From Alphaproteobacteria bacterium (GTDB lineage: Bacteria; Pseudomonadota; Alphaproteobacteria; Rhodobacterales; Rhodobacteraceae), in the NCBI GenBank assembly GCA_030427405.1, contig JAUHXK010000011.1:62001-126000 (forward strand): a DNA stretch of 64,000 nucleotides. Reading direction: 5' to 3'. The first letter of the stretch is position 1. Each line of letters begins with the position of its first letter. Shown here piece by piece: positions 1 through 64,000 of this stretch. Below the pieces are notes generated by a model. It saw only the letters and a list, made by a program, of their open reading frames with translations. It had not been told where the DNA came from and ran no database searches. Made by a program: the position numbers and the translations under genes.

Positions 1-1
1 C

Positions 2-1273
2 GTCTGGGAAAGCCGTCGTCTTTTGGCCGCGGGCGAGATCGACTATGACGAATTCATGAGCCGGGTGTGTTCCTCGGCGCCGTCGCTGGGTCACTGCAAC
101 ACGATGGGCACCGCAAGCACGATGAATGCCATGGCCGAAGCGCTTGGGATGAGCCTGACGGGCAACTCTGCCATTCCCGCCCCGTTTCGCGAACGCATGG
201 CGATGGCCTATGAGACCGGAAAGCGGATCGTGCAGATGGTGTATGACGATCTCAAACCGTCTGACATCATGACGCGCGAGGCGTTCGAGAACGCAATTGT
301 CGTGAACGCCGCAATCGGCGGGTCCACCAACGCTCCGCCGCATCTGCAGGCTGTTGCGCGTCATATCGGCGTCGAACTGAACGTTCGCGATTGGGAAGAG
401 ATCGGTTTTGACGTTCCGCTGATGGTCAACATGCAACCCGCTGGCGAATACCTGGGCGAAAGCTTCTTTCGCGCGGGGGGCGTGCCAGCCGTGATGGGTG
501 AACTCAGAAAGGCGGGCCGTCTGCACGATGGGGCGATGACCGCAACCGGCGACACAATGGGCGCGAACCTGGAGGGCTGGGAAAGCCAGGACCTGAATGT
601 CATAACGACCTACGATACGCCGCTGCGGGCCAATGCCGGGTTCAAAGTGCTGTCCGGCAACCTGTTTGACAGCGCGCTGATGAAAACCAGCGTGATTTCT
701 GACGATTTCAGGGCCCGCTTCCTGTCAGAACCCGGCAACGAAGGTGTTTTCGAGGCCAAGGCCGTCGTGTTCGAAGGCCCCGAAGATTACCATGACCGGA
801 TCAACGACGCCGATCTGAATATCGACGAACGCACCATCCTTTTCATTCGCGGCGTGGGCTGTGTCGGGTATCCCGGCTCTGCCGAAGTGGTGAACATGCA
901 GCCGCCAGACGCGATTATCCGTCAGGGTATCAATCATTTGCCGACGGTCGGGGACGGGCGGCAATCGGGCACCTCCGAAAGCCCCTCCATTCTGAATGCG
1001 AGCCCCGAATCCGTGGTGGGCGGCGGACTGGCGCATCTGCGAAATGGCGATATGGTTCGGCTGGACCTCAACAATTCGACCATGAACGCAATGGTCGAGG
1101 CCGACGAATGGCAGGCCCGCATCGACGCGTGGACCCCGCCCGAGATTGTCAGCCAAACCCCCTGGCAGGAAATCTACCGCCAGCATGTCGGGCAACTGGC
1201 CGATGGCGGATGCCTGGAATTGGCGACGGCCTATCAGAAAACGCGTAACGCATTGCCACGTGACAACCACTGA
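2..1273 (+). CDS. IlvD/Edd-family dehydratase, probably sugar-acid specific (5' end cut by window)
   Basis: The reading frame is open to the left edge, so the N-terminus lies outside the window; 423 residues are visible. The family uses an Fe-S cluster and Mg to dehydrate dihydroxy acids or aldonic acids to 2-keto-3-deoxy acids. Visible family blocks are [12 protein letters not shown] (cluster cysteine), [25 protein letters not shown] and GRQSGTS near the C-terminus. The GHCNTMGTA form of the cysteine block resembles sugar-acid dehydratases (arabonate/xylonate type) more than the biosynthetic IlvD enzyme. It is followed after 48 bp by an SDR dehydrogenase on the same strand, which fits aldonate catabolism. 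The substrate cannot be read from the sequence; family assignment is firm and the sugar-acid role is inferred. Confidence 0.85.
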
Positions 1274-1321
1274 TTTTTTGCGCGGTGGGTTTTGCCCGTT
1301 TGGCGCGCAGGGAGGAAAGCG

Positions 1322-2059
1322 ATGACCAAGAGCATAATAATCACCGGCGCCGGGCGCGGAGTTGGCAAGGCAACGGCCCTGGCGTTCCTGTCGGCGGGGT
1401 GGCGTGTCGGGTTGATCGGGCGCAACGCCGCGGCGCTGGAAGAGGTCGCCAATGGCAGGCCCGAGGCGCTGTCTTTGCCGTGCGACGTCACCGATAGCGC
1501 CGCAGTCGAGGCTGTGTTTGATCGCGCCATGGATGCTTGGGGACGGCTGGACGCGCTGTTCAACAATGCAGGCGTCACGCTGAAGGGCGCCCCAATCGAC
1601 GAACTCGACGTCGCGGCATGGCGCGAACTGATTGACATCAACGTGACAGGGTCGTTCATTTGTGCCCGCGCGGCCTTTGCCCGGATGCGGGGCCAGGACC
1701 CACAGGGCGGGCGGATCATCAACAACGGGTCGGTCTCGGCCTATGTGCCGCGCTGGGGTTCGGCGGCCTATACGACCTCGAAACACGCGATTACCGGGCT
1801 GACACGGACGATCAGCCTGGATGGCCGTCCGTTCAACATCGCCTGTGGCCAGATCGACATTGGCAACGCGCTGACCGATATGGCGCAATCGATGACGACG
1901 GGCATGCCGCAGGCAGATGGTTCAATCAAGGTCGAGCCGGTCATGGACGTGCAGCATGTGGCGGATTCAGTGCTGCATATGGCCACTTTGCCGCTTGAGG
2001 CAAATGTTCAGTTCATGACCGTGATGGCCACGAATATGCCCTATATAGGCCGGGGCTAG
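1322..2059 (+). CDS. SDR-family NAD(P)-dependent oxidoreductase
   Basis: A classical short-chain dehydrogenase of 245 residues. It has the Rossmann motif TGAGRGVGKAT at the N-terminus, the NNAG motif near residue 80, the active-site serine in NNGSVSAYVP and the catalytic YTTSK (Tyr-x-x-x-Lys). The ATG at 1322 is chosen because GGAGG lies a few bases upstream; an upstream in-frame extension to 1292 lacks family similarity. It follows the IlvD/Edd dehydratase closely and probably shares its transcript, so it may oxidise the sugar, the lactone precursor or the keto-deoxy product. SDR substrates cannot be predicted from motifs. Confidence 0.88.
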   Translation: MTKSIIITGAGRGVGKATALAFLSAGWRVGLIGRNAAALEEVANGRPEALSLPCDVTDSAAVEAVFDRAMDAWGRLDALFNNAGVTLKGAPIDELDVAAWRELIDINVTGSFICARAAFARMRGQDPQGGRIINNGSVSAYVPRWGSAAYTTSKHAITGLTRTISLDGRPFNIACGQIDIGNALTDMAQSMTTGMPQADGSIKVEPVMDVQHVADSVLHMATLPLEANVQFMTVMATNMPYIGRG

Positions 2060-2190
2060 GCTGGCAGATCAGACCGGCCCGCACGCTGCCTGATCAGGGT
2101 TGTTGTCGTCTTGGACTTTAAGCAGGGCTAAAGAACTTTTTAAGTATTTTGACTTGTCGCGCGCGCCCCCCGATGGTGGTCTAGCATCAG

Positions 2191-2212
2191 GCAGAGCCCG
2201 GTTGGGCTCTGC
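2191..2212 (+). other. Perfect 9-bp hairpin just upstream of the split transketolase
   Basis: GCAGAGCCC and GGGCTCTGC flank a GGTT tetraloop. The hairpin ends 24 bases before the proposed TTG start of the next gene and has no T-tract after it. It could be the terminator of the dehydratase/SDR transcript without a strong U-run, or a 5' leader structure of the transketolase operon. Confidence 0.45.
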
Positions 2213-2236
2213 GTCATGCCAGGGAGGGGGAGCGGT

Positions 2237-3094
2237 TTGTCAGACGGGATCGAAAATACCGGCGCGAATGTCAGCCTGCAGCGGCGGGCTTGGGCGATCC
2301 GCCGCAATGCGCTGCGCATGGGCGAGGTTCAGGGCCAGGGATACATCGGGCAGGCGCTGGGCGTTGCAGATGTCCTGGCCGTCAGCTTTTTTCACGCTTT
2401 GCGGTTTCGCCCGCAAGACCCGGAATGGGACGGGCGCGACCGGTTTTACCTTTCGATCGGGCATTATGCGATTGCCCTTTATGCGGCGCTGATCGAGGCG
2501 GGCGTGTTGCCCGAAGACGAGATTGAAACCTATGGGATGGATGACAGTCGCATGCCGATGTCGGGCATGGCGGCCTATACCCCCGGAATGGAAATCACCG
2601 GCGGCTCGCTTGGCCATGGTCTGGGCATCGCCGTTGGGGCCGGGCTGGGCCTGAAGCGCAAGGCGAACCCGGCCTTTGTCTATAACATGCTATCGGACGG
2701 GGAACTGGGCGAAGGGTCGACCTGGGAGGCGGTGATGTCAGCGGTCCAGTGGGAACTGGACAACCTGATCGCCATCGTGGACTTCAACAACCAGCAGGCC
2801 GACGGCCCAACGCGGGCGGCGCTGGCCACCGAACCGGGCACCGAAGCAGCCAAATGGGAGGCCTTTGGCTGGTTCGCGCAAGAGGTGGACGGCAACGATC
2901 TGCAGGCGCTGGTTCGGGCGTTTGATGCCGCGCGCGCACATCCCGGGCCGGTCCCCAGGGTGATCATATGCAATACGATGATGTGCAAGGGGGTGCCGTT
3001 TCTGGAAACCCGCGACAAGACGCATTTCATAAGAGTCGAAGCCGATGAATGGGCCAAGGCCCTGAACCATCTGGATGCAGAGGTGCCGCTATGA
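2237..3094 (+). CDS. Transketolase-like protein, N-terminal (thiamine diphosphate pyrimidine/diphosphate) subunit
   Basis: Encodes the N-terminal half of a transketolase as a separate 285-residue protein. Visible features are the histidine-containing GHYAIALYAAL region, the GGSLGHGLGIAVGAGL loop and the ThDP/Mg motif beginning SDGELGEGSTWE and ending VDFNNQQ. The first glycine of the usual GDG is replaced by serine. The TTG at 2237 is preferred because AGGGAGGGGG stands six bases upstream; an ATG at 2216 lies before that purine run. It overlaps the C-terminal subunit by four bases (ATGA), implying coupled translation and a heteromeric enzyme that moves two-carbon ketol units. Split transketolases occur in several sugar pathways (for example apulose-4-phosphate transketolase); the substrate here is unknown. 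Confidence 0.85.
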   Translation: MSDGIENTGANVSLQRRAWAIRRNALRMGEVQGQGYIGQALGVADVLAVSFFHALRFRPQDPEWDGRDRFYLSIGHYAIALYAALIEAGVLPEDEIETYGMDDSRMPMSGMAAYTPGMEITGGSLGHGLGIAVGAGLGLKRKANPAFVYNMLSDGELGEGSTWEAVMSAVQWELDNLIAIVDFNNQQADGPTRAALATEPGTEAAKWEAFGWFAQEVDGNDLQALVRAFDAARAHPGPVPRVIICNTMMCKGVPFLETRDKTHFIRVEADEWAKALNHLDAEVPL

Positions 3095-4128
3095 TCCCGT
3101 CGATGTCGCGCCGCAAGGGCAAGTACACGCCGCGCAAGGCACCGGACCACAAACTGGCGACCAGCGCCATGATCGCCTCGCTGGATGCCGAAGGGCGCAG
3201 CACGATCGACGCACCATTCGGGCACGCGCTGACCGATCTTGCCAAAAGGCGCGAGGATATCGTTGGCCTGTCCGCGGATTTGTCGAAATACACCGACCTG
3301 CATGTTTTTGCGAATGCACATCCAGACCGGTTCTACCAGATGGGTATGGCTGAAGCCTTGCTGATGTCCGCAGCGGCCGGGCTTGCCCGCGAAGGGTTCG
3401 TGCCCTTTGCTACCACTTACGCGGTATTTGCCTCGCGCAGGGCCTATGACTTCATCTGCATGGCGATTGCCGAGGAAAGCCTGCCGGTCAAGATATGCTG
3501 CGCCTTGCCCGGCCTGACGACGGGCTACGGGCCCAGCCACCAGGCGACCGAGGATCTTGCGATCATGCGCGGGATGCCGAACCTCACCGTCATCGACCCG
3601 TGTGACGCCACCGAGATTGCACAGGCCACGCAAGCCATCGCGGATACCCCGGGTCCGGTCTATATGCGCCTGCTGCGGGGCAAGGTGCCTGATGTGCTGG
3701 GGGAATACGGGTACAGGTTCGAACTGGGCAAAGCCAAGACCATCATTGACGGGTCGGATGTCCTTTTCATCTCGACGGGGTTCATGACCATGAGAACGCT
3801 GGATGCGGCTGCTGCGCTGGCGCGAGATAATGTCTCGTGCGGGGTCCTGCATGTGCCGACCATCAAGCCGCTGGATACCCAAACCGTTCTGGCCGAAGCG
3901 CAGAAAGGTGGTCGTCTCGTCGTCACCGCCGAAAACCACTCGGTCACCGGCGGGCTGGGTGAGGCCGTGGCGGCAGCGCTGATGCGATCCGGCGCTTTTG
4001 TGCCGTTTCGGCAGATCGGGTTGCCGGACGAGTTTTTGGACGCGGGCGCGTTGCCGACATTGCATGATCAGTACGGGTTGTCCGTCGACAGCATCGTTTC
4101 CCGCGTCAAGACCTGGTTGGAGGATTGA
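3091..4128 (+). CDS. Transketolase-like protein, C-terminal subunit
   Basis: A 345-residue partner of the preceding gene covering the PYR and C-terminal domains of transketolase. The catalytic glutamate block MGMAEALLMSAAAGLA near residue 88 is present, followed by the FATTYAVFASRRAYDFI segment that forms the cofactor pocket. The C-terminal lobe has TAENHSVTGGLGEAVA. The ATG at 3091 overlaps the TGA of the N-terminal subunit. The gene after it starts three bases past its stop, so it sits in a tight operon with two dehydrogenases. Function as a complete transketolase needs both subunits. Confidence 0.87.
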   Translation: MIPSMSRRKGKYTPRKAPDHKLATSAMIASLDAEGRSTIDAPFGHALTDLAKRREDIVGLSADLSKYTDLHVFANAHPDRFYQMGMAEALLMSAAAGLAREGFVPFATTYAVFASRRAYDFICMAIAEESLPVKICCALPGLTTGYGPSHQATEDLAIMRGMPNLTVIDPCDATEIAQATQAIADTPGPVYMRLLRGKVPDVLGEYGYRFELGKAKTIIDGSDVLFISTGFMTMRTLDAAAALARDNVSCGVLHVPTIKPLDTQTVLAEAQKGGRLVVTAENHSVTGGLGEAVAAALMRSGAFVPFRQIGLPDEFLDAGALPTLHDQYGLSVDSIVSRVKTWLED

Positions 4129-4130
4129 GC

Positions 4131-5057
4131 ATGTCGCGCGCGGCGATAATCGGACTGGGTGCGATGGGGCAGGGCATGGCGCGCAACATTCTTGCAGCCG
4201 GGATTGCATTGAAGGGGTTCGACCTGTCGCAATCGGCCCGCGCCCGCTTTGGGCAGGCCGGGGGTGCCGCGGCAGAAACAGCGGCCGAGGCGGCGGCCGG
4301 GTGCGATCTGTTGCTGGTCATGGTTGCGACGGCCGAACAGGCCCACGAGGCTTTGTTCGGTTCGGGCGCAGCGGCTGCTGCGCTGGCCTCTGATGCGGTG
4401 GTTCTGTTGTGTTCAACCGTTGCCCCCGCAAGCGCCCGAAACATCGCGACCCGCTTGCAGGATATGGGTCATCAAATGATCGACGCGCCGGTTTCGGGCG
4501 GGCAGGTCGGTGCGGATGCCGGGACGCTCACGGTGATGGCGTCCGGCCCAGAGGACGCGTTCCTGCGCGCCGACCCCCTGCTGGCGGCGGTGTCGGATAC
4601 TGTCTACCGGCTTGGCTCCGAACCCGGTCTGGGCGCCACCCACAAGGTCGTTCATCAACTGGCGGCTGGCGTTCACCTGGTTGCCGCTGCCGAGTTGATG
4701 GCGCTTGGGGTCAAGGCGGGGTGTGACGCACAGACCTTGTATGAAATCGTCAGTGGCGCGGCGGGCAACAGCTGGATGTTCAGCGACCGCGCCCCGCGCA
4801 TGATGCAGGCCGACCCCGAGGTTACATCGACCATCGACATTTTCATCAAGGATGTCGGGCTGGTATTGGAAGCAGGACAGGACGCAGGGGCACCGCTGCC
4901 AATGGCAGAGGCCGCATTCGCCGTTCTGCGCCAGGCGGGCGATATGGGGCTGGGGGCCCGTGACGACAGCGAAGTGGTCCGCGTCTATGAGGCCAAAACC
5001 GCCCGGCCCGTAAACGCACAGCCAAAGGACGAGGATACGACAAATGGGACTTCTTGA
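4131..5057 (+). CDS. NAD(P)-dependent 3-hydroxyacid dehydrogenase, L-threonate dehydrogenase (LtnD)-like
   Basis: A 308-residue beta-hydroxyacid dehydrogenase. The nucleotide motif GLGAMGQGMA starts around residue 8, the substrate motif APVSGGQVGADAGTLTVM lies near residue 118, and the catalytic lysine is in THKVVHQLAAGVH. The HQLxAGVHxxAAAELMAL stretch resembles LtnD-type L-threonate dehydrogenases more than valine-pathway 3-hydroxyisobutyrate dehydrogenase. The ATG at 4131 is used rather than an upstream TTG that overlaps the previous stop. It overlaps the following SDR gene by 14 bases. No OtnK/OtnC partners of the known threonate pathway are nearby, so the real substrate may be a different four- or five-carbon acid. 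Confidence 0.8.
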   Translation: MSRAAIIGLGAMGQGMARNILAAGIALKGFDLSQSARARFGQAGGAAAETAAEAAAGCDLLLVMVATAEQAHEALFGSGAAAAALASDAVVLLCSTVAPASARNIATRLQDMGHQMIDAPVSGGQVGADAGTLTVMASGPEDAFLRADPLLAAVSDTVYRLGSEPGLGATHKVVHQLAAGVHLVAAAELMALGVKAGCDAQTLYEIVSGAAGNSWMFSDRAPRMMQADPEVTSTIDIFIKDVGLVLEAGQDAGAPLPMAEAAFAVLRQAGDMGLGARDDSEVVRVYEAKTARPVNAQPKDEDTTNGTS

Positions 5058-5796
5058 GGGGCAAACAGCCGTTATTACCGGGGCGGCCAGCCCGCGCGGG
5101 CTGGGCCGCGCAACGGCAGAACTGTTCGCCCAGCACGGGTGCCGCGTGGCGATCCTGGATCTGGATGCACGCCAGGCCGAAGAGACCGCTGCCGAGATCG
5201 GCCCCGCGCATATTGGACTGGCTTGTGACGTGACGCGCAAACCCGATTGCGACAACGCGGTCGCTGCGGTGCTCGGGGCGTTTGGACAGGTCGATATCCT
5301 GGTCAATAACGCGGGCATCACGCAGCCGCTCAGGATCATGGACATCACGCATGAAAACTATGACGCGGTGCTGGATGTTAATCTGCTGGGGACGTTGAAC
5401 ATGAGCCAGGCCGTGATCCCCCATATGCGCGGCCGCAAAAGCGGCAAACTGGTCAACATGTCCTCGGTTTCGGCGCAGCGCGGCGGCGGGATTTTTGGCG
5501 GGCCGCATTATTCGGCGGCAAAGGCGGGCATTCTTGGGTTGACCAAGGCAATGGCGCGCGAGCTTGCACCTGATGGCATACGGTCAAACGCTATTTGCCC
5601 CGGTTTCATCGCGACGGACATAACCGCAGGAAAACTGACGCCCGAGATGAAAGCGGGGATCGTCGAGGGCATTCCGATGGGCCGGGCCGGCCGGGCCTCG
5701 GATGTGGCGGGTTGCGCCCTGTTTCTGGCGTCGGACTTGTCGGCCTATGTCACCGGGTCCGAGGTTGACGTGAATGGCGGGTCGTTGATTCACTGA
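5044..5796 (+). CDS. SDR-family oxidoreductase (FabG-like)
   Basis: A 250-residue classical short-chain dehydrogenase with TGAASPRGLGRAT for cofactor binding, NNAG near residue 88, the catalytic serine in NMSSVSAQ and HYSAAK as Tyr-x-x-x-Lys. The C-terminus has the usual YVTGSEVDVNGG segment. It starts inside the end of the LtnD-like gene, the last of four tightly packed genes from 2237. Within this catabolic set it could oxidise the C4 hydroxyl of a keto-deoxy sugar acid before hydrolytic cleavage, but that is inference from the neighbouring FAH hydrolase. Confidence 0.87.
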   Translation: MGLLEGQTAVITGAASPRGLGRATAELFAQHGCRVAILDLDARQAEETAAEIGPAHIGLACDVTRKPDCDNAVAAVLGAFGQVDILVNNAGITQPLRIMDITHENYDAVLDVNLLGTLNMSQAVIPHMRGRKSGKLVNMSSVSAQRGGGIFGGPHYSAAKAGILGLTKAMARELAPDGIRSNAICPGFIATDITAGKLTPEMKAGIVEGIPMGRAGRASDVAGCALFLASDLSAYVTGSEVDVNGGSLIH

Positions 5797-5816
5797 ATTC
5801 GTGGTATGCGCATCTT

Positions 5817-5894
5817 ATGATTAACGCGTCTCTTTTAGATCTGACCGGCAAGACAGCCCCGGTTGCCGGATGTCGGTGCGCCCCGATCACCTGA
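5817..5894 (+). pseudogene. Possible N-terminal remnant of an SDR gene
   Basis: A 25-codon frame begins MINASLLDLTGKTAPVAG. The LLDLTGKTAxVxG pattern is the usual opening of many SDR dehydrogenases (LFDLTGKTALVTG), but the conserved glycine-rich motif that should follow is absent and the frame ends at 5894. It sits directly after an intact SDR gene. It may be debris from a second SDR copy or chance similarity. Confidence 0.3.
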
Positions 5895-5930
5895 CAGGGG
5901 CGACAGGAACCATCTCCAAAGGACCCTCAC

Positions 5931-7031
5931 ATGCCCAAGATCAAGGATATCGGTGTCCGCCTGTTCAACATTCCGCTGGACGAGGTGCTTAGTGATGCCA
6001 AACATGGCGATCACACCTTTTTCCAGCTGGTGACCGCAACGGTGACGCTGGAGGACGGGTCTGAGGGGACCGGCTATACTTACACAGGCGGCAAGGGCGG
6101 GCACGCGATTGCGGCGATGATCGAACATGATCTCGTGCCATTCCTGATCGGCAAGGACGCGCGGGACGTCGAGGCGCTGTATGAAGCAATGGGGTGGCAT
6201 GTGCATTACGTGGCGCGCGGCGGCGTCGCGTCCTTTGCCATTTCGGCTGTCGATATCGCGCTGTGGGACCTGCGGTGCCGGGCGCTTGGGCAGCCGCTTT
6301 GGCAGGTGGCGGGCGGGGCGGGCGCGACCTGCAAGGCCTATGCTGGCGGGATCGACCTGAACTTTCCGCTGCCCAAATTGCTTGAGTCCATCCGGGGCTA
6401 TCTGGCGCGTGGTTTCAACGGCATCAAGATCAAGATCGGGCAACCGACGCTTGCGGAAGACGTCGAAAGAGTGCGGGCAGTGCGTGACCTTATCGGCCCC
6501 GATATCACCTTTATGGTGGATGCGAATTACGCGCTGAGCGTCGAACAGGCGATCCGGGCCGCGCAGGCATTTGCGCCCTATGACATCTGTTGGTTTGAAG
6601 AGCCGACAATCCCCGACGATTACAGGGGCTATGGCCGAATTGCCCGACACAGCGACATTCCCCTGGCGATGGGCGAGAACCTGCATACCATCCACGAATT
6701 CGAGATGGCGTTGCGGGACTCGCAACTGGGGTTCATCCAGCCTGATGCCTCGAATTGCGGTGGTATCACCGCGTGGTTGCAGGTGGCCGCACTGGCGCGC
6801 GAACATAATGTTCCGGTATGCAGCCACGGGATGCAGGAATTGCATGTCAGCCTGGTGGCCTCGCAACCGCATGGCGGGTGGCTCGAAGTGCATTCCTTTC
6901 CGATTGACCGCTATACCAAACGCCCCCTGGTCGTGCGCGACCACCTTGCCGTTGCACCCGATACACCGGGTGTCGGAGTGTCCTTTGACTGGGACGCGCT
7001 GCAGCGGGTGCATCTGGAAACACCCGGATAA
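5931..7031 (+). CDS. Mandelate racemase/muconate lactonizing (enolase superfamily) enzyme, probable sugar-acid dehydratase
   Basis: A 366-residue enolase-superfamily protein. It carries the KIKIG pair (Lys166/Lys168), the metal ligands in VDAN (Asp197), in WFEEP and in MGEN, then QPDASNCGG and the SHGMQ histidine. A lysine facing a His/Asp dyad is the mandelate racemase subgroup pattern, which includes galactarate, talarate, fuconate and related acid-sugar dehydratases. An N-terminal capping domain precedes the barrel. It stands downstream of SDR genes and near an FAH hydrolase and a TRAP transporter, consistent with a 2-keto-3-deoxy acid-forming dehydratase. AAAGGA precedes the start at a normal distance. 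The exact stereochemistry cannot be assigned. Confidence 0.85.
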
Positions 7032-7044
7032 AGACGCGAGGGGG

Positions 7045-8019
7045 TCAGGCGGGTTCGGGGGCAATATCCCTGATAGTCAGGCCATGCTGGGTCAAAAGCC
7101 GGGAAAGGGATTGGTCATGGTCTACGGCTTGTTCATGCTGCCAGTCCAGAAACAGGCGCACCGCCCGGCGTTTCAGGTGCCGGGTCGGGCACAGCGCCCA
7201 ATAGGCCGGAAACCGCAAAACCGGCAGGTCCGGCGTAACAGGGACCAGCCGCCCCGCTGTGACCTCGGGCAGGGCAAGTGCCAGCGTTTCCAGAACAATC
7301 CCAACGCCGTCCAACGCCAGTTGCAGCGCCATCGAAGACCTGTCCATCAGGATCGACTTGCGGTTGCTGCGCGTTGTTATGCCGTTTTCAAGCAACCATC
7401 TGTCCCATTGGCACAAGGCCCGTGCGCTGTCGATCAACCGCGCGGAATCAAGCAGTTCGGCCCCCGTTTCCTGGCCCGGCAGTCGCGACAAGTATTCGGG
7501 GCTGCACAGCGGCAGGACATGATCATGCAACACAGCCTGCGCATGGAAACCGCCCCAATGGTCGACCCCCTGACCGCTGCCGTAGCGAATATCAAGGTCC
7601 ATGACTTCGCGGTCAAAATCGGTGGGGTCAGGGGCAGCATCGATCCTGAGGTCCCAATCCGGGTGCCGCGCTATGAAATCATGTAAACGCGGGCCAAGCC
7701 ATCGGACGCCGAAACTGGGCGAGACCCGCAGGTTGAGCCGCCGGGATTCGCGTGTTTGCCCAAGATTGCCCTGCGCATCCCGCAGCATCCCCAACGAGGC
7801 CGAGGACGCCTGAAACAGCTGTTCGCCTTCAAGCGTCAGGCTCAGCCTGCGCCCCTCGCGCCGGAAAAGACGCACGCCCAGCGTCTGCTCCAGCAATTTG
7901 ATTTGCTGGCTGACCGCAGAGGGTGACACCGAAAGCTCTTCGGCCGCGCGTGTCACGGTGCCCCGCCGCGCCACGGTTTCGAAATGCAGGTAAGCATTGA
8001 GGTTCAGCGGGCGGGCCAT
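7045..8019 (-). CDS. LysR-family transcriptional regulator (GcvA-like)
   Basis: A 324-residue LysR regulator. The N-terminal winged helix-turn-helix contains RRGTVTRAAEELSVSPSAVS and the linker LGVRLFRREGRRLSLT; the remainder is a periplasmic-binding-like effector domain. The start is placed at the ATG ending at 8019 (MARPLNLNAY), since the longer frame enters the FAH gene. Only 16 bases separate it from the FAH stop, so it is probably co-transcribed with FAH and GntR on the minus strand. It converges with the enolase-superfamily gene and may sense the substrate or a pathway intermediate. Confidence 0.88.
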   Translation of the reverse strand: MARPLNLNAYLHFETVARRGTVTRAAEELSVSPSAVSQQIKLLEQTLGVRLFRREGRRLSLTLEGEQLFQASSASLGMLRDAQGNLGQTRESRRLNLRVSPSFGVRWLGPRLHDFIARHPDWDLRIDAAPDPTDFDREVMDLDIRYGSGQGVDHWGGFHAQAVLHDHVLPLCSPEYLSRLPGQETGAELLDSARLIDSARALCQWDRWLLENGITTRSNRKSILMDRSSMALQLALDGVGIVLETLALALPEVTAGRLVPVTPDLPVLRFPAYWALCPTRHLKRRAVRLFLDWQHEQAVDHDQSLSRLLTQHGLTIRDIAPEPA

Positions 8020-8035
8020 CGATACGACCTTTTGT

Positions 8036-8875
8036 TCAGCTGGCAGCCACCGCAGTTTGTTTCTGCGACCCCAACCCCACGACCTCAAGCTCGATCTCGT
8101 CGCCGGGGTTCAGAAATCGCTGCGGCGTCGTGCCCAGGCCAACACCCGAAGGCGTGCCGGTGGCGATCACATCGCCTGGCATCAGCTTCATGAAGCGGCT
8201 CATGTAGGAAACGATTTGGGCAACCGAAAAGATCATGTCGTCAGTATTCGAATCCTGAACCACCTCGCCGTTGATCGAAAGCCACAGGCGCAGGTTCTGC
8301 GGGTCGGGCACCTCGTCCGCCGTCACAAGCCAGGGGCCTGTGGGGCCGAATGTGGGGGCCGATTTTCCCTTGATCCACTGGCCGCCCATCTCGGCCTGAA
8401 AGGCGCGTTCGGAAACATCGTTGATCGTGCAATACCCGGCGACACAGCCAAGGGCCTCGGCTTCTGAGACGTAAAGTGTCTCTTTGCCTATTACCACGCC
8501 CAGTTCGACCTCCCAATCGGTCTTGGCCGAGTTGCGCGGGATCTCGACGGCGTCGAACGGACCGCTCAGCGACGATGTGGCCTTGGAAAACAGGATTGGT
8601 TCCGCAGGCGGGGTCGCCCCTGTTTCGGCGGCATGTTTGGCGTAATTCAGGCCAACGCAAAAGAAGTTCGGAACCGAGGCAAGACAGGCACCGATCCGGC
8701 CCGGGTTTTCGACGACCGGCAGGCTGTCGATGTCGATTGCGCGCAATTGTTCGATGCGCTCCAGCGACACGCCCCGCCCTTCGAAATCCGAACCGGACAA
8801 GGCCCGGACGTTGCCGTCGGAATCAAGAATGCCGGGCTTTTCTGCGCCAGCGGGACCATATCTGAGTAACTTCAT
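8036..8875 (-). CDS. Fumarylacetoacetate hydrolase (FAH) family protein, possible 2,4-diketo-3-deoxy-acid hydrolase
   Basis: A 279-residue protein of the FAH/isomerase superfamily. It shows FCVGLNYAKHAAETG, the metal-binding acidic motif DWEVELGVVIG and the GTPSGVGLG segment near the C-terminus. The family cleaves C-C bonds of beta-diketo acids, or acts as ureidoglycolate lyase, oxaloacetate decarboxylase or keto-deoxy-acid hydrolase. With an enolase-superfamily dehydratase and SDR dehydrogenases alongside, it fits the diketo-hydrolase route known for L-fuconate and L-rhamnonate, ending in pyruvate plus a small acid. That assignment is contextual. It lies two bases after the GntR stop in the same minus-strand operon. 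Confidence 0.83.
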   Translation of the reverse strand: MKLLRYGPAGAEKPGILDSDGNVRALSGSDFEGRGVSLERIEQLRAIDIDSLPVVENPGRIGACLASVPNFFCVGLNYAKHAAETGATPPAEPILFSKATSSLSGPFDAVEIPRNSAKTDWEVELGVVIGKETLYVSEAEALGCVAGYCTINDVSERAFQAEMGGQWIKGKSAPTFGPTGPWLVTADEVPDPQNLRLWLSINGEVVQDSNTDDMIFSVAQIVSYMSRFMKLMPGDVIATGTPSGVGLGTTPQRFLNPGDEIELEVVGLGSQKQTAVAAS

Positions 8876-8877
8876 GT

Positions 8878-9561
8878 CTATACCGTTTTGTTGTCATTGG
8901 GGTGTGCCGCGGCCAGAGCCTCGGCTTCGATCACCTCGCGGATATCGTCTGCCAGGTGCCACAGGTGGTTTTCGATTGCATCGCGCACCGCTTTGGGGTC
9001 ACGCGCCCGCAGCCCGTCCACGATCCGGCTGTGTTCGGCGACAAGACGTTCGCGATTGCGCCGCTGTCTGGCCGCGATATAGCGTGCGCGCCAAAGCTTT
9101 TGCAGGAAACTGCAATGGGTCTGCGCCAGGGCCGCGTTGCGGGACGCTTCGGCAATAGCGGTGTGAAATGACATGTCGATTTCGAACATATCCAGCGGAT
9201 CAGTCGTGTCGAATTCGCGCGCCATGACGTCGACGATATTGGCGATATGGTCAATTTCCGCGTCCGAGGCGTTTTGACAGGCCAGTTCCGCCGACAGTTT
9301 TTCCAGGGCGATGAGAACCTGCGCCTGATCCGAAACTTCCTTGTAGCTTGGCTGCGCGACGATCGGGCTGCGCGACGGGCGCAACTGCACCAGACCTTCC
9401 TTGGCCAGGACGCGAATGGCTTCGCGCATCGGCGTGCGGCTGACACCCATTTCCGCCGCGTTGTCGCGTTCCTTTATCGAAGTTCCCGGCGGCAGCTTGC
9501 CCCGCAAGATGTCCCGCCGGATCTGGGTGGCAATTTGTTCGGCCAGTATTTGTTCGGTCAT
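8878..9561 (-). CDS. GntR-family (FadR/FCD) transcriptional regulator
   Basis: A 227-residue regulator with an N-terminal GntR winged helix (AEQIATQIRRDILRGKLPPG, MGVSRTPMREAIRVL) and a helical FCD ligand-binding domain. The FCD metal ligands are suggested by the FHTAIAEA and AIENHLWHL segments. The ATG at 9561 is preferred to a TTG at 9642 because the domain begins there and the TTG abuts the operator. It is divergent from the TRAP operon, and the region between holds two TGGTATACCA palindromes. It therefore probably represses its own gft operon (GntR, FAH, LysR) and the TRAP genes until a pathway acid is bound. Confidence 0.88.
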   Translation of the reverse strand: MTEQILAEQIATQIRRDILRGKLPPGTSIKERDNAAEMGVSRTPMREAIRVLAKEGLVQLRPSRSPIVAQPSYKEVSDQAQVLIALEKLSAELACQNASDAEIDHIANIVDVMAREFDTTDPLDMFEIDMSFHTAIAEASRNAALAQTHCSFLQKLWRARYIAARQRRNRERLVAEHSRIVDGLRARDPKAVRDAIENHLWHLADDIREVIEAEALAAAHPNDNKTV

Positions 9562-9643
9562 GGGCGGGGGCTTTCCAGGGTGAGCAGGGATGTCCTTGGC
9601 GATAGACTCTTCGGTTTTTTGGCGCAACAGGCACTTATTCAAC

Positions 9644-9657
9644 TTTGGTATACCAAA
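9644..9657. promoter_or_regulatory. GntR operator 1 (14-bp perfect palindrome)
   Basis: TTTGGTATACCAAA is a perfect palindrome upstream of the GntR gene. Its core TGGTATACCA is identical to a second palindrome centred 55 bp away. FadR-subfamily GntR proteins typically bind TGGTNNACCA-like sites, so this is the likely autoregulatory operator. Confidence 0.8.
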
Positions 9658-9698
9658 ACTTGTTGCCAGTCACTTTGAATCTCGCTAGCGTTTTTCTC

Positions 9699-9712
9699 GA
9701 TGGTATACCATC
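9699..9712. promoter_or_regulatory. GntR operator 2 (14-bp perfect palindrome)
   Basis: GATGGTATACCATC shares the TGGTATACCA core with operator 1 and lies 71 bases before the dctP start codon, where a repressor would block the TRAP promoter. The 55-bp centre-to-centre spacing is close to five helical turns, which would allow the two dimers to sit on one DNA face. Confidence 0.8.
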
Positions 9713-9783
9713 TGAATGGCGCTCGGGAGGAATTGCGCCAGCAAACCGGTGGCCCAAGCAGGTCGCCCTGGGAGGAGAATAAT

Positions 9784-10797
9784 ATGAACCTGAAAACACT
9801 TTTCGTGACGGTTGGTGCAACCGCCATGCTGGCCGCAGCTGCGTCGGCTGATCCGGTTACCTTGCGGGTACAGACGCACTATGCGACCGAACACCCGACC
9901 GGCAAACAGCTTGCCATCTGGGCCGATGATGTTCAGACCATGTCGGGCGGCGATATCACGATCGAGATGTTCTACTCGTCTTCGGTTGTCGCAACGACCG
10001 AAACCTTTGACGCGGCGATCAACGGGATCGTGGATTGCGACGCCACCGGTGGTGCGTACCAAACCGGCAAAAACCCCGCCTTCCAGTTCGTTGGCGACAT
10101 CATGGGCGGCTATGAGACCCCGTGGCAGCAATATTCGTGGCTGTATTACGGTGATGGCTATGATGCGGCGCAAGAGCTGTACAATGCGCAGAACATGCAA
10201 CTTGTCGGCTGGGCCATCTATGGCCAGGAATCGCTGTCATCCTCGGCGCCGATTGCCGGTCTTGAGGATCTGAAAGGCTGGAAGTTCCGGTCCCCTCCGG
10301 GCATGGAAACCGAGATCTTCGAACAGCTGGGCGCTTCGCCCATCGTGATGGATTTCACCGAGATCTTTACCGCGCTTGAAACCGGCATCATCGACGGTGC
10401 AGACGCATCGGGCCTGTATAACAACGTGGGCCTGGGTCTTTATGACATCGTCAAGCACGCGACATATCCCGGTTTCCACTCGATGCCGTCGGATCACCTG
10501 GCCTGTAACCTGGATGTCTGGAACGGCTTGACGGACCAACAGCGCCGGATCATCGACACCGCCTGGCAAAAGCTGGCCTTCCAGATCGCCCTGTCGAACG
10601 GCAAGAACAACTCGGCCGCCGCTTCGGAACTGGCAGCTGCTGGTGTGACCTTGCATGAATGGTCGCCCGAAGACCGCGCCGCCTTCCGCGCGGCCGCGCA
10701 GGCGACCTGGGAAGACTGGGGCACCCGTTCGCCCGAGGCCGGTTCGATCCTTGCAAGCCACAAGGAGTACATGAAGCAGCTTGGTCTGATCGACTGA
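9784..10797 (+). CDS. dctP: TRAP transporter substrate-binding protein (DctP family)
   Basis: A 337-residue periplasmic solute receptor. The N-terminus MNLKTLFVTVGATAMLAAA ends in an ASA signal-peptidase I site. The mature part is DctP-like, with the LKGWKFRSPPGMETEIFEQLGAS region around the ligand-binding arginine and the TALETGIIDGADASGLYNNV segment. ATG 9784 has GGAGGAG upstream; an earlier in-frame ATG at 9700 lies inside the operator. It heads the P, Q, M transporter operon and probably imports an organic acid used by the surrounding catabolic genes. Its binding pocket resembles carboxylate-binding DctPs, but the ligand is not determined. Confidence 0.92.
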   Translation: MNLKTLFVTVGATAMLAAAASADPVTLRVQTHYATEHPTGKQLAIWADDVQTMSGGDITIEMFYSSSVVATTETFDAAINGIVDCDATGGAYQTGKNPAFQFVGDIMGGYETPWQQYSWLYYGDGYDAAQELYNAQNMQLVGWAIYGQESLSSSAPIAGLEDLKGWKFRSPPGMETEIFEQLGASPIVMDFTEIFTALETGIIDGADASGLYNNVGLGLYDIVKHATYPGFHSMPSDHLACNLDVWNGLTDQQRRIIDTAWQKLAFQIALSNGKNNSAAASELAAAGVTLHEWSPEDRAAFRAAAQATWEDWGTRSPEAGSILASHKEYMKQLGLID

Positions 10798-10826
10798 TTT
10801 GCACGCGTAAGGCGCTTTGAAAACCT

Positions 10827-10851
10827 GATGAGCCCCGGCCGGGGGCTCATC
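10827..10851 (+). terminator. Hairpin between dctP and dctQ (attenuator or mRNA stabiliser)
   Basis: GATGAGCCCC and GGGGCTCATC form a 10-bp stem with a five-base loop. There is no T-tract. Its place between the binding-protein gene and the permease genes suits partial termination or 3' protection, giving more binding protein than membrane subunits. Confidence 0.6.
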
Positions 10852-10907
10852 TCGCCGAAACGAATAATAATTGCGGCAAAAACCCAAGGACGATCGGGAG
10901 GACGGGC

Positions 10908-11714
10908 ATGGAACAGGACAGTGTCTGGCTAGGGGGCCTCAGGCAACCCGTACGGCTTTTGATGCTGGCATCAACGGGGGCGTTGGCGCTGCTATATTCG
11001 TGGCTGGTCATCAGCGCGATGATTTCGGAAGACGCGATTGGCATGCATGAAATGATCCGCCCGACCGGCCGACCACTTGTCTGGGCGACACTGACGGCCT
11101 TTGGCGCATCAATCCTGTTTTCGTCGCTTTACCTGTCGGATTTCCGCGGTGCCATCGAGATCGAGCCACACGGTTTCTTCGACATCCTGTCTTTGATCAC
11201 CTCGCGCATGGCGATGATCCTGACGGCGCTTATCGTGATCGTCATGTTCTACGAGGTGGTGTCGCGCTATGTCTTTTCGCGGCCCACGCTGTGGGCCAAT
11301 GAACTCAGCCTGTGGATAGCGGCCTTTGTCTTTCTGTTTGCGGGTCAATACGCAATGCAGCAGCGCAGCCATATCCGCATCTACGTCATCTATGACATCA
11401 TGCCCCGGTGGATGCAAAAGACCGCAGACGTCCTGTCGGTTCTGCTGATCGTAGGGTTTACCTTTGCGCTGGTCTGGGGAAACTACGCCGACGCCCAACG
11501 CAGGTTCCTGCGTCTTGAAACCTTTGGCACCGCGTGGGACCCGCCAATCCCCGGCATCGTCAAGCCGGTGATATTGCTGATTATCATCCTTGTCACATTA
11601 CAGGCCGTTTCCAACCTGATCGCTGATTGGAACAAGAAGCCTGAACATCACTCTCCGCTCGATGAGATCGACGAGACGGAAATCGAAAACATCAAAAAGA
11701 CCCTTGGAGAGTGA
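10908..11714 (+). CDS. dctQ: TRAP transporter small permease (DctQ), with extended N-terminus
   Basis: A 268-residue membrane protein. The C-terminal two thirds match DctQ, with about four transmembrane segments and the FYEVVSRYVFSRPTLWANE signature near residue 105. The first 80 residues add about two further hydrophobic segments (around residues 18-38 and 58-75), making it longer than the usual 160-220 residue DctQ. The acidic tail ends DEIDETEIENIKKTLGE. GGGAGG precedes ATG 10908. The stop is one base before the DctM start, so both permeases are translated together. Confidence 0.9.
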   Translation: MEQDSVWLGGLRQPVRLLMLASTGALALLYSWLVISAMISEDAIGMHEMIRPTGRPLVWATLTAFGASILFSSLYLSDFRGAIEIEPHGFFDILSLITSRMAMILTALIVIVMFYEVVSRYVFSRPTLWANELSLWIAAFVFLFAGQYAMQQRSHIRIYVIYDIMPRWMQKTADVLSVLLIVGFTFALVWGNYADAQRRFLRLETFGTAWDPPIPGIVKPVILLIIILVTLQAVSNLIADWNKKPEHHSPLDEIDETEIENIKKTLGE

Positions 11715-11715
11715 G

Positions 11716-13341
11716 ATGGAGTTCCTTGAACTGTTTTCCTGGATGAAGGTCGACGATATCGCGACCCTGTCCATCCTGCTGCTTCTTGGCATGTTCGCCC
11801 TTCTGGCCATCGGCATGCCGCTTGGCTTTGCCTCGGCCTTTCTTGCCGTGGCAGTCATCATCATGAAATTCGGCCCCGAGATGGCCTTTGGCCGCTTCGG
11901 CAGCGGGCCCCTGTCGGTGCTGGCGCAGGCGGTTTATCGGCAGATGACGAATTACGTGCTGATATCTGTGCCGTTGTTCATCTTCATGGCCTCGCTGCTG
12001 GAAAGATCGGGCATTGCGCGCGACATGTACAACTCGTTGAACAAATGGCTCAGCCGCACTCGTGGCGGGATTGCCATTGTCACCTCGATCATGGCTGTGA
12101 TCATGGCGGCGATGTCCGGGATCATCGGCGGCGAAGTGGTGCTGTTGGGCCTGATTGCCTTGCCGCAGATGCTGCGCCTTGGGTACAATCAGAACCTGGC
12201 CATCGGTACCATTTGCGCCAGCGGGTCGCTTGGCACGATGATCCCGCCCTCGATTGTTCTGATCTTTTACGGGCTGGTGACCGAAACCTCGATCAAGGCG
12301 CTGTTCACCGCGTCCTTCCTGCCCGGCTTCATGCTGGCTTCGTTCTTCATTCTCTATATCGTTATCCGCACCAACATGAACCCGTCGCTTGCGCCCTTGC
12401 CCGAAGAGGACCCGGACGCGCCGAAGGGCAAGGAAAAGTTCCTGATGTTCGTGGGTTTCCTGTCGCGCTTTGGCTTGTGGGCGCTGGGCGTTCTGATCCT
12501 GCGCAACCTGTTCTTCACCTTCACCGGGCAGAACACCGTGCAGGAAGGGGTCGACCCGATTGCCCTGGGTATGGTCTCTGATCTGCCCTGGCTGATCGGC
12601 GCGATGGTCCTGGCGGGTGTTCTTGTCTTCCTGATCGGGAAGGAACGGGTGAATACCGGCTGGGAAATGGGCAAGGGCCTGATCGCGCCCATCATCGTTA
12701 TCGGCGTTGTATTGGGCTCGATCTACATGGGGATAACGGGCATCACCGAAGCCGCCGGAATGGGCGTCGTGGCGGTGTTTACCATCGGGTTGATCCGGCG
12801 CGAGATGACCTTTGAGATCGTGTGGGACAGCCTGATGCGGACGCTGAAATCCACCGGAACGATCATCTGGGTCACCATCGGCGCCGCGGCGCTTGCGGCG
12901 GCTTATACGCTGGCAGGCGGGCCGACCTATGTGGCCAACATGATCGTTGCGGCAGAACTGCCGACGATGGGCATCATTCTGGTGATGATGCTGATTTTCC
13001 TGATCATGGGCATGTTCATGGACTGGGTCGGTATCGTGCTGTTGATCATGCCGGTCTTCCTTCCGATCGTGCTGAAGCTGCCGGTGCAGGAGATCGGCAT
13101 ATTCGGAGAGCTCAATCCGCGCCACGTCGCGATTTGGTTCGGCGTGGTGTTCTGTATGAACATGCAGGTCAGCTTCCTCAGCCCGCCATTCGGGCCGGCG
13201 GCGTTCTATCTCAAGTCGGTAGCCCCGCCCCATATCTCGCTGACCGCGATCTTCCGGGGGTTCCTGCCGTTCATCGTGTTGCAGTTGCTTGCGCTGAGCG
13301 TTCTGCTGATCTGGCCGCCGATTATTTCCATCTTCCTCTGA
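11716..13341 (+). CDS. dctM: TRAP transporter large permease (DctM)
   Basis: A 541-residue multi-spanning permease of the DctM family, with the GASGSLGTMIPPSIVLIFYGL-type signature seen as ICASGSLGTMIPPSIVL near residue 178. It is longer than the common 425-residue form. The extra part is a charged loop (EEDPDAPKGKEKF) plus additional hydrophobic segments around residues 250-340, as in the long DctM variants seen in Rhodobacteraceae. ATG 11716 is one base beyond the DctQ stop. It couples Na+ flux to uptake of the ligand presented by DctP. Confidence 0.92.
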   Translation: MEFLELFSWMKVDDIATLSILLLLGMFALLAIGMPLGFASAFLAVAVIIMKFGPEMAFGRFGSGPLSVLAQAVYRQMTNYVLISVPLFIFMASLLERSGIARDMYNSLNKWLSRTRGGIAIVTSIMAVIMAAMSGIIGGEVVLLGLIALPQMLRLGYNQNLAIGTICASGSLGTMIPPSIVLIFYGLVTETSIKALFTASFLPGFMLASFFILYIVIRTNMNPSLAPLPEEDPDAPKGKEKFLMFVGFLSRFGLWALGVLILRNLFFTFTGQNTVQEGVDPIALGMVSDLPWLIGAMVLAGVLVFLIGKERVNTGWEMGKGLIAPIIVIGVVLGSIYMGITGITEAAGMGVVAVFTIGLIRREMTFEIVWDSLMRTLKSTGTIIWVTIGAAALAAAYTLAGGPTYVANMIVAAELPTMGIILVMMLIFLIMGMFMDWVGIVLLIMPVFLPIVLKLPVQEIGIFGELNPRHVAIWFGVVFCMNMQVSFLSPPFGPAAFYLKSVAPPHISLTAIFRGFLPFIVLQLLALSVLLIWPPIISIFL

Positions 13342-13363
13342 CGGGAAGACAATGGTTGCATCC

Positions 13364-13391
13364 CGAAAGGGCGGGGGATCTCGCCCTTTCG
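13364..13391 (+). terminator. Terminator-like hairpin after the TRAP operon
   Basis: CGAAAGGGCG pairs perfectly with CGCCCTTTCG across an eight-base loop, 23 bases after the dctM stop. No T-run follows, so termination strength is uncertain. Confidence 0.55.
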
Positions 13392-13487
13392 TCATTACGG
13401 AAACGCTATGGTTCAGCTTCCCCAGGCCCACATGAACGCGCCCTGCCAACCTGATATGATTTTCCGCCCGACCGATATGGTGGCGCA

Positions 13488-14531
13488 ATGAGGGCACAGG
13501 TGCCTATTGCGGTCATTGGGGGCGGCAGCATCGGGGTGCGACACGCGACCCAGGCGATGGGCAACAAGGCGGTACACCTGACCGCAGTGGTCGAGCCTGA
13601 TGCCAACCGCCGGGCTGAACTGCGCGCGCTTGGGGCCCCGGCGGTGGCTGGGATGGAAGATGTGCCCGCGTCGACCCGGGCCGCTGTTGTGGCGACCCCG
13701 ACCACAGCGCATTTTGCCTGCGCCCAAGCCGCAATCGACATGGGGTGGGCGGTTCTGGTCGAGAAACCGCTGACCCATTCGCTGAACGAGGCCGCGCTTT
13801 TGTGTGACACGGCCGAACAGAACGACGTTCCGCTGTTCACCGGCCACCACAGACGTTGCCACCCGACTATTATCGAGGCGCGCGCCATGCTTCCCCGGAT
13901 CGGAGATCTTGTAGGCCTGAACGGAGTGTGGGCGTTGCGCAAGCATGATACCTATTTCGACACGGCGTGGCGACGGCAGCAGGGCGCCGGGCCGGTCATG
14001 ACCAACCTGAGCCACGAGATCGACCTTTTGCGGTTCCTTGCTGGAGAGATCACCGAGGTTTCGGCTCTGACCTCAAACGCCCGCAGGGGGTTGCCGGTCG
14101 AAGATACCGCGGCGATTTCATTTCGGTTTGCATGCGGCGCTTTGGGAACGTTCCTGATTTCCGACGCAGGCGCTTCGCCCTGGGCGTTCGAGGCCGCGAC
14201 CGGCGAGAACCCGGCAATCGCGGCGTCAGGCCAGGACACGATGCAGGCGATAGGCACGCGCGGGGCAATATCCTGCCCTTCGATGACAATGTGGTCGGGG
14301 GATGGAACCGGTGCGGTCGACTGGCGCGCACCCCTGCGCGCAACACCGGGCCCGCAGGCACCAGTGGTCGATCCGATCAATGAACAACTTACGCGCTTTG
14401 CGCGTGCCGTCGCTGGCGAAAGCGAGCCGTTGCTGGCAACCGGCAAGGATGGCATGGCGACGCTTGCGGTCACGCAGGCGGTTTTGACATCCGCCAGCAG
14501 CGGTCGCGTCGAACAGGTGCAGGTCGCATGA
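13488..14531 (+). CDS. Gfo/Idh/MocA-family oxidoreductase
   Basis: A 347-residue NAD(P)-dependent oxidoreductase. It has the Rossmann motif VIGGGSIGVRH at the N-terminus, ATPTTAHF and the catalytic-lysine motif VEKPL near residue 90, then a C-terminal alpha/beta domain with the histidine of NLSHEIDLLRF. Family members oxidise sugars, inositols or their acids. It lies on the same strand as the TRAP operon but behind a hairpin. It is followed after 54 bp by a second hydroxyacid dehydrogenase, so the two probably act in sequence on the imported compound. The substrate is not assignable. Confidence 0.87.
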   Translation: MRAQVPIAVIGGGSIGVRHATQAMGNKAVHLTAVVEPDANRRAELRALGAPAVAGMEDVPASTRAAVVATPTTAHFACAQAAIDMGWAVLVEKPLTHSLNEAALLCDTAEQNDVPLFTGHHRRCHPTIIEARAMLPRIGDLVGLNGVWALRKHDTYFDTAWRRQQGAGPVMTNLSHEIDLLRFLAGEITEVSALTSNARRGLPVEDTAAISFRFACGALGTFLISDAGASPWAFEAATGENPAIAASGQDTMQAIGTRGAISCPSMTMWSGDGTGAVDWRAPLRATPGPQAPVVDPINEQLTRFARAVAGESEPLLATGKDGMATLAVTQAVLTSASSGRVEQVQVA

Positions 14532-14585
14532 TGCGCGCGGGTCTTGCCCGATTGAATGACTTGAAACCAGAAAAGGGGTGACGCG

Positions 14586-15479
14586 ATGGACCGTCCCACA
14601 ATTGGATTTATCGGTTTGGGCCTGATGGGCCGGGCCATGGTGGAATGCCTGCAAAAGGCGGAATACCCGGTTATCGTGCTTGGAAACCGAGACCGCACCG
14701 GTGTCGACGAGGCTGTGTCGCGCGGCGGGCACGAGGCCACAAGCGCGCGATCCCTGACCGAAGAGTGCGACATTGTCATGCTGTGTGTTGGCACCTCTGA
14801 TCAGGTCGAAAGCCGTATCTACGGCGATGACGGGATACTGGCGGGGGTCCGTGACGGGCAGGTCGTTATCGACTTTGGCACGTCGCTGCCGGCGTCGACC
14901 CAGAAAATCGGCGCCGATCTGGCGGGCAAGGGGGGCGTTTATCTTGATGCGCCGCTGGGCCGGACGCCGGCACATGCAAAGGACGGGTTGCTCAACATCA
15001 TGTGTGCCGGTGATGCGGATGCCTATCACAAAGTAAAACCGGTTCTTGATGCGCTGGGCGAGAATGTTTTCCACCTGGGCAAGCTGGGCAACGGCCACAC
15101 GATCAAGCTGATCAACAACTTTTTTGGCATGACAACCGTTTGCGCGATGTCCGAGGCGTTTGCCATTGCTGACGCGGCCGGTATCGAACGGGACGCGCTG
15201 TATGGCGTTATGGCCGCCGGGCCGAACTTTTCGCCCATGATCGAATTCGTTCGCAACTATGCGGTCGAGGGCAATATCGACCTGTTGTTCTCGGTCGCCA
15301 ACGGGTCAAAGGATGTCGGCTATTACCAGCAGATGACGCGCGACCTGGGCTTGAATAGCCGCATGTCGGGATCAGCCGACGCCACCCTGCGCGAGGCGCG
15401 GGATACGGGTGACGGTGGGCTGATGGTGCCGCAGATGGTGGACTGGCTGTCCGAGCATCTGGACAAAAAACCGCAATGA
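14586..15479 (+). CDS. NAD(P)-dependent 3-hydroxyacid dehydrogenase (HIBADH family)
   Basis: A 297-residue beta-hydroxyacid dehydrogenase with GFIGLGLMGRAMV at the N-terminus, the substrate motif DAPLGRTPAHAKDGLL in place of the common APVSGG, and the catalytic lysine in GNGHTIKLINNFFG. The altered substrate motif separates it from the LtnD-like paralogue at 4131, so the two are not redundant copies. GGGG at 14575 serves as a ribosome site for ATG 14586. Likely products are tartronate-semialdehyde-type or 3-oxo acids, but no assignment can be made from the sequence. Confidence 0.87.
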   Translation: MDRPTIGFIGLGLMGRAMVECLQKAEYPVIVLGNRDRTGVDEAVSRGGHEATSARSLTEECDIVMLCVGTSDQVESRIYGDDGILAGVRDGQVVIDFGTSLPASTQKIGADLAGKGGVYLDAPLGRTPAHAKDGLLNIMCAGDADAYHKVKPVLDALGENVFHLGKLGNGHTIKLINNFFGMTTVCAMSEAFAIADAAGIERDALYGVMAAGPNFSPMIEFVRNYAVEGNIDLLFSVANGSKDVGYYQQMTRDLGLNSRMSGSADATLREARDTGDGGLMVPQMVDWLSEHLDKKPQ

Positions 15480-15549
15480 CGCCTTGTCGCCGGCCCTTTG
15501 GTAGGACGCCAGCAGAACCCGCAGGCCCTGTCTGCGGGACCGTGTGCTG

Positions 15550-16440
15550 ATGGCCGTTCGCCCGCGCGAGGAACGGACGGGGGCCGGTGTCGCCATGATG
15601 TTGCTGGCGGTGATCTTTTTCACCGCCATCGACACCAGTGCCAAATGGCTGAGCATTGCCGGACTGCCGGTTCTACAGATCGTATTCGTGCGGTATGCGG
15701 GCCATTTTGTCTTTGCCAATCTCGTGTACCTCCCGCAGGAGGGGGTTTCGGCCTATCGATCCAACGCTCCGCTGAAACAGTTCTTTCGGTCGGTGTTTTT
15801 GTTTTGTGGCACGGTCCTTAACTTTTATGCCCTGAAATACCTGCCGATCACCGTCACGACGACGATCGCCTTTGCCGGGCCGATCGTGGTGACGTTGCTG
15901 GCGATCCCGATTTTGGGCGAAAAGGTCGGCATCCGCAGGGTCGTTGCGGTCTGTGTCGGATTTCTGGGCGTTGTCGTTGTGGTGCAGCCTTGGGGCGGCG
16001 AGTTTCATCCGGCGATGCTGCTCTGCCTGGGAACGCTTTTGTTGGCGTCCATGTATTTCATCATGACCAGAATGTTGGCCGGGGTCGAAACCATCGCCAC
16101 ACAGCAAATATGGCTGAGCGGTCTGGGTACGCTGGCCCTTGCGCCGTTCGGACTGTCGGCCTGGGTATGGCCTCAGGACGCGCTGACCTGGCTGGTTTTG
16201 CTGGGCATCGGTGTGTTCGGCCTGTTCGGCCACATCTGGGCCACCATCGCCCATCGATGGGCCGATGCGTCGATTCTGGCCCCGCTGATCTATAGCCAGG
16301 TGTTCTGGGCCGCCCTTGTCGGCGTTGCGATTTTTGGCACCTGGCCGACACCCTGGACGCTGGCCGGTGGTGCGATCATCATTGCGTCCGGGCTTTATAT
16401 CTGGCGCCGCGAATTGGCAAAAGGCGCGCAGGCGCAATAA
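15550..16440 (+). CDS. DMT-superfamily (EamA) transporter
   Basis: A 296-residue membrane protein with about ten hydrophobic helices arranged as two EamA repeats. Examples are AMMLLAVIFFTAIDTSAKWL at the first helix and the PITVTTTIAFAGPIVVTLLAIPILGEK segment closing repeat one. ATG 15550 is used; a GTG six bases upstream is an alternative. EamA proteins export or exchange metabolites and amino acids. It follows the HIBADH gene by 70 bp on the same strand and precedes an amino acid ABC transporter, and may export an overflow product. Direction and substrate are unknown. Confidence 0.85.
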   Translation: MAVRPREERTGAGVAMMLLAVIFFTAIDTSAKWLSIAGLPVLQIVFVRYAGHFVFANLVYLPQEGVSAYRSNAPLKQFFRSVFLFCGTVLNFYALKYLPITVTTTIAFAGPIVVTLLAIPILGEKVGIRRVVAVCVGFLGVVVVVQPWGGEFHPAMLLCLGTLLLASMYFIMTRMLAGVETIATQQIWLSGLGTLALAPFGLSAWVWPQDALTWLVLLGIGVFGLFGHIWATIAHRWADASILAPLIYSQVFWAALVGVAIFGTWPTPWTLAGGAIIIASGLYIWRRELAKGAQAQ

Positions 16441-16540
16441 ATCCTGGTCGCAGACAGGCTGTGCCGGTGGTACCTGCTGGACACCGATCCCGGGCGAAAC
16501 TACCGTATCGGCGATACAGACGAACCAGAGGTGCACAGAT

Positions 16541-17353
16541 ATGTCCAGGATGCTTTCGATCGCGGTGGCGTCAATCGCGTTGTCTTCCGCAGCCCATGCC
16601 CAGGGGGATTGCGCCGCAGGAAAAACCCTGACGGATGGCAAGTTTACCGTCGCCACCGGAAATCCTGCCTATTACCCTTGGGTTCTGGACGATGCCCCCG
16701 AAAAGGGTGAAGGATTCGAAGCTGCGGTTGCCTTTGCCGTTGCCGAAGAGATGGGTTTTGACGCGTCGGATGTTGTCTGGGTCCGGTCCTCGTTCGACGA
16801 GGCGATTCAGCCGGGGGCCAAGAGCTTTGACGTCAATATCCAGCAATATTCGATCACGCCCGAGCGGGACCAGGTCGTCGATTTTTCCGCCCCGTATTAT
16901 ACCGCGCCGATGGCTGTTCTGGTTGGTGCCAACGCGACAGGAACCGAAGCGACGCTTGAGGCGTTGAAAGGTCTGCAATGGGGCGCGGTCGGTTCGACGA
17001 CAGCAGTTCCAAAGCTGGCAGGCGTGATCCAGCCCGACAGCGATCCGCTGCTTTATGGCGACAATGCAGACGTCAACGCCGCGATCATCGCCAACCAGAT
17101 CGACGCCGCATTGTTCGATCTGCCGACGGCGCTGTACCTGAGCGCAGTCGTGGTCGAAGGGTCCAAGGTTATCGGCCAGTTTCCGGCCGATCCCGACGAT
17201 AACCCGGACCAGTTCGGGATGCTTCTGGAAGAGGGCAATCCGCTTAAAACCTGCATCGATGCGGCGCTGGCAAGCCTGTCGGAAAGCGGCAAGCTTGCCG
17301 CGATCGAGGCGAAGTGGCTTCAGGACACCACCGGTGTTCCTCTGATCCGGTAG
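16541..17353 (+). CDS. Amino acid ABC transporter substrate-binding protein (family 3)
   Basis: A 270-residue periplasmic binding protein. The signal peptide MSRMLSIAVASIALSSAAHA ends at an AHA site before QGD. The mature protein follows the polar amino acid receptor pattern: FTVATGNPAYYPWVL, GFEAAVAFAVAEEMGF, then the SITPERDQVVDFSAPYY segment that contains the usual arginine and aspartate ligand region. ATG 16541 is supported by the signal peptide; the longer frame overlaps the EamA gene. It is one base from the permease gene, forming a three-gene importer. Ligand specificity is not readable. Confidence 0.88.
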   Translation: MSRMLSIAVASIALSSAAHAQGDCAAGKTLTDGKFTVATGNPAYYPWVLDDAPEKGEGFEAAVAFAVAEEMGFDASDVVWVRSSFDEAIQPGAKSFDVNIQQYSITPERDQVVDFSAPYYTAPMAVLVGANATGTEATLEALKGLQWGAVGSTTAVPKLAGVIQPDSDPLLYGDNADVNAAIIANQIDAALFDLPTALYLSAVVVEGSKVIGQFPADPDDNPDQFGMLLEEGNPLKTCIDAALASLSESGKLAAIEAKWLQDTTGVPLIR

Positions 17354-17354
17354 C

Positions 17355-18188
17355 ATGCCGGGTCCCTCGACGGCGGGGATGACCCGCCGCGAACGTTACG
17401 AAGCACAGCAAAAGCGCAGGTCGGCATTGATTGCCGCCACAAGCACGGTGACAGTTGTTGCCGCGCTGTACTTTCTGGTGCCGTTGGCGCCGGGCTGGGC
17501 GAAAGTGCAACAGAGCTTTTTCAACGGTGAGGTTTTGATCAAGACCTTTCCCAAGCTGCTGGACGCCTTTCGGATCAACGTCATGATCTTTGCCTGGTCC
17601 GCCCCGGCCATTGCCGTTCTGGGGTTGCTTATTGCGCTGGCGCGGGATGCCAAGTCTCCTGCGTTGTTTCCGCTGCGCATATTCGGCGCGGCCTTCACCG
17701 ACGTCTTTCGAGGGGTGCCGGTGATCCTGACGGTCTACCTGATCGGTTTCGGGATACCGGGGCTTGGCCTGCCGCGGCCTTGGAATTCGCCGTATATCTG
17801 GGGCTCATTGGCGCTGATACTGACATATTCCGCCTATGTGGCCGAGATATTCCGGTCGGGCATCGACAGCGTGCATCACAGCCAACGCGCCGCCGCTCTG
17901 TCGTTGGGTCTGTCCGAGCGGCAGGTGATGCGTGATGTCGTGCTGCCGCAGGCCATTCGCAATGTTGTGCCGTCGCAAATGAACATGCTTATCGCTTTGC
18001 AAAAGGATGTGTCGCTTCTCAGCTTTATCGGCCCGGTCGAGATTTTCAGGCAGGCTGGCGTGTTCAAATCTCTGCTGGCCAATTTCACGCCCTATGTCGG
18101 TGCCGCGATCATTTTCCTGGTCGTGACCATCCCGGCCACGCGCTATGCCGACCATCTGATGGCACGACAAATGCGAGAGAGGCGCTGA
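17355..18188 (+). CDS. Amino acid ABC transporter permease
   Basis: A 277-residue HisM/GlnP-type permease with about five membrane helices. The EAA loop reads QRAAALSLGLSERQVMRDVVLPQA around residue 175 and docks with the ATPase. A cytoplasmic N-terminal stretch MTRRERYEAQQKRRSALIAA precedes the first helix. The gene begins one base after the binding-protein stop and its TGA overlaps the ATPase ATG. Only one permease gene is present, so it likely works as a homodimer. Confidence 0.9.
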   Translation: MPGPSTAGMTRRERYEAQQKRRSALIAATSTVTVVAALYFLVPLAPGWAKVQQSFFNGEVLIKTFPKLLDAFRINVMIFAWSAPAIAVLGLLIALARDAKSPALFPLRIFGAAFTDVFRGVPVILTVYLIGFGIPGLGLPRPWNSPYIWGSLALILTYSAYVAEIFRSGIDSVHHSQRAAALSLGLSERQVMRDVVLPQAIRNVVPSQMNMLIALQKDVSLLSFIGPVEIFRQAGVFKSLLANFTPYVGAAIIFLVVTIPATRYADHLMARQMRERR

Positions 18189-18919
18189 TGCCCAAACTGG
18201 ACCTGCGCGGCGTTGTTAAGCAATTTGGCGACCACATGGTGTGCAACGGTATCGACCTGGTGGTCGAAGAGGGGCAAATGGTTTGTCTGATCGGTGCTTC
18301 GGGGGCCGGAAAGTCGACACTTCTGCGCTGCATCAACCTGCTGGAACCTATCGAGGATGGGGCGATCTACCTGGACGGTCAGGATATTTCCGTGCCCGGC
18401 CTGAACCCTCAATCCGTCCGCGCCCGAATTGGCATCGTGTTCCAGAGCTTTAACCTGTTTCCACACATGACCGCGCTGGAGAACGTCATGCTGGCCCCGC
18501 GCCGCGTCAGGGGTCAGTCGCGTGCGCAACTTCTGCCCGAGGTCAAAGCCCTGTTCGAACGGTTTGGTCTGGCCGACCGGATGAACAAATACCCCGATCA
18601 GCTTTCAGGTGGGCAGCAACAGCGCGTAGCCATTGTGCGCGCCCTGGCGATGAAGCCCGAAGTCATGCTGTTTGACGAGATCACCTCGGCCTTGGACCCG
18701 CAGCTGGTCGGCGAGGTGCTGGATGTTCTGCTGATGCTGAAAGGGCAGGGTATGACGATGGTGATGGCCACGCACGAGATGGGTTTTGCCCGGCAGGCCG
18801 CCGACAAGGTGTGTTTCCTCAAGGACGGGCGCATCGTGGAAGAAGGCCCGCCGCAATCCATATTCGAGACGCCGACACAGGACGCCACCCAGAGGTTTCT
18901 GGCACGCGCCCTGAAATAG
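18188..18919 (+). CDS. Amino acid ABC transporter ATP-binding protein
   Basis: A 243-residue ABC ATPase of the polar amino acid class. Walker A is GASGAGKST near residue 37, the Q-loop is in FQSFNLFPHMTALENV, the signature is LSGGQQQRVAIVRALAM, Walker B is VMLFDEITSALDP, and the switch histidine is in MATHEMGFARQ. It completes the importer begun at 16541 and overlaps the permease stop by one base. Length and motif spacing are normal for the GlnQ/HisP family. Confidence 0.93.
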   Translation: MPKLDLRGVVKQFGDHMVCNGIDLVVEEGQMVCLIGASGAGKSTLLRCINLLEPIEDGAIYLDGQDISVPGLNPQSVRARIGIVFQSFNLFPHMTALENVMLAPRRVRGQSRAQLLPEVKALFERFGLADRMNKYPDQLSGGQQQRVAIVRALAMKPEVMLFDEITSALDPQLVGEVLDVLLMLKGQGMTMVMATHEMGFARQAADKVCFLKDGRIVEEGPPQSIFETPTQDATQRFLARALK

Positions 18920-18939
18920 CGCCCCCCGGCCTTGGGCTT

Positions 18940-20277
18940 TCAGTCCCGAACGGTCTCGATCAATGCCTTGGACAAGGGCAGCGATGAATACCCAAGCCGC
19001 GAAGGCGTCAGGCCCATTCGCACAACCACCATGTTCTGCGACGGGAATATACCGATGAACTGTCCGTCATGCCCTTGCAGCCAGACCGCGTCTTCGTAGG
19101 GGGGCAAATCACCGGGCGATTCCACCCAGAGATGGCCCCTTGCATAGGCTCCGCCCGAGGTCTCGGTCGGTTCGAACATCCAGTCGGTGAAACCCGCTGG
19201 CAGAATCCGGTTTCCGTCCCACATGCCTTTTTGCAGCAGCAACTGCCCGAAACGGGCCCAGTCCCGCGCGGTGGCATACATGTAGCTTGACCCGACAAAG
19301 GTATCGTGGGCGTCGGTTTCAAGAATGGCCGACGTCATGCCCAGAGGACCGAACAGGGCCTCTTGCGGATAGGTCAGCGCCCCCTCTCCTGCCTTGTCCT
19401 GCCAGACACGCGACAGAATGGTCGAGGTGCCCGACGAATAGCTGAACCTGTCACCGACCCCGGACCCCAGCGGGCGGGCCGAGGCAAAGCCCGCCATATC
19501 GTCCTGCAGGTAAAGCATCCGGGTCACGTCCGAGACGTTGCCGTATTCTTCATTCCAGTCCAGACCGCTGGACATTGCCAGCATGTCGGCGACGGTGATG
19601 TCCTTTCGGCCATCCTTGGCCCAATCCGGAAAGCTGTCGGTCAGCGTATCCGTAACCGACATGCGTCCATCCTGAATCAAGGCCCCGATCAGCCCAGCGG
19701 TTACGGTTTTGGTCATGGACCAACCCAGAAGCGGGGTCGCGGCATCAAAGCCTTCGGCATATGTCTCGCCTATGATCCGCCCGTCCTTCACCACCACGAC
19801 AGCGCGGTACCCTTCCCCCAGCAAGGTGTCGTCCGACAGGATCTGTTGCACCTGTGGCGTCTGCGCAGGGGGCACGCGGTTGCCAGTTGGCCATGCCGCG
19901 TCCGACAACGGGGCAAGGGGCGCAAGGGTTGCATCGCTCAGCGCCGCGTGTTGCAGGTTCGTGCACCCCAGGCCATCGCGGTATTGTGCCGTGGCGGGTG
20001 CAAAGAACCGAAACATGCGCGCCTGCACGGTCCGGGCCTCTTCGTCAACCTCGACCGAAACCTGCCGGAGCAGGGGGTGACCAGGTGCCTGGACATCCTC
20101 GGCCAGAACCTCGTCAGGGCTTCGCCCCGCGATAAAGACATTCGAACAAACGATCTTGGCAGAATAGTTCGTCCCGACCTTCAACAGATTCGGCGGTGCA
20201 ATCCACAGAAAACCCAACGCGGCCACAACTGCAAAAACCAGCAACCCGGTCGTGACTTTCAGAGCTTTTCGCAACAT
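18940..20277 (-). CDS. Serine hydrolase of the beta-lactamase/class C (DD-peptidase-like) family
   Basis: A 445-residue protein with an N-terminal membrane anchor (GLLVFAVVAALGFLWIA) and a beta-lactamase-fold domain. The catalytic tetrad SMTK is at residues 187-190 and the YSSG motif supplies the second-shell tyrosine/serine. The C-terminal part contains WLQGHDGQFIGIFPSQNMVVV, where HDG replaces the classic KTG, as in esterase-like and D-aminopeptidase-like members. It probably acts on peptides or esters in the periplasm rather than conferring drug resistance. It converges with the ABC operon across 20 bp. Confidence 0.85.
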   Translation of the reverse strand: MLRKALKVTTGLLVFAVVAALGFLWIAPPNLLKVGTNYSAKIVCSNVFIAGRSPDEVLAEDVQAPGHPLLRQVSVEVDEEARTVQARMFRFFAPATAQYRDGLGCTNLQHAALSDATLAPLAPLSDAAWPTGNRVPPAQTPQVQQILSDDTLLGEGYRAVVVVKDGRIIGETYAEGFDAATPLLGWSMTKTVTAGLIGALIQDGRMSVTDTLTDSFPDWAKDGRKDITVADMLAMSSGLDWNEEYGNVSDVTRMLYLQDDMAGFASARPLGSGVGDRFSYSSGTSTILSRVWQDKAGEGALTYPQEALFGPLGMTSAILETDAHDTFVGSSYMYATARDWARFGQLLLQKGMWDGNRILPAGFTDWMFEPTETSGGAYARGHLWVESPGDLPPYEDAVWLQGHDGQFIGIFPSQNMVVVRMGLTPSRLGYSSLPLSKALIETVRD

Positions 20278-20491
20278 GACACCTCCGTTTCGACCGATAC
20301 GGTCGAGTATTTGCGATCCCGTAGGGTCGGGGGTACCTGCAAAACGGCTGGCATTGCCACTGTTCCGTTGCGTTTGGTTCAGCCTGACCGTGGCAAAGGA
20401 TGGCGGGTGGCAAAAAAGGGAAACTCAGCGCGCCACGCAATCCGAACCAACGACCGGAACGTCGGGGCATGGGTTGGCTGCTGAAAAGATT

Positions 20492-20567
<76 letters not shown>

Positions 20568-20669
20568 ATCCGATACCGGCTTGGCGGTGGACGGACGTTT
20601 ATGAAACGGCGCGCCCGAGCGCAAGTCCAAAAAGCGGAATCCTTGAAAAAGAATCTGGCCGCTTGCGGT

Positions 20670-20694
20670 CCGGGGCGACCTGTCGCCGCCCCGG
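20670..20694 (-). terminator. Hairpin downstream of the FYDLN-acid gene
   Basis: CCGGGGCG and CGCCCCGG form an 8-bp stem with a nine-base loop just past the stop of the minus-strand gene. The loop and flanks (cctgtcgcc, ccggtgcc) resemble the hairpin at 38381. Confidence 0.55.
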
Positions 20695-20702
20695 TGCCGA
20701 AT

Positions 20703-21026
20703 TCAGGATTCGTCTTCGGACGCGACGTCTGAGATCTCGTCCAGCGAGACGTTGTCGTCTTCGTCGTCTTCCAGCAGATCGTCATCCAGTTCAACGTCGA
20801 CATTGTCGTCGTCGTCATCAAGAACCAGGTCATCCCCGGATGCGTTTTCGCGCGCTTTGACCGATGCGGCGTCTTCAGCGTCCGCAGCGATCATCCGGCT
20901 TTTGCCGGTTTCAAACTCCACGATCTCGCCGGTATAGGGGCTGATGATCGGGTCCTTGTTCAGGTCATAAAAACGTTTACCGGTTGTCGGGCAAACGCGT
21001 TTAATACCCCATTCTTCCTTGGGCAT
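20703..21026 (-). CDS. TIGR02300 / FYDLN-acid family protein
   Basis: A 107-residue small cytoplasmic protein. The first 35 residues hold the conserved block beginning MPKEEWGIKRVCPTTGKRFY and the FYDLN motif. The second half is extremely acidic, with runs of Asp and Glu (LDDDDDNVDVELDDDLLEDDED). The family is widespread in alphaproteobacteria, and its function is not established. The single CPTTGKRFYDLN module resembles half of a zinc-ribbon. It lies next to the tRNA-Ala gene and is divergent from the metallopeptidase gene. Confidence 0.9.
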   Translation of the reverse strand: MPKEEWGIKRVCPTTGKRFYDLNKDPIISPYTGEIVEFETGKSRMIAADAEDAASVKARENASGDDLVLDDDDDNVDVELDDDLLEDDEDDNVSLDEISDVASEDES

Positions 21027-21125
21027 GTCAAATCCCCTTGATATCAGGTGAGTCGTATCAACGATTCAGGTCAACTGCCACAAGCGGTGGGCACTGTCAA
21101 AGCCTTTGCGCAAGGAGAACGGGAC

Positions 21126-21821
21126 ATGGGGCGATACGCATTGCCGGGGCAGCCACCGGTGCCGCTGTTGTTGCGCAAGTCTGCGCGAGCGCGCCGGATC
21201 AGTCTGCGTGTCTCGCAGTTGGATGGCCGTGTCACGGTGACCCTGCCTGCCGGGGTCCCCGAAGCCGAGGGTTTGAATTTTGCCCGATCCAAGGAAAGCT
21301 GGATCAGAAAGCACCTGGAAGACCAGCCGTCGCAGGCGGTTGTCGGGTTTGGCGTGGTCCTGCCGGTCGAGGGTATCGCGCGGCGGGTCGTCCCGGCCCA
21401 GGGGCGCAAGGTTGCCCTGCGCCAAGACGAAATAGAGGTTCCGGCCGGGTCCGAAGCCCGCAGACTGGCGCGGTTTCTCAAGGAACTGGCGCGCGAACGC
21501 CTGACCGAAGCCTGTGATGATTATGCGGCCATGCTGGGGCGGCCCTTTACCAGTCTGACCTTGCGCGACACGCGGTCCCGCTGGGGGTCGTGCAGTTCTG
21601 CCGGGGGGCTCATGTTTTCCTGGCGCCTCATCCTGGCGCCTTCCGAGGTCTTGCACTATGTCGCCGCCCACGAGGTTGCACACTTGGCCGAGATGAACCA
21701 TTCGCCAGCTTTCTGGCACAAGGTGGAAACCCTGTTTGGCTCTTATGACGGGCCGCGGCGCTGGTTGCGGGACAATGGGGCAGGGCTGCATCGTTACCGG
21801 TTCGACGACCCGGCCGGTTGA
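21126..21821 (+). CDS. SprT/YgjP-type metal-dependent hydrolase (M48-like)
   Basis: A 231-residue protein of the YgjP-like metallopeptidase family. The zinc motif HEVAHLAEMNHSPAFW appears near residue 180, preceded by the TRSRWGSCSSAGGLMFSWRL block typical of the family. ATG 21126 follows AAGGAGA; the longer frame from 21048 lacks conservation. No signal peptide is evident, so it is cytoplasmic. Family members are predicted proteases and most are uncharacterised. Confidence 0.88.
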   Translation: MGRYALPGQPPVPLLLRKSARARRISLRVSQLDGRVTVTLPAGVPEAEGLNFARSKESWIRKHLEDQPSQAVVGFGVVLPVEGIARRVVPAQGRKVALRQDEIEVPAGSEARRLARFLKELARERLTEACDDYAAMLGRPFTSLTLRDTRSRWGSCSSAGGLMFSWRLILAPSEVLHYVAAHEVAHLAEMNHSPAFWHKVETLFGSYDGPRRWLRDNGAGLHRYRFDDPAG

Positions 21822-21834
21822 CGTTGCCTAAATT

Positions 21835-21844
21835 TGTGATCACA
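21835..21844. promoter_or_regulatory. Palindrome TGTGATCACA upstream of GntR gene (probable autoregulatory operator)
   Basis: TGTGATCACA is a perfect 10-bp palindrome ending seven bases before the ATG at 21852. Its position over the ribosome-binding region and its symmetry suit a GntR/FCD dimer repressing its own gene. Confidence 0.6.
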
Positions 21845-21851
21845 TGGTGAA

Positions 21852-22499
21852 ATGTTGAACACGCGCACCACAGAGTCGCAAACCGCCACCCATGACCGGG
21901 TGTACCGTGCATTGCGGTCCAGGATCATGCATGGCGAGATTGCACCGGGTCAGGCCCTGACCCTGCGCGGGATCGGCAAGGAGTTCGGCGTTTCGATGAC
22001 ACCGGCCCGCGAAGCGGTGCGTCGGTTGGCGGCGGAAGGGGCGTTGTTCCTGTCGACATCGGGGCGCGTGTCGACGCCAGAACTGACCAATGATCGCATC
22101 GAAGAGCTGGCGGCCTTGCGCGCGCTGCTAGAGGTCGAGCTGGCCAGCAGGGCCTTGCCACGGGCGCATATCGCCCTGATCGACCGTCTGCAGACGATCA
22201 ACATGACGGTGGCCGAGATGGTAACCAAGCGTGATGCGGTAGGGTATATCCGATCAAACCTTGATTTCCACCGGACCCTGTATCTGCGCGCCCAGGCGCC
22301 GGCGATGCTTGCAATCGCAGAAACCGTTTGGTTGCAGCTTGGGCCGACGATGCGTGCCCTTTACGGACGACTGCGCAGGACCGAGCCACCCCATTATCAC
22401 AAGCTGATTATCGCCGCGCTCAAGGCCGGGGATGAGCCCGGTCTTCGGCTGGCCGTCCGGTCGGATGTCACGCAAGGGCTGCGCCTGCTTGTGACTTGA
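21852..22499 (+). CDS. GntR-family (FCD) transcriptional regulator
   Basis: A 215-residue regulator. It has a GntR helix-turn-helix with YRALRSRIMHGEIAPGQ and GVSMTPAREAVRRLAAEG, followed by an all-helical FCD domain with the FHRTLYLRAQAP segment. There is no dedicated target operon beside it: the metallopeptidase is upstream and a transglycosylase downstream. It may act elsewhere, with the TGTGATCACA palindrome for autoregulation. Confidence 0.87.
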   Translation: MLNTRTTESQTATHDRVYRALRSRIMHGEIAPGQALTLRGIGKEFGVSMTPAREAVRRLAAEGALFLSTSGRVSTPELTNDRIEELAALRALLEVELASRALPRAHIALIDRLQTINMTVAEMVTKRDAVGYIRSNLDFHRTLYLRAQAPAMLAIAETVWLQLGPTMRALYGRLRRTEPPHYHKLIIAALKAGDEPGLRLAVRSDVTQGLRLLVT

Positions 22500-22622
22500 G
22501 CGGCTTTTTGCCGAAACGCCTGTTCATGTTCCGCGGGCCAGTGCGCGCCCGGCCAGTGTGCTGGCTTGGGTGTCCCGACTGGGTTAACCTGAGGAAAATC
22601 ACAACAAGAGCAGTATTCAGAC

Positions 22623-23762
22623 ATGATGAATCGACGGACATTCTCATTGGCGCTTGGGGCCGCGTCGTTGTCGGCCTGTTCCGGCGCAAGTGTACCAACG
22701 AACACGCCCGCGTCACGGATGCGCGCCGTTCCGAACGCGGGCTGGGATGCCTGGGTTGCCGGGTTCAAGGGCCGGGCGGCGGCAAATGGCATATCGCAAG
22801 CCACGATCAATCGCGCCTTCCAGGGGGCTGGTTATCTGCCCGAGGTGATCGAGCGGGATCGCAACCAGGTCGAATTCAAGCGCTCGCTTGAAGATTACCT
22901 GGCGATTGCAGCATCGGATGAGCGTATCAGCACCGGTAAGCAGATGTTGCAGCGCCATGCGGCAACCCTGTCCAGTATCGAAGCGCAATACGGTGTCGAC
23001 AAAGAAGTTGTCGTGGCCATTTGGGGGCTGGAAAGCCGGTATGGTGCGCGGCGCGGCGACGTCCCGGTTGTTTCGGCGCTGTCGACGCTGGCCTATGATG
23101 GGCGGCGCGGCGCGTTTTTCGAAAGCCAGTTGATTGCCGCGATGAAGATCCTGCAGAACGGGGATACGACGCCTGCGAACATGACGGGCAGCTGGGCCGG
23201 TGCCATGGGGCACACGCAGTTCATCCCGACATCGTACCTGGCATATGCTGTCGATTTTACCGGGGACGGCCGTCGCGATATCTGGTCGGATGACCCGGCG
23301 GATTCCCTGGCCTCGACCGCGGCCTACCTGGCGCGATCGGGTTGGGTACGCGGACAGCCCTGGGGGGGCGAAGTGGGCTCGGCCGCCGCAAATTCGGGCA
23401 CGCCGGTTGCCGTTCTTCAGCCACAGGTTCCTGGGCCGCAGATCGCGGTGTTCCGCAATTTCCAGGTGATCAAGCGCTATAATAACTCGGACAGCTATGC
23501 GATCGGCGTCGGGCACTTGTCTGATCGGATCGCAGGCGGGGCGCCGTTTCAGGCCTCATTCGGGCCTGACGCGACCGGGCTGACACTTGAGGATCGCAAG
23601 GATATGCAACGTCGCCTGACCTCAGCGGGGTTCGATACCCAGGGCGCGGACGGCGTGATCGGCAACAATACCAAGGCGGCAATCAGCGCGTATCAGCGCG
23701 CCAACGGGTTGACGGTGACAGGTGAACCATCGGTTGCCCTGCTGCGCAGCCTCGGCGGCTGA
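22623..23762 (+). CDS. Lytic murein transglycosylase (MltB/SLT_2 family) with peptidoglycan-binding domain
   Basis: A 379-residue cell-wall enzyme. The N-terminus NRRTFSLALGAASLSAC combines a twin-arginine motif with a lipobox (LSAC), suggesting Tat export and lipid anchoring. The catalytic domain shows the glutamate in IWGLESRYG and the MGHTQFIPTSYLAYAVD block of SLT_2 enzymes. The last 65 residues form a peptidoglycan-binding type 1 repeat (MQRRLTSAGFDTQGADGVIG). It cleaves glycan strands to 1,6-anhydro ends. The first of two adjacent ATGs at 22623 is used; the second is equally possible. Confidence 0.9.
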   Translation: MMNRRTFSLALGAASLSACSGASVPTNTPASRMRAVPNAGWDAWVAGFKGRAAANGISQATINRAFQGAGYLPEVIERDRNQVEFKRSLEDYLAIAASDERISTGKQMLQRHAATLSSIEAQYGVDKEVVVAIWGLESRYGARRGDVPVVSALSTLAYDGRRGAFFESQLIAAMKILQNGDTTPANMTGSWAGAMGHTQFIPTSYLAYAVDFTGDGRRDIWSDDPADSLASTAAYLARSGWVRGQPWGGEVGSAAANSGTPVAVLQPQVPGPQIAVFRNFQVIKRYNNSDSYAIGVGHLSDRIAGGAPFQASFGPDATGLTLEDRKDMQRRLTSAGFDTQGADGVIGNNTKAAISAYQRANGLTVTGEPSVALLRSLGG

Positions 23763-23766
23763 CGGC

Positions 23767-24729
23767 TTAGGCCGCCAGCCCCTTTGATCCGATATCCAGG
23801 AACTTTTGGCGGCGGTCCTTGATCAGGGCCGCCGGCTCCAGCCCGCCAAGATCAGCCAGCATAGCGGCAATTGCCGCGCGAACGGACTCGACCGTCGCCG
23901 GGCGGTCGCGATGGGCGCCCCCTTTGGGTTCGGTGATGATCCGGTCGCAAACGCCCAGCTTGTAAAGGTCCTGCGCGGTCAGTCGCAGCGCCTCGGCGGC
24001 TTCGCGCATTTTCTCGGAATCCTTCCACAGGATCGAAGCGCACCCTTCGGGTGAGATCACCGAATAGACCGAGTGTTCGAGCATGGCGACGCGATTGGCC
24101 GTGGCGAAAGCAACCGCGCCACCCGATCCGCCCTCGCCGATAATGACAGAGACCAGCGGCACGCCGATCTTCAGGCACATCTCGGTTGATCGTGCGATGG
24201 CTTCGGATTGGCCGCGTTCTTCCGCGCCTTTGCCGGGATAGGCGCCTGCAGTGTCGATCAGGGTAATGACCGGAAGACCGAAACGCCCCGCCATTTCCAT
24301 CAGGCGCACGGCCTTGCGATAGCCTTCGGGCCGGGCCATGCCGAAATTTCTTTCGATCCGCGATTTTGTGTCGGAGCCTTTTTCGTGACCGATCACCATA
24401 ACCGGCTGATCCTCGAACCGGGCAAGGCCACCAATGACTGCAAGGTCGTCGGCAAAGTTCCGGTCGCCCGCCAGGGGCGTGAACTCGGTGAACAGCGCCT
24501 CGACATAGTCTTTGCAATGGGGCCGTTGCGGATGCCGGGCCACCTGGCATTTCCGCCAGGGTGTCAGGTCGGCATAAAGCTCGTCCAGCAGCTTGGCCGC
24601 CTTGGCGTCCAGGGCCGCGGCCTCTTCGGCCACGTCCATCTCTTCGTTGGCGCGGCCAAGGGCGCGCAGCTCTTCGGCTTTGCCTTCGATCTCGGCCAGG
24701 GGTTTTTCGAAATCCAGATACTGGGTCAT
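23767..24729 (-). CDS. accA: Acetyl-CoA carboxylase carboxyltransferase subunit alpha
   Basis: A 320-residue AccA. Characteristic segments are the N-terminal coiled region beginning [60 protein letters not shown] around the carboxyltransferase oxyanion site, and [12 protein letters not shown]. Length matches the family. With AccD it transfers carboxyl from biotin to acetyl-CoA, giving malonyl-CoA for fatty acid synthesis. It converges with the transglycosylase gene four bases away. Confidence 0.97.
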
Positions 24730-24851
24730 GACGCCTCTTAACGCAGAAGTTCTTTGCTATATGACCAAAGGTCGCCCGGGATGCAACTCAGCAAGATTTG
24801 TGGATGTATGTCTTGACAGGTTGGACCGGCGAGAAAGAAGGAAAGATTGCG

Positions 24852-25685
24852 ATGGCCGCCAGCTATGAGGGCCGCGTTCTGCGCGTGTTGGCATATATCC
24901 ATGATCACCCGGCGGGCGACTTGTCGCTGGACGCGCTGGCCGATGTGGCCGCCATGTCGCGGTTCCACTGGCACCGGGTGTTTCGCGCCATCACGGGCGA
25001 GACATGCGCCCAGTCGGTGCGCCGTATCAGGCTGCACCGCGCCGCGTGCTGGCTGGTTCAGACCGACAGGCCAGTGGCCCGTATCGCCGCCGATATCGGT
25101 TATCCCAATGTAAAATCCTTTGGCCGCGCTTTTTCCGAGGCCTATGGCAGCAGCCCGGTCTCCTTTCGCAACGCCGGGCAGTTTCTGCCTGCCAATCTGC
25201 AACTCAAAACCGGAGGTTACCCCATGTATCCCGTCAGCACCCGAACCGAACCCGCGCGCCGCGTCGTCGCTGTTCCGCATATCGGCGCTTATGCCGAAAT
25301 CGGGCGCAGCTTTGAAGCTTTCGGCGCGCTGTGCGAATCCCGACAGCTTTGGCCGCGGATCGGCCCCATGATCGGTCTGTACCTGGACAATCCCGAAACC
25401 GTGCCCGAGTCGGACTTGCGCAGCTTTGCCGGTGCCGAGTACCGTGGCGAGGACACGCCCGAAGGCATGAAGGAAGTTCAGATCTCCGGCGGCAAGACCG
25501 CGGTCCTGACCTACAAGGGGCCGTATTCCGGTATCCAGGCCGCCTATAGCAGTCTGTTCGGCAACTGGCTGCCCGAATCCGGAGAAGAGCCGGCAGACCA
25601 GCCCTGTTACGAGATATACCTGAACAATCCGCGCGACACCGCGCCCGAGGACCTGTTGACCGAGATCTGCCTGCCGCTTCGTTAG
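24852..25685 (+). CDS. AraC-family regulator with GyrI-like effector domain
   Basis: A 277-residue protein. Residues 1-105 form two AraC helix-turn-helix units (LDALADVAAMSRFHWHRVFR and VARIAADIGYPNVKSFGRAF). Residues 125-277 form a GyrI/SOUL-like small-molecule-binding domain, starting near TRTEPARRVVAVPHIGAYAE. This arrangement is the Rob/SoxS-related class that responds to hydrophobic compounds. ATG 24852 follows GAAGGAAAG. It is divergent from accA and nearly touches the LysE exporter stop. Confidence 0.88.
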   Translation: MAASYEGRVLRVLAYIHDHPAGDLSLDALADVAAMSRFHWHRVFRAITGETCAQSVRRIRLHRAACWLVQTDRPVARIAADIGYPNVKSFGRAFSEAYGSSPVSFRNAGQFLPANLQLKTGGYPMYPVSTRTEPARRVVAVPHIGAYAEIGRSFEAFGALCESRQLWPRIGPMIGLYLDNPETVPESDLRSFAGAEYRGEDTPEGMKEVQISGGKTAVLTYKGPYSGIQAAYSSLFGNWLPESGEEPADQPCYEIYLNNPRDTAPEDLLTEICLPLR

Positions 25686-25686
25686 A

Positions 25687-26283
25687 TCAGTTCGGCCACA
25701 GCACCGGGTAAAGCGAAAGGACAAGCAGCCCGGCCATGGCCCAGTTGAAAATCAGCAACCGGCGTGGGTTGGTCAGGACCCGCGCCATCTGCTGCCCCAG
25801 AACCGTCCACGTACTGACCGATGGCAGGTTGACCGCCCCGAATACCACGGCGACGATCAGGATGGCCTGCAGGGTCTGTTCCGGCGAATAGGCCGTTGTG
25901 GCTGTCAATGCCATGGCCCAGGCCTTGGGATTGACCCACTGAAACGCAGCCGCTTGCAGAAAGGTCATCGGAACGCCCTTGGCGGCCTGCCCATTGACAG
26001 GGGCGGCGTGCGCGATTTTCCAGGCCAGGTAAAGCAGGTACAGGACTGACACGCCCCTAAGCACCGTGTAGCTGACCGGAAAGCGGTCGAAAACCTGCAC
26101 AAGCCCCGCGCCAACCAGCAGTACCATGAAGGTGAACCCAAGCCCAATTCCCAGCATATGCGGGATGGTCCGCCGAAACCCGAAATTGGCACCCGACGCC
26201 ATAAGCATCAGGTTGTTCGGCCCCGGCGTGATCGAAGATACAAAGGCAAAAGCGACCAGGGCGAGAAGGATGTCATGTGTCAT
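25687..26283 (-). CDS. LysE-family amino acid exporter
   Basis: A 198-residue membrane protein with about six helices. The hallmark SSITPGPNNLMLMASGANFG appears after the first helix, followed by the FQWVNPKAWAMALTA segment of the RhtB/LysE family. ATG 26283 is chosen; the frame extends upstream without similarity. It is divergent from an Lrp/AsnC regulator with 72 bp between, a common exporter-regulator arrangement. It likely exports an amino acid sensed by that regulator. Confidence 0.88.
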   Translation of the reverse strand: MTHDILLALVAFAFVSSITPGPNNLMLMASGANFGFRRTIPHMLGIGLGFTFMVLLVGAGLVQVFDRFPVSYTVLRGVSVLYLLYLAWKIAHAAPVNGQAAKGVPMTFLQAAAFQWVNPKAWAMALTATTAYSPEQTLQAILIVAVVFGAVNLPSVSTWTVLGQQMARVLTNPRRLLIFNWAMAGLLVLSLYPVLWPN

Positions 26284-26355
26284 GCGATGAATTTTCCACC
26301 TCGCAGGGCGAATGAAATTGCGTTTTCCTGCGCGTGGGTGATATCTTGGCAATTA

Positions 26356-26808
26356 ATGACGAAGATGGACGAAATAAACGCTCAGATATTGCGTGAGCTG
26401 TCGCGCGACGGGCGCATCAGCAATCTTGACCTGGCCGAACGGGTGGGGCTTTCGCCCTCGGCCTGTCTGCGCCGGGTGCAAGAACTGGAAAGGCTGGGCG
26501 TAATCACCGGGTACCGGGCCGTGCTGAACCCGGCGGCGCTGGGCATCGGGTTCGTGGCCTATATCGGGGTCGGTCTGGGTGAGCATACGAAGGCCGCGCA
26601 GGAGGGGTTCGAGCGGGCGTTGCAGCGGGCACCCGAAGTTGTCGAATGTCACAATATCACCGGCACGATTGAATATCTTTTGCGCGTCGAATGCGCCGAC
26701 CTGCCATCCTACAAGACGTTTCATACCGAAGTGCTGGGTACCCTGCCGCATGTCACGTCGATCACGTCCTACGTGGTCATGGGGTCGCCCAAGGACATGC
26801 GGGCCTGA
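26356..26808 (+). CDS. Lrp/AsnC-family transcriptional regulator
   Basis: A 150-residue regulator with an N-terminal helix-turn-helix (INAQILRELSRDGRISNLDL, VGLSPSACLRRVQELE) and a C-terminal RAM domain of alpha-beta sandwich type. ATG 26356 or 26365 could start translation; both precede MDEINAQ. Being divergent from LysE at 26283, it is the likely amino-acid-responsive activator of that exporter. Confidence 0.9.
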   Translation: MTKMDEINAQILRELSRDGRISNLDLAERVGLSPSACLRRVQELERLGVITGYRAVLNPAALGIGFVAYIGVGLGEHTKAAQEGFERALQRAPEVVECHNITGTIEYLLRVECADLPSYKTFHTEVLGTLPHVTSITSYVVMGSPKDMRA

Positions 26809-26921
26809 CCCTGAAACGTGATCCTTAACCATCTTGCAGGGTGAAACCTCACGTCCTAGTGTCTTCTTAATGACCTTGAAAAGGGGAACAACCCCATTGG
26901 GCCAAGCTCAGGGAGATGACC

Positions 26922-27497
26922 ATGAAACTCATTCGGACCGGAATGACTGCTGCGGTTCTGGCAATTCTTGCCGGGGCCTGCCTTGCCGCGCCGCTTAAGC
27001 TGCAGCCGGCAAATCCGCAACCCAACCCCAAGGCGGGGCTGAACGTGAAATATGTGGGCCAGGGCACGCAAAGAAAGATCCGTGATCTCAGCCAGGCGAA
27101 ACAGTTGCTGTCCAAGGCACAACCGGGTCAGCCGTTGCGGGGGCTGGACTATGCGGACACCAACAAGGGCGAAGATGTCATGACATTCACCGACCCCTAC
27201 AATGTTGCGGCCGAAGTCACCGGGTATATGCGTTTTGACGCACCGGGCATCTATGAATTAGAGACATGGTCGAATGACGGGATCGAGGCGTGGGTCGGCG
27301 GTCAGCAAATCGGCCGTGTCACCGGAATTCAAGGGTGCGAGGCGAACCAGAGAACCGAAGTCGAGGTTCCAAAGGCCGGATGGTATCCATTGAAGATCTA
27401 CTATTTTCAAAAGCTCGGCACGTCGTGCCTGATGATGAAATCGGGCAAGAAGGGCGAGCGGATTACCTGGACGCCGAACAACGTGTTTGGCCGCTAA
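26922..27497 (+). CDS. Small secreted PA14-like domain protein
   Basis: A 191-residue exported protein. MKLIRTGMTAAVLAILAGACLA is a signal peptide. The mature part (residues 65-191) reads as a PA14-type beta-barrel, with GYMRFDAPGIYELETWSNDG and AWVGGQQIGRV followed by AGWYPLKIYYFQK. Isolated PA14 domains bind carbohydrate or act as adhesion modules. ATG 26922 is preferred since GGGAG lies six bases upstream, whereas ATG 26916 touches it. There is no operon partner. Function is unknown; PA14 assignment is by eye. Confidence 0.7.
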   Translation: MKLIRTGMTAAVLAILAGACLAAPLKLQPANPQPNPKAGLNVKYVGQGTQRKIRDLSQAKQLLSKAQPGQPLRGLDYADTNKGEDVMTFTDPYNVAAEVTGYMRFDAPGIYELETWSNDGIEAWVGGQQIGRVTGIQGCEANQRTEVEVPKAGWYPLKIYYFQKLGTSCLMMKSGKKGERITWTPNNVFGR

Positions 27498-27516
27498 GTC
27501 ACCGCTGGCCACGAAA

Positions 27517-27540
27517 AAAGGCACCCGTTTGGGTGCCTTT
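27517..27540. terminator. Bidirectional intrinsic terminator
   Basis: AAAGGCACCC and GGGTGCCTTT form a 10-bp stem with a GTTT loop. A-rich sequence on the left and T-rich on the right give a U-tract on each strand. It serves the PA14-like gene and the converging mcl1. Confidence 0.9.
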
Positions 27541-27563
27541 CCTGTACGCGCGCTGTGCTGACC

Positions 27564-28526
27564 TCAGCTTCCTGCTGCGATCAGTTCAGCCTGTGCCACG
27601 ATCACCTCGGCCTGTTTGATCGACGCGATGTCGACCAGGCGGCCTTTATAGACAGTTGCACCTTCGCCATTGGCTTTGGCTTGCTCCATGGCGGCCAGAA
27701 TCTCGCGGGCTTCGGTTACCGCTTCGTCCGACGGTGTAAAGACCTGGTTGGCCAGCGCGATCTGCTTGGGGTGGATTGCCCATTTGCCGACCATACCCAA
27801 AGTGGCCGAGCGTTTGGCCTGCGCGATATAGCCCTCGTCATCCGAGAAATCGCCAAACGGCCCGTCGACCGGCAACACGCCATGGGTGCGGCAAGCCGCC
27901 ACGATGGCCGCTTGCGCCCAATGCCACGGGTCGGACCAGTGCTTTTCGCCCTCACGCAGCATATAGTAGTTTTCCTGCGTGCCGCCGATGCCAGTGGTCT
28001 GCATCCCCATCGAGGCGGCGAAATCGGCAGCCCCCAGGCTCATCGCCTGCATTCGGGGGGATGAGGCGGCGATTTCCTCGACATGGGCGATGCCTGCGGC
28101 GGATTCGATGATGACCTCGAAGCTGATCGGCTTGCTGCGCCCCTTGGCGCGTTCAATGGCCGTGACCAGCGCGTCCACGGCATACACATCCGCCGCGCAG
28201 CCGACCTTGGGGATCATGATCTGGTCCAGGCGGTCGCCGGCCTGCTCCAGAACATCGACAACGTCGCGGTACCAATAGGGCGTATCCAGCCCGTTGATGC
28301 GCACTGACATGGTCTTGTTGCCCCAGTCGATGGTGTTCAGGGCCTCGATCACGTTGGCGCGGGCGGTGTCCTTGTCGGATGGCGCAACCGAATCCTCAAG
28401 GTCAAGGTTGATCACATCCGCGGCCGATGCGGCCATTTTAGGAAACAGTTTCGTGTTCGAGCCGGGCCCGAAAAGCTGGCAGCGATTGGGGCGGGCGGGC
28501 GCTGCGGGTTGGATGCGGAAACTCAT
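27564..28526 (-). CDS. mcl1: L-malyl-CoA/beta-methylmalyl-CoA lyase
   Basis: A 320-residue HpcH/HpaI-CitE-type lyase. The N-terminus MSFRIQPAAPARPNRCQLFG and the INLDLEDSVAP metal-site segment match Rhodobacter Mcl1, which reversibly cleaves L-malyl-CoA to acetyl-CoA plus glyoxylate and beta-methylmalyl-CoA to propionyl-CoA plus glyoxylate in the ethylmalonyl-CoA pathway. Further blocks are the catalytic glutamate in FEVIIESAAGI and GKWAIHPKQI. The ATG at 28526 is supported by that conserved N-terminus. It is divergent from dgcN and ends at a bidirectional terminator. Confidence 0.93.
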   Translation of the reverse strand: MSFRIQPAAPARPNRCQLFGPGSNTKLFPKMAASAADVINLDLEDSVAPSDKDTARANVIEALNTIDWGNKTMSVRINGLDTPYWYRDVVDVLEQAGDRLDQIMIPKVGCAADVYAVDALVTAIERAKGRSKPISFEVIIESAAGIAHVEEIAASSPRMQAMSLGAADFAASMGMQTTGIGGTQENYYMLREGEKHWSDPWHWAQAAIVAACRTHGVLPVDGPFGDFSDDEGYIAQAKRSATLGMVGKWAIHPKQIALANQVFTPSDEAVTEAREILAAMEQAKANGEGATVYKGRLVDIASIKQAEVIVAQAELIAAGS

Positions 28527-28822
28527 CTGGGCCTCGTGTGGGTAAGGAAGTTGCGATTTTTCTGCCCAACGAGGTATTAAATTGCGCAAGGTTTCGCAAG
28601 TCGGATTGTGCACCTGCGGCAATGCTGCCGCAGAATTGCGCTTATTTCGTGCCCTGTTTCGGTGCTGAAAGTTTGTTCATTGTAAAAACTTCGAAGAATA
28701 TCGCGTGAAGATTTTGGTCTGTGCAAGAATCTCGCAAGAATGGTTGGGTTGACGGGAAAGAACGAGAAAAGCTCGTAACCCCTGTTCATTAGCGTGGTGC
28801 GGAATCAAAGGAGTCCACCGCG
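28527..28822. promoter_or_regulatory. Divergent regulatory region between mcl1 and dgcN
   Basis: This 296-bp gap holds no gene. It contains two pairs of GCAAG direct repeats: 28586/28596 near mcl1 (with a TTGCGCAA palindrome at 28582-28589) and GCAAGAAT at 28723 and 28734 near dgcN. A hairpin CTGCGGCA-ATGC-TGCCGCAG lies at 28614-28633. GGAG just before 28823 is the dgcN ribosome site. The half-sites loosely resemble the TTTGCAAA boxes of PccR/RamB-type short-chain acyl-CoA regulators; this is an inference. Confidence 0.55.
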
Positions 28823-29824
28823 ATGATCGAAACACCGTACCTGCTGTTTTTGGGCGATGCGCCTGACCAACTGGCCGCAAAGGTTGCACAGGGCATCAAG
28901 GATTGGCGTCCGGAAAACGCCGTGGGTCAATTTCGCATGGATGGCTGCAAGGCAGATCTGGGCCTGCCCGATCTGGGGCTCGCCGAGGCCCGTGCCGCAG
29001 GGGCAAAAACGCTGGTGATTGGTGTCGCCAACCGCGGCGGGGTCATCAGCCAGGAGTGGAAAAAGGTGCTGGTCACAGCTCTGGAAGAGGGGTTCGACCT
29101 GGCGTCGGGGCTGCATAATCTGCTGCGCGATGAACCGGACCTGGTTGCCGTGGCGCAGGCGACGGGGCGCAAGCTGCATGATGTGCGCGTGCCCGAGGTA
29201 GACTATCCAATTGCCAACGGGGTCAAGCGCAAGGGCAAACGGTGTCTGGCCGTTGGCACGGATTGTTCCGTCGGCAAGATGTACACTGCGCTGGCAATGG
29301 ATGCCGAGATGCGCGCGCGGGGGATGAAGGCCACGTTCCGCGCAACCGGGCAGACAGGCATCCTGATCACCGGTGACGGTATTCCTCTGGATGCGGTGAT
29401 TGCGGATTTCATGGCCGGATCGGTTGAATGGTTGACCCCCGATAATGACGCCGACCACTGGGACCTGATCGAAGGACAGGGGTCGTTGTTCCATGTTTCG
29501 TACTCTGGCGTCACCATGGCCCTGATCCATGGCGGTCAGCCTGATGCGCTGATTCTGTGTCATGAGCCGACCCGGCCGCATATGCGCGGGCTGCCGACCT
29601 ATCAGGTGCCGACGCTTGAAGAACTGCGGGCATTGGCCCTGCAACTGGCCAGAGTTGCCAATCCCGAATGCCAGGTGGTCGGGATTTCCGTTAATACGCA
29701 ACATATGAGCGAGGCAGACGCCGCGGCCTATCTGGTCAGCCTCGAGACCGAGATGGGCCTGCCGGCAACCGATCCTTTCCGGTTTGGTTCGGGCAAGTTG
29801 GTCGACGCGCTGGCGGCGATGTGA
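28823..29824 (+). CDS. dgcN: DUF1611-family N-acetyltransferase DgcN (D-glutamate catabolism)
   Basis: A 333-residue protein of the DUF1611 family with a P-loop-like domain: GTDCSVGKMYTALAMDAEM around residue 150 is the nucleotide/CoA-binding loop, and GQGSLFHVSYSGVTMALIHG follows. DgcN has been described as acetylating D-glutamate, with DgcA then racemising N-acetyl-D-glutamate to the L form. The order dgcN-dgcA and a following D-amino-acid transaminase support this. AAAGGAG precedes ATG 28823. Cytoplasmic; no membrane segments seen. Confidence 0.85.
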   Translation: MIETPYLLFLGDAPDQLAAKVAQGIKDWRPENAVGQFRMDGCKADLGLPDLGLAEARAAGAKTLVIGVANRGGVISQEWKKVLVTALEEGFDLASGLHNLLRDEPDLVAVAQATGRKLHDVRVPEVDYPIANGVKRKGKRCLAVGTDCSVGKMYTALAMDAEMRARGMKATFRATGQTGILITGDGIPLDAVIADFMAGSVEWLTPDNDADHWDLIEGQGSLFHVSYSGVTMALIHGGQPDALILCHEPTRPHMRGLPTYQVPTLEELRALALQLARVANPECQVVGISVNTQHMSEADAAAYLVSLETEMGLPATDPFRFGSGKLVDALAAM

Positions 29825-29848
29825 TCTGACGGTACGGGCCGGGGGGAC

Positions 29849-29881
29849 GCCTTCGGCGAGAGTATTTTGGAAAAGATGAAG
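29849..29881 (+). repeat. 33-bp intergenic repeat, copy 1
   Basis: This segment between dgcN and dgcA matches a second copy at 47073-47105 at 30 of 33 positions. It runs from GCCTTCGGCG through AGTATTTTGG to AAAAGATGAAG, and its end merges with the purine-rich ribosome site of dgcA. Similar strings are, as far as I recall, common between genes in Rhodobacteraceae, with no assigned function. Confidence 0.75.
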
Positions 29882-29890
29882 GAGCGGGCC

Positions 29891-30856
29891 GTGCGGATCG
29901 AAGTTTTTCGGGATGTCTTTCAACTGGCGCGGGTTTTTACGATCTCGCGCGGGTCGCGGTCAGAGGCGCGGGTCCTGAGCGTCAAGCTGTCGGACGGTGA
30001 GTATGTGGGGTGGGGCGAATGTGTTCCCTATGCCCGCTATGACGAGACGCTGGAGTCGGTCGAAGCCCAGATCGCAGGCTTGCCGGACAGGTTCGATCGC
30101 AGCGAGTTGCTGGGCCTGCTGCCTGCAGGCGCGGCGCGTAATGCTGTGGATTGTGCGCTTTGGGATTTGGAAGCCAAGCGGGCAGGGCGGCGTGTCTGGG
30201 ACCTGGCCGGATTGCCGGTGCCCGGACCGGAGATCACGGCCTATACGTTATCGCTCGACACGCCGGACGCGATGCGGGCGCAGGCCGAGGCAAATGCGCA
30301 TCGTCCCCTGCTGAAGATCAAGCTGGGAACTGCCGATGACATGGCCCGGTTGGAGGCCGTGCGTGCCGGGGCGCCGGGCGCGAAGATTATCGTGGATGCC
30401 AACGAAGGGTGGTCTTCCGAAACCTATGCCGCGCTTGCGCCGCACCTGGTGCGTCTGGGGGTTGCATTGGTTGAGCAGCCGCTGCCGGCCGGGGAAGATG
30501 AGGCCCTGATCGAGATGGAACGTCCTGTTCCGGTTTGTGCCGACGAATCCTGCCACGACCTGTCCAGCCTGGCGGGTTTGCGCGGAAAATATGACGTGGT
30601 GAATATCAAGCTGGACAAGACCGGTGGCCTGACCGAGGCGCTCAGGCTGCGCGACGCGGCGCTGGCCGAGGGGTATGGCATCATGGTTGGATGCATGGTT
30701 GGCAGTTCCCTTGCCATGGCTCCTGCGACCCTGTTGGCGCAGGGTGCGATGGTAACGGACCTTGACGGCCCGCTTCTTCTGGCCGAAGACCGCGACACAC
30801 CGCTGAAATTTGATGACGCCGGAGTACACCCGCCGGAAGCGGCGCTCTGGGGCTGA
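29891..30856 (+). CDS. dgcA: N-acetyl-D-glutamate racemase DgcA (enolase superfamily, dipeptide-epimerase-like)
   Basis: A 321-residue enolase-superfamily racemase. Two catalytic lysines are visible, one in LLKIKLG and one in NIKLDKTGG, with metal ligands in VDANEGW, VEQPL and CADES. Lysines on opposite faces are the racemase/epimerase pattern of the MLE subgroup. The GTG at 29891 is chosen because AAGGAGCGG lies just before it; upstream TTG or ATG codons fall inside the intergenic repeat. It converts N-acetyl-D-Glu to N-acetyl-L-Glu, which can feed arginine synthesis. It is followed by dat after 10 bp. Confidence 0.85.
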   Translation: MRIEVFRDVFQLARVFTISRGSRSEARVLSVKLSDGEYVGWGECVPYARYDETLESVEAQIAGLPDRFDRSELLGLLPAGAARNAVDCALWDLEAKRAGRRVWDLAGLPVPGPEITAYTLSLDTPDAMRAQAEANAHRPLLKIKLGTADDMARLEAVRAGAPGAKIIVDANEGWSSETYAALAPHLVRLGVALVEQPLPAGEDEALIEMERPVPVCADESCHDLSSLAGLRGKYDVVNIKLDKTGGLTEALRLRDAALAEGYGIMVGCMVGSSLAMAPATLLAQGAMVTDLDGPLLLAEDRDTPLKFDDAGVHPPEAALWG

Positions 30857-30866
30857 GGAGACCAAT

Positions 30867-31727
30867 ATGACCCGCACCGTTTATGTGAATGGCGAATACC
30901 TGCCTGAAACCGAAGCCAAGGTTTCGATCTTTGACCGGGGCTTTCTTATGGCGGATGCCGTTTACGAGGTTACCAGTGTGCTGAATGGCAAGCTGATTGA
31001 TTTCGACGGTCATGCGGTAAGGTTGAAGCGGTCTTTGGACGCGTTGGACATGGCCGAGCCTTGCAGCAAGGAAGAGTTGCTGGAGATCCATCGCAAGCTG
31101 GTTACGCTGAACGAAATCGAAGAAGGCATGATCTATCTTCAGGTCACGCGCGGCAGCGACGGCGACCGGGACTTTGTGTTCCCTTCGGATGAAACCAAGC
31201 CGACGATTGTCCTGTTCACGCAGAACAAGCCGGGCCTGGCTGACAGCCCTGCGGCCAAGAAGGGTATTCGGGTCATTTCCATCGACGATGTGCGCTGGGG
31301 GCGCCGGGATATCAAGACGACGCAATTGCTTTACCCGTCGCTGGGCAAGATGATGGCCAAAAAAGCCGGAGCGGATGACGCTTGGATGGTCGAGGATGGC
31401 CACGTGACCGAAGGCACCAGCAACAACGCCTATTTCGTCAAGGACGGCAAGATTGTTACGCGACCCCTGTCCAGCGACATTCTGCACGGCATCACCCGCA
31501 AGGCGGTTCTGCGCATGGCCGCCGAGGCACAGATGGCCGTGGAAGAACGCCTGTTCACCATTGAAGAGGCGCAGCAGGCGGACGAGGCCTTTGTGACATC
31601 GGCCTCGACATTCGTGATGCCGGTGGTCGAGATAGACGGGCAGATACTGGGCGATGGCACGCCGGGCCCCATTGCACGGCGCCTGCGCGAGATTTACCTG
31701 GACGAAAGCCTGAAAGCCGCCGTCTGA
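30867..31727 (+). CDS. dat: D-amino-acid transaminase (class IV PLP)
   Basis: A 286-residue class IV aminotransferase. It opens MTRTVYVNGEYLPETEAKVS, with FDRGFLMADAVYEVTSV, the PLP lysine in DIKTTQLLYPSLGKMMAKK, and EGTSNNAYFVKDGK. The fold is shared with branched-chain transaminases, but the N-terminal signature is D-amino-acid-transaminase-like. It interconverts D-alanine or D-glutamate with the keto acids. GAGGAG precedes ATG 30867. It closes the dgcN-dgcA-dat operon and gives a second route for D-amino acids. Confidence 0.85.
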   Translation: MTRTVYVNGEYLPETEAKVSIFDRGFLMADAVYEVTSVLNGKLIDFDGHAVRLKRSLDALDMAEPCSKEELLEIHRKLVTLNEIEEGMIYLQVTRGSDGDRDFVFPSDETKPTIVLFTQNKPGLADSPAAKKGIRVISIDDVRWGRRDIKTTQLLYPSLGKMMAKKAGADDAWMVEDGHVTEGTSNNAYFVKDGKIVTRPLSSDILHGITRKAVLRMAAEAQMAVEERLFTIEEAQQADEAFVTSASTFVMPVVEIDGQILGDGTPGPIARRLREIYLDESLKAAV

Positions 31728-31736
31728 CAAACGGCG

Positions 31737-32537
31737 TCAGCCGAACCTGAAGCTGGACGCCGTGATGGCACCAAAGAACTGAGTTTCGTGGTAGACTCTG
31801 GTCGCGGGGTCTGCTTCGGCCGCGCCCAAAGCCACGAACAGCGGAACCAGGTGGTCTTCCTGGGCGTGGCACACGCGCGCGGACGGCGCGCTTTCCCAGT
31901 CGAGCATTGCGTTTGTCCGCCGTTCGGGGTCGGACATCAGGGCATCGTTCAGCCATGCATCGAACGCGGCGGATGGTTTTTCGCCTTCGCGGCCCATCAG
32001 GCGCAGGTTGTGGTAGCTCAGGCCTGACCCGACGATCAGTACGCCCTGATCCCGCAGGGGGGCCAGTGCGCGGCCGACGGCAAGATGTTCGGCCGGGTCA
32101 TAGTGGCTGCGCAGGGAAATCTGGAATGTCGGGATGTTCGCCTCGGGGTACATGATGGCCATGGGGGCGAAAGTTCCGTGGTCAAAGCCCTGTTGCGTGT
32201 CGGTCCGGGCCGGAAGGCCGGCGTTTCGGATAAGGTCCGCCGCCTGCTCGGCCAGTTCGGGGGCGCCGGGGGCGGGATAGGTGATTTCGTAGGTTTCCGG
32301 CGGGAACCCGTGATAATCATAGACCATCGGCGGGCGCGGTGACGCCATAACGGAATAGGTATCCTGGTCTTCCCAGTGACCCGAGATCATCAGGACAGCC
32401 GCCGGAGTTTGCGCAATCTCGTCTGCCATGGCCGCAAGCGACGTTTCCAGCGCCGAAAATTTGCGGCGCATTTCGGGCAGCCAGGGCCACGGCCCCCCGC
32501 CATGGGAAATGAAATAGGTCGGAAGGGTCTGCGCCAT
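31737..32537 (-). CDS. DODA-type extradiol aromatic ring-opening dioxygenase
   Basis: A 266-residue member of the class III extradiol dioxygenase family (YgiD/4,5-DOPA dioxygenase type). Metal-ligand histidines are visible in FISHGGGPWPWL, in QGFDHGTFAP and in CHAQEDHLVPLFVALGAAE. The ATG ending at 32537 begins MAQTLPTYFISHG; an upstream extension lacks similarity. Such enzymes open catecholic rings; the physiological substrate in bacteria is mostly unknown. It converges with dat across nine bases. Confidence 0.87.
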   Translation of the reverse strand: MAQTLPTYFISHGGGPWPWLPEMRRKFSALETSLAAMADEIAQTPAAVLMISGHWEDQDTYSVMASPRPPMVYDYHGFPPETYEITYPAPGAPELAEQAADLIRNAGLPARTDTQQGFDHGTFAPMAIMYPEANIPTFQISLRSHYDPAEHLAVGRALAPLRDQGVLIVGSGLSYHNLRLMGREGEKPSAAFDAWLNDALMSDPERRTNAMLDWESAPSARVCHAQEDHLVPLFVALGAAEADPATRVYHETQFFGAITASSFRFG

Positions 32538-32645
32538 GACTGCCTCGGTCAGGTTGGGAATGGTGTTTTCCCACGATAGCTGCGTTTCCGGTCCGGGTTT
32601 AGGCCGCTGCCCAAACACGATCTGTGCAGATATGCAGGCGCCGGA

Positions 32646-32960
32646 TCAGCCTTTCTTTGTCACGTTCTCTTCGAATGCGACCTTAAAGGCGGCCTGTTTT
32701 TCGGGGCTGGCCTCGGTTTGGTACTGCGCCTTCCACTCGTCCATGGTCATGCCATAAAAGATCTGGCGGGCTTCGTCCTTGCCCATCTCGATGCCTTTTT
32801 CATTGGCCGCTTCCTGATACCAGCGCGACAGGCAGTTGCGGCAGAAACCGGCAAGATTCATCATGTCGATGTTCTGCACGTCGGTGCGGTCTTCCATCAG
32901 GTGCTTTTGCAGGCGTCGGAATGCGGCGGCCTGAAGTTCAATCTCGGTTTGCTTGTCCAT
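32646..32960 (-). CDS. DUF1244 family protein
   Basis: A 104-residue small soluble protein of the DUF1244 family, widespread in proteobacteria. Conserved features are AAAFRRLQKHLM, the cysteine pair in GFCRNCLSRWYQEAA, and the IFYGMTMDEWKAQYQTEA segment. Structures in the family are small helical bundles; the function is unknown. It lies alone between the dioxygenase and a small membrane protein on the same strand. Confidence 0.88.
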   Translation of the reverse strand: MDKQTEIELQAAAFRRLQKHLMEDRTDVQNIDMMNLAGFCRNCLSRWYQEAANEKGIEMGKDEARQIFYGMTMDEWKAQYQTEASPEKQAAFKVAFEENVTKKG

Positions 32961-33067
32961 TGTCGGGGTCCTGATAATTGCCTGTTAACTGACCTAGCAA
33001 CCCGACGACCGTGTTACAACAAACAGCAGCGGCTCTGTGGGCCCGGTGCCGGGGCCAACGCGGGTAT

Positions 33068-33307
33068 TCACGCCAGTTTCAGTGCCGCCCAGGGCATCAG
33101 ACAGAACACGATCGTCAGGATCTTGTAATTGGCCAGATACCTGAAATAGGCCCGTTTCACATCCGCCTGATCCATTTGGAACATCCGTCCGTGCACGCCT
33201 GAAATCCAGTCCTGAAGGGTCACGACCATCAGCGTCGTGAACGCCAGCAAGGCGAAATTCAAGATCGTCATCCAGCCAAAAACGGTTGTCAGGAATTCCT
33301 GGGTCAT
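33068..33307 (-). CDS. Small two-helix membrane protein (DUF6868-like)
   Basis: A 79-residue membrane protein. It has two hydrophobic segments, LNFALLAFTTLMVVTL (about residues 17-32) and ILTIVFCLMPWAAL (about 63-76), with a charged loop KRAYFRYLANYK between. It resembles the small conserved DUF6868 proteins of marine gammaproteobacteria and alphaproteobacteria. Function unknown. GGAGA stands upstream of the ATG at 33307. Confidence 0.75.
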   Translation of the reverse strand: MTQEFLTTVFGWMTILNFALLAFTTLMVVTLQDWISGVHGRMFQMDQADVKRAYFRYLANYKILTIVFCLMPWAALKLA

Positions 33308-33394
33308 TGTTGTCTCCTCTCCCTTGAAATATGGGGGTCAGAGTGTGCGCCCACAATGCCGCGACGGCCGAAAACGAGGCCCGGCGACCCGGTG

Positions 33395-34132
33395 TCACAG
33401 GCGGCTTTTTTCCAGCGCATCCTGCAGGCAAGGCGCAAGCCGCTCTGCCCATTCCCGTTGTCCAGCGTGATCGGCGATCAGGTCATTGCGCAGTTCAATC
33501 AGGGCATTTGGCCGTCCGAAAGCCGTACAATGCTTGTCGATGGCATCGCCGGGAAGGACGCCGCTATAGGGTTCGTTGACGCCGACGCACAGGTCGCTTT
33601 CAGTGTTCAGCCGGTCGATCAACGGGCGGGCAAACCTGTCGTCGGGCGTATGCAGGATGCCAATTTCCCAGGGGCGTGGATCGCGCCCGCGCAATTGCCG
33701 CGTGAACGAATGCATCGAGACGATAACCGCATGGGGCAGGGCCGCCATCCGGGCAAGTTCCCGGTGATAGGGGCGGTAACACATCTCCAGGCGCCGGAGG
33801 GTTTCCGCCGCATCGGCGTTTCTGTTTCCGGGGATGATGGACCCATCATAAAGCTTCATCAGCAGGGTCGGGTCGTCCTCGCCGCGATTTGGGTCTATTA
33901 CCAGACGCGAAAAGTTCGCCGCGATGACAGGTGCGTTCAGTATCTCGCCCAAATGCTTTGAGACCTCGTAGGCGCCCACGTCATAGGCGATGTGCCGCTC
34001 CATATCCTCGCGTGGCAATCCAAGGTCGCCGCCGTTGATATCAGGCGGTACCATGTTGGTTGCGTGGTCGCACGTGATCAGCCACCGGGACGGGCGATCC
34101 GCGCCGTGAACGAAGAACGGAGTATATGTCAT
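33395..34132 (-). CDS. N-formylglutamate amidohydrolase family protein
   Basis: A 245-residue protein of the N-formylglutamate amidohydrolase superfamily. The N-terminal RWLITCDHATNMVP holds the zinc-binding histidine, with the NFSRLVIDPNR segment, MHSFTRQLRG and EIGILHTPDDRF following. These match the shorter family members often found in Rhodobacteraceae. Such enzymes hydrolyse N-formyl or N-acyl amino acids. It starts at the ATG ending at 34132 and is divergent from pyk. Confidence 0.85.
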   Translation of the reverse strand: MTYTPFFVHGADRPSRWLITCDHATNMVPPDINGGDLGLPREDMERHIAYDVGAYEVSKHLGEILNAPVIAANFSRLVIDPNRGEDDPTLLMKLYDGSIIPGNRNADAAETLRRLEMCYRPYHRELARMAALPHAVIVSMHSFTRQLRGRDPRPWEIGILHTPDDRFARPLIDRLNTESDLCVGVNEPYSGVLPGDAIDKHCTAFGRPNALIELRNDLIADHAGQREWAERLAPCLQDALEKSRL

Positions 34133-34249
34133 GAGCCTGTCGTCTAGTTTGCCGCAGGTGTAGGACAGTTGCCTCGGAAAGGGAATTGCGCAATAAGCGG
34201 TTTCAGAAATTGTTTGCGGTAACATCGACAGATCAAGGAGAGCTCTTTC

Positions 34250-35695
34250 ATGCGACGCCTCAGAAAAGTGAAAATCGTGGCGACGCTGGGACCGGCGTCC
34301 AATGACTATGATATGATCCGTGCCCTGCACGAGGAAGGCGCTGATGTCTTCCGCCTGAACATGAGCCACGGCAGCCATGACGAAATTCGTGAACGCCACC
34401 GGATCATCCGCCAGGTGGAAAAGGATCTGGACAGTCCGATTGCTATCCTTGCGGATTTGCAGGGACCCAAACTGCGCGTCGGGGTGTTTGCCAATGACGC
34501 CGAGGACCTGAGCGAAGGCGAAGCGTTTCGTTTGGACCTGGACGAGACGCCGGGAACGGCACAGCGTGTCTGCCTGCCGCATCCCGAGATTTTCCAGGCG
34601 CTCGAGCCCGGATCGCGGCTGCTGGTCAATGACGGGAAAATCCGGCTGATCGTCGAGTCCTGCGGCCCGGATTTTGCCGAATGCAAGGTAGAAACCGGCG
34701 GTACGATTTCAAACCGCAAGGGCGTCAACGTTCCGGATGTGGTTCTGCCGTTGGCGGCTCTGTCCGAAAAAGACCGGTCGGACCTCGAATTCGTATGCCA
34801 ACTGGGCGTTGACTGGCTGGCGCTGAGTTTTGTTCAGCGTGCCAAGGACGTATTCGAGGCGCGCTCGCTCGCCGACGGTCGTGCGGCGATCCTGTCCAAG
34901 ATCGAAAAGCCGGCGGCGGTCGAGGATTTCGATGCCATCCTTGATGCCTCGGACGGGATCATGGTGGCCCGCGGGGACCTGGGTGTGGAACTTCCGGTCT
35001 CGGCGGTTCCGCCGATTCAGAAACGGCTGGTTCGCAAGTGCCGGACGGCGGCCAAGCCGGTTATCGTTGCAACCCAGATGCTGGAAAGCATGATCGAAAG
35101 CCCGATGCCCACGCGGGCCGAGGTTTCCGACGTGGCCACGGCCATCTACGAGGGAACCGACGCGATCATGCTAAGCGCGGAATCCGCTGCGGGCGCATAC
35201 CCGATCGAGGCTGTTCAGACCATGAACAAAGTCGCCATCGAGGTCGAGGCCGATCAGACATATCCCCAGATCATCGCCGCCTCGCGTACGGCCAAGGGGA
35301 CAACGGTTGCCGATGGTATCGTCGCGGCGGCGCGCGAGATTGCGGAAAAGACCGAAATCAAGGCCATCTGCTGTTTTACCCAAAGCGGGACGACCGCGCT
35401 GTTGACCGCACGTGAACGACCCGGCGTTCCGATCATCGCCATGACCTCGTTGAAAGGGACGGCTCGCCGTCTTTGCCTGACCTGGGGGTGCCATTGCGTG
35501 ATGACCCCGGAATTGGAGCGGTTCAAAAGCGCGGTGGTCAACGCGGCGCGCGCGGCGCGTTCAGCCGGGTTTGCTGCCGAGACCGACCAGATCGTCGTAA
35601 CGGCGGGGGTTCCCTTCAATGTGCCGGGCACAACCAACATCCTGCGCGTTGCACCCTGTGACGAGCGGATGATCTACAGCACCGATCCCGAATAA
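34250..35695 (+). CDS. pyk: Pyruvate kinase
   Basis: A 481-residue pyruvate kinase. Visible blocks are KIVATLGPASNDYD at the N-terminus, FRLNMSHGSHDEIRERH, the catalytic lysine in ILSKIEKPAAVEDFD, MVARGDLGVELP, and ATQMLESMIESPMPTRAEV, followed by a C-terminal allosteric domain. It transfers phosphate from phosphoenolpyruvate to ADP. Length and domain order are normal. AAGGAGAG precedes ATG 34250. The gene is single, not in a glycolytic operon, and convergent with the downstream Lrp gene. Confidence 0.97.
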   Translation: MRRLRKVKIVATLGPASNDYDMIRALHEEGADVFRLNMSHGSHDEIRERHRIIRQVEKDLDSPIAILADLQGPKLRVGVFANDAEDLSEGEAFRLDLDETPGTAQRVCLPHPEIFQALEPGSRLLVNDGKIRLIVESCGPDFAECKVETGGTISNRKGVNVPDVVLPLAALSEKDRSDLEFVCQLGVDWLALSFVQRAKDVFEARSLADGRAAILSKIEKPAAVEDFDAILDASDGIMVARGDLGVELPVSAVPPIQKRLVRKCRTAAKPVIVATQMLESMIESPMPTRAEVSDVATAIYEGTDAIMLSAESAAGAYPIEAVQTMNKVAIEVEADQTYPQIIAASRTAKGTTVADGIVAAAREIAEKTEIKAICCFTQSGTTALLTARERPGVPIIAMTSLKGTARRLCLTWGCHCVMTPELERFKSAVVNAARAARSAGFAAETDQIVVTAGVPFNVPGTTNILRVAPCDERMIYSTDPE

Positions 35696-35707
35696 GCGGC
35701 ACCGGCC

Positions 35708-36181
35708 TCAGGGCCGGGGCCTTGTGACGCCAGCCGGTTCCTTTACCGTTTCCATGACGGTGAACGAACTGGTCTGGTGTACGCCGGGCAGTTTGTTGAT
35801 TTTCTCGCCCAGCACCATTCGAAAATGTGCGATGTCGCGGGTGCGCACGGTCAGCAAATAGTCAAACGACCCTGCCACCATCAGGCAGTTTTCGATTTCG
35901 ACCACGTCACGCACCGCGTCGTTGAACTTGTCCAGTGACTGTTCTGCCGTCGCCGCCAGTGACACCTGCACGACCGTCAGGTGCCCCAATCCCAGCATGT
36001 CCTTGTCTATTATCGCGCTGTAGCCCGTGATATAGCCGCCTTTTTCCAGCCGTTTCACGCGCTCGGAACAGGGCGTGTTGGTCAGATTCACACGTGCGGC
36101 CAGTTCAACTATGGGCAGACGTCCATTGGCTTCCAGCTCTTGCAGGATGCGTTGGTCGATCTTGTCCAAATCTCTAATCAT
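35708..36181 (-). CDS. Lrp/AsnC-family transcriptional regulator
   Basis: A 157-residue Lrp homologue close to leucine-responsive regulators. It opens MIRDLDKIDQRILQELEANG, with the helix-turn-helix ARVNLTNTPCSERVKRLE and a RAM domain ending TSSFTVMETVKE. An Lrp-type box lies 32 bases upstream of its start, so autoregulation is likely. It is divergent from the universal stress/AGCS symporter pair, which it may control in response to alanine or leucine. Confidence 0.92.
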   Translation of the reverse strand: MIRDLDKIDQRILQELEANGRLPIVELAARVNLTNTPCSERVKRLEKGGYITGYSAIIDKDMLGLGHLTVVQVSLAATAEQSLDKFNDAVRDVVEIENCLMVAGSFDYLLTVRTRDIAHFRMVLGEKINKLPGVHQTSSFTVMETVKEPAGVTRPRP

Positions 36182-36212
36182 CAGGCAAAATACCTGTCTT
36201 TTTTATAGTGGA

Positions 36213-36232
36213 CGACATATTTTGCTGAATAT
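36213..36232. promoter_or_regulatory. Lrp-type binding box between lrp and the usp-symporter operon
   Basis: ATATTTTGCTG matches the eleven-base core AWATTWTDCTR of the E. coli Lrp consensus exactly, and the whole 15-mer at 36213-36227 agrees at 13 positions. It is also part of an inverted repeat, ATATT-N6-AATAT (36217-36232). The AT-rich context contrasts with the surrounding GC-rich DNA. Confidence 0.6.
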
Positions 36233-36370
36233 AGACCAAAAAAATCCCCAATCCCTAGTGATTTTTACTGATACTGACCCCAGGGCAGTCTTTGATACAT
36301 GTTCCAAGTTCCGGCTGCCTCGCCGGGGACACGGGTTCCGGCCAAACGAACCAACAAATGGAGGAACGAC

Positions 36371-36808
36371 ATGACAACGAAGATTGTCATTGGACTGGAC
36401 GGGACAGAGACCGGAGAACGCGCGATCGGTTTTGCCAAGGATTTGGCAGAGCGGATCGGAACCTGCGAGCTGCTGGTTGCCTATGTCATTGAATGGTCCC
36501 CTTACACTTTCCAGACCCCTGAAGAAAACGCGCAGCGTCATAAGCGCCGGGAAGAAGAAATCGTGCTTGCCAACGAGCGCGTCGTGACCCCTGCGGTCGA
36601 CGCGTTGAAGGCGGCGGGTTTCAATGTGACGGGCATTGTCCGGCACGGCGATGTCGCCGAAACGCTGAATGCGATCACCGTGGAAAACGGCGGTTCGCAG
36701 ATCGTGGTTGGCCGGGCTTCGGCCGACGGGATCAAGAAACGCCTGTTCGGCAGTTCGACGCAGAACCTCGTGATGCACGCCGATGTGCCGGTCACCGTAG
36801 TGAAGTAA
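36371..36808 (+). CDS. Universal stress protein (UspA family)
   Basis: A 145-residue single-domain Usp. It begins MTTKIVIGLDGTETGERAIG and carries the ATP-binding glycine pattern GRASADGIKKRLFGSSTQNL, ending in VMHADVPVTVVK. ATG 36371 follows GGAGGAACG. Only eight bases separate it from the symporter gene, so both are one operon. Such Usp-transporter pairs suggest that the Usp tunes transporter activity or links uptake to energy state. Confidence 0.92.
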   Translation: MTTKIVIGLDGTETGERAIGFAKDLAERIGTCELLVAYVIEWSPYTFQTPEENAQRHKRREEEIVLANERVVTPAVDALKAAGFNVTGIVRHGDVAETLNAITVENGGSQIVVGRASADGIKKRLFGSSTQNLVMHADVPVTVVK

Positions 36809-36816
36809 GTGAGGAC

Positions 36817-38373
36817 ATGATGAAAACGCTTGTAAAAACCGGTGTTTCCGGTGCAGCGGCAGCATTGCTTGCCAGCCCTGCCATGGCTCAGGAGGCCGTT
36901 GGCCTAGACCAGAAAATCAACCAGGCATTCGCCGATCTGACCGGGCCCTTCGTCAGCTTCATCTTCGCACCTCTGCCGGGAACGTCTTTCCCGTGGATCG
37001 TGATGTGGCTGGTTATCGCAGCGTCGGTTTTCACGCTGTATTTCGCCTTTGTGCAGATGCGGTTCTTCAGCCACGCGATCAGCCTGGTCAAGGGCGACTA
37101 TTCCGACCCCAACGACGCGGGTGAGGTCAGTCACTTTCAGGCGCTTGCGACGGCCCTTTCGGGCACCGTGGGTCTTGGCAATATTGCCGGGGTTGCGGTT
37201 GCGGTAGGCATTGGTGGCCCCGGCGCGACATTCTGGATGATCCTTGCGGGTCTTCTGGGCATGGCGTCGAAATTCACCGAATGTACGCTGGGCGTGAAAT
37301 ATCGGAACGAATACGAAGATGGCACCGTCTCGGGCGGCCCGATGTACTATATGTCCAAGGGCTTTAACGAGCTGGGTCTGCCGGGTGGAAAGATCCTGGC
37401 GGTTCTGTTCTCGATCTTTTGTATTCTGGGTGCCCTGGGTGGCGGAAACATGTTCCAGGCCAACCAGGCGCATCAGCAGATTGCCGGAATCGTCGGCGAT
37501 TATCCTGGCTGGATCACCGGTGTGGTCTTTGCGGTTGTTGTGTTCATGGTGATTGTCGGCGGCCTGAAATCCATCGCGCGGGTGACCGAAAAGGTCGTGC
37601 CCTTCATGGGTGTCATGTACGTTCTGACCGCGCTGGTCATCATCGTGATGAACGCCGATATGATCGGTTGGGCCTTTGGCCAGATCTTCGCCGGTGCCTT
37701 TACCGGCCTGGGCGTGGCCGGCGGTATGGTTGGGGCGCTGATCCAGGGCTTCAAACGCGCCGCGTTCTCGAACGAGGCAGGCGTCGGTTCAGCAGCTATT
37801 GCGCACTCGGCCGTTCGGACCAAAGAGCCGATCACCGAAGGCTTCGTTTCGCTGCTGGAACCGTTCATCGATACCGTTGTGATCTGTACCATGACCGCAC
37901 TGGTCATCATCATCACGCAACAGCTGATCATCGACCCGGAAACCGGCAACTACATGCTGAACGAAGCGGGCACCGCGATTGCAACCGTTGATGGCAATTC
38001 GGGCGTCAGCCTGACCTCGGCCGCCTTCGGAAGCGCGTTCAGTTGGTTCCCCTATATCCTTGCGATTGCCGTGATCCTGTTCGCCTTCTCGACCATGATC
38101 AGCTGGTCCTATTATGGCCTCAAGGCCTGGACCTACCTGTTCGGTGAAGGCCACACCAAGGAACTGGTGTTCAAGGTCATCTTCTGCATCTTCGTTGTCA
38201 TCGGCGCGGCGGCCAACCTTGGCCCGGTCATCGACTTCTCGGATGCGGCGATCTTTGCGATGGCGGTTGTAAACGTCTTTGCACTGTATTTCCTGATGAA
38301 AGTGGTGCGCCAGGAGCTGGCCTCCTACTCCGAGCGCCTGAAGAGCGGTGAAATCCGCAAATTCGGCCACTAA
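36817..38373 (+). CDS. Alanine/glycine:cation symporter (AGCS family)
   Basis: A 518-residue sodium-coupled symporter. It starts with a signal-like segment ending ALLASPAMAQEAVG. The family signature NEAGVGSAAIAHSAVRTKEP is near residue 320, with about eleven membrane helices, including the GTVGLGNIAGVAVAVGIGGPG motif. AGCS proteins import alanine or glycine with Na+. It is co-transcribed with usp behind a divergent Lrp gene, consistent with amino-acid control. A terminator-like hairpin follows. Confidence 0.93.
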   Translation: MMKTLVKTGVSGAAAALLASPAMAQEAVGLDQKINQAFADLTGPFVSFIFAPLPGTSFPWIVMWLVIAASVFTLYFAFVQMRFFSHAISLVKGDYSDPNDAGEVSHFQALATALSGTVGLGNIAGVAVAVGIGGPGATFWMILAGLLGMASKFTECTLGVKYRNEYEDGTVSGGPMYYMSKGFNELGLPGGKILAVLFSIFCILGALGGGNMFQANQAHQQIAGIVGDYPGWITGVVFAVVVFMVIVGGLKSIARVTEKVVPFMGVMYVLTALVIIVMNADMIGWAFGQIFAGAFTGLGVAGGMVGALIQGFKRAAFSNEAGVGSAAIAHSAVRTKEPITEGFVSLLEPFIDTVVICTMTALVIIITQQLIIDPETGNYMLNEAGTAIATVDGNSGVSLTSAAFGSAFSWFPYILAIAVILFAFSTMISWSYYGLKAWTYLFGEGHTKELVFKVIFCIFVVIGAAANLGPVIDFSDAAIFAMAVVNVFALYFLMKVVRQELASYSERLKSGEIRKFGH

Positions 38374-38380
38374 ACCAATC

Positions 38381-38408
38381 CACCGGGGCGGCGCCTGTCG
38401 CCCCGGTG
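38381..38408 (+). terminator. Hairpin after the AGCS symporter gene
   Basis: CACCGGGGCG pairs with CGCCCCGGTG across an eight-base loop, directly after the stop codon. It shares the cctgtcgcc/ccggtgcc pattern with the hairpin at 20670. Confidence 0.6.
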
Positions 38409-38450
38409 CCCGGGCCACTGCGAAAAGCGCAGATTCTGCTCCAAACCCCC

Positions 38451-38479
38451 TTGCCAGTATGACTGAACTTGCGTAAACG
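38451..38479 (+). promoter_or_regulatory. Possible promoter for rpmI-rplT
   Basis: TTGCCA (38451-38456) matches the -35 consensus at five of six positions, with a 17-base spacer to TAAACG (38474-38479), a weak -10. It lies about 77 bases upstream of rpmI. Confidence 0.35.
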
Positions 38480-38555
38480 GCGCATCTGATCGCGTGACCG
38501 GCCGAGATGGCATGCCGAGTCGCGTCTGAAACCGAACCCGAAAAAGGAGACGGAA

Positions 38556-38756
38556 ATGCCTAAGATGAAGACCAAGTCGAGCGCCAAGAAGCGCTTTAAG
38601 GTGACTGCGACCGGTAAGGTCCTTGCTGGCCAGGCCGGCAAACGGCACGGCATGATCAAGCGGACCAAGAAGTTCATCCGCGACGCCCGTGGCAACACCA
38701 CCCTGTCCGCCCCCGACGCAAAGATCGTCAAGGGCTACATGCCCTACGACCGCTAA
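38556..38756 (+). CDS. rpmI: 50S ribosomal protein L35
   Basis: A 66-residue basic protein starting [20 protein letters not shown], the standard L35 opening, with [18 protein letters not shown] and a C-terminal [18 protein letters not shown] gives a strong ribosome site. It is followed 14 bases later by rplT, the usual pair. The infC gene that often precedes them is not adjacent here. Confidence 0.98.
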
Positions 38757-38770
38757 GAGGAGATTAAGAG

Positions 38771-39136
38771 ATGTCCCGCGTTAAAGGTGGAACCGTAACT
38801 CACGCCCGTCACAAGAAGGTTATCAAGGCCGCCAAAGGTTACTATGGCCGCCGCAAGAGCACCTTCAAGGTTGCCCGTCAGGCCGTCGACAAGGCCAACC
38901 AGTATGCAACCCGCGACCGCAAGAACCGCAAGCGCAACTTCCGCGCGCTGTGGATCCAGCGTATCAACGCTGCTGTCCGTTCGCATGACGAAGCTCTGAC
39001 ATATTCCCGCTTCATCAACGGCCTGAACCTGGCCGGTATCGAAGTGGACCGCAAAGTTCTGGCTGACCTGGCCGTGCACGAACCGGAAGCGTTCGGCGCG
39101 ATCGTCGCCAAAGCTCAGGCCGCTCTGACTGCCTGA
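38771..39136 (+). CDS. rplT: 50S ribosomal protein L20
   Basis: A 121-residue L20. Conserved segments are [40 protein letters not shown] and [20 protein letters not shown]. It nucleates large-subunit assembly. AGGAGATT precedes ATG 38771. The operon ends at a terminator hairpin; pheS, a frequent next gene in other bacteria, is not present. Confidence 0.98.
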
Positions 39137-39161
39137 TCCTCTGAATAGAGAGACAGTGAAC

Positions 39162-39194
39162 AAAGGGCCGTTCCCAAAAGGGGGCGGCCTTTTT
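39162..39194 (+). terminator. Intrinsic terminator of rpmI-rplT
   Basis: AAAGGGCCGTTCCC and GGGGGCGGCCTTTT form a stem with a few G-U pairs, followed by a T-run. It lies just downstream of the rplT stop. Confidence 0.85.
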
Positions 39195-39230
39195 GCTTTC
39201 GGATGTGCCCTGGCCTCACAGGAGGCCTGT

Positions 39231-40049
39231 TCAATCCTCGGCCGGTGAAACGGCGCGCTGATACAGATGCCACGTAGTGTGGCCAAGGATCGGCAGGGTG
39301 AAGATCAGGCCCAGAAAGGCTGGGATCAGCGAGAGCAGCATGGTTACCGAGATGATTGCCGCCCAGCCCAACATTACCACCGGGTTCTCGGTAACAACCC
39401 GGATCGAGGTCAGCATGGCCGAAACGAAGTTGGTCTCTCGGTCCAGAAGCAGCGGCATGGCGACAACGGTGACCGAAAACAGCACGGCTGAAAGGCCCGC
39501 GCCGATACAGGTGCCAATGGCCAGAAACGTCCAACCTTCGGGCGTGAAGAAGACGGTGTTCAGAAACCCGTCAAAGTCCGAGAAGGACGCATTCTGCAGG
39601 ATGATCGCCAACCAAAGGCGCACCTGGTAGACCCATACCCAGAAAATGAACAGGGTGACAAAGGCCATCCAGCCCATCTCGCGTTTGCGTTGATTGGCCA
39701 TCACCGTCAGGATATCGGACCAGCCGAACTGTTCCTCGTTCTGCAATCGTCGGGACATTTCATAGAGCCCGGCAGCCGCAAAGGGCGCGACCAGTGGAAA
39801 GCCCACAATGGCCGGGATGATCATCCAGATCTTGCCGAGCCAGATCAGGCACCACACAAAGACAAGGCCAAAAACGGCATAGAACAGGCCGAAAAACCCG
39901 CTCATGACAGGACGTGCCAGAAAGTCTGCGACACCCGCCTTCAAGGAGTCCTTGATATCCTGAGCACTTACTGTGTTGACCTTGGGCGCAGCGCGATGCG
40001 GCGACGCCAAATCGCCCGACGGTTCCGTGTCTGAGGTTTTGGGTGTCAT
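39231..40049 (-). CDS. DUF2189 family integral membrane protein
   Basis: A 272-residue membrane protein of the DUF2189 family. A 45-residue polar N-terminus is followed by about six hydrophobic helices, including SGFFGLFYAVFGLVFVWCLI and AGLSAVLFSVTVVAMPLLLD. The conserved MPLLLDRET block lies in the C-terminal half. The function is unknown. It faces the ribosomal operon convergently. Confidence 0.85.
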   Translation of the reverse strand: MTPKTSDTEPSGDLASPHRAAPKVNTVSAQDIKDSLKAGVADFLARPVMSGFFGLFYAVFGLVFVWCLIWLGKIWMIIPAIVGFPLVAPFAAAGLYEMSRRLQNEEQFGWSDILTVMANQRKREMGWMAFVTLFIFWVWVYQVRLWLAIILQNASFSDFDGFLNTVFFTPEGWTFLAIGTCIGAGLSAVLFSVTVVAMPLLLDRETNFVSAMLTSIRVVTENPVVMLGWAAIISVTMLLSLIPAFLGLIFTLPILGHTTWHLYQRAVSPAED

Positions 40050-40148
40050 AGTGCACTCCTCTGCGTGAAAGTCTGCGTCGGTTGAGACGCAAGAGCAAGA
40101 GGTGTGTCTGACCGTCAGGTTCGCGACAAGGCGTGCGACCCTGCGGTC

Positions 40149-40179
40149 GGGAAACCGGCGCTGGATCGCCCGGTTTCCC
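40149..40179. terminator. Strong hairpin downstream of the aminotransferase gene
   Basis: GGGAAACCGG and CCGGTTTCCC form a perfect 10-bp stem with an 11-base loop, followed on the plus strand by TTTTA. For the minus-strand aminotransferase it marks the 3' end, though its T-tract is oriented for plus-strand transcripts. Confidence 0.6.
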
Positions 40180-40191
40180 TTTTATCATTCT

Positions 40192-41583
40192 CTAGCCGAA
40201 CACACGCCCCAGCGCGCCATCGACCGCGTCGGTGATCTGGTCGATATCGTCCGCCGTCGCGATCAGCGCGGGAGAGAAGCACAGCGTGTTGTTCTTGCCG
40301 GGGACCGATCGGTTGGTGACGCCGATGATGACGCCCTGCGCCATGCAATCGGCGACGACGGCCTGGGCCAGCTTTTCGTTGACAGGTTCCTTGGTGGACC
40401 GATCAGTGACCAGTTCAGCCCCAAGAAACAGCCCCTTGCCGCGTACATTGCCGATGACTTTGTGCTTTTCCATCAGCGCCTGCAGGTTGCCTGTCATGCG
40501 GGCGCCCATTTCGGTGCAGTTGGCCAGCAGGTTCTCATCCTCGATGATCCGCATGTTTTCAATCGCCGCCGCCGGGCCGGCGGTGCAGCCGCCAAAGGTC
40601 GAGATATCGCGGAAATAGTTCAGCGGATCGTCGGCATTGTCCTTGAACATGTCGAACACTTCTTCGGTGGTGACCATGCAGGCAATCGCCGCATAGCCCG
40701 ACGCAACGCCCTTGGCCATGGTCACGAAATCGGGCTTCACGCCATATTGCTGATAGCCGAACCAGGTACCGGTACGGCCCACGCCGCAGACGACCTCATC
40801 GATATGCAGCAGGATGTCGTACTTGTCGCAGATCTCCTGCACACGCTGCCAGTAGCCCTCGGGCGCCTCGATCACGCCGCCACCGGCGGTGACCGGCTCA
40901 AGGCACAGCGCGCCGACGGTGTCGGGGCCTTCGCGCAGGATGACCTCTTCGATCTGGTCGGCGGCCCATTCGCCAAAGTTCTCCTCGGGCGCGCCGTCCA
41001 GTTCGTGCTTGCGGTATTCCATGCAATGAGGCACGCGCACGAAATCGGGGGCGAAGGGGCCGTATTGCGCGTTGCGTTCATCCTGACCGCCCGCAGACAT
41101 CGCGGCCAGGGTCGAGCCGTGATAGTCGCGGTCGCGATACAGGATCTTGGTTTTCTTGCCGCCGTATTTCTTGTGGGCGATCTGGCGGACCATCTTGAAC
41201 GCCTTCTCGTTCGCCTCGCTCCCTGAGTTGGTGTAATACACGCGGCTCATGCCTGGCATCTTTTCGATCAGCTTTTCGGCAAAGATCGAACCGGGGATCG
41301 AACCCGCGGACTGGGCGAAATAGCACAGCTTCATCAGTTGGTCGTAAACCGCCTTGCAGATCGATTCGCGGCCATAACCAACGTTGACTGTCCAGACCCC
41401 GCCAGACACCGCGTCCAGATGCTCTTTGCCGTTCTGGTCCCAGACGCGCATGCCCTTGCCCTCGACAATGATGCGCGGATCATTAGCTTCAAAGGGTTTG
41501 TGCTGGATCAGGTGGTGCCAGATATGGGCGCGGTCGGCCTCGACCACGCGGGTAAGATCGTTTTCGTTGAACGTGCCGTCCAT
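40192..41583 (-). CDS. tpa: Class III PLP aminotransferase, probable taurine-pyruvate aminotransferase
   Basis: A 463-residue class III aminotransferase. It shows YYTNSGSEANEKAFKMVRQ, RDYHGSTLAAMSAGGQ, the cofactor aspartate in LLHIDEVVCGVGRTG and the PLP lysine in FVTMAKGVASGYA. The N-terminal HLIQHKPFE and overall spacing resemble taurine-pyruvate aminotransferases of roseobacters, which give sulfoacetaldehyde plus alanine. ATG 41583 has AAAGGACA upstream; a GTG at 41598 is an alternative. No xsc, tauR or tauABC genes lie beside it, so another omega-amino donor remains possible. Confidence 0.78.
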   Translation of the reverse strand: MDGTFNENDLTRVVEADRAHIWHHLIQHKPFEANDPRIIVEGKGMRVWDQNGKEHLDAVSGGVWTVNVGYGRESICKAVYDQLMKLCYFAQSAGSIPGSIFAEKLIEKMPGMSRVYYTNSGSEANEKAFKMVRQIAHKKYGGKKTKILYRDRDYHGSTLAAMSAGGQDERNAQYGPFAPDFVRVPHCMEYRKHELDGAPEENFGEWAADQIEEVILREGPDTVGALCLEPVTAGGGVIEAPEGYWQRVQEICDKYDILLHIDEVVCGVGRTGTWFGYQQYGVKPDFVTMAKGVASGYAAIACMVTTEEVFDMFKDNADDPLNYFRDISTFGGCTAGPAAAIENMRIIEDENLLANCTEMGARMTGNLQALMEKHKVIGNVRGKGLFLGAELVTDRSTKEPVNEKLAQAVVADCMAQGVIIGVTNRSVPGKNNTLCFSPALIATADDIDQITDAVDGALGRVFG

Positions 41584-41805
41584 GACATGTCCTTTCACTG
41601 AGATATGGCGCGCAGTATAGCGGGGAAATCGCCGCCTTGCGGAAGCTTTTCATTGCCTCAGATCACCGCGAACTGGCCGGCTAAGATAGGGCCAGATGAA
41701 ATTTTACCGTAGTGCCAGAGCTTGGGCGCCGCGTATTTTTACGGATTTTCACGGGTGCGGCTTTGTGGTCATCTGTGCCAACCGACGAATTGGGAGGATC
41801 GGCGT

Positions 41806-43437
41806 ATGGCAGACGACAACATCTACAAGCGCCATTTGGACAAGGGGCGTGCGAATTTCACCCCCCTGACCCCGCTCAGCTTTATCGAACGGACCGCGCA
41901 GGTCTACCCTGACTATCCTTCGGTGGTCTATGGCGACCGCAGGTATCACTGGGCTGAAACCTATGCCCGCTGTCGCCGCCTGGCCAGCGCTTTGGCGGCG
42001 CGAGGCATCGGGGCCGGAGACACCGTTTCGATCATTGCCGCGAACATCCCCGAAATGTACGAGTCCCATTTCGGTGTTCCGATGGCGGGCGCGGTCCTGA
42101 ACACGATCAATACGCGGCTGGATGCCCATATCATCGCCTTTATCCTTGATCATGCAGAGGCCAGGGTCCTGCTGGTCGATCCCGAATTCTCGGGCGTGGT
42201 CAAAGAGGCCCTGGCCGAAGTTGACCGATCTGATCTGTTGGTCGTCGATATTGTCGACCCAAGCTTTGACGGTGGCGAACGGCTGGGGGCGCTGACCTAT
42301 GACGCGCTGCTGGCCGAGGGCGACCCGGATTTCAACTGGTCGCTGCCCGAGGATGAGTGGGATGCGATCTCGCTCAACTACACATCCGGTACGACGGGCA
42401 ACCCCAAGGGTGTGGTTTATCACCACCGGGGCGCGGCGCTGAACGCGCAGTCGGATATTCTGGATTGGAGCATGCCGAAACATTCGGTCTATCTTTGGAC
42501 GCTGCCGATGTTTCACTGCAACGGCTGGTGTTTCCCCTGGGCCATGGCGGCCAATGCCGGGGTTTCGGTCTGCTTGCGTGCGGTGCGGGCCGAACCGATC
42601 TATGCGGCCTTCAGGCAAGAGCGTGTAACCCATTTCTGTGGTGCGCCCATCGTGTTGAACATGCTGGCCAACGCGCCGGATGCGCTGAAGGATTTTGACC
42701 ACGAGATCAAGGTTATGACGGCGGGCGCCCCGCCCCCTGCCGCCGTAATCGAGAAGATGGAGGCGATGGGCGTAGAAGTCACGCATGTCTACGGGCTGAC
42801 CGAAACCTACGGGCCTTCGGTTGTGTGTGCATGGAAAGAGGAATGGAATGACAAGGGGCCCGAAGAACGCGCCGCTCTCAAGGTGCGGCAGGGTGTGCGC
42901 TATTCAGCCCTGTCCGGATTGATGGTGGCCGACCCCGAAACACTGGAACCCGTGCCTGCCGATGGCGAGACCATGGGTGAGATTTTCATGCAGGGCAACG
43001 TGGTCATGAAAGGGTATCTGAAGAACGCCGATGCGACGGACAGCGCGTTCCGGGGCGGTTGGTTCGCATCGGGTGATCTGGGCGTGATGCATCCCGATGG
43101 CTATATCGCGCTGAAGGACCGGTCGAAGGACATTATCATTTCGGGGGGCGAAAATATCTCGTCTGTCGAGGTTGAGGATGTCCTGTACAAACACCCCGCC
43201 GTGATGGAGGCCGCCGTGGTGGCCCGCCCCGATGACAAATGGGGCGAAACGCCTTGTGCTTTTATCGAGCTGAAACCGGGCGGCGAGGTGACGGCCGAGG
43301 AACTGATTGCGTTCTGCCGCGAAAACATGGCCCATTTCAAGGCGCCCAAGACTGTCATTTTCGGGGCCTTGCCCAAGACATCGACCGGCAAAATACAGAA
43401 ATTCGTGCTGCGGGATCAGGCGCGTGCGCTGACCTGA
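41806..43437 (+). CDS. AMP-forming acyl-CoA synthetase
   Basis: A 543-residue adenylate-forming ligase. It has the P-loop-like YTSGTTGNPKGVVYHH motif, the YGLTETYGPS motif, the hinge aspartate block SGDLGVMHPDGYIALKDRSKD, and the A10 lysine in PKTSTGKIQKFVLR. The opening MADDNIYKRHLDKGRANFTP and the short form are typical of medium/short-chain or aryl acyl-CoA ligases. Related roseobacter enzymes include methylmercaptopropionyl-CoA ligases (DmdB), which is one possible role. GGGAGGA precedes ATG 41806. It converges with the homogentisate cluster. Confidence 0.88.
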   Translation: MADDNIYKRHLDKGRANFTPLTPLSFIERTAQVYPDYPSVVYGDRRYHWAETYARCRRLASALAARGIGAGDTVSIIAANIPEMYESHFGVPMAGAVLNTINTRLDAHIIAFILDHAEARVLLVDPEFSGVVKEALAEVDRSDLLVVDIVDPSFDGGERLGALTYDALLAEGDPDFNWSLPEDEWDAISLNYTSGTTGNPKGVVYHHRGAALNAQSDILDWSMPKHSVYLWTLPMFHCNGWCFPWAMAANAGVSVCLRAVRAEPIYAAFRQERVTHFCGAPIVLNMLANAPDALKDFDHEIKVMTAGAPPPAAVIEKMEAMGVEVTHVYGLTETYGPSVVCAWKEEWNDKGPEERAALKVRQGVRYSALSGLMVADPETLEPVPADGETMGEIFMQGNVVMKGYLKNADATDSAFRGGWFASGDLGVMHPDGYIALKDRSKDIIISGGENISSVEVEDVLYKHPAVMEAAVVARPDDKWGETPCAFIELKPGGEVTAEELIAFCRENMAHFKAPKTVIFGALPKTSTGKIQKFVLRDQARALT

Positions 43438-43458
43438 TCGCCAGGGCCGCGAGGCACC

Positions 43459-44127
43459 TTAAAGTTCGGGCGCCACAGCATCCGGGTGCGCGGCCGCAAA
43501 GGCCGGGTGCTCTGCGCTGGCAGCCTCGACCGACATTATGCGCGGCATGTCGGACAGCCCGACCTGCCATCTACGGGCATTGTAGACCTGTGGGATCAGG
43601 CAAAGATCGGCAAGGCCGGGCGCGGTGCCCGTGCAAAAAGGGGCCTGCTGGAACGCGCCCAGCATGGTCTCGAACGCAAGCAATCCCGGCCGGATAAAGT
43701 GCCGCATCCAATCGCCGGGCATGTCCGCGGCCTCGCCCGCCAAAGCGGTGGCGTGTTTTGCGACCGACAGATTGCAAACCGGGTGGAGGTCCACGGCGAT
43801 GGCATGGGCCAGTGCCTGTGCTTTGGCGCGCTCGACCGGGTCAGGCGGCAGGAGGTTCAGGTTTCGTGTCCTGTCCAGGTAATCAAGGATGGCCAGCGAC
43901 TGCGTCAGTCGAACCCCGTCAATGTCAAGCACCGGAACAAAGCCTTGTGGATTGCGGGCAAGGTGTGCATCGGACCTTTGCGCGCCCGCGACCAGATCAA
44001 CGGGGACCCGGTCATAAGCGATACCGGCCAGGTTCAGTGCGATGCGGACTCGATAGCTGGCAGAAGACCGCCAGTAATCGTAAAGAACCACGTCGCGCGC
44101 GGGGCTGGCTTGGGGGTGTGGCATCAT
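43459..44127 (-). CDS. maiA: Maleylacetoacetate isomerase (zeta-class GST)
   Basis: A 222-residue zeta-class glutathione transferase. The active-site SSAS sits in LYDYWRSSASYRVRIALN, and the glutathione region includes NPQGFVPVLDIDG and LTQSLAILDYLD. It isomerises maleylacetoacetate to fumarylacetoacetate in tyrosine/homogentisate breakdown. Its ATG overlaps the DUF2783 stop (ATGA). Presence with hmgA and fahA confirms the pathway. Confidence 0.95.
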   Translation of the reverse strand: MMPHPQASPARDVVLYDYWRSSASYRVRIALNLAGIAYDRVPVDLVAGAQRSDAHLARNPQGFVPVLDIDGVRLTQSLAILDYLDRTRNLNLLPPDPVERAKAQALAHAIAVDLHPVCNLSVAKHATALAGEAADMPGDWMRHFIRPGLLAFETMLGAFQQAPFCTGTAPGLADLCLIPQVYNARRWQVGLSDMPRIMSVEAASAEHPAFAAAHPDAVAPEL

Positions 44128-44321
44128 TCGCCGGTCAGCGCAGCGGCCTTGATCGCCTGGGCCAAAACCGCGTTGTCACCGATATGGTTGGCCAGCACCA
44201 GGACAAGGCGGGCGTTCAACGCGTCGCTGCCAGCCTTTTCCAACCCGTCATGGGCGGCCAGAAGGTCAGCATAGAAATCATCCGCGTTTTCTAGGTTCGG
44301 GGAAAGGATCAGGTCAGCCAT
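44124..44321 (-). CDS. DUF2783 family protein
   Basis: A 65-residue protein, MADLILSPNLENADDFYADL then a helical AAHDGLEKAGSDALNARLVL segment and ANHIGDNAVLAQAIKAA. It matches the small DUF2783 family, often found beside FAD monooxygenases in aromatic clusters. It may be a partner or stabiliser of the adjacent monooxygenase. It sits five bases downstream of that gene and overlaps maiA by four bases. Confidence 0.85.
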   Translation of the reverse strand: MADLILSPNLENADDFYADLLAAHDGLEKAGSDALNARLVLVLANHIGDNAVLAQAIKAAALTGE

Positions 44322-44326
44322 TGCGC

Positions 44327-45937
44327 TTACTCCTTGCCTGTGGCCCGGCGGATCGCCTGCCGGAATGCATTGTCTTCATAGCTGTCGCGGCGGGCGGCGA
44401 CATGCTGATCGGGGCGGATCAGGTAGACCGCACTGGTCGCGTCGCCAAGATAGCGTCGCTTCAGTTCCTGCGTCGGGTCATCCTTGACCGAAAGCGCCAG
44501 GCGCGTGACCTCGATCCCGTCTTCCTCGATCCGGTCGGGACCGTCGGCATCTATGGTCAGCAAGGTGAACTTGTCTGCAAGCCCGGGCAATAGGAACCCA
44601 TCGCCCAACGGTGCATCTGGGCAGGCCGAACCTGGCCGCGTTCCCGCAGGCCCGTTAAGCGCGTCGGCCGAGTTGAGTGGCGACCCGTCATAGGTGCATG
44701 GCACGCTCAGGCGACCGGAATTCACCAGCGGGCGGGCGAAATCGTAATGTTCGCTCAGGTCCAGAACCGCGTCGCGCAGGATACGGGACATTGGGGATTT
44801 TGGCGTAATGAATTCAGTGGACCGGGTCGAGTTCAGGATGTTTTCATCCGCGCCCTGGATACGTTCGCTGTTGTAGCTGTCCAGCAGGCTGTCGGGCGCC
44901 TGACCGTCAATGACAAGTTTGAGTTTCCAGCACAGGTTGTCTGTATCCTGTATGCCCGAATTGGCCCCGCGGGCCCCAAACGGGCTGACCTGATGGGCGC
45001 TGTCGCCGGCAAACAGAACCCGTCCGTGGCGGAAGTTTTCCATGCGCCGGCACTGGAACGTATAGATGCTGACCCATTCGAGGTCGAACTGTATATCTTC
45101 GCCCAGCATCGCCTTGAGACGGGGGATCACGTTTTCGGGGCGCTGTTCGCGTTCTTTGTCGATGTCCCAGCCCAGTTGCAGGTCAATGCGCCAGACATTG
45201 TCGGGTTGCTTGTGCAGCAGCGCGGATTGACCGCGATTGAAGGGCGGGTCGAACCAGAACCAGCGCTCGGACGGGAAATCCGCGTCCATGATGACATCGG
45301 CGATCAGGAAATTATCCTCGAACACACGACCCACGAAATCCAGCCCCAGCATGCGGCGCGTGGGTGAATTTGCGCCGTCGCAGGCAATCAGCCAGTCCGC
45401 CTCGACCGTATAGGACCCTTCGGGGGTTTCCACCTCGAGCTTTACATGATCGTCATGGGTGCCAATCGCCTCGACCTTGTTGCGCCCGCGTATTTCCAGG
45501 GGCGCGCCCTGGGCTTGCAGGGCGCGGGCGCGGTCCACGAGAAACTGTTCCAGATAATATTGCTGCAGGTTGATGAACGCGGGGTTGGCGTAGCCCGCGT
45601 CAGGTTGCAGATCGAAGCTGTAGACCTCGCGATTGTCGAAAAAGACCTTGCCGACATTCCATTGAACGCCCTTGTCCACCATTGGACGCCCGCCACCAAG
45701 TCGGTCGGCAATATCAAGCGTGCGCTGGGCAAAACAGATGGCCCGGCTGCCAAAGCTGACCTTGTCGTTGTCGTCCAGCACGACGACGTCCACCCCTTTT
45801 TGGGCAAGGTCGATTGCGGCGGCCAGACCGATGGGACCCGCGCCAATGACGATTACTTTGTGGCGGACCGGGGAAGGCGCGTCCTGATCCGGGCTGCGGT
45901 CATAGCCGTAAAGAGGCGTTTCAAAGATCTTGTTCAT
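44327..45937 (-). CDS. FAD-dependent aromatic-ring monooxygenase
   Basis: A 536-residue class A flavoprotein monooxygenase. It has the FAD motif VIVIGAGPIGLAAAIDLAQ, the DG motif LIACDGANSPTRRMLGL, and the GD motif VLFAGDSAHQVSPFGARG. The C-terminal thioredoxin-like segment fits the 3-(3-hydroxyphenyl)propionate hydroxylase (MhpA) type. Within a homogentisate cluster it might hydroxylate a hydroxyphenyl acid, for instance 3-hydroxyphenylacetate, to homogentisate; this is an inference. ATG 45937 follows GGAGGAAA. It is co-transcribed with DUF2783 and maiA. Confidence 0.87.
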   Translation of the reverse strand: MNKIFETPLYGYDRSPDQDAPSPVRHKVIVIGAGPIGLAAAIDLAQKGVDVVVLDDNDKVSFGSRAICFAQRTLDIADRLGGGRPMVDKGVQWNVGKVFFDNREVYSFDLQPDAGYANPAFINLQQYYLEQFLVDRARALQAQGAPLEIRGRNKVEAIGTHDDHVKLEVETPEGSYTVEADWLIACDGANSPTRRMLGLDFVGRVFEDNFLIADVIMDADFPSERWFWFDPPFNRGQSALLHKQPDNVWRIDLQLGWDIDKEREQRPENVIPRLKAMLGEDIQFDLEWVSIYTFQCRRMENFRHGRVLFAGDSAHQVSPFGARGANSGIQDTDNLCWKLKLVIDGQAPDSLLDSYNSERIQGADENILNSTRSTEFITPKSPMSRILRDAVLDLSEHYDFARPLVNSGRLSVPCTYDGSPLNSADALNGPAGTRPGSACPDAPLGDGFLLPGLADKFTLLTIDADGPDRIEEDGIEVTRLALSVKDDPTQELKRRYLGDATSAVYLIRPDQHVAARRDSYEDNAFRQAIRRATGKE

Positions 45938-46076
45938 GGGTTTCCTCCCCAACAGTCCGATGCGCGAAAAGCGCATCCATCCGACCCGGCGGCCTGCCGC
46001 CGCCGAAGAGCTTGCCCCATGGTTTCATTGATCAGGGCGGGGCAAAACGATCTGGATCAAACGCGCCGCTATTTCC

Positions 46077-47027
46077 TTATCCTTGCAGCGCGTCCCACAT
46101 TTCAAGGTCCCGCTGGGCGGTCCAGATGCGGGGGGTATCGATGCCGCGGGCCTCGTCATAGGCGCGCGCGACGTTGAAGGGCAGGCAATGTTCATAGATC
46201 GCGTAGTCGGCGAATTTGGGGTCGCATTCGGCGCGCACGGCGTCCCAGGCCTGTTTCAGGGATCCACCGCGCGCCGCGACCCTGGCGGCGGGATGATAGG
46301 TGCTGGCGACGAAATCGCGGGTGTTTTCGATGGCGGCGTTGACCATGTCCTTGCCGACCAGGGCGTCGCCGCGCCCAGGAGCGATGGCATCCACGTCGAA
46401 CCGTTTGATTGCATCCAGCGTTCCCCCCCAGTCACCGAAATGACCGTCGCCGCAATAGCAGGCCGAGTGGTATTCGACGATGTCCCCGGTGAACATTACA
46501 TTCTGGTCCGGAACATGGATCACGATGTCACCGGCGGTATGGGCCCGCCCCAGATGCATCAGGTCGATACGGCGATTGCCCAGATAGACGGACATGCTGC
46601 CGTTGAAGGTCGTGGTGGGCCAGGTCAGGCCGGGGATGCTTTCGTGCCCTTCGAACAAGCGTGGAAAGCGTTGGAATTCGCTGTCCCAGTCTTCTTGTCC
46701 GCGTTCGACGACCATGGCGCGCGCCGTGTCCGACATCAGGATCTGCTGCGCGCCATAGGCGCTGGCGCCCAGAACGCGGACGGCGTGATAATGGGTCAGG
46801 GCCACATGAGTGATCGGCTTGTCGGTGACCGAGCGGACGCATTCGATAACCTTGTTGGCCAGGCGCGGGGTGGCCTGTGCTTCGACGATCATCACACTGT
46901 CGTCGCCGATAATGACGCCTGAATTGGGGTCCCCCTCGGCGGTGAAGGCATATAGCCCTTCGCCGACCTGAGTGAAGGAGATTTTTTTCTCGGCGGTGTC
47001 GCCCTGGGACGCGAATGCCTTGGCCAT
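46077..47027 (-). CDS. MBL-fold metallo-hydrolase with atypical active-site motif
   Basis: A 316-residue metallo-beta-lactamase-fold protein. The usual HxHxDH reads HYHAVRV at residues 79-85, so the aspartate and second histidine are replaced by valine and arginine. The later GRAHTAGD and FTGDIVEYHSACY motifs remain. It therefore keeps only part of the two-metal site. It lies between fahA and the monooxygenase and may hydrolyse an ester or thioester intermediate. ATG 47027 is preferred over an upstream TTG. Confidence 0.85.
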   Translation of the reverse strand: MAKAFASQGDTAEKKISFTQVGEGLYAFTAEGDPNSGVIIGDDSVMIVEAQATPRLANKVIECVRSVTDKPITHVALTHYHAVRVLGASAYGAQQILMSDTARAMVVERGQEDWDSEFQRFPRLFEGHESIPGLTWPTTTFNGSMSVYLGNRRIDLMHLGRAHTAGDIVIHVPDQNVMFTGDIVEYHSACYCGDGHFGDWGGTLDAIKRFDVDAIAPGRGDALVGKDMVNAAIENTRDFVASTYHPAARVAARGGSLKQAWDAVRAECDPKFADYAIYEHCLPFNVARAYDEARGIDTPRIWTAQRDLEMWDALQG

Positions 47028-47072
47028 GTGGTACAATCCTTTTTCCGTTTGCGCCGGTTAGGGTCGCGGGAT

Positions 47073-47105
47073 GCCTCCGGCGGGAGTATTTGGGAAAAGA
47101 TGAAG
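47073..47105 (+). repeat. 33-bp intergenic repeat, copy 2
   Basis: GCCTCCGGCGGGAGTATTT continues into GGGAAAAGATGAAG and differs from the copy at 29849-29881 at three positions. It lies between the MBL gene and fahA, both on the minus strand, so its orientation relative to genes differs from copy 1. Confidence 0.75.
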
Positions 47106-47114
47106 CCTGCGGGC

Positions 47115-48371
47115 CTATCTTTTGTACGGGTCCTTGAGGGCGGGCAGGACGGTGCCGGTGCAGTCGCCGAACCCGATCGTGTACCCGTTGCCGCGTGCCG
47201 CGCCCGTCAGGGTCAGCGTGTCGCCGTCTTCGATAAAGCTGCGGGTCTCGCCCGTGTCCAGGGTCAGCGGTTCCTTGCCGCCCCAGCTGAGCTCAAGCAG
47301 CGAACCCCGTTCGGGCTTGGTCGGGCCGGAGATGGTGCCCGACCCCAGCAGGTCGCCGGTATTCATGGGGCATCCCGATGTTGAGTGATGCGCAAGTTGT
47401 TGCGCGGCGGAATAGTACATTTCCTTGTAGTTGGTGCGCGCGACGGTGGTTGCCTTTTGTCCGGCTGGCGCCATCGTGATCGCAAGGTCGATGTCATAGA
47501 GCATCGGGCCGCAATCCTTCAGGTGATCCAGCAACTCGAATTCGCGCTCGGGTGTGTCACAGCGGAACGGCTCGAGCGCCGGTTTGGTCACGATCCATGG
47601 GCTGATTGATGTGGCCGTTGCCTTGGCCTGAAACGGGCCGAGCGGCTGGTATTCCCAGGCCTGGATGTCACGGGCGGACCAGTCGTTCAGCAGGACATAG
47701 CCAAAGATGTGGTCATCGGCCTCTTGCACGGAAAGCGGCCCGTTTGACGGCGTTCCGACAATTGCGCCCATTTCGAGTTCGATATCGAACCGGCGGCTGG
47801 GCAGGAAGGTGGGCAGGTCATGGTCGGGGGATTTCAGCTGACCCCAGGGGCGGCGAATATCAGTGCCCGAGACGACCACCGAGGACGCCCGGCCGTTATA
47901 GCCGATTGGAATATGCAGCCAGTTCGGTGGCAAGGCATTTTCCGGGTCCCGGAACATCGAGCCCACGTTGAAGGCGTGATGCCGGCCTGCGTAGAAATCG
48001 GTGTACTCGCTGACGGCAAAGGGCATGTGCATGACAACCGCGCTTTGCGGCACCAGCAGGGGCTCCACCACCTCTTGCTCCATCGCGCCTTCGGACAGAA
48101 GCGCCGTCAGGCGGGCGCGCAGGGCGGCCCAGACAGCGGGGCCTTGTTCCATCAGGGGGTTCCAGAAGGGCAGATCGAAAAGCGGCTCTTCGATCAGGGT
48201 GATGAGCCCTTCGGCCTCGGCCGCGGTGACATCGAGGATCATGTCCCCAATTGCAACGCCACATCTGGGCTCCTCATCGCCATGGGCAAAGACCCCGTAG
48301 GGTAGGTTGTTCAACGGAAATGGATGGGTCGCATCATTGGCCGAAGCGACCCAGGATTTCAGCAAAGGCAT
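47115..48371 (-). CDS. fahA: Fumarylacetoacetase
   Basis: A 418-residue FAH. It opens MPLLKSWVASANDATHPFPL, the N-terminal SH3-like domain, and then the hydrolase core with YTDFYAGRHHAFNVGSMFR, DIELEMGAIVG and GYVLLNDWSARDIQAWEY, holding the metal-binding glutamates and aspartate. It splits fumarylacetoacetate into fumarate and acetoacetate. The ATG ending at 48371 fits the family start. It precedes the LysE gene by 20 bp in transcription terms. Confidence 0.96.
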   Translation of the reverse strand: MPLLKSWVASANDATHPFPLNNLPYGVFAHGDEEPRCGVAIGDMILDVTAAEAEGLITLIEEPLFDLPFWNPLMEQGPAVWAALRARLTALLSEGAMEQEVVEPLLVPQSAVVMHMPFAVSEYTDFYAGRHHAFNVGSMFRDPENALPPNWLHIPIGYNGRASSVVVSGTDIRRPWGQLKSPDHDLPTFLPSRRFDIELEMGAIVGTPSNGPLSVQEADDHIFGYVLLNDWSARDIQAWEYQPLGPFQAKATATSISPWIVTKPALEPFRCDTPEREFELLDHLKDCGPMLYDIDLAITMAPAGQKATTVARTNYKEMYYSAAQQLAHHSTSGCPMNTGDLLGSGTISGPTKPERGSLLELSWGGKEPLTLDTGETRSFIEDGDTLTLTGAARGNGYTIGFGDCTGTVLPALKDPYKR

Positions 48372-48391
48372 CTTTTGATCCTTGTCTTGGT

Positions 48392-49015
48392 TTATTGAGC
48401 GTCTCGCAGGGACTTCAGCCCCAACAGAACGGCAGCCAGAATCATGAACCCGCCACCCGCGCGATCCAGCCAGATCCGCGCAGACCCTTTGAGCCGCGTA
48501 GCTAACCAACTAGCGCTTGCTCCGTAGGCGGTCAGAAACAACCCGTCCATGATCAGATAGGTGGCCGAGAGGATCGCGAATTGCGGCCAGAAGGGCAGCG
48601 CGCCATCGATGAACAGCGGAAACAGTGCAGCAAAGAACACCACTGCTTTGGGATTGGCGGCTGAGGTGATGAAGCCCTGCATCCACAAGGTTTTGCGGCT
48701 GGCCAGCTGCGCGGTTTGCGCTGTTTGAGGTTTGGCTTTGACAATCGCTTTGATGCCGAGAAAGACCAGATATGCGACACCCAACCATTTGATCACAGCC
48801 AGCGCGGTGCCCGAGGCCGCAATAATCGCGGCAAGCCCGAGACCCGCTGCCAACATCTGCAACAGGTTCGCCGTCAGATCACCAGCAGCCGTGAACACGC
48901 CCCGGCGCAGCCCGTTGGTGGCCGAGTTCGACAGCATCAGAAGCTGGCTCGGCCCCGGTGTGCTCATCAGCAGCAGGACGGTGGCGACATAGGTGATCCA
49001 GATATCAAAGCTCAT
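48392..49015 (-). CDS. LysE-family translocator
   Basis: A 207-residue membrane exporter with about six helices. The motif LLLMSTPGPSQLLMLSNSAT follows the first helix and the FITSAANPKAVVFFAALFP segment the fourth. It lies between hmgA and fahA, an unusual place for an exporter. It may export phenylalanine, tyrosine or an aromatic intermediate, but no substrate can be read. It starts six bases after the hmgA stop. Confidence 0.88.
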   Translation of the reverse strand: MSFDIWITYVATVLLLMSTPGPSQLLMLSNSATNGLRRGVFTAAGDLTANLLQMLAAGLGLAAIIAASGTALAVIKWLGVAYLVFLGIKAIVKAKPQTAQTAQLASRKTLWMQGFITSAANPKAVVFFAALFPLFIDGALPFWPQFAILSATYLIMDGLFLTAYGASASWLATRLKGSARIWLDRAGGGFMILAAVLLGLKSLRDAQ

Positions 49016-49021
49016 TGCAGG

Positions 49022-50377
49022 TTATTTCTTTCCCGGTGTTCCATCGAACTTTTTCTCAAGCGAAGTCCAGCAGTCAATATAGTCGTCCTGCAAGGGGGCT
49101 TCGGTCGCGGCAAAGGCGGTCAGATGCTGCGGGAAGCGGGTTTCGAACATGAAGGACATGGTGTTGTCCAGCTTATCCGGCCCGAGATTGGCGTTCGACG
49201 CTTTTTCAAACGCTTCCTTGTCCGGCCCGTGGGGTATCATCATGTTGTGCAGGCTCATGCCGCCGGGAACAAAGCCCTGAGGTTTGGCGTCATACTGGCC
49301 GTAGATATTGCCCATCAGCTCGGACATGATGTTCTTGTGGTACCAGGGCGGACGGAACGTGTCCTCGGCCACCATCCAACGCTCGCGGAATAGGACAAAG
49401 TCGATATTGGCCGTGCCGGGCTGTCCCGAAGGGGCCGTCAGGACGGTAAAAATTGATGGATCCGGGTGGTCGAACAGGATCGCACCGACCGGGCAATAGG
49501 TGCGCAGATCGTATTTGTAGGGCGCGTAGTTCCCATGCCAGGCCACCACGTCCAGCGGGCTGTGGCCGATTTTAGTGGTGTGGAACTGGCCGCACCATTT
49601 GATGGTTACCGTTGACGGGGTCTCGCGGTCTTCGAACGCGGCAACGGGGGCCTTGAAGTCGCGGGGATTGGCCATGCAGTTGGCCCCGATCGGACCGCGG
49701 CCCGGCAGTTCGAATTTCTGGCCGTAATTTTCGCAGACAAAACCACGCGCCGGTCCTTCGAGGACCTCGACGCGGTACAGAAGCCCCCGTGGAATAATGG
49801 CGATTTCCTTGGGTTCCAGGTCGATGACGCCCAGTTCGGTGGCAAAACGCAGGCGGCCTTCCTGTGGCACCACCAGCAGTTCGGAATCGGCCGAGAAGAA
49901 ATAGTCGTCGACCATCGATTCGGTGACCAGGTAGATGTGGCTTGCCATTCCCACCTGGGTGTTCACATCGCCTGCGGTGGTCATTGTCCGCATGCCGGTC
50001 AACCATGTCAGCGGCGCGTCGGAATGAGGCACGGCGTCCCATCGGTACTGGCCCAGGCTGATTACATCAGGATCGACACATGGCGCCGATTTCCAATAAG
50101 GCAGGGCAATTTTTTCGTAGCGATGTGAATGCTTGACCGACGGGCGGATGCGGTAACACCACGTGCGTTCGGGCGGGTTTGCGGTGAAGGCTGTGCCGCT
50201 GAGCTGTTCGCCATAAAGGCCATAGTTACATTTCTGCGGGCTGTTCATTCCTTGCGGCAACGCATCGGGCAGGGCTTCGGTTTCAAAATCATTGCCAAAG
50301 CCGGGCATATATCCCGCATGGGTGCCCACGGGCGTGCTGGCTTGGGTCATTGCGATCGGATCAGTCGGACGATTCAT
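49022..50377 (-). CDS. hmgA: Homogentisate 1,2-dioxygenase
   Basis: A 451-residue non-haem iron dioxygenase. Typical blocks are [38 protein letters not shown], the metal-site region [16 protein letters not shown], and [20 protein letters not shown] with [15 protein letters not shown]. It opens homogentisate to maleylacetoacetate. ATG 50377 has GGAGG eight bases upstream; an ATG at 50350 is secondary. It is divergent from a MarR regulator and leads the operon to maiA. Confidence 0.97.
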
Positions 50378-50409
50378 GGCGTGTTCCTCCGTTTCTGCTT
50401 GTCGCATAA

Positions 50410-50427
50410 TAGTTGATTTTGTAACTA
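50410..50427. promoter_or_regulatory. Inverted repeat between hmgA and the MarR gene (candidate operator)
   Basis: TAGTT-N8-AACTA spans 50410-50427, near the MarR start at 50434 and within the hmgA promoter region. Inverted repeats of about this length are bound by MarR dimers. It is short, so the call is tentative. Confidence 0.5.
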
Positions 50428-50433
50428 ACAAGA

Positions 50434-50886
50434 ATGACCTTGCCTGAAAATTCCGAAAATGACGCGTTCGACTTGCAGAACTTCCTTCCCTTCCTGCTGA
50501 ACCAGGCGGCCGAGGGAAGCTCGCTTGAGTTTCAGCGCGTCTATAAGGATCGCTATGGCATGCTGCGTACCGAATGGCGGGTTCTGTTCCACTTGGGCAG
50601 CTATGGCGAGATGACGGCCCGTGACATCGGTCGGCGGGCAAAGTTACATAAAACCAAGATAAGCCGCGCCGTGCACAAGCTGGAACTTCGCCGATACCTA
50701 AAGCGAAGCCGCGATGAAAAGGACCGCCGGGTCGAGAGGTTGGCCCTGACCCCGGCGGGCCAAACCGTGTATAACGAATTGCGCGGAATTGCCCGCGACT
50801 ATGACGCCCGTCTGGCCCGGAAATTCACGTCGGGTGAAACCGCGTTGCTGCGGATGATGCTGCGGCGCCTGGCGGGTATGGATTAA
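50434..50886 (+). CDS. MarR-family transcriptional regulator
   Basis: A 150-residue MarR regulator with the winged helix [27 protein letters not shown] and the wing [18 protein letters not shown]. Being divergent from hmgA across 56 bp, it is the probable homogentisate-responsive repressor, functionally analogous to HmgR though the family differs. The start at 50434 lies just after the candidate operator. Confidence 0.88.
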
Positions 50887-50945
50887 GCACTGGTAATTTC
50901 GGCACCTTGGCCCCAGATGGAAATCAAACAAACCCGGGAATGATC

Positions 50946-52181
50946 ATGACACCCCTCGACGCGGATGCCGCAAAAACAAGAGATTTGATTGACTGGCTGG
51001 TGGCGCGCGGGTTGGAAGGTGCCGGCAAAGAAGAGCTGTTGGATGGCTATTGCAACATGCTTGTTGATCTCGGGGTGCCCTTGATGCGGTTTCACGCGGC
51101 GCAATCCGCGTTGCATCCGGTTTACGGCGGAACCGGTTACAGCTGGTACCAGGGGAAGGGGGGCGATTATCAGACCTTTGAATATTCCGATGAACCAAGC
51201 GAGGTGTGGCAGCGAAGCCCTCTGTTTGCAATTCTGAACGAAGATATCTGTGAATTGCGCGAACGGTTGGTCGAACAAAACGAACCAAGCCGGTTTCCGC
51301 TGTTGAACGAGTTGCGCGAGATCGGGGCAACGGACTATTTTGCGACCGCAGTCACATTTGATAATCCGACCCATAACAGCCCCAGGGATGCCAAGAAATC
51401 TGTCGAAGGGGTGTTGATGTCCTGGACCAGCAACGCGCCAGAAGGGTTCGGTGACCGCGACCTTGGCATGATAAATGCAGCACTTCCGCATTTGGGCCTG
51501 GCGTTGAAATCCGCCTCCAGCACCCGCGTCGCACAGGATCTGATGCGCGTCTATCTGGGGCGCGATGCCGGGCAACGGGTTCTGTCCGGTGAAATCCGGC
51601 GCGGATCGTTGCAGCAGATCGACGCGGTGATCTGGAATTTCGACCTTGAGAATTTTACCAGCCTGTCCGAAGACCTGCCCGGTACTGATATCATCGAAAT
51701 GCTGAACGACTATTTGGCGGTTGCCGTCGATGTGGTTCATTCATGTGGCGGCAGCATCCTGAAATTCATGGGGGATGGGCTGATGGCCATGTTCGATGTC
51801 GGCGACATCGACGCGGATGCGCGTGCGGCGCTGGGGGCAGTGACCCTGTTGCAAAAGAACATGGCAGAGCTGAACGCGCAGCGCGTGGCCGCCGATCTGC
51901 CGGTATCGAACTATACGCTGGCCTTGCATGCGGGTGAAATCCTGTATGGAAATATCGGTGCCGAAAGCCGGTTGGATTTCACGGTCATCGGCCCGGCGGT
52001 GAACCAGACGGCGCGGATTGCAGGGATGCATCGCTCGCTTGGGCAACGTATTCTGATCTCGGACGACGTGGCCCGCGCGGCGCGGCCTTGCGCGGACGAA
52101 TTGATCTCGGTCGGGCGCTATATGCTTCGCGGTGTGGCTGAACCGAAAGAGCTGTTTACCGTCTACAACGCCGGTGCGTAA
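50946..52181 (+). CDS. Class III adenylate/guanylate cyclase
   Basis: A 411-residue soluble cyclase. Residues 1-190 form an unassigned sensor-like domain; residues 215-400 form the catalytic domain. The first metal aspartate is in NFDLENFTSLSEDLP, the second in LKFMGDGLMAMF, and the transition-state asparagine and arginine are in VIGPAVNQTARI. These residues suggest an active enzyme producing cAMP or cGMP. ATG 50946 is preferred because GGGAA lies upstream at a usable distance. No membrane helices are visible. Confidence 0.88.
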   Translation: MTPLDADAAKTRDLIDWLVARGLEGAGKEELLDGYCNMLVDLGVPLMRFHAAQSALHPVYGGTGYSWYQGKGGDYQTFEYSDEPSEVWQRSPLFAILNEDICELRERLVEQNEPSRFPLLNELREIGATDYFATAVTFDNPTHNSPRDAKKSVEGVLMSWTSNAPEGFGDRDLGMINAALPHLGLALKSASSTRVAQDLMRVYLGRDAGQRVLSGEIRRGSLQQIDAVIWNFDLENFTSLSEDLPGTDIIEMLNDYLAVAVDVVHSCGGSILKFMGDGLMAMFDVGDIDADARAALGAVTLLQKNMAELNAQRVAADLPVSNYTLALHAGEILYGNIGAESRLDFTVIGPAVNQTARIAGMHRSLGQRILISDDVARAARPCADELISVGRYMLRGVAEPKELFTVYNAGA

Positions 52182-52246
52182 CCGCCCGCGCGGGCAGGCG
52201 GTCTTGCCGCCGCCGAAACATTTACCGTGACAACCGCCGAAAGCGG

Positions 52247-52633
52247 CTAGTTCAACACATCTGCGATTGCGCCAATCAGGTTGAGCACTTCGTGGGTGTC
52301 TTTGTCCACTTCGTAAACATAATCCCCTGCCTGGACGTAGTATCCATTGCGCGGCAATCCCCACCGGCCCGGATTTTTGATGCGATCATATCCGCCATTG
52401 ATATAGTCGCCGACCCGGTACCGTTTCGCCTGCCCCGGCGGAACACAAGGAACGGCTTTTTTGGCCAAACCCGGCGGGCAATGCCCGGCTTTGGATTTTG
52501 CCAGCACCGGTGCATTTGTGCTGCCGTATCCGATTGGATTGGCGCTGAAACCCGCAAACTGGCCATGTGCCGCGGCCGCGGGCGCGGCCTGAACTGCCGC
52601 CAGCGCAATCACCATTCCAACTGTCTTTTTCAT
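52247..52633 (-). CDS. Small secreted RcnB-like protein
   Basis: A 128-residue exported protein. MKKTVGMVIALAAVQAAPAAAA is a signal peptide. The mature region has CPPGLAKKAVPCVPPGQAKR and an RcnB-type C-terminal block RVGDYINGGYDRIKNPG followed by GDYVYEVDKDTHEVLNLIGA. RcnB proteins are periplasmic and affect metal homeostasis in E. coli; family members here have unknown roles. It is divergent from the Gly/Asn-rich secreted protein. Confidence 0.75.
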   Translation of the reverse strand: MKKTVGMVIALAAVQAAPAAAAHGQFAGFSANPIGYGSTNAPVLAKSKAGHCPPGLAKKAVPCVPPGQAKRYRVGDYINGGYDRIKNPGRWGLPRNGYYVQAGDYVYEVDKDTHEVLNLIGAIADVLN

Positions 52634-52804
52634 CTTGTTAGCCTTCTTAGGAGATACGCCCAATCTATGCGCCCGTGCGGGGATTGCGAATAGGGCAGGC
52701 AAGAAGCTGCCTGCCCCAATACTCTGCCAGCGGCACGCACAGAATTTCCAGAAAATGGGATCATGTGGTAGCATCCGGTTCAGGTAATGAGGGAAGTCAT
52801 CGAA

Positions 52805-53806
52805 ATGAAGTTCTTTGCCAGACAAACCGCGAACTTGTTGACCATTTTGTCGTTGGCGGCAGGGCCGGTTGTTTTGACCTCTTTTTCATTGGCGCCTGAC
52901 ATGGCCGTCGCCAAAAACGACAAAGGCAACGGTGGTGGAAATGGCAATGGGCACGGAAAAGGAAATGGAAAGGCAAACAGCGGCTATGGAAAAGCCAAGA
53001 AAGCCAGCGCCCATGCCGCTGGGAAGCCTTTCGTCTACAAGGGTAATTCCAAAGCCAAAACATCGCGGAGTTCAGCGCGGGCCAATACCAACCTGGCAGC
53101 CATCGGGCAAAAGATCAGGCGGGATTTTGACGGTCTGGTAAATGGCAATAAAAGACAAAAGGTGGTGGCCCAAAGGCCAAGGCCTGTCGCCAAACCGAAA
53201 TCGCACGAGATCAAAACATCGCTGCGTCCGGTTGCCCGTGCGCCGATGTCTGGCGGGTATCGGGACAAATCCGAAGACCGCGCGAGGAAAAGGTACAGGG
53301 ATCCTTTGGTCGCGGCGATTACCGATCCGGATGGATCGACCAAGTTGCGCAATCTGAATGCCGCGAATGCCGCTGCGCCCGCCTTTGCCAATGCCTCACC
53401 GAACAGCAATGTTGGAAAGATCGCCGCGTATCAGGATGCCGCCGAGACCTACTATGATTTGCGTGGGGAATTGTCGAAGCAGGGAAAAGAGATACGCGAG
53501 TTCACCGAAAGCTATGACGGGCGCAGCAGCCTGGAGGTAGAACAGGACATTTCCGCGCTTGATCCGGCGGACCCCGACTATGACGCACATCTTGCCGAGC
53601 TTGCGCAGGAATTGGATGCGGCGCTGGCTTATGAAGGCGAGCGCGAACATATGATCGGTGATCTGAAGGCCGCGCGCGAGGAGGCCGAACTGGCCGCCAA
53701 GCAAGCCGAGGACGCGTTCTATGATGCCTCCATGGGCGCGGTGCTGACCCGCGAAACCCTTGCTGAATTGCATGGTAAACTAGGATTGCCGATCCCAAGG
53801 TATTAG
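52805..53806 (+). CDS. Uncharacterised secreted protein with Gly/Asn-rich N-terminus and coiled-coil C-terminus
   Basis: A 333-residue protein I cannot assign to a family. The signal peptide ends about AVA before KNDKG. Residues 37-65 are low complexity (GNGGGNGNGHGKGNGKANSG), residues 70-185 are basic and disordered-looking, and residues 215-330 are charged and helical (EREHMIGDLKAAREEAELAA), likely a coiled coil. AGGGAAG precedes ATG 52805. It is divergent from the RcnB-like gene with 171 bp between, so the two may share regulation. A structural or cell-envelope role is possible. Confidence 0.7.
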   Translation: MKFFARQTANLLTILSLAAGPVVLTSFSLAPDMAVAKNDKGNGGGNGNGHGKGNGKANSGYGKAKKASAHAAGKPFVYKGNSKAKTSRSSARANTNLAAIGQKIRRDFDGLVNGNKRQKVVAQRPRPVAKPKSHEIKTSLRPVARAPMSGGYRDKSEDRARKRYRDPLVAAITDPDGSTKLRNLNAANAAAPAFANASPNSNVGKIAAYQDAAETYYDLRGELSKQGKEIREFTESYDGRSSLEVEQDISALDPADPDYDAHLAELAQELDAALAYEGEREHMIGDLKAAREEAELAAKQAEDAFYDASMGAVLTRETLAELHGKLGLPIPRY

Positions 53807-53897
53807 CCGCAGCGCTGATTTACGCGATGATCGGACCTGAAAGGGGCATCCGGGTTTGATTTGGTAAGCGCAGGTCAGGCTGGTTATCGCGCGCTGA

Positions 53898-54707
53898 TCA
53901 AAAGTCGATTTCGACCCCCGGCAGGTTCAGTTCCTTCATCATGTCGCGCAGTTCCTGCCGCGCGGCGATGTTTGAAATATTGAGCTGTTTTACCCCGATA
54001 TCCTTGAGGTCCAGCAAGGTCAGGCCGCGTGGGAACAACTCGCGGAATATGACCCGCTCGGAAAAGCCCGAGGCCACGCGAAAGCCGATGCGCTGTGACA
54101 GCATCTCGATAGCGCGCTGCATCTTTTCCTTGTTGACCATGCGCTGGGTGCCGACGCGGTTGCGCACGACGACCCAGTCGATCGGTTTCAGCCCCGCCTG
54201 CGCCCGCAATTGTCGCGCGTTCCAGACCATCTCGGAATAGACCGACGGCCCCAGGATCTTTTCGCCCTTGGCATCGACACGCGCCAGCAGGTCAAAGTCG
54301 ATGAAGCTGTCGTTGAGCGGGGTTATCAGCGTGTCGGCCAGAGAATGCGCTACCTGACTGAGGCGGGTATGCGACCCAGGGCAGTCAATCAGGATAAAGT
54401 CGCTGTCGCTCTCAAGCTCGGCGACCGCGGCCGACAGGCGGTGATCATAGATGTTTTCGCCCGGCTTCAGGGTGCTGGCGTCAATTTCCGGCAGATCATG
54501 GTGTCTGGGGCTTGGCAGCGACAGGTCCGATCCGTTCAGAAAATGCCCCCGGTTCTCGAAATACCGCCCCAGGCTGCGTTGGCGCAGGTCCAGGTCCAGC
54601 GTGCTGACCTTGTGACCCAGGCGCGCCAGAGCGGTTGCGACATGCATCGAAACCGTCGATTTGCCCGCGCCGCCTTTTTCGTTTCCGACCACAATGATAT
54701 GTGCCAT
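53898..54707 (-). CDS. mipZ: Division-plane positioning ATPase MipZ
   Basis: A 269-residue ParA/MinD-type ATPase. The deviant Walker A is VVGNEKGGAGKST at residues 6-18, the switch region DLDLRQRSLGRYFENR follows, and Walker B is DFILIDCPGSHTR. The VVVRNRVGTQRMVNKEKM segment and length match alphaproteobacterial MipZ, which forms a gradient from ParB at the poles and blocks FtsZ polymerisation away from midcell. ATG 54707 fits the family start. There is no parAB nearby. Confidence 0.93.
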   Translation of the reverse strand: MAHIIVVGNEKGGAGKSTVSMHVATALARLGHKVSTLDLDLRQRSLGRYFENRGHFLNGSDLSLPSPRHHDLPEIDASTLKPGENIYDHRLSAAVAELESDSDFILIDCPGSHTRLSQVAHSLADTLITPLNDSFIDFDLLARVDAKGEKILGPSVYSEMVWNARQLRAQAGLKPIDWVVVRNRVGTQRMVNKEKMQRAIEMLSQRIGFRVASGFSERVIFRELFPRGLTLLDLKDIGVKQLNISNIAARQELRDMMKELNLPGVEIDF

Positions 54708-55157
54708 GCCTGCGTTCCCAAACCTTGCCGTGTTTGCATACACGTTGTTGCAGGCCACTATATGTTGTGTTGGTTGTGAAGGGAAGAACCCCCCGCGTAG
54801 CATTTCCGCAATATCTGTGCCCAACGTCGAGAAACCGGGATGCGGGGCCGGTGCGGGCAAGCCTCAGCGCTTGCCGAGGCGCGGTATTATCCGACCCTGA
54901 CGCGCGCGGGACGTTGCTGACCGTTGCGCCTGCAAAGCAGACCGACAGAGCATTTTCACAACCTCCGGGCGTCACCGTTGTCGCGCAGGTTCTCGCCTGA
55001 AACCGGAATGCCCGGGAAAGAGTTATTCTAAAAAGCATCAGTTTATGATATGTTATGTCTGCATTTTATTGACTAAACGCCCATATCCGTCGGGCATATT
55101 TTTGCGAAGTAATTACAGCGATTTTTCCAAGACTGAGCCAGCTCAAGAGGTGTAGCT
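54708..55157. other. 450-bp intergenic region between mipZ and the haem peroxidase gene
   Basis: No gene is supported here. The left 300 bases are GC-rich with chance open frames; the right 150 are AT-rich and probably hold the peroxidase promoter. TTGACT at 55069 resembles a -35 box but no good -10 follows at the right spacing. CAAGAGGTG supplies the ribosome site at about 55144. Confidence 0.5.
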
Positions 55158-56663
55158 ATGTCCAATTCAATTAATTTGTCCCCTTTTCACGGCACCGCCG
55201 GTCGCCATCCGACACGCGCCTTTCTGGATTCGCTCAGCGGGCATGATGACCCCGGCAATTTTGGGCGAATGTTTCCCGGATTGCCGCCATTGCATGTTGA
55301 TGACGCAAAGCTGGAAGAGCTTGCCGATGCCATGATGGACGCAAGCGGACAGACCCATGACAATGGGGATATCCCAGCCGGGTTTACATACCTTGGCCAA
55401 TTCGTGGATCACGACATCACGCTGGATCTTACATCGCTGGGCGAAAAGATGCGTGACCCTACGGCGGTCGAGAATTTCCGCTCTCCCAGTCTTGATCTGG
55501 ACAGCATCTATGGGCGCGGTCCCGATGGCAGCCCGCATCTTTACGCCCGCGATCCCAATACGTTCGGGACAACGGCCAAGCTGCTGATCGGCAGCAATGT
55601 CACCGTCGGGTTTGGCGGGGTCACGGGCGATTTCCGCAATGACCTACCCAGAAGCCCCGAGGGCCGCGCCCTGATTGGTGACCACAGGAACGACGAAAAC
55701 CTGATCGTTGCACAGACACATCTGGCGTTTCTCAAGTTCCACAACAAGGTGGTAGACCACCTGTCTGCCCAGGGGCAAAGCGATGACACACTGTTCCACG
55801 CAGCGCGCCAGACGACGACATGGCATTATCAGTGGCTGGTGTTGCATGACTTCCTTGGACGGCTGACCATGCCTGGCACCGTCGACAAGATCCTGCATGA
55901 CGGGCGGAAATTCTACCGATTCAAGAAATTCCCCTATATGCCAGTCGAATTCTCTGGCGCGGTCTATCGTCTGGGCCATTCGATGGTGCGTCAATCCTAT
56001 GACTACAACAGGATTTTTGACGCGGCTGACTTCTCGCTTCTGTTCGGGTTCACCGGTCTGTCCGGCAGCATCGTCGGCGATCTGGCCCCGCAGCCGCCGG
56101 TTGGGCCGTTGCCCATCGAGCGGTTGCCAAGCAACTGGATAATCGATTGGCGCAGGTTCTATGACATCGACAGCAGCGGTCTGACGCAATCATCGCGTAA
56201 GATCGACGGGCTTCTTGCGGCCGAGTTGCATCAGCTGCCCGGCGGTGGCGGTAACCTTGCCGCCCGGAACCTCAAGCGCGGTGTTCAGCTTGGTCTGCCT
56301 TCTGGCCAGATGATTGCTGACGCTATGCATCTGTCACCGGGCGACAAGATGACTGCGTCCGAGATCGCGACCGGCCCGGACGGGGCCGTGGCCCAGCAAC
56401 ATGGCATGCATGAACAAACCCCGCTTTGGTATTACATCCTGAAAGAGGCCGAGGTGAAGGGCGGCGGGCAACGTCTTGGCCCCGTCGGGTCGATCATCGT
56501 GTCCGAGGTCCTGGTCGGGCTGGTTCACGGGGATCGGCAGTCTTACCTGTGGCAGAACGGAACAAGCTGGCGGCCGACGCTTCCGTCGCAAACCCAGGGT
56601 GACTTTACCATAGCCGACCTGTTGCGCTTCGTGGATGAAATCAATCCGATTGGCGATAACTAA
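55158..56663 (+). CDS. Animal-type haem peroxidase family protein
   Basis: A 501-residue protein of the animal peroxidase superfamily. The distal histidine lies in GQFVDHDITLDL, followed by ARDPNTFG. The catalytic block DENLIVAQTHLAFLKFHNKV is intact, and the proximal histidine is in VYRLGHSMVRQSYDYN. No signal peptide is visible, so it is cytoplasmic or exported by a leaderless route such as type I secretion. It would oxidise halides or phenols with peroxide. It ends near the rpmE terminator. Confidence 0.87.
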   Translation: MSNSINLSPFHGTAGRHPTRAFLDSLSGHDDPGNFGRMFPGLPPLHVDDAKLEELADAMMDASGQTHDNGDIPAGFTYLGQFVDHDITLDLTSLGEKMRDPTAVENFRSPSLDLDSIYGRGPDGSPHLYARDPNTFGTTAKLLIGSNVTVGFGGVTGDFRNDLPRSPEGRALIGDHRNDENLIVAQTHLAFLKFHNKVVDHLSAQGQSDDTLFHAARQTTTWHYQWLVLHDFLGRLTMPGTVDKILHDGRKFYRFKKFPYMPVEFSGAVYRLGHSMVRQSYDYNRIFDAADFSLLFGFTGLSGSIVGDLAPQPPVGPLPIERLPSNWIIDWRRFYDIDSSGLTQSSRKIDGLLAAELHQLPGGGGNLAARNLKRGVQLGLPSGQMIADAMHLSPGDKMTASEIATGPDGAVAQQHGMHEQTPLWYYILKEAEVKGGGQRLGPVGSIIVSEVLVGLVHGDRQSYLWQNGTSWRPTLPSQTQGDFTIADLLRFVDEINPIGDN

Positions 56664-56706
56664 GGCCGCGCGGGCCAGCCGGTTCAGCCCGGCTTCATAA
56701 AACAAA

Positions 56707-56732
56707 AAAGGCCGCCCGAACCGGCGGCCTTT
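56707..56732. terminator. Bidirectional intrinsic terminator
   Basis: AAAGGCCGCC and GGCGGCCTTT form a perfect 10-bp stem with a six-base loop. A-rich sequence precedes it and TTT follows. It ends rplS-rpmE on the minus strand and the peroxidase gene on the plus strand. Confidence 0.92.
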
Positions 56733-56753
56733 CTCGTGTAATTTTGGTCGGGA

Positions 56754-56975
56754 TCAGAAGCCCAGACCTTCGTATTTCTTCTTGAACTTCGACACTCGGC
56801 CGCCGGCGTCCATCAGGCGCGACGAGCCACCGGTCCATGCGGGGTGCACGGAGGGGTCGATTTCCAGAGCCAGCTGATCGCCTTCGCTGCCCCAGGTGGA
56901 TTTCATCTGAACAACGGTGCCATCGGTCATTTTGACGTCGATGACGTGATAATCGGGATGGATGTCTTTTTTCAT
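56754..56975 (-). CDS. rpmE: 50S ribosomal protein L31
   Basis: A 73-residue L31. It opens [20 protein letters not shown], the typical start, with the HPAWTGGSS segment. No zinc-binding CxxC pair is visible, so it is the C-minus form. It lies 11 bases from rplS in the same operon and ends near the terminator. Confidence 0.97.
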
Positions 56976-56986
56976 CTTTCCGTTCC

Positions 56987-57370
56987 TTACGCTTCGGCGC
57001 CAGCTTTGGGCTTGTAGTTGGTGACCTCTGCGATACGTGCGGATTTACCACGACGGGTGCGCAGGTAGTACAGTTTGGCGCGACGAACGCGGCCACGGCG
57101 AACAACGGTGATGCTGTCGATGTTGGTCGAATGCAGCGGGAATACACGCTCCACGCCTTCGCCGAATGAAATTTTGCGGACGGTGAACGAACCGGCGATG
57201 CCGTTGCCACCTTTACGCGCGATGCAGACACCTTCGTAGTTCTGCACACGGGTACGCGACCCTTCGGTCACTTTAAAGCCGACACGAACGGTGTCACCGG
57301 CTTTGAAATCGGGGATGTCTTTCCCCAGGGCGGCAATCTGTTCCGCCTCAAGCTGTGCGATCAGGTCCAT
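56987..57370 (-). CDS. rplS: 50S ribosomal protein L19
   Basis: A 127-residue L19. Typical segments are [40 protein letters not shown] and the [20 protein letters not shown] tail. It contacts the 30S interface. In most bacteria it directly follows trmD; here a GH25 gene on the other strand separates them. AGGAGAAA precedes its ATG at 57370. Confidence 0.98.
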
Positions 57371-57754
57371 CGCAGTTTCTCCTATCTGCTCGTGGTTGGT
57401 CCACGAAGTTTGGGCACGGCCTGAGAGCTCTTGGTCTTCACCGGGTCCTGCGTACAGCCCGCCAGAGATCAGATCGAATGTTCCTTTGGTCTGGTCTGTT
57501 GCGCCGCGTCCCGCCGAAGAAAGCCAGGCATGACGACATCAACAACCAAAAACACCGGAGTCGCGTTTCACGACACCGGATTGCGGTCGTTTAGGGAATT
57601 CAACGTCTGTGATCAAGCCCAAAACGCAGGAAAAGCGCCCAGGTAGGCCGGAATCCAGTGGGAATCCGCCGTCAGGGAAAACACGCATTGCCTTGGTGCC
57701 GGGAAACGGCATTCTGAACGCAATTGGCCGAGCAGAAATTTGAAACGGGATATC
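57371..57754. other. 384-bp divergent region between rplS and the GH25 lysozyme gene
   Basis: No gene is supported. It must carry the rplS-rpmE promoter, since the operon is not continuous with trmD, plus the promoter of the GH25 gene. I see no strong consensus promoter, repeat or riboswitch in it. Confidence 0.5.
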
Positions 57755-58570
57755 ATGATACGCACAGTGCTTTTGTTGGCAGCCCTGGCGGCAACACTTG
57801 CGGCTTGCGGGCGGCGGGCGCCGCCGCCGCAGGTCATTGCGCCACCGCAGAGTCCGGCGGCCGGGACTTTTGCGTCGCCGGCGGTGATCTACCCGCAATT
57901 CGGCGATGCGGACCCGCATGAATGGGAACGGCGCCATCCGGGTCTGTATCCGGTTCACGGGTTGGACGTGTCGCGGTGGCAGGGCGATATCGACTGGCCG
58001 ACGGCCAAGGCGTCGGGCGTCAGTTTCGTGTTCATCAAGGCCACCGAGGGCGGCGATTTCAAGGACCCGATGTTCGACGACCATCGGCGTGGAGCCCAGG
58101 CGGCGGCGGTGCCGTGGGGTGCTTATCACTATTACTATTTCTGCCGCCCGGCGGCCGAACAGGCCCGTTGGTTCATCGAAAATGTTCCGCAGGGTGCGGG
58201 GCTGCCCCATGTTCTGGATATGGAATGGACGCCGCATTCAAAGACATGCACGTTGCGCCCCGACGGGAAAACCGTTCGTGAGGAAGCACAGAAGTTCCTG
58301 AATATCCTGGAAAAGCACTATGGCCGCCGTCCCATCGTATACACGACGGTCGATTTCTACCGCGATACCCATATAGGAAGGTTGCCCAAAACCGAATTCT
58401 GGCTGCGCTCTGTCGCAGGGCACCCGCGGCAGGTCTATCCCAAGGCCATTTGGCGGTTCTGGCAATATACGGGAACGGGTCTTGTTCCCGGTGTCGAGGG
58501 CAAGGTTGATATCAATGTCTTCAACGGACCACCCGAGCAATGGGCGGCCTGGCAGGCCGGTCTGCACTAG
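57755..58570 (+). CDS. GH25-family lysozyme lipoprotein
   Basis: A 271-residue glycoside hydrolase 25. MIRTVLLLAALAATLAAC ends in a lipobox (LAAC, Cys18), so it is a lipoprotein. The catalytic domain starts at GLDVSRWQGDIDW, with FIKATEGGDFKDP, AYHYYYFCRP and the acidic pair in PHVLDMEWTP, and ends with FWQYTGTG and KVDINVFNG. It cleaves muramidase bonds in peptidoglycan. It sits on the plus strand between trmD and rplS and converges with trmD. Confidence 0.92.
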   Translation: MIRTVLLLAALAATLAACGRRAPPPQVIAPPQSPAAGTFASPAVIYPQFGDADPHEWERRHPGLYPVHGLDVSRWQGDIDWPTAKASGVSFVFIKATEGGDFKDPMFDDHRRGAQAAAVPWGAYHYYYFCRPAAEQARWFIENVPQGAGLPHVLDMEWTPHSKTCTLRPDGKTVREEAQKFLNILEKHYGRRPIVYTTVDFYRDTHIGRLPKTEFWLRSVAGHPRQVYPKAIWRFWQYTGTGLVPGVEGKVDINVFNGPPEQWAAWQAGLH

Positions 58571-58592
58571 TCGGATCGCCGCCCCGCCGATA

Positions 58593-59396
58593 TCACTCGG
58601 TTTCGTCAGAGCCTTGGTGTTTTTGCCATAGGTCCGGCCGGCGTCTGCGCGTCAGCTCTTGGGCGGTGGCATGGCGCCATTCGGCGATGCGTCCATGATG
58701 GCCGGACATGAGGACATCCGGAATTGTCCGTCCCTTCCACTCGGCCGGGCGGGTATACTGCGGGTGTTCCAGCAGGCCTGAAGAAAAGCTTTCGTCTTCG
58801 GTCGATGCCTGGTTTCCCAACACGCCGGGGATCAGCCGCACGGTGGCGTCGATCAACGCCTGTGCCGCTATCTCGCCGCCGGTCATGACAAAGTCGCCCA
58901 GGCTGACTTCCTGTATGCCGTAATGGTCCAGAACGCGTTCATCCACGCCTTCGAACCGTCCGCACAACAGGGTCATGCCGTCGCAGCGGGCCAGGTTCTG
59001 CATCATCTGCTGGTCCATTGGCCGCCCCCGCGGGCTGAGATAGATCAGGGGCCAGTTGCCCTGTATCCCGGCCATCGTGTGTTCGATCGCGTCGCCCAGC
59101 ACATCCGCACGCAGGACCATACCGGCGCCACCGCCTGCGGGGGTGTCATCGACATTGCGATGTTTGCCAATGCCGAATTGCCGAAGATCGACGGTTTCAA
59201 GCTGCCACAATCCTTCCTGCAGGGCCTTGCCCGTCAGGCTTTCACCCAGAACGCCGGGAAAGGCCGAAGGGAACAGGGTGATGACCTTGGCTTTCCACAC
59301 GCCGTGCAGATCAGGTGTGGGGGTCAGCAACTCGCGGGGTTTCAATGTGGGGCGAATGGCCTTGCGACCGTGGGATTTACCGGGTGTCTGAGTCAT
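58593..59396 (-). CDS. trmD: tRNA (guanine-N1-)-methyltransferase TrmD
   Basis: A 267-residue SPOUT methyltransferase with a short N-terminal extension (about 40 residues) before WKAKVITLFPSAFPGVLGES. The trefoil-knot motifs are present: YLSPRGRPMDQQMMQNLA, LLCGRFEGVDERVLDHY and SLGDFVMTGGEIAAQALIDA. It methylates G37 of tRNAs. The ATG at 59396 overlaps the sulfotransferase stop by ATGA, so the two are translationally coupled. Confidence 0.96.
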   Translation of the reverse strand: MTQTPGKSHGRKAIRPTLKPRELLTPTPDLHGVWKAKVITLFPSAFPGVLGESLTGKALQEGLWQLETVDLRQFGIGKHRNVDDTPAGGGAGMVLRADVLGDAIEHTMAGIQGNWPLIYLSPRGRPMDQQMMQNLARCDGMTLLCGRFEGVDERVLDHYGIQEVSLGDFVMTGGEIAAQALIDATVRLIPGVLGNQASTEDESFSSGLLEHPQYTRPAEWKGRTIPDVLMSGHHGRIAEWRHATAQELTRRRRPDLWQKHQGSDETE

Positions 59397-60208
59397 GATG
59401 TACCGACCTGATCGCCATGGGCGTTTTGAACGATTGCTGCCTTTTGTCTGACAAGCGCCGCTTCGTCCAGCCTTGACCGGTTCAGCAACAGCAGCTCTTG
59501 CAGCGCCTCGGCGGGCAGTTGGGTGTTGGTCTGTGTCGGCCCGACCAATTGCGCGGCCTTGGGCCGGGGCAGGTTCAGGAACGCCGCAAACGGGTCGCCG
59601 GGCCCGAAAGACAGGTCCTGCATATCCTCCAGCCATTCGGTTTGCACCCTGACCGCCGGTATCCGGTCCTGAATGGCACGGGCGGTGGATTGGGGTGACG
59701 GCAACGGGTCAAGCTTGGCGCGATAAGCGTCGTAATCCAGAACCAGGCGGGTGCGTTGCAGGTCATGTGCCCACAGGCTGCGCAACCACCCGCCGCGCTG
59801 GCGCAGCGACAGGTATACCGTCAGGTCGACATCCTGTCCGGCAAAGGTATCCAGCACCCTGTCAACCAGGCAGGCCGCAAGGTCCGGTGCGGCACCATAG
59901 CCCACTTCTATGTTCCGGCTTGGGCGCAGACCCGCGAAATTTTCTTCGCTCAGGATCAGGCCGCGCTTGTCGCCGAAATCCAAAGTGGACAGGAACTGCC
60001 CAATTTGGGTGCCGAAATCCCCAAGCGTCCCGGACGTACCATAGACCGAATGCCGCGTGGCGGCATCGGCCAGACCGGATTTCCGGGTCTTGTACGGAAG
60101 AACCAGCGCGAAATGCGGCCAAATCAGTTCTCGGTTTTCGAACAGAAAGGACTGGGCCGCCGTGGTTCCTGTTTTGTGGAGCCCAAGATGCAGCAGCACC
60201 CGCCGCAT
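59393..60208 (-). CDS. Sulfotransferase-like P-loop protein
   Basis: A 271-residue protein. The N-terminal LLHLGLHKTGTTAAQSFLF resembles the PAPS-binding 5'-phosphosulfate loop of sulfotransferases, and VYLSLRQRGGWLRSLW the 3'-phosphate-binding segment. The rest is divergent, and the substrate is unknown. It lies between rimM and trmD, overlapping trmD by four bases and abutting the rimM stop, so it belongs to the ribosomal-modification transcript. I assign it by motif only. Confidence 0.75.
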   Translation of the reverse strand: MRRVLLHLGLHKTGTTAAQSFLFENRELIWPHFALVLPYKTRKSGLADAATRHSVYGTSGTLGDFGTQIGQFLSTLDFGDKRGLILSEENFAGLRPSRNIEVGYGAAPDLAACLVDRVLDTFAGQDVDLTVYLSLRQRGGWLRSLWAHDLQRTRLVLDYDAYRAKLDPLPSPQSTARAIQDRIPAVRVQTEWLEDMQDLSFGPGDPFAAFLNLPRPKAAQLVGPTQTNTQLPAEALQELLLLNRSRLDEAALVRQKAAIVQNAHGDQVGTS

Positions 60209-60711
60209 TACAGCAATCCGTCTGGCGGATCGGCAATGATCCGGCCCTGTTCCAGATCAACGGTCGGCACGGCCTCCAGCGTGAACGGCAGCAAAACCGT
60301 GGATTTCAGGCCTGGCCCGTGTAGTTCCAGCAGGTCCGCCGCGCCGTGGTTCTGAACCGATTTCACCCGGCCCAGCAGCGTGCCACCGGTGTCATAGACC
60401 TCAAGCCCGATCAGGTCAGTATGATAGAACTCGTCATCCGGCAGCGAGGGCAACTGATCACGCCGCGCAAAAAGGCGCAGGCCGTTTAACGCATCCGCCT
60501 GTTCCTTGGTCTCAACCCCGCCCAGACGGGCGGCAAAGCCGTTCTTGATCGCGCGGGTTAGGACCACGGGGTAACGCTCTTTCCCGGTCTCGTCGGTCAA
60601 GGGGGAGTAGCCCTCAATATCCTCAGGCACGGCACAAAAACTTTTCAGCCGCACCTCACCGCGCACCCCGTACGAGCCCGCAATGCTGCCGACACAGATC
60701 AGATCATTCAT
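60208..60711 (-). CDS. rimM: Ribosome maturation factor RimM
   Basis: A 167-residue RimM. It opens [20 protein letters not shown], with the PRC-barrel domain later showing [15 protein letters not shown] and the [19 protein letters not shown] tail. It binds S19 and assists 30S assembly. ATG 60711 is preferred; an ATG at 60720 adds three residues. Its start overlaps the stop of a small upstream membrane-protein gene. Confidence 0.95.
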
Positions 60712-60850
60712 TTCGACCATCCGTCACACATAGCCCGCCCCGCCATTGCCCGACCCCCTCGCATGCCTCGCGCTGGTTCGAGCGTTCGAAAAACACGCCC
60801 ACAATAAAGGCGATCGCCAGCAGGATGGGAAGCCGTAACAATCCAAACAT
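60704..60850 (-). CDS. Small single-pass membrane protein (48 residues)
   Basis: A 48-residue frame, [20 protein letters not shown] then [19 protein letters not shown] and CVTDGRNE. One N-terminal helix is followed by a short tail with two cysteines. It overlaps the rimM start by eight bases and follows bluB by two, so it is probably translated. Similar tiny proteins with a FERxxxxEAC motif appear in Rhodobacteraceae, as far as I recall. Function unknown. Confidence 0.65.
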
Positions 60851-60852
60851 GC

Positions 60853-61488
60853 CTAGCGCACCTCGATGGGCAGAGAAGCATTGCGGCATTCCCAGCCGAC
60901 CTGCTCCAATTCCGGTGTATCTGACGGGGCCTCGGGCCAACCTACGCAGAAATAACCGATCAACCGCCAGTCTTTTGGCACATCCAGATCGCGCGCCATC
61001 TGGTCAGGGTCAAGGATCGAGACCCAGCCCAGCCCCAAACCTTCTGTCCTTAAGGCCAGCCAGAACAGGGTGATGGCCGAGACCACGGAATAACGCCGCA
61101 TCTCGGGCATGGTGTCTGCGCCCAGACCTTGCCCCTTGTCGGTGGCATCGTCGCAGAACACGGCCAACTGAACCGGGGCTTCTTTCATGCCCGACAGTTT
61201 CAGCCCGCTGTACAGCTGCGCCTTTTCACCGGAATACCCCGTCAGCGCCTGTTCGTTTGCGGCTTGGAAATTCTGCAATGCCGCGTCGCGCGCGGCCTCA
61301 CTTTCGACGCGGATCACGCGCCAAGGTTCGCTGAGCCCCACCGAAGGGGCCAGCCGAAACACGTCGAGGCAGCGCGTCAGCACTGCCTCGTCTATCGCGT
61401 CGGTGCGGAACCGGCGCACGTCGCGCCGGAGCCGCATCAACAGGTCGAACTGCGTGCGAAAATCGTCAGTGAAAGCCTGATCCTGCAC
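60853..61488 (-). CDS. bluB: 5,6-dimethylbenzimidazole synthase BluB (nitroreductase-like)
   Basis: A 211-residue flavin-destroying synthase of the nitroreductase fold. It shows MRLRRDVRRFRTDAIDEAVL, RLAPSVGLSEPWRVIRV, PEMRRYSVVSAITLFWLALR and GLGWVSILDP, the BluB pattern. It converts FMN to the lower ligand of cobalamin. It lies between rpsP and the small membrane gene in the ribosomal cluster, with no other cobalamin gene visible. No B12 riboswitch is seen nearby. Confidence 0.9.
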   Translation of the reverse strand: MQDQAFTDDFRTQFDLLMRLRRDVRRFRTDAIDEAVLTRCLDVFRLAPSVGLSEPWRVIRVESEAARDAALQNFQAANEQALTGYSGEKAQLYSGLKLSGMKEAPVQLAVFCDDATDKGQGLGADTMPEMRRYSVVSAITLFWLALRTEGLGLGWVSILDPDQMARDLDVPKDWRLIGYFCVGWPEAPSDTPELEQVGWECRNASLPIEVR

Positions 61489-61500
61489 GCGCCCGCCTGC

Positions 61501-61890
61501 TTATTCTTCTGCAGCTGCTTCTTCAGCCGGTGCAGCAGCTGCTTCGGCAGCTTCAGCAGCCTTTGCAGCTTTCTCTTCCGCGCGCTCTTGGGCTTTCTTG
61601 CCCGGGGCACCCTTGTTGGGGTTGTTGCGCTCGGCTTTTTCACGGGTGCCAGCAGCTTCGAGCATACGCGCGATACGGTCGGTGGGCTGAGCGCCCTGGT
61701 CCAGCCAGTACTGGATGCGCTCCATGTTCATTTTCACGCGCTCTTCGCTGTCTTTCGGCAGCAGCGGGTTATAGGTGCCCAGTTTCTCGATGAAACGGCC
61801 GTCGCGGGGCATGCGGCTGTCAGCAGCCACGATGCGATAGAAGGGACGTTTTTTCGAGCCGCCGCGGGCGAGACGAATTTTCATTGCCAT
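61501..61890 (-). CDS. rpsP: 30S ribosomal protein S16
   Basis: A 129-residue S16. It opens [20 protein letters not shown], the standard start, with [15 protein letters not shown]. The last 45 residues form an Ala/Glu/Lys-rich tail ([20 protein letters not shown]), longer than in most bacteria and typical of alphaproteobacteria. It is followed by bluB 12 bases on and preceded by chorismate mutase. Confidence 0.98.
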
Positions 61891-61962
61891 GGTGGTATCT
61901 CCTTTAGATGGCGTTTGCCGGGATCATTTCCGGCTATTCTTGGTAGTCGTTGAACCGGAATG

Positions 61963-62259
61963 TCACTCTTGATGTTTCCGGTGGTGTCGGATGACTTCCT
62001 GAATGATGAAATTCAGGAAAGCCTTGGCGAAATCGGGGTCCAGATCGGCCTCTTTCGCCAGGTCTTCGAGCCGTGCGATCTGCGCAGCTTCGCGCGAGGG
62101 ATCGGACGGGGGAAGGTCGTGTTCGGCCTTGAGCTTGCCAACGGCCTGCGTGTGCTTGAACCGCTCGCCCAGCGTATAGACAAGGATCGCGTCCAGCCGG
62201 TCGATGCTTTCGCGATGCTCTTTCAACAGTGTGGCCGCACGCGTCACGGGGTTGGTCAT
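61963..62259 (-). CDS. Chorismate mutase (AroQ class)
   Basis: A 98-residue all-helical AroQ-type mutase. It shows HRESIDRLDAILVYTLGERF near residue 15, HTQAVGKLKAEHDLPPSDPS, and FAKAFLNFIIQEVIRHH. It rearranges chorismate to prephenate for phenylalanine and tyrosine. Its ATG overlaps the GNAT stop by four bases, so it belongs to the ffh-linked transcript. Confidence 0.92.
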   Translation of the reverse strand: MTNPVTRAATLLKEHRESIDRLDAILVYTLGERFKHTQAVGKLKAEHDLPPSDPSREAAQIARLEDLAKEADLDPDFAKAFLNFIIQEVIRHHRKHQE

Positions 62260-62792
62260 TGGCCGGTCCTTTCGGTGGTCAAGTCAATCTGAGGGTGGCG
62301 CCAGATTTGCGCGTGCTTGCCCAAAAGCTCTGCCTCGCGTTCGAATGTGGCGCCCAGACGCTCGGCCAAAGCACGCGAGCGGTCATTGGCATGGGCGATA
62401 TAGCTGATAACGCCGTTCAACCCCTGATGACGCGCCGCATAGTCGCGCGCCGCGGCGGCGGCTTCAAAGCCCAGGCCTTTGCCTTCGGCCTCTGCCATCA
62501 ATGTCCAACCCAGCTCGGGCTCGGCCCAGCCGGGGACGTCGATAATACCGGCCCAGCCGACGAATGAACCGCTGGCCTTTTCGGTCAGGTGCCACAGGCC
62601 ATAGCCTCGTACGGCCCAATGCCCCAGACGATTGGTCAACGTGCTCCAGCTACCCAGTTCGTCCTTGGGGCCGCCCACCATATGGCTGCGCTGGGTGGCG
62701 TAGAATGCGGTCATTGCCGGCAGGTCGTCCAGCTGCGGCGCGCGCAGCACCAGACGTTCGGTTTCGACGGTGGGGATGGTGAAGGAGGTCAC
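62256..62792 (-). CDS. GNAT-family N-acetyltransferase (RimJ-like), copy B
   Basis: A 178-residue acetyltransferase. It has VETERLVLRAPQLDDLPAM, the core LGHWAVRGYGLWHL, GWAGIIDVPGWAEPELGWTL and the acetyl-CoA segment around EAEGKGLGFEAAAAARDYA. It begins with GTG at 62792 and overlaps the upstream GNAT stop (GTGA). It is a paralogue of the adjacent copy A, sharing the GHWAxRGYG and PExGWTL blocks. The substrate is unknown. Confidence 0.88.
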   Translation of the reverse strand: MTSFTIPTVETERLVLRAPQLDDLPAMTAFYATQRSHMVGGPKDELGSWSTLTNRLGHWAVRGYGLWHLTEKASGSFVGWAGIIDVPGWAEPELGWTLMAEAEGKGLGFEAAAAARDYAARHQGLNGVISYIAHANDRSRALAERLGATFEREAELLGKHAQIWRHPQIDLTTERTGQ

Positions 62793-63343
62793 GCGTAAGC
62801 CTCCATACCGCCATTCACCAGATCGGCAGGCGCGGGATGCCGCCAGATTTCGGACTTGCCGAATTTGGGGTGGTCATAGTGATATTCGAACTGCGCACCC
62901 AGCCGCTGGGCCACGGCCTTGCTCGGGTGATTGTCGAGATCAATCAGCGAGACCGCGGTTTCCCAACCCAGAACGTCGTAGGCGTAGGACCGCGCGGCCA
63001 GCGCCGCCTCGGTTGCATAGCCCTTGCCAGTCGCATGCGTCAGCAGCGTCCAGCCGATTTCGGGTTCGGGCCAGCCTTCGGGGCACCAAAGCCCGATCCG
63101 CCCCACATAGGTGCCGGTATCTTTTTCGTCGACGCTCCAATAGCCGTAACCGCGCAGTGCCCAGTGCCCCAGCAGCGAGGCGACGACCCGCCACACTTCA
63201 TCGCGGCGCAACGGACCACCAACGAACTTCGCAGCTTCGCTGGCGAAGAACGCGGTGTCTGCGTCCAGATCGGCCTCGGACGGGGCGCGCAGGATCAGGC
63301 GCTCGGTCTCAAGCCGGGGGATATGTTGCGCGATGGCGTTCAT
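62789..63343 (-). CDS. GNAT-family N-acetyltransferase (RimJ-like), copy A
   Basis: A 184-residue acetyltransferase beginning MNAIAQHIPRLETERLILRA. It shows LGHWALRGYGYWSVDEKDTG, GWPEPEIGWTLLTHATGKGY and EAALAARSYAYDVLGW, the GNAT core. It starts directly after the ffh stop. The two GNATs look like an old tandem duplication that has diverged. Targets may be ribosomal proteins or other amines; not readable. Confidence 0.88.
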   Translation of the reverse strand: MNAIAQHIPRLETERLILRAPSEADLDADTAFFASEAAKFVGGPLRRDEVWRVVASLLGHWALRGYGYWSVDEKDTGTYVGRIGLWCPEGWPEPEIGWTLLTHATGKGYATEAALAARSYAYDVLGWETAVSLIDLDNHPSKAVAQRLGAQFEYHYDHPKFGKSEIWRHPAPADLVNGGMEAYA

Positions 63344-64000
63344 TTATTTCTTCTTGCCAAACCCGCTGAGGCCCGGAGGCAGAGCCATGCCGCCGCCCAT
63401 GCCGGGCATACCGGGCATTTTGCCGCCCATGGCCTTGGCCGCCTGTTCCAGTGCCTTGGGGTCCATGCCTGCGGCCATGTCCTCGGGGCTGGGGCCGCCT
63501 TTGCCGAACATGCCCTTCATGGCCTGTTTCAGCATCTTGCCTTTGCCCATCTTGCCCATCTTCTTCATCATGTCCGACATCTGCCGGTGCATCTTGATCA
63601 GCTTGTTGAGGTCACTGACCTCCATCCCGGAACCCGCTGCAATCCGTTTCTTGCGGCTGGCCTGCAACAGCTGGGGGTTGGCGCGTTCGCGCTTGGTCAT
63701 CGACTGGATCATGGCGATTTGCTGGCGCAGGATCTTGTCGTCCAGACCGGCCTGATCCATCTGCTTGGCCATTTTGCCCATGCCGGGCATCATGCCCATC
63801 ATGCCCTGCATGCCGCCCATCTGGATCATCTGTTCCAGCTGCATTTTCAGGTCGTTCATGTTGAACTGACCTTTGACCATGCGCTTCATCATGCGCTCGG
63901 TCTGTTCCATCTCCATCGTTTCCTGGGCCTTTTCGACCAGGGCAACGATGTCGCCCATGCCCAGAATACGACCGGCGATCCGGTCCGGCTCGAAGGTTTC
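63344..64000 (-). CDS. ffh: Signal recognition particle protein Ffh, C-terminal part (5' end beyond window)
   Basis: The visible 218 residues are the end of the G domain and the methionine-rich M domain. ETFEPDRIAGRILGMGDIVA opens the linker, with FNMNDLKMQLEQMIQMGGMQ and the RNA-binding loop RIAAGSGMEVSDLNKLIKMH. The tail is Gly/Met-rich. It binds 4.5S RNA and signal peptides. The frame is open at the right edge. It heads the transcript to rpsP. Confidence 0.96.
   Translation of the reverse strand, partial: ETFEPDRIAGRILGMGDIVALVEKAQETMEMEQTERMMKRMVKGQFNMNDLKMQLEQMIQMGGMQGMMGMMPGMGKMAKQMDQAGLDDKILRQQIAMIQSMTKRERANPQLLQASRKKRIAAGSGMEVSDLNKLIKMHRQMSDMMKKMGKMGKGKMLKQAMKGMFGKGGPSPEDMAAGMDPKALEQAAKAMGGKMPGMPGMGGGMALPPGLSGFGKKK

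Follow-up and report, generated by a model that had tools for sequence, protein, structure and literature searches.

Sites of the TGGT-NN-ACCA type, made up of TKGT/ACMA boxes with a 2-nt centre, have been described for regulators of the FadR subfamily, as have divergons in which such a regulator is divergent to its target and two sites lie at a constant distance that is not scaled to the length of the gap (PMC4494728, in the part available). UxuR has a palindrome of this type and is associated with sugar-acid genes (same part of PMC4494728). DgoR, a GntR/FadR-family repressor of a sugar-acid operon with D-galactonate as its known effector, has two closely spaced inverted repeats with a 3-nt core over its promoter (PMC12288454, in part). 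Atu1419, a tetrameric FCD regulator of the VanR group that belongs to a hydroxycinnamic-acid pathway, has 10-bp palindromes with the core ATGTATACAT over promoter boxes, 190 bp apart (PMC7797058, in part).

We analysed a window of 64 kb (contig C2:62001-126000 of a 3,621,471-base genome in 20 contigs) that contains two palindromes in the gap between gntR, which encodes a GntR/FCD regulator, and a TRAP-transporter operon, dctPQM. The layout agrees with the constant-distance divergons in its divergent regulator, its two sites and its unscaled distance, but here the pair is off-centre, with the distance to dctP kept and the gntR leader varying. The palindrome type and the sugar-acid genes recall UxuR, but core, spacing and target genes differ, and the gap regulator reaches only 34.7 bits against the NCBIfam equivalog model of UxuR (cut-off 442). 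Predicted sugar-acid repression through two repeats is shared with DgoR, and 10-bp palindromes over putative promoter boxes are shared with Atu1419; DgoR is set apart by its 3-nt core, close repeats and known effector, and Atu1419 by its core, its 190-bp distance, its tetramer and its pathway. LldR, which we take to be an FCD regulator, presumably also has operators on both sides of a promoter, and presumably differs in its wider operator spacing and in its link to lactate. Looping was suggested for LldR at E. coli lldPRD and, in the part of that source available, was unseen in a lacUV5 test.

The gntP-uxuA gap of E. coli K-12 was considered as a possible UxuR site with the same core, and rejected: it carries TGGTCAACCA and TGGTTAACCA instead (L134, positions 1855 and 1961; 106 bp apart), which are built from boxes of the same type and are presumably bound by UxuR. 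Literature searches, which ran outside RegPrecise and supplementary files and included the query TTGGTATACCAA, yielded no paper that we recognised as dealing with this regulon, and TGGTATACCA together with GntR gave no literature match. For Rhodobacteraceae bins a GntR-family UxuR has been predicted, though paired with a glucuronate ABC transporter (PMC5507952, in part).

Predicted operator pair between gntR and dctP

Operators B and A (Table 1) have the core TGGTATACCA in common, at 9646-9655 and 9701-9710. Reading the sequence bears out the initial annotation, which had described two perfect 14-bp palindromes with an identical 10-bp core 55 bp apart (centre to centre); its further statement that this spacing is near an integral number of turns does not hold, as 55 bp is 5.24 turns at 10.5 bp per turn. 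The core occurs twice in the window, at B and A only, versus 0.01 occurrences expected, and none of 100 shuffles of the window contained two. TGGT-AT-ACCA has the form of a TKGT/ACMA box (an A/T-rich palindrome with 2-3 nt between GT and AC), in keeping with the earlier claim that FadR-subfamily regulators bind such sites (PMC4494728, in part). That B and A are operators of the adjacent GntR/FCD regulator, and part of a cluster-wide regulon, is a well-supported prediction from sequence. An ATG at 9700, inside operator A, begins a 365-aa frame that runs into dctP; the start at 9784, which is preceded by GGGAGGAG, is likelier.

Table 1. Predicted operators, putative promoter elements and genes in the window
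Feature	Position	Strand	Remarks
Operator B, TTTGGTATACCAAA	9644..9657	.	gntR-proximal; perfect 14-bp palindrome, read from sequence
Operator A, GATGGTATACCATC	9699..9712	.	dctP-proximal; perfect 14-bp palindrome, read from sequence
Putative dctP -35, TTGCCA	9663..9668	+	same columns TTGATT in 30/45 pairs
Putative dctP -10, TAGCGT	9686..9691	+	17 nt from -35; TAGCGT in 19/45 pairs
Putative gntR -35, GTGACT	9668..9673	-	same columns TCGACA in 34/45 pairs; one base common with dctP -35
Putative gntR -10, TATACC or TACCAA	9645..9652	-	inside operator B; 15 or 17 nt from gntR -35
GntR/FCD regulator gene (gntR)	8878..9561	-	Pfam PF00392 and PF07729, above cut-off
FAH-family hydrolase	8036..8875	-	Pfam PF01557; 2 nt after gntR
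LysR-type regulator	7045..8007	-	28 nt past the FAH gene, given the start chosen here
TRAP solute-binding protein DctP	9784..10797	+	Pfam PF03480
TRAP small permease DctQ	10908..11714	+	Pfam PF04290
TRAP large permease DctM	11716..13341	+	Pfam PF06808, searched from 11722
Gfo/Idh/MocA-type dehydrogenase and 3-hydroxyisobutyrate-dehydrogenase-like gene	13488..15479	+	possibly in the dctPQM operon
IlvD-like dehydratase (5' part outside the window), SDR, split transketolase, L-threonate-dehydrogenase-like, SDR and MR/MLE-like genes	1..7031	+	presumably co-transcribed

The initial annotation had called the neighbour of the gap a GntR/FCD regulator, and both domains score above their Pfam cut-offs: an N-terminal GntR winged helix-turn-helix (PF00392, 59 bits, cut-off 27) and a C-terminal FCD domain (PF07729, 91.1 bits, cut-off 24.3). 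The protein is below the cut-off of every one of the 20 NCBIfam models it matched; scores against phnR_burk (92.6 bits, cut-off 271.5), LldR (75, cut-off 311), NanR (69, cut-off 260) and ExuR (41.5, cut-off 396) are all under. Among 81 regulator proteins, D129, H133 and H177 are kept in every one and H199 in 80. Some FCD domains have a metal site of one Asp or Asn and three His. These residues are likely its ligands here, judging from the VanR-group metal site of three His and an Asn or Asp (PMC7797058, in part). R32, R42 and R46 are invariant in the 81 proteins, and residue 44 is Pro in all of them, which we count against the operator assignment; Pro at this position (our numbering) is described as avoiding G/C in the TKGT box (PMC4494728, in part).

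The FAH-family hydrolase is under the cut-off of the 2,4-didehydro-3-deoxy-L-rhamnonate hydrolase model (366.5 bits, cut-off 500). The best PDB relatives of DctP are TRAP binding proteins with unstated ligand and ketoacid- or lactate-binding proteins.

A predicted sugar-acid gene cluster

The whole genome contains TGGTATACCA five times (C2 52419, 59512, 61412, 71646 and 71701), and its reversed control word twice. All five sites fall inside 19.3 kb (52,419-71,710), for which the chance is about 4e-9 with five random points in 3.62 Mb. The three sites left of the window lie in the gap between an aminotransferase and a 2-hydroxyacid dehydrogenase gene, between an L-idonate-5-dehydrogenase-like gene and a gluconate-5-dehydrogenase-like SDR (an IdnD/IdnO-like pair), and before IlvD. 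The last of these, 589 bp left of the window, is followed after 80 bp by the start of the IlvD-type dehydratase and heads the gene string that enters the window at its left edge. Predicted operators cover four promoter regions of the cluster, reaching beyond the two operons of the gap.

The cluster further holds KDG-kinase-like, DapA-like, GlcD-like and D-erythronate-dehydrogenase genes. Among ten cluster proteins an equivalog cut-off is passed only by the D-erythronate dehydrogenase (387.5 versus 325 bits), and subfamily cut-offs are passed by an SDR and by the IlvD fragment. This gene content points to catabolism of aldonates or related sugar acids. The transketolase at 2216-4128, within the predicted regulon, is split into two overlapping frames, and many of the loci from the best 80 of 363 relatives also have the two halves close to gntR.

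Occurrence of the sites in related bacteria

In our family sample of 295 genomes, a search with the regulator gave a relative in 68 at E up to 1e-30; identity is 50% or more in 34, the window's own included (E up to 1.3e-60), and these we took as orthologue-bearing. All 34 orthologue-bearing genomes have at least two sites (range 2-12, mean 5.8, median 5), and the other 261 have 0.85 on average. The reversed control word shows no difference (1.74 versus 1.64). At the threshold of E 1e-30 the regulator is absent from G043, which is the only further member of the window's genus that was sampled. Within a set of 29 orthologue loci from this sample (L022-L050), an exact site is upstream of gntR in 24 and absent from L031, L036, L042, L043 and L047.

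The sites might belong to a different regulator that recognizes a TGGT-NN-ACCA word, such as one of the 15 GntR-type paralogues or the adjacent LysR. The genome does have 16 GntR-type matches, the gap's regulator included, and of the 227 genomes in which no relative reaches E 1e-30, 34 still have at least two sites, so another regulator may share the word. However, the motif is missing from all 15 paralogue loci over a flank of about 1.5 kb in each direction, and the number of sites tracks the presence of the gap regulator's orthologue. Also, where gntR is located elsewhere, a site usually heads the gene string to which gntR belongs (7 of 11 such loci among the best 80 of 363 relatives). We regard a different regulator as highly improbable, and retain the GntR/FCD protein as the predicted ligand of both sites.

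A second set consists of the loci of the best 80 of 363 relatives, mostly with Rhodobacteraceae titles; some of these genomes are probably shared with the sample of 295. An exact site lies at most 400 bp upstream of gntR in 69 of these best 80 loci, and two sites in 45. Within those 400 bp, TGGTATACCA occurs 114 times across the best 80 of 363, and the next commonest 10-bp palindromes occur six times each, runs of N left aside. In 68 of the 80, gntR is divergent to an adjacent dctP. The initial annotation had set a scan of orthologous loci beforehand as its refutation test, and the core is present in every one of these divergons: 68 of 68 have at least one exact site, an exact pair spaced 54-60 bp is found in 44, and a pair at 50-62 bp in 58 when up to two mismatches are allowed. 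At L063 a site is present with no dctP there. The loci are kin by descent, such that the 44 exact pairs form 24 clusters at 75% spacer identity.

No site is found near gntR in 11 of the best 80 of 363 loci. In seven of these (L057, L058, L060, L084, L124, L093 and L100), gntR lies downstream, on the same strand, of site-headed IlvD or AT-2HADH genes, with one more frame intervening before gntR in L100. L078, where no site was found, has 118 N upstream of gntR, and L109 has only 1.9 kb of upstream sequence. L101 and L130 contain a regulator relative and no site across their 20 kb. Extra operator sites were seen in L100 (17246 and 17280) and L109 (9872); by eye, the frames on either side resemble genes for a transport binding protein and an aldehyde dehydrogenase.

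Outside the gntR gap, the best 80 of 363 loci contain 57 sites. A cluster homologue (at least 50% identity) starts within 450 bp of 41 of them when the full-length IlvD is the query, and of 33 when the IlvD query is limited to the window-edge fragment. The remaining 16 sites all have, on one side or both, an open frame of more than 150 aa whose start is no further than 450 bp away. Several of these frames look by eye like sugar-acid or transport genes, a weak reading, since DNA of this kind often contains long frames by chance.

Across the class, the exact paired pattern (gap 40-70) occurs in one of 385 genomes, the window's own, with five of the 385 in the window's family; the pair is thus no general element of the class. 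The regulon is found mainly in the window's family, and is not strictly confined to one family, since L080, titled Roseibium aggregatum, has an exact pair. The locus is also present in two MAGs titled Oceanospirillaceae (L064 and L065), which encode DctP proteins 82% and 84% identical to that of the window; either transfer or mis-binning would explain this. Salipiger mucosus (L106) has tandem dctP genes; an exact pair spaced 57 bp belongs to the distal copy, and the gntR-adjacent copy has B alone.

Spacing and putative promoters

We aligned the spacers of 45 pairs, from 44 relatives and the window; dctP starts were picked by a script that scored start codons and ribosome sites. Leaving out one pair at 23 bp, the B-A distance is independent of gap length (slope 0.011, r 0.21, p 0.17, n=45). 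The A-dctP distance is also near constant (slope 0.065, p 0.25, n=45), and the B-gntR leader absorbs the variation in gap length (slope 0.92, n=45). From these two slopes, the pair does not sit mid-gap with both distances growing.

The spacer block holds 34.3 bits when aligned on B, versus 12.1 bits when aligned on A. The TTG of the putative dctP -35 is in column, in the B register, in 44 of 45 pairs, and the TA of the putative -10 is in column in 37 and off by one base in the other eight. The spacer thus varies in length mainly past the putative -10, on the side of A, whose core lies 8-14 nt beyond that box. We read the block as two putative divergent promoters that overlap by about 11 bp. 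A sigma-70 consensus scan gave no promoter in 9560-9800, the putative dctP -10 matches TATAAT at three of six positions, and the window's own -35 columns have diverged from the consensus of the relatives.

The initial annotation had suggested looping through integral helical spacing, in which regulators at A and B would touch and lock the spacer into a loop. Two identical cores at near-constant spacing favour such an arrangement, and looping has been proposed between the palindromes of tetrameric Atu1419 (PMC7797058, in part). Against this, the spacing is 5.24 turns here and 5.1-5.7 turns (54-60 bp) in the 44 exact pairs among the best 80 of 363 loci, a phase range of over half a turn, which makes looping unlikely. 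A loop of 55 bp would also be very tight. Distances in these loci are 54 bp (2 loci), 55 (11), 56 (14), 57 (11), 58 (5), 60 (1) and 23 (1), and we found no conserved helical phasing between the sites over this spread. Moreover, A is lacking, even with two mismatches allowed, from 8 of 69 divergons (the window's included), and the promoter-like block explains the near-constant spacing at least as well. We therefore consider looping very unlikely, and prefer overlapping promoters bracketed by the operators.

Alternatively, the regulator might bind at B to activate dctP and at the same time block its own promoter, and A would serve as a brake. With the dctP start assumed here, the centre of B lies about 47 bp ahead of it, a kind of position from which FadR-type regulators are able to activate, and the dctP -35 columns hold their distance to B in 44 of the 45 aligned pairs. 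However, a gntR promoter under B would require this fixed distance equally, and the location of A, at the start region, is that of a repressor. Activation appears unlikely to us, and repression from both sites is the reading that we develop below.

Inequality of the two predicted operators

The flanks of the two operators differ: A has GA..TC in 38 of 45 aligned pairs, versus 2 of 60 sites elsewhere, and B has TT..AA in 37 of 45. Of 23 loci with a single exact site, taken from the best 80 of 363, 13 have a one-mismatch partner at 54-56 bp; at random positions in the same loci, at most one mismatch was found in 25 of 4600 trials. In 12 of the 13, the partner is CGGTATACCA replacing B. This recurrent one-base variant is found in L069, L072, L074-L077, L079, L089, L090, L097, L104 and L117, whose titles include Sulfitobacter, Pseudosulfitobacter and Yoonia. 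The partner in L083 has two mismatches, and L126 is the locus with the 23-bp pair.

B is present within two mismatches in 67 of 69 divergons (68 and the window's own; L126 set aside). A B-type site with no A within two mismatches occurs in L068, L092, L095, L106, L113, L125, L128 and L133, and L065 has A and no B. With B kept this widely and A missing from eight divergons, A looks dispensable. In two of the eight A-less loci (L068 and L095) the place of A still reads GATGG....CCATC, with a changed centre.

A possible, if doubtful, extension is that the gap is one inherited switch module, with adjoining -35 boxes in overlapping promoters, a primary B held in register, and an auxiliary A whose conserved flank (GATGG...CCATC) sets a different affinity or start-site context. 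Importer and regulator might then be derepressed at different inducer levels.

Proposed regulation

What computation shows is where the sites lie and that they are conserved, which genes make up the target set, and that the geometry is nearly fixed. In the reading that we consider probable, B and A are operators of the adjacent GntR/FCD regulator that bracket overlapping divergent promoters, as part of a cluster-wide repression of sugar-acid genes. The protein is most likely an auto-repressing sugar-acid repressor, with B as the primary operator and A as an auxiliary block; its binding and repression, like the promoters and the ligand, are what we infer. One of the two promoters between the operators would serve dctPQM and the other gntR-FAH. 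Because B covers the putative gntR -10 and abuts the putative dctP -35, a dimer bound there would close the two promoters together. Transporter initiation would be blocked further from A, which lies at the putative dctP start region. The same regulator would occupy the three further TGGTATACCA sites of the cluster and so hold the sugar-acid pathway off, until a sugar acid or pathway intermediate binds the presumably metal-containing FCD domain and causes release.

Implications

The gap looks like an ordinary but well-conserved sugar-acid switch with a layout common to many related bacteria. Its site type and constant-distance divergons are already known, and this regulon is a further case, which leaves the prevailing view of how such regulators work unchanged. 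The relatives offer a natural series, with A missing in some and B altered in others, for probing what a second operator contributes. A GntR/FCD regulator that had no name becomes a testable regulon: its operator word hardly varies, its target promoters can be listed, and the cluster is predicted to handle a sugar acid.
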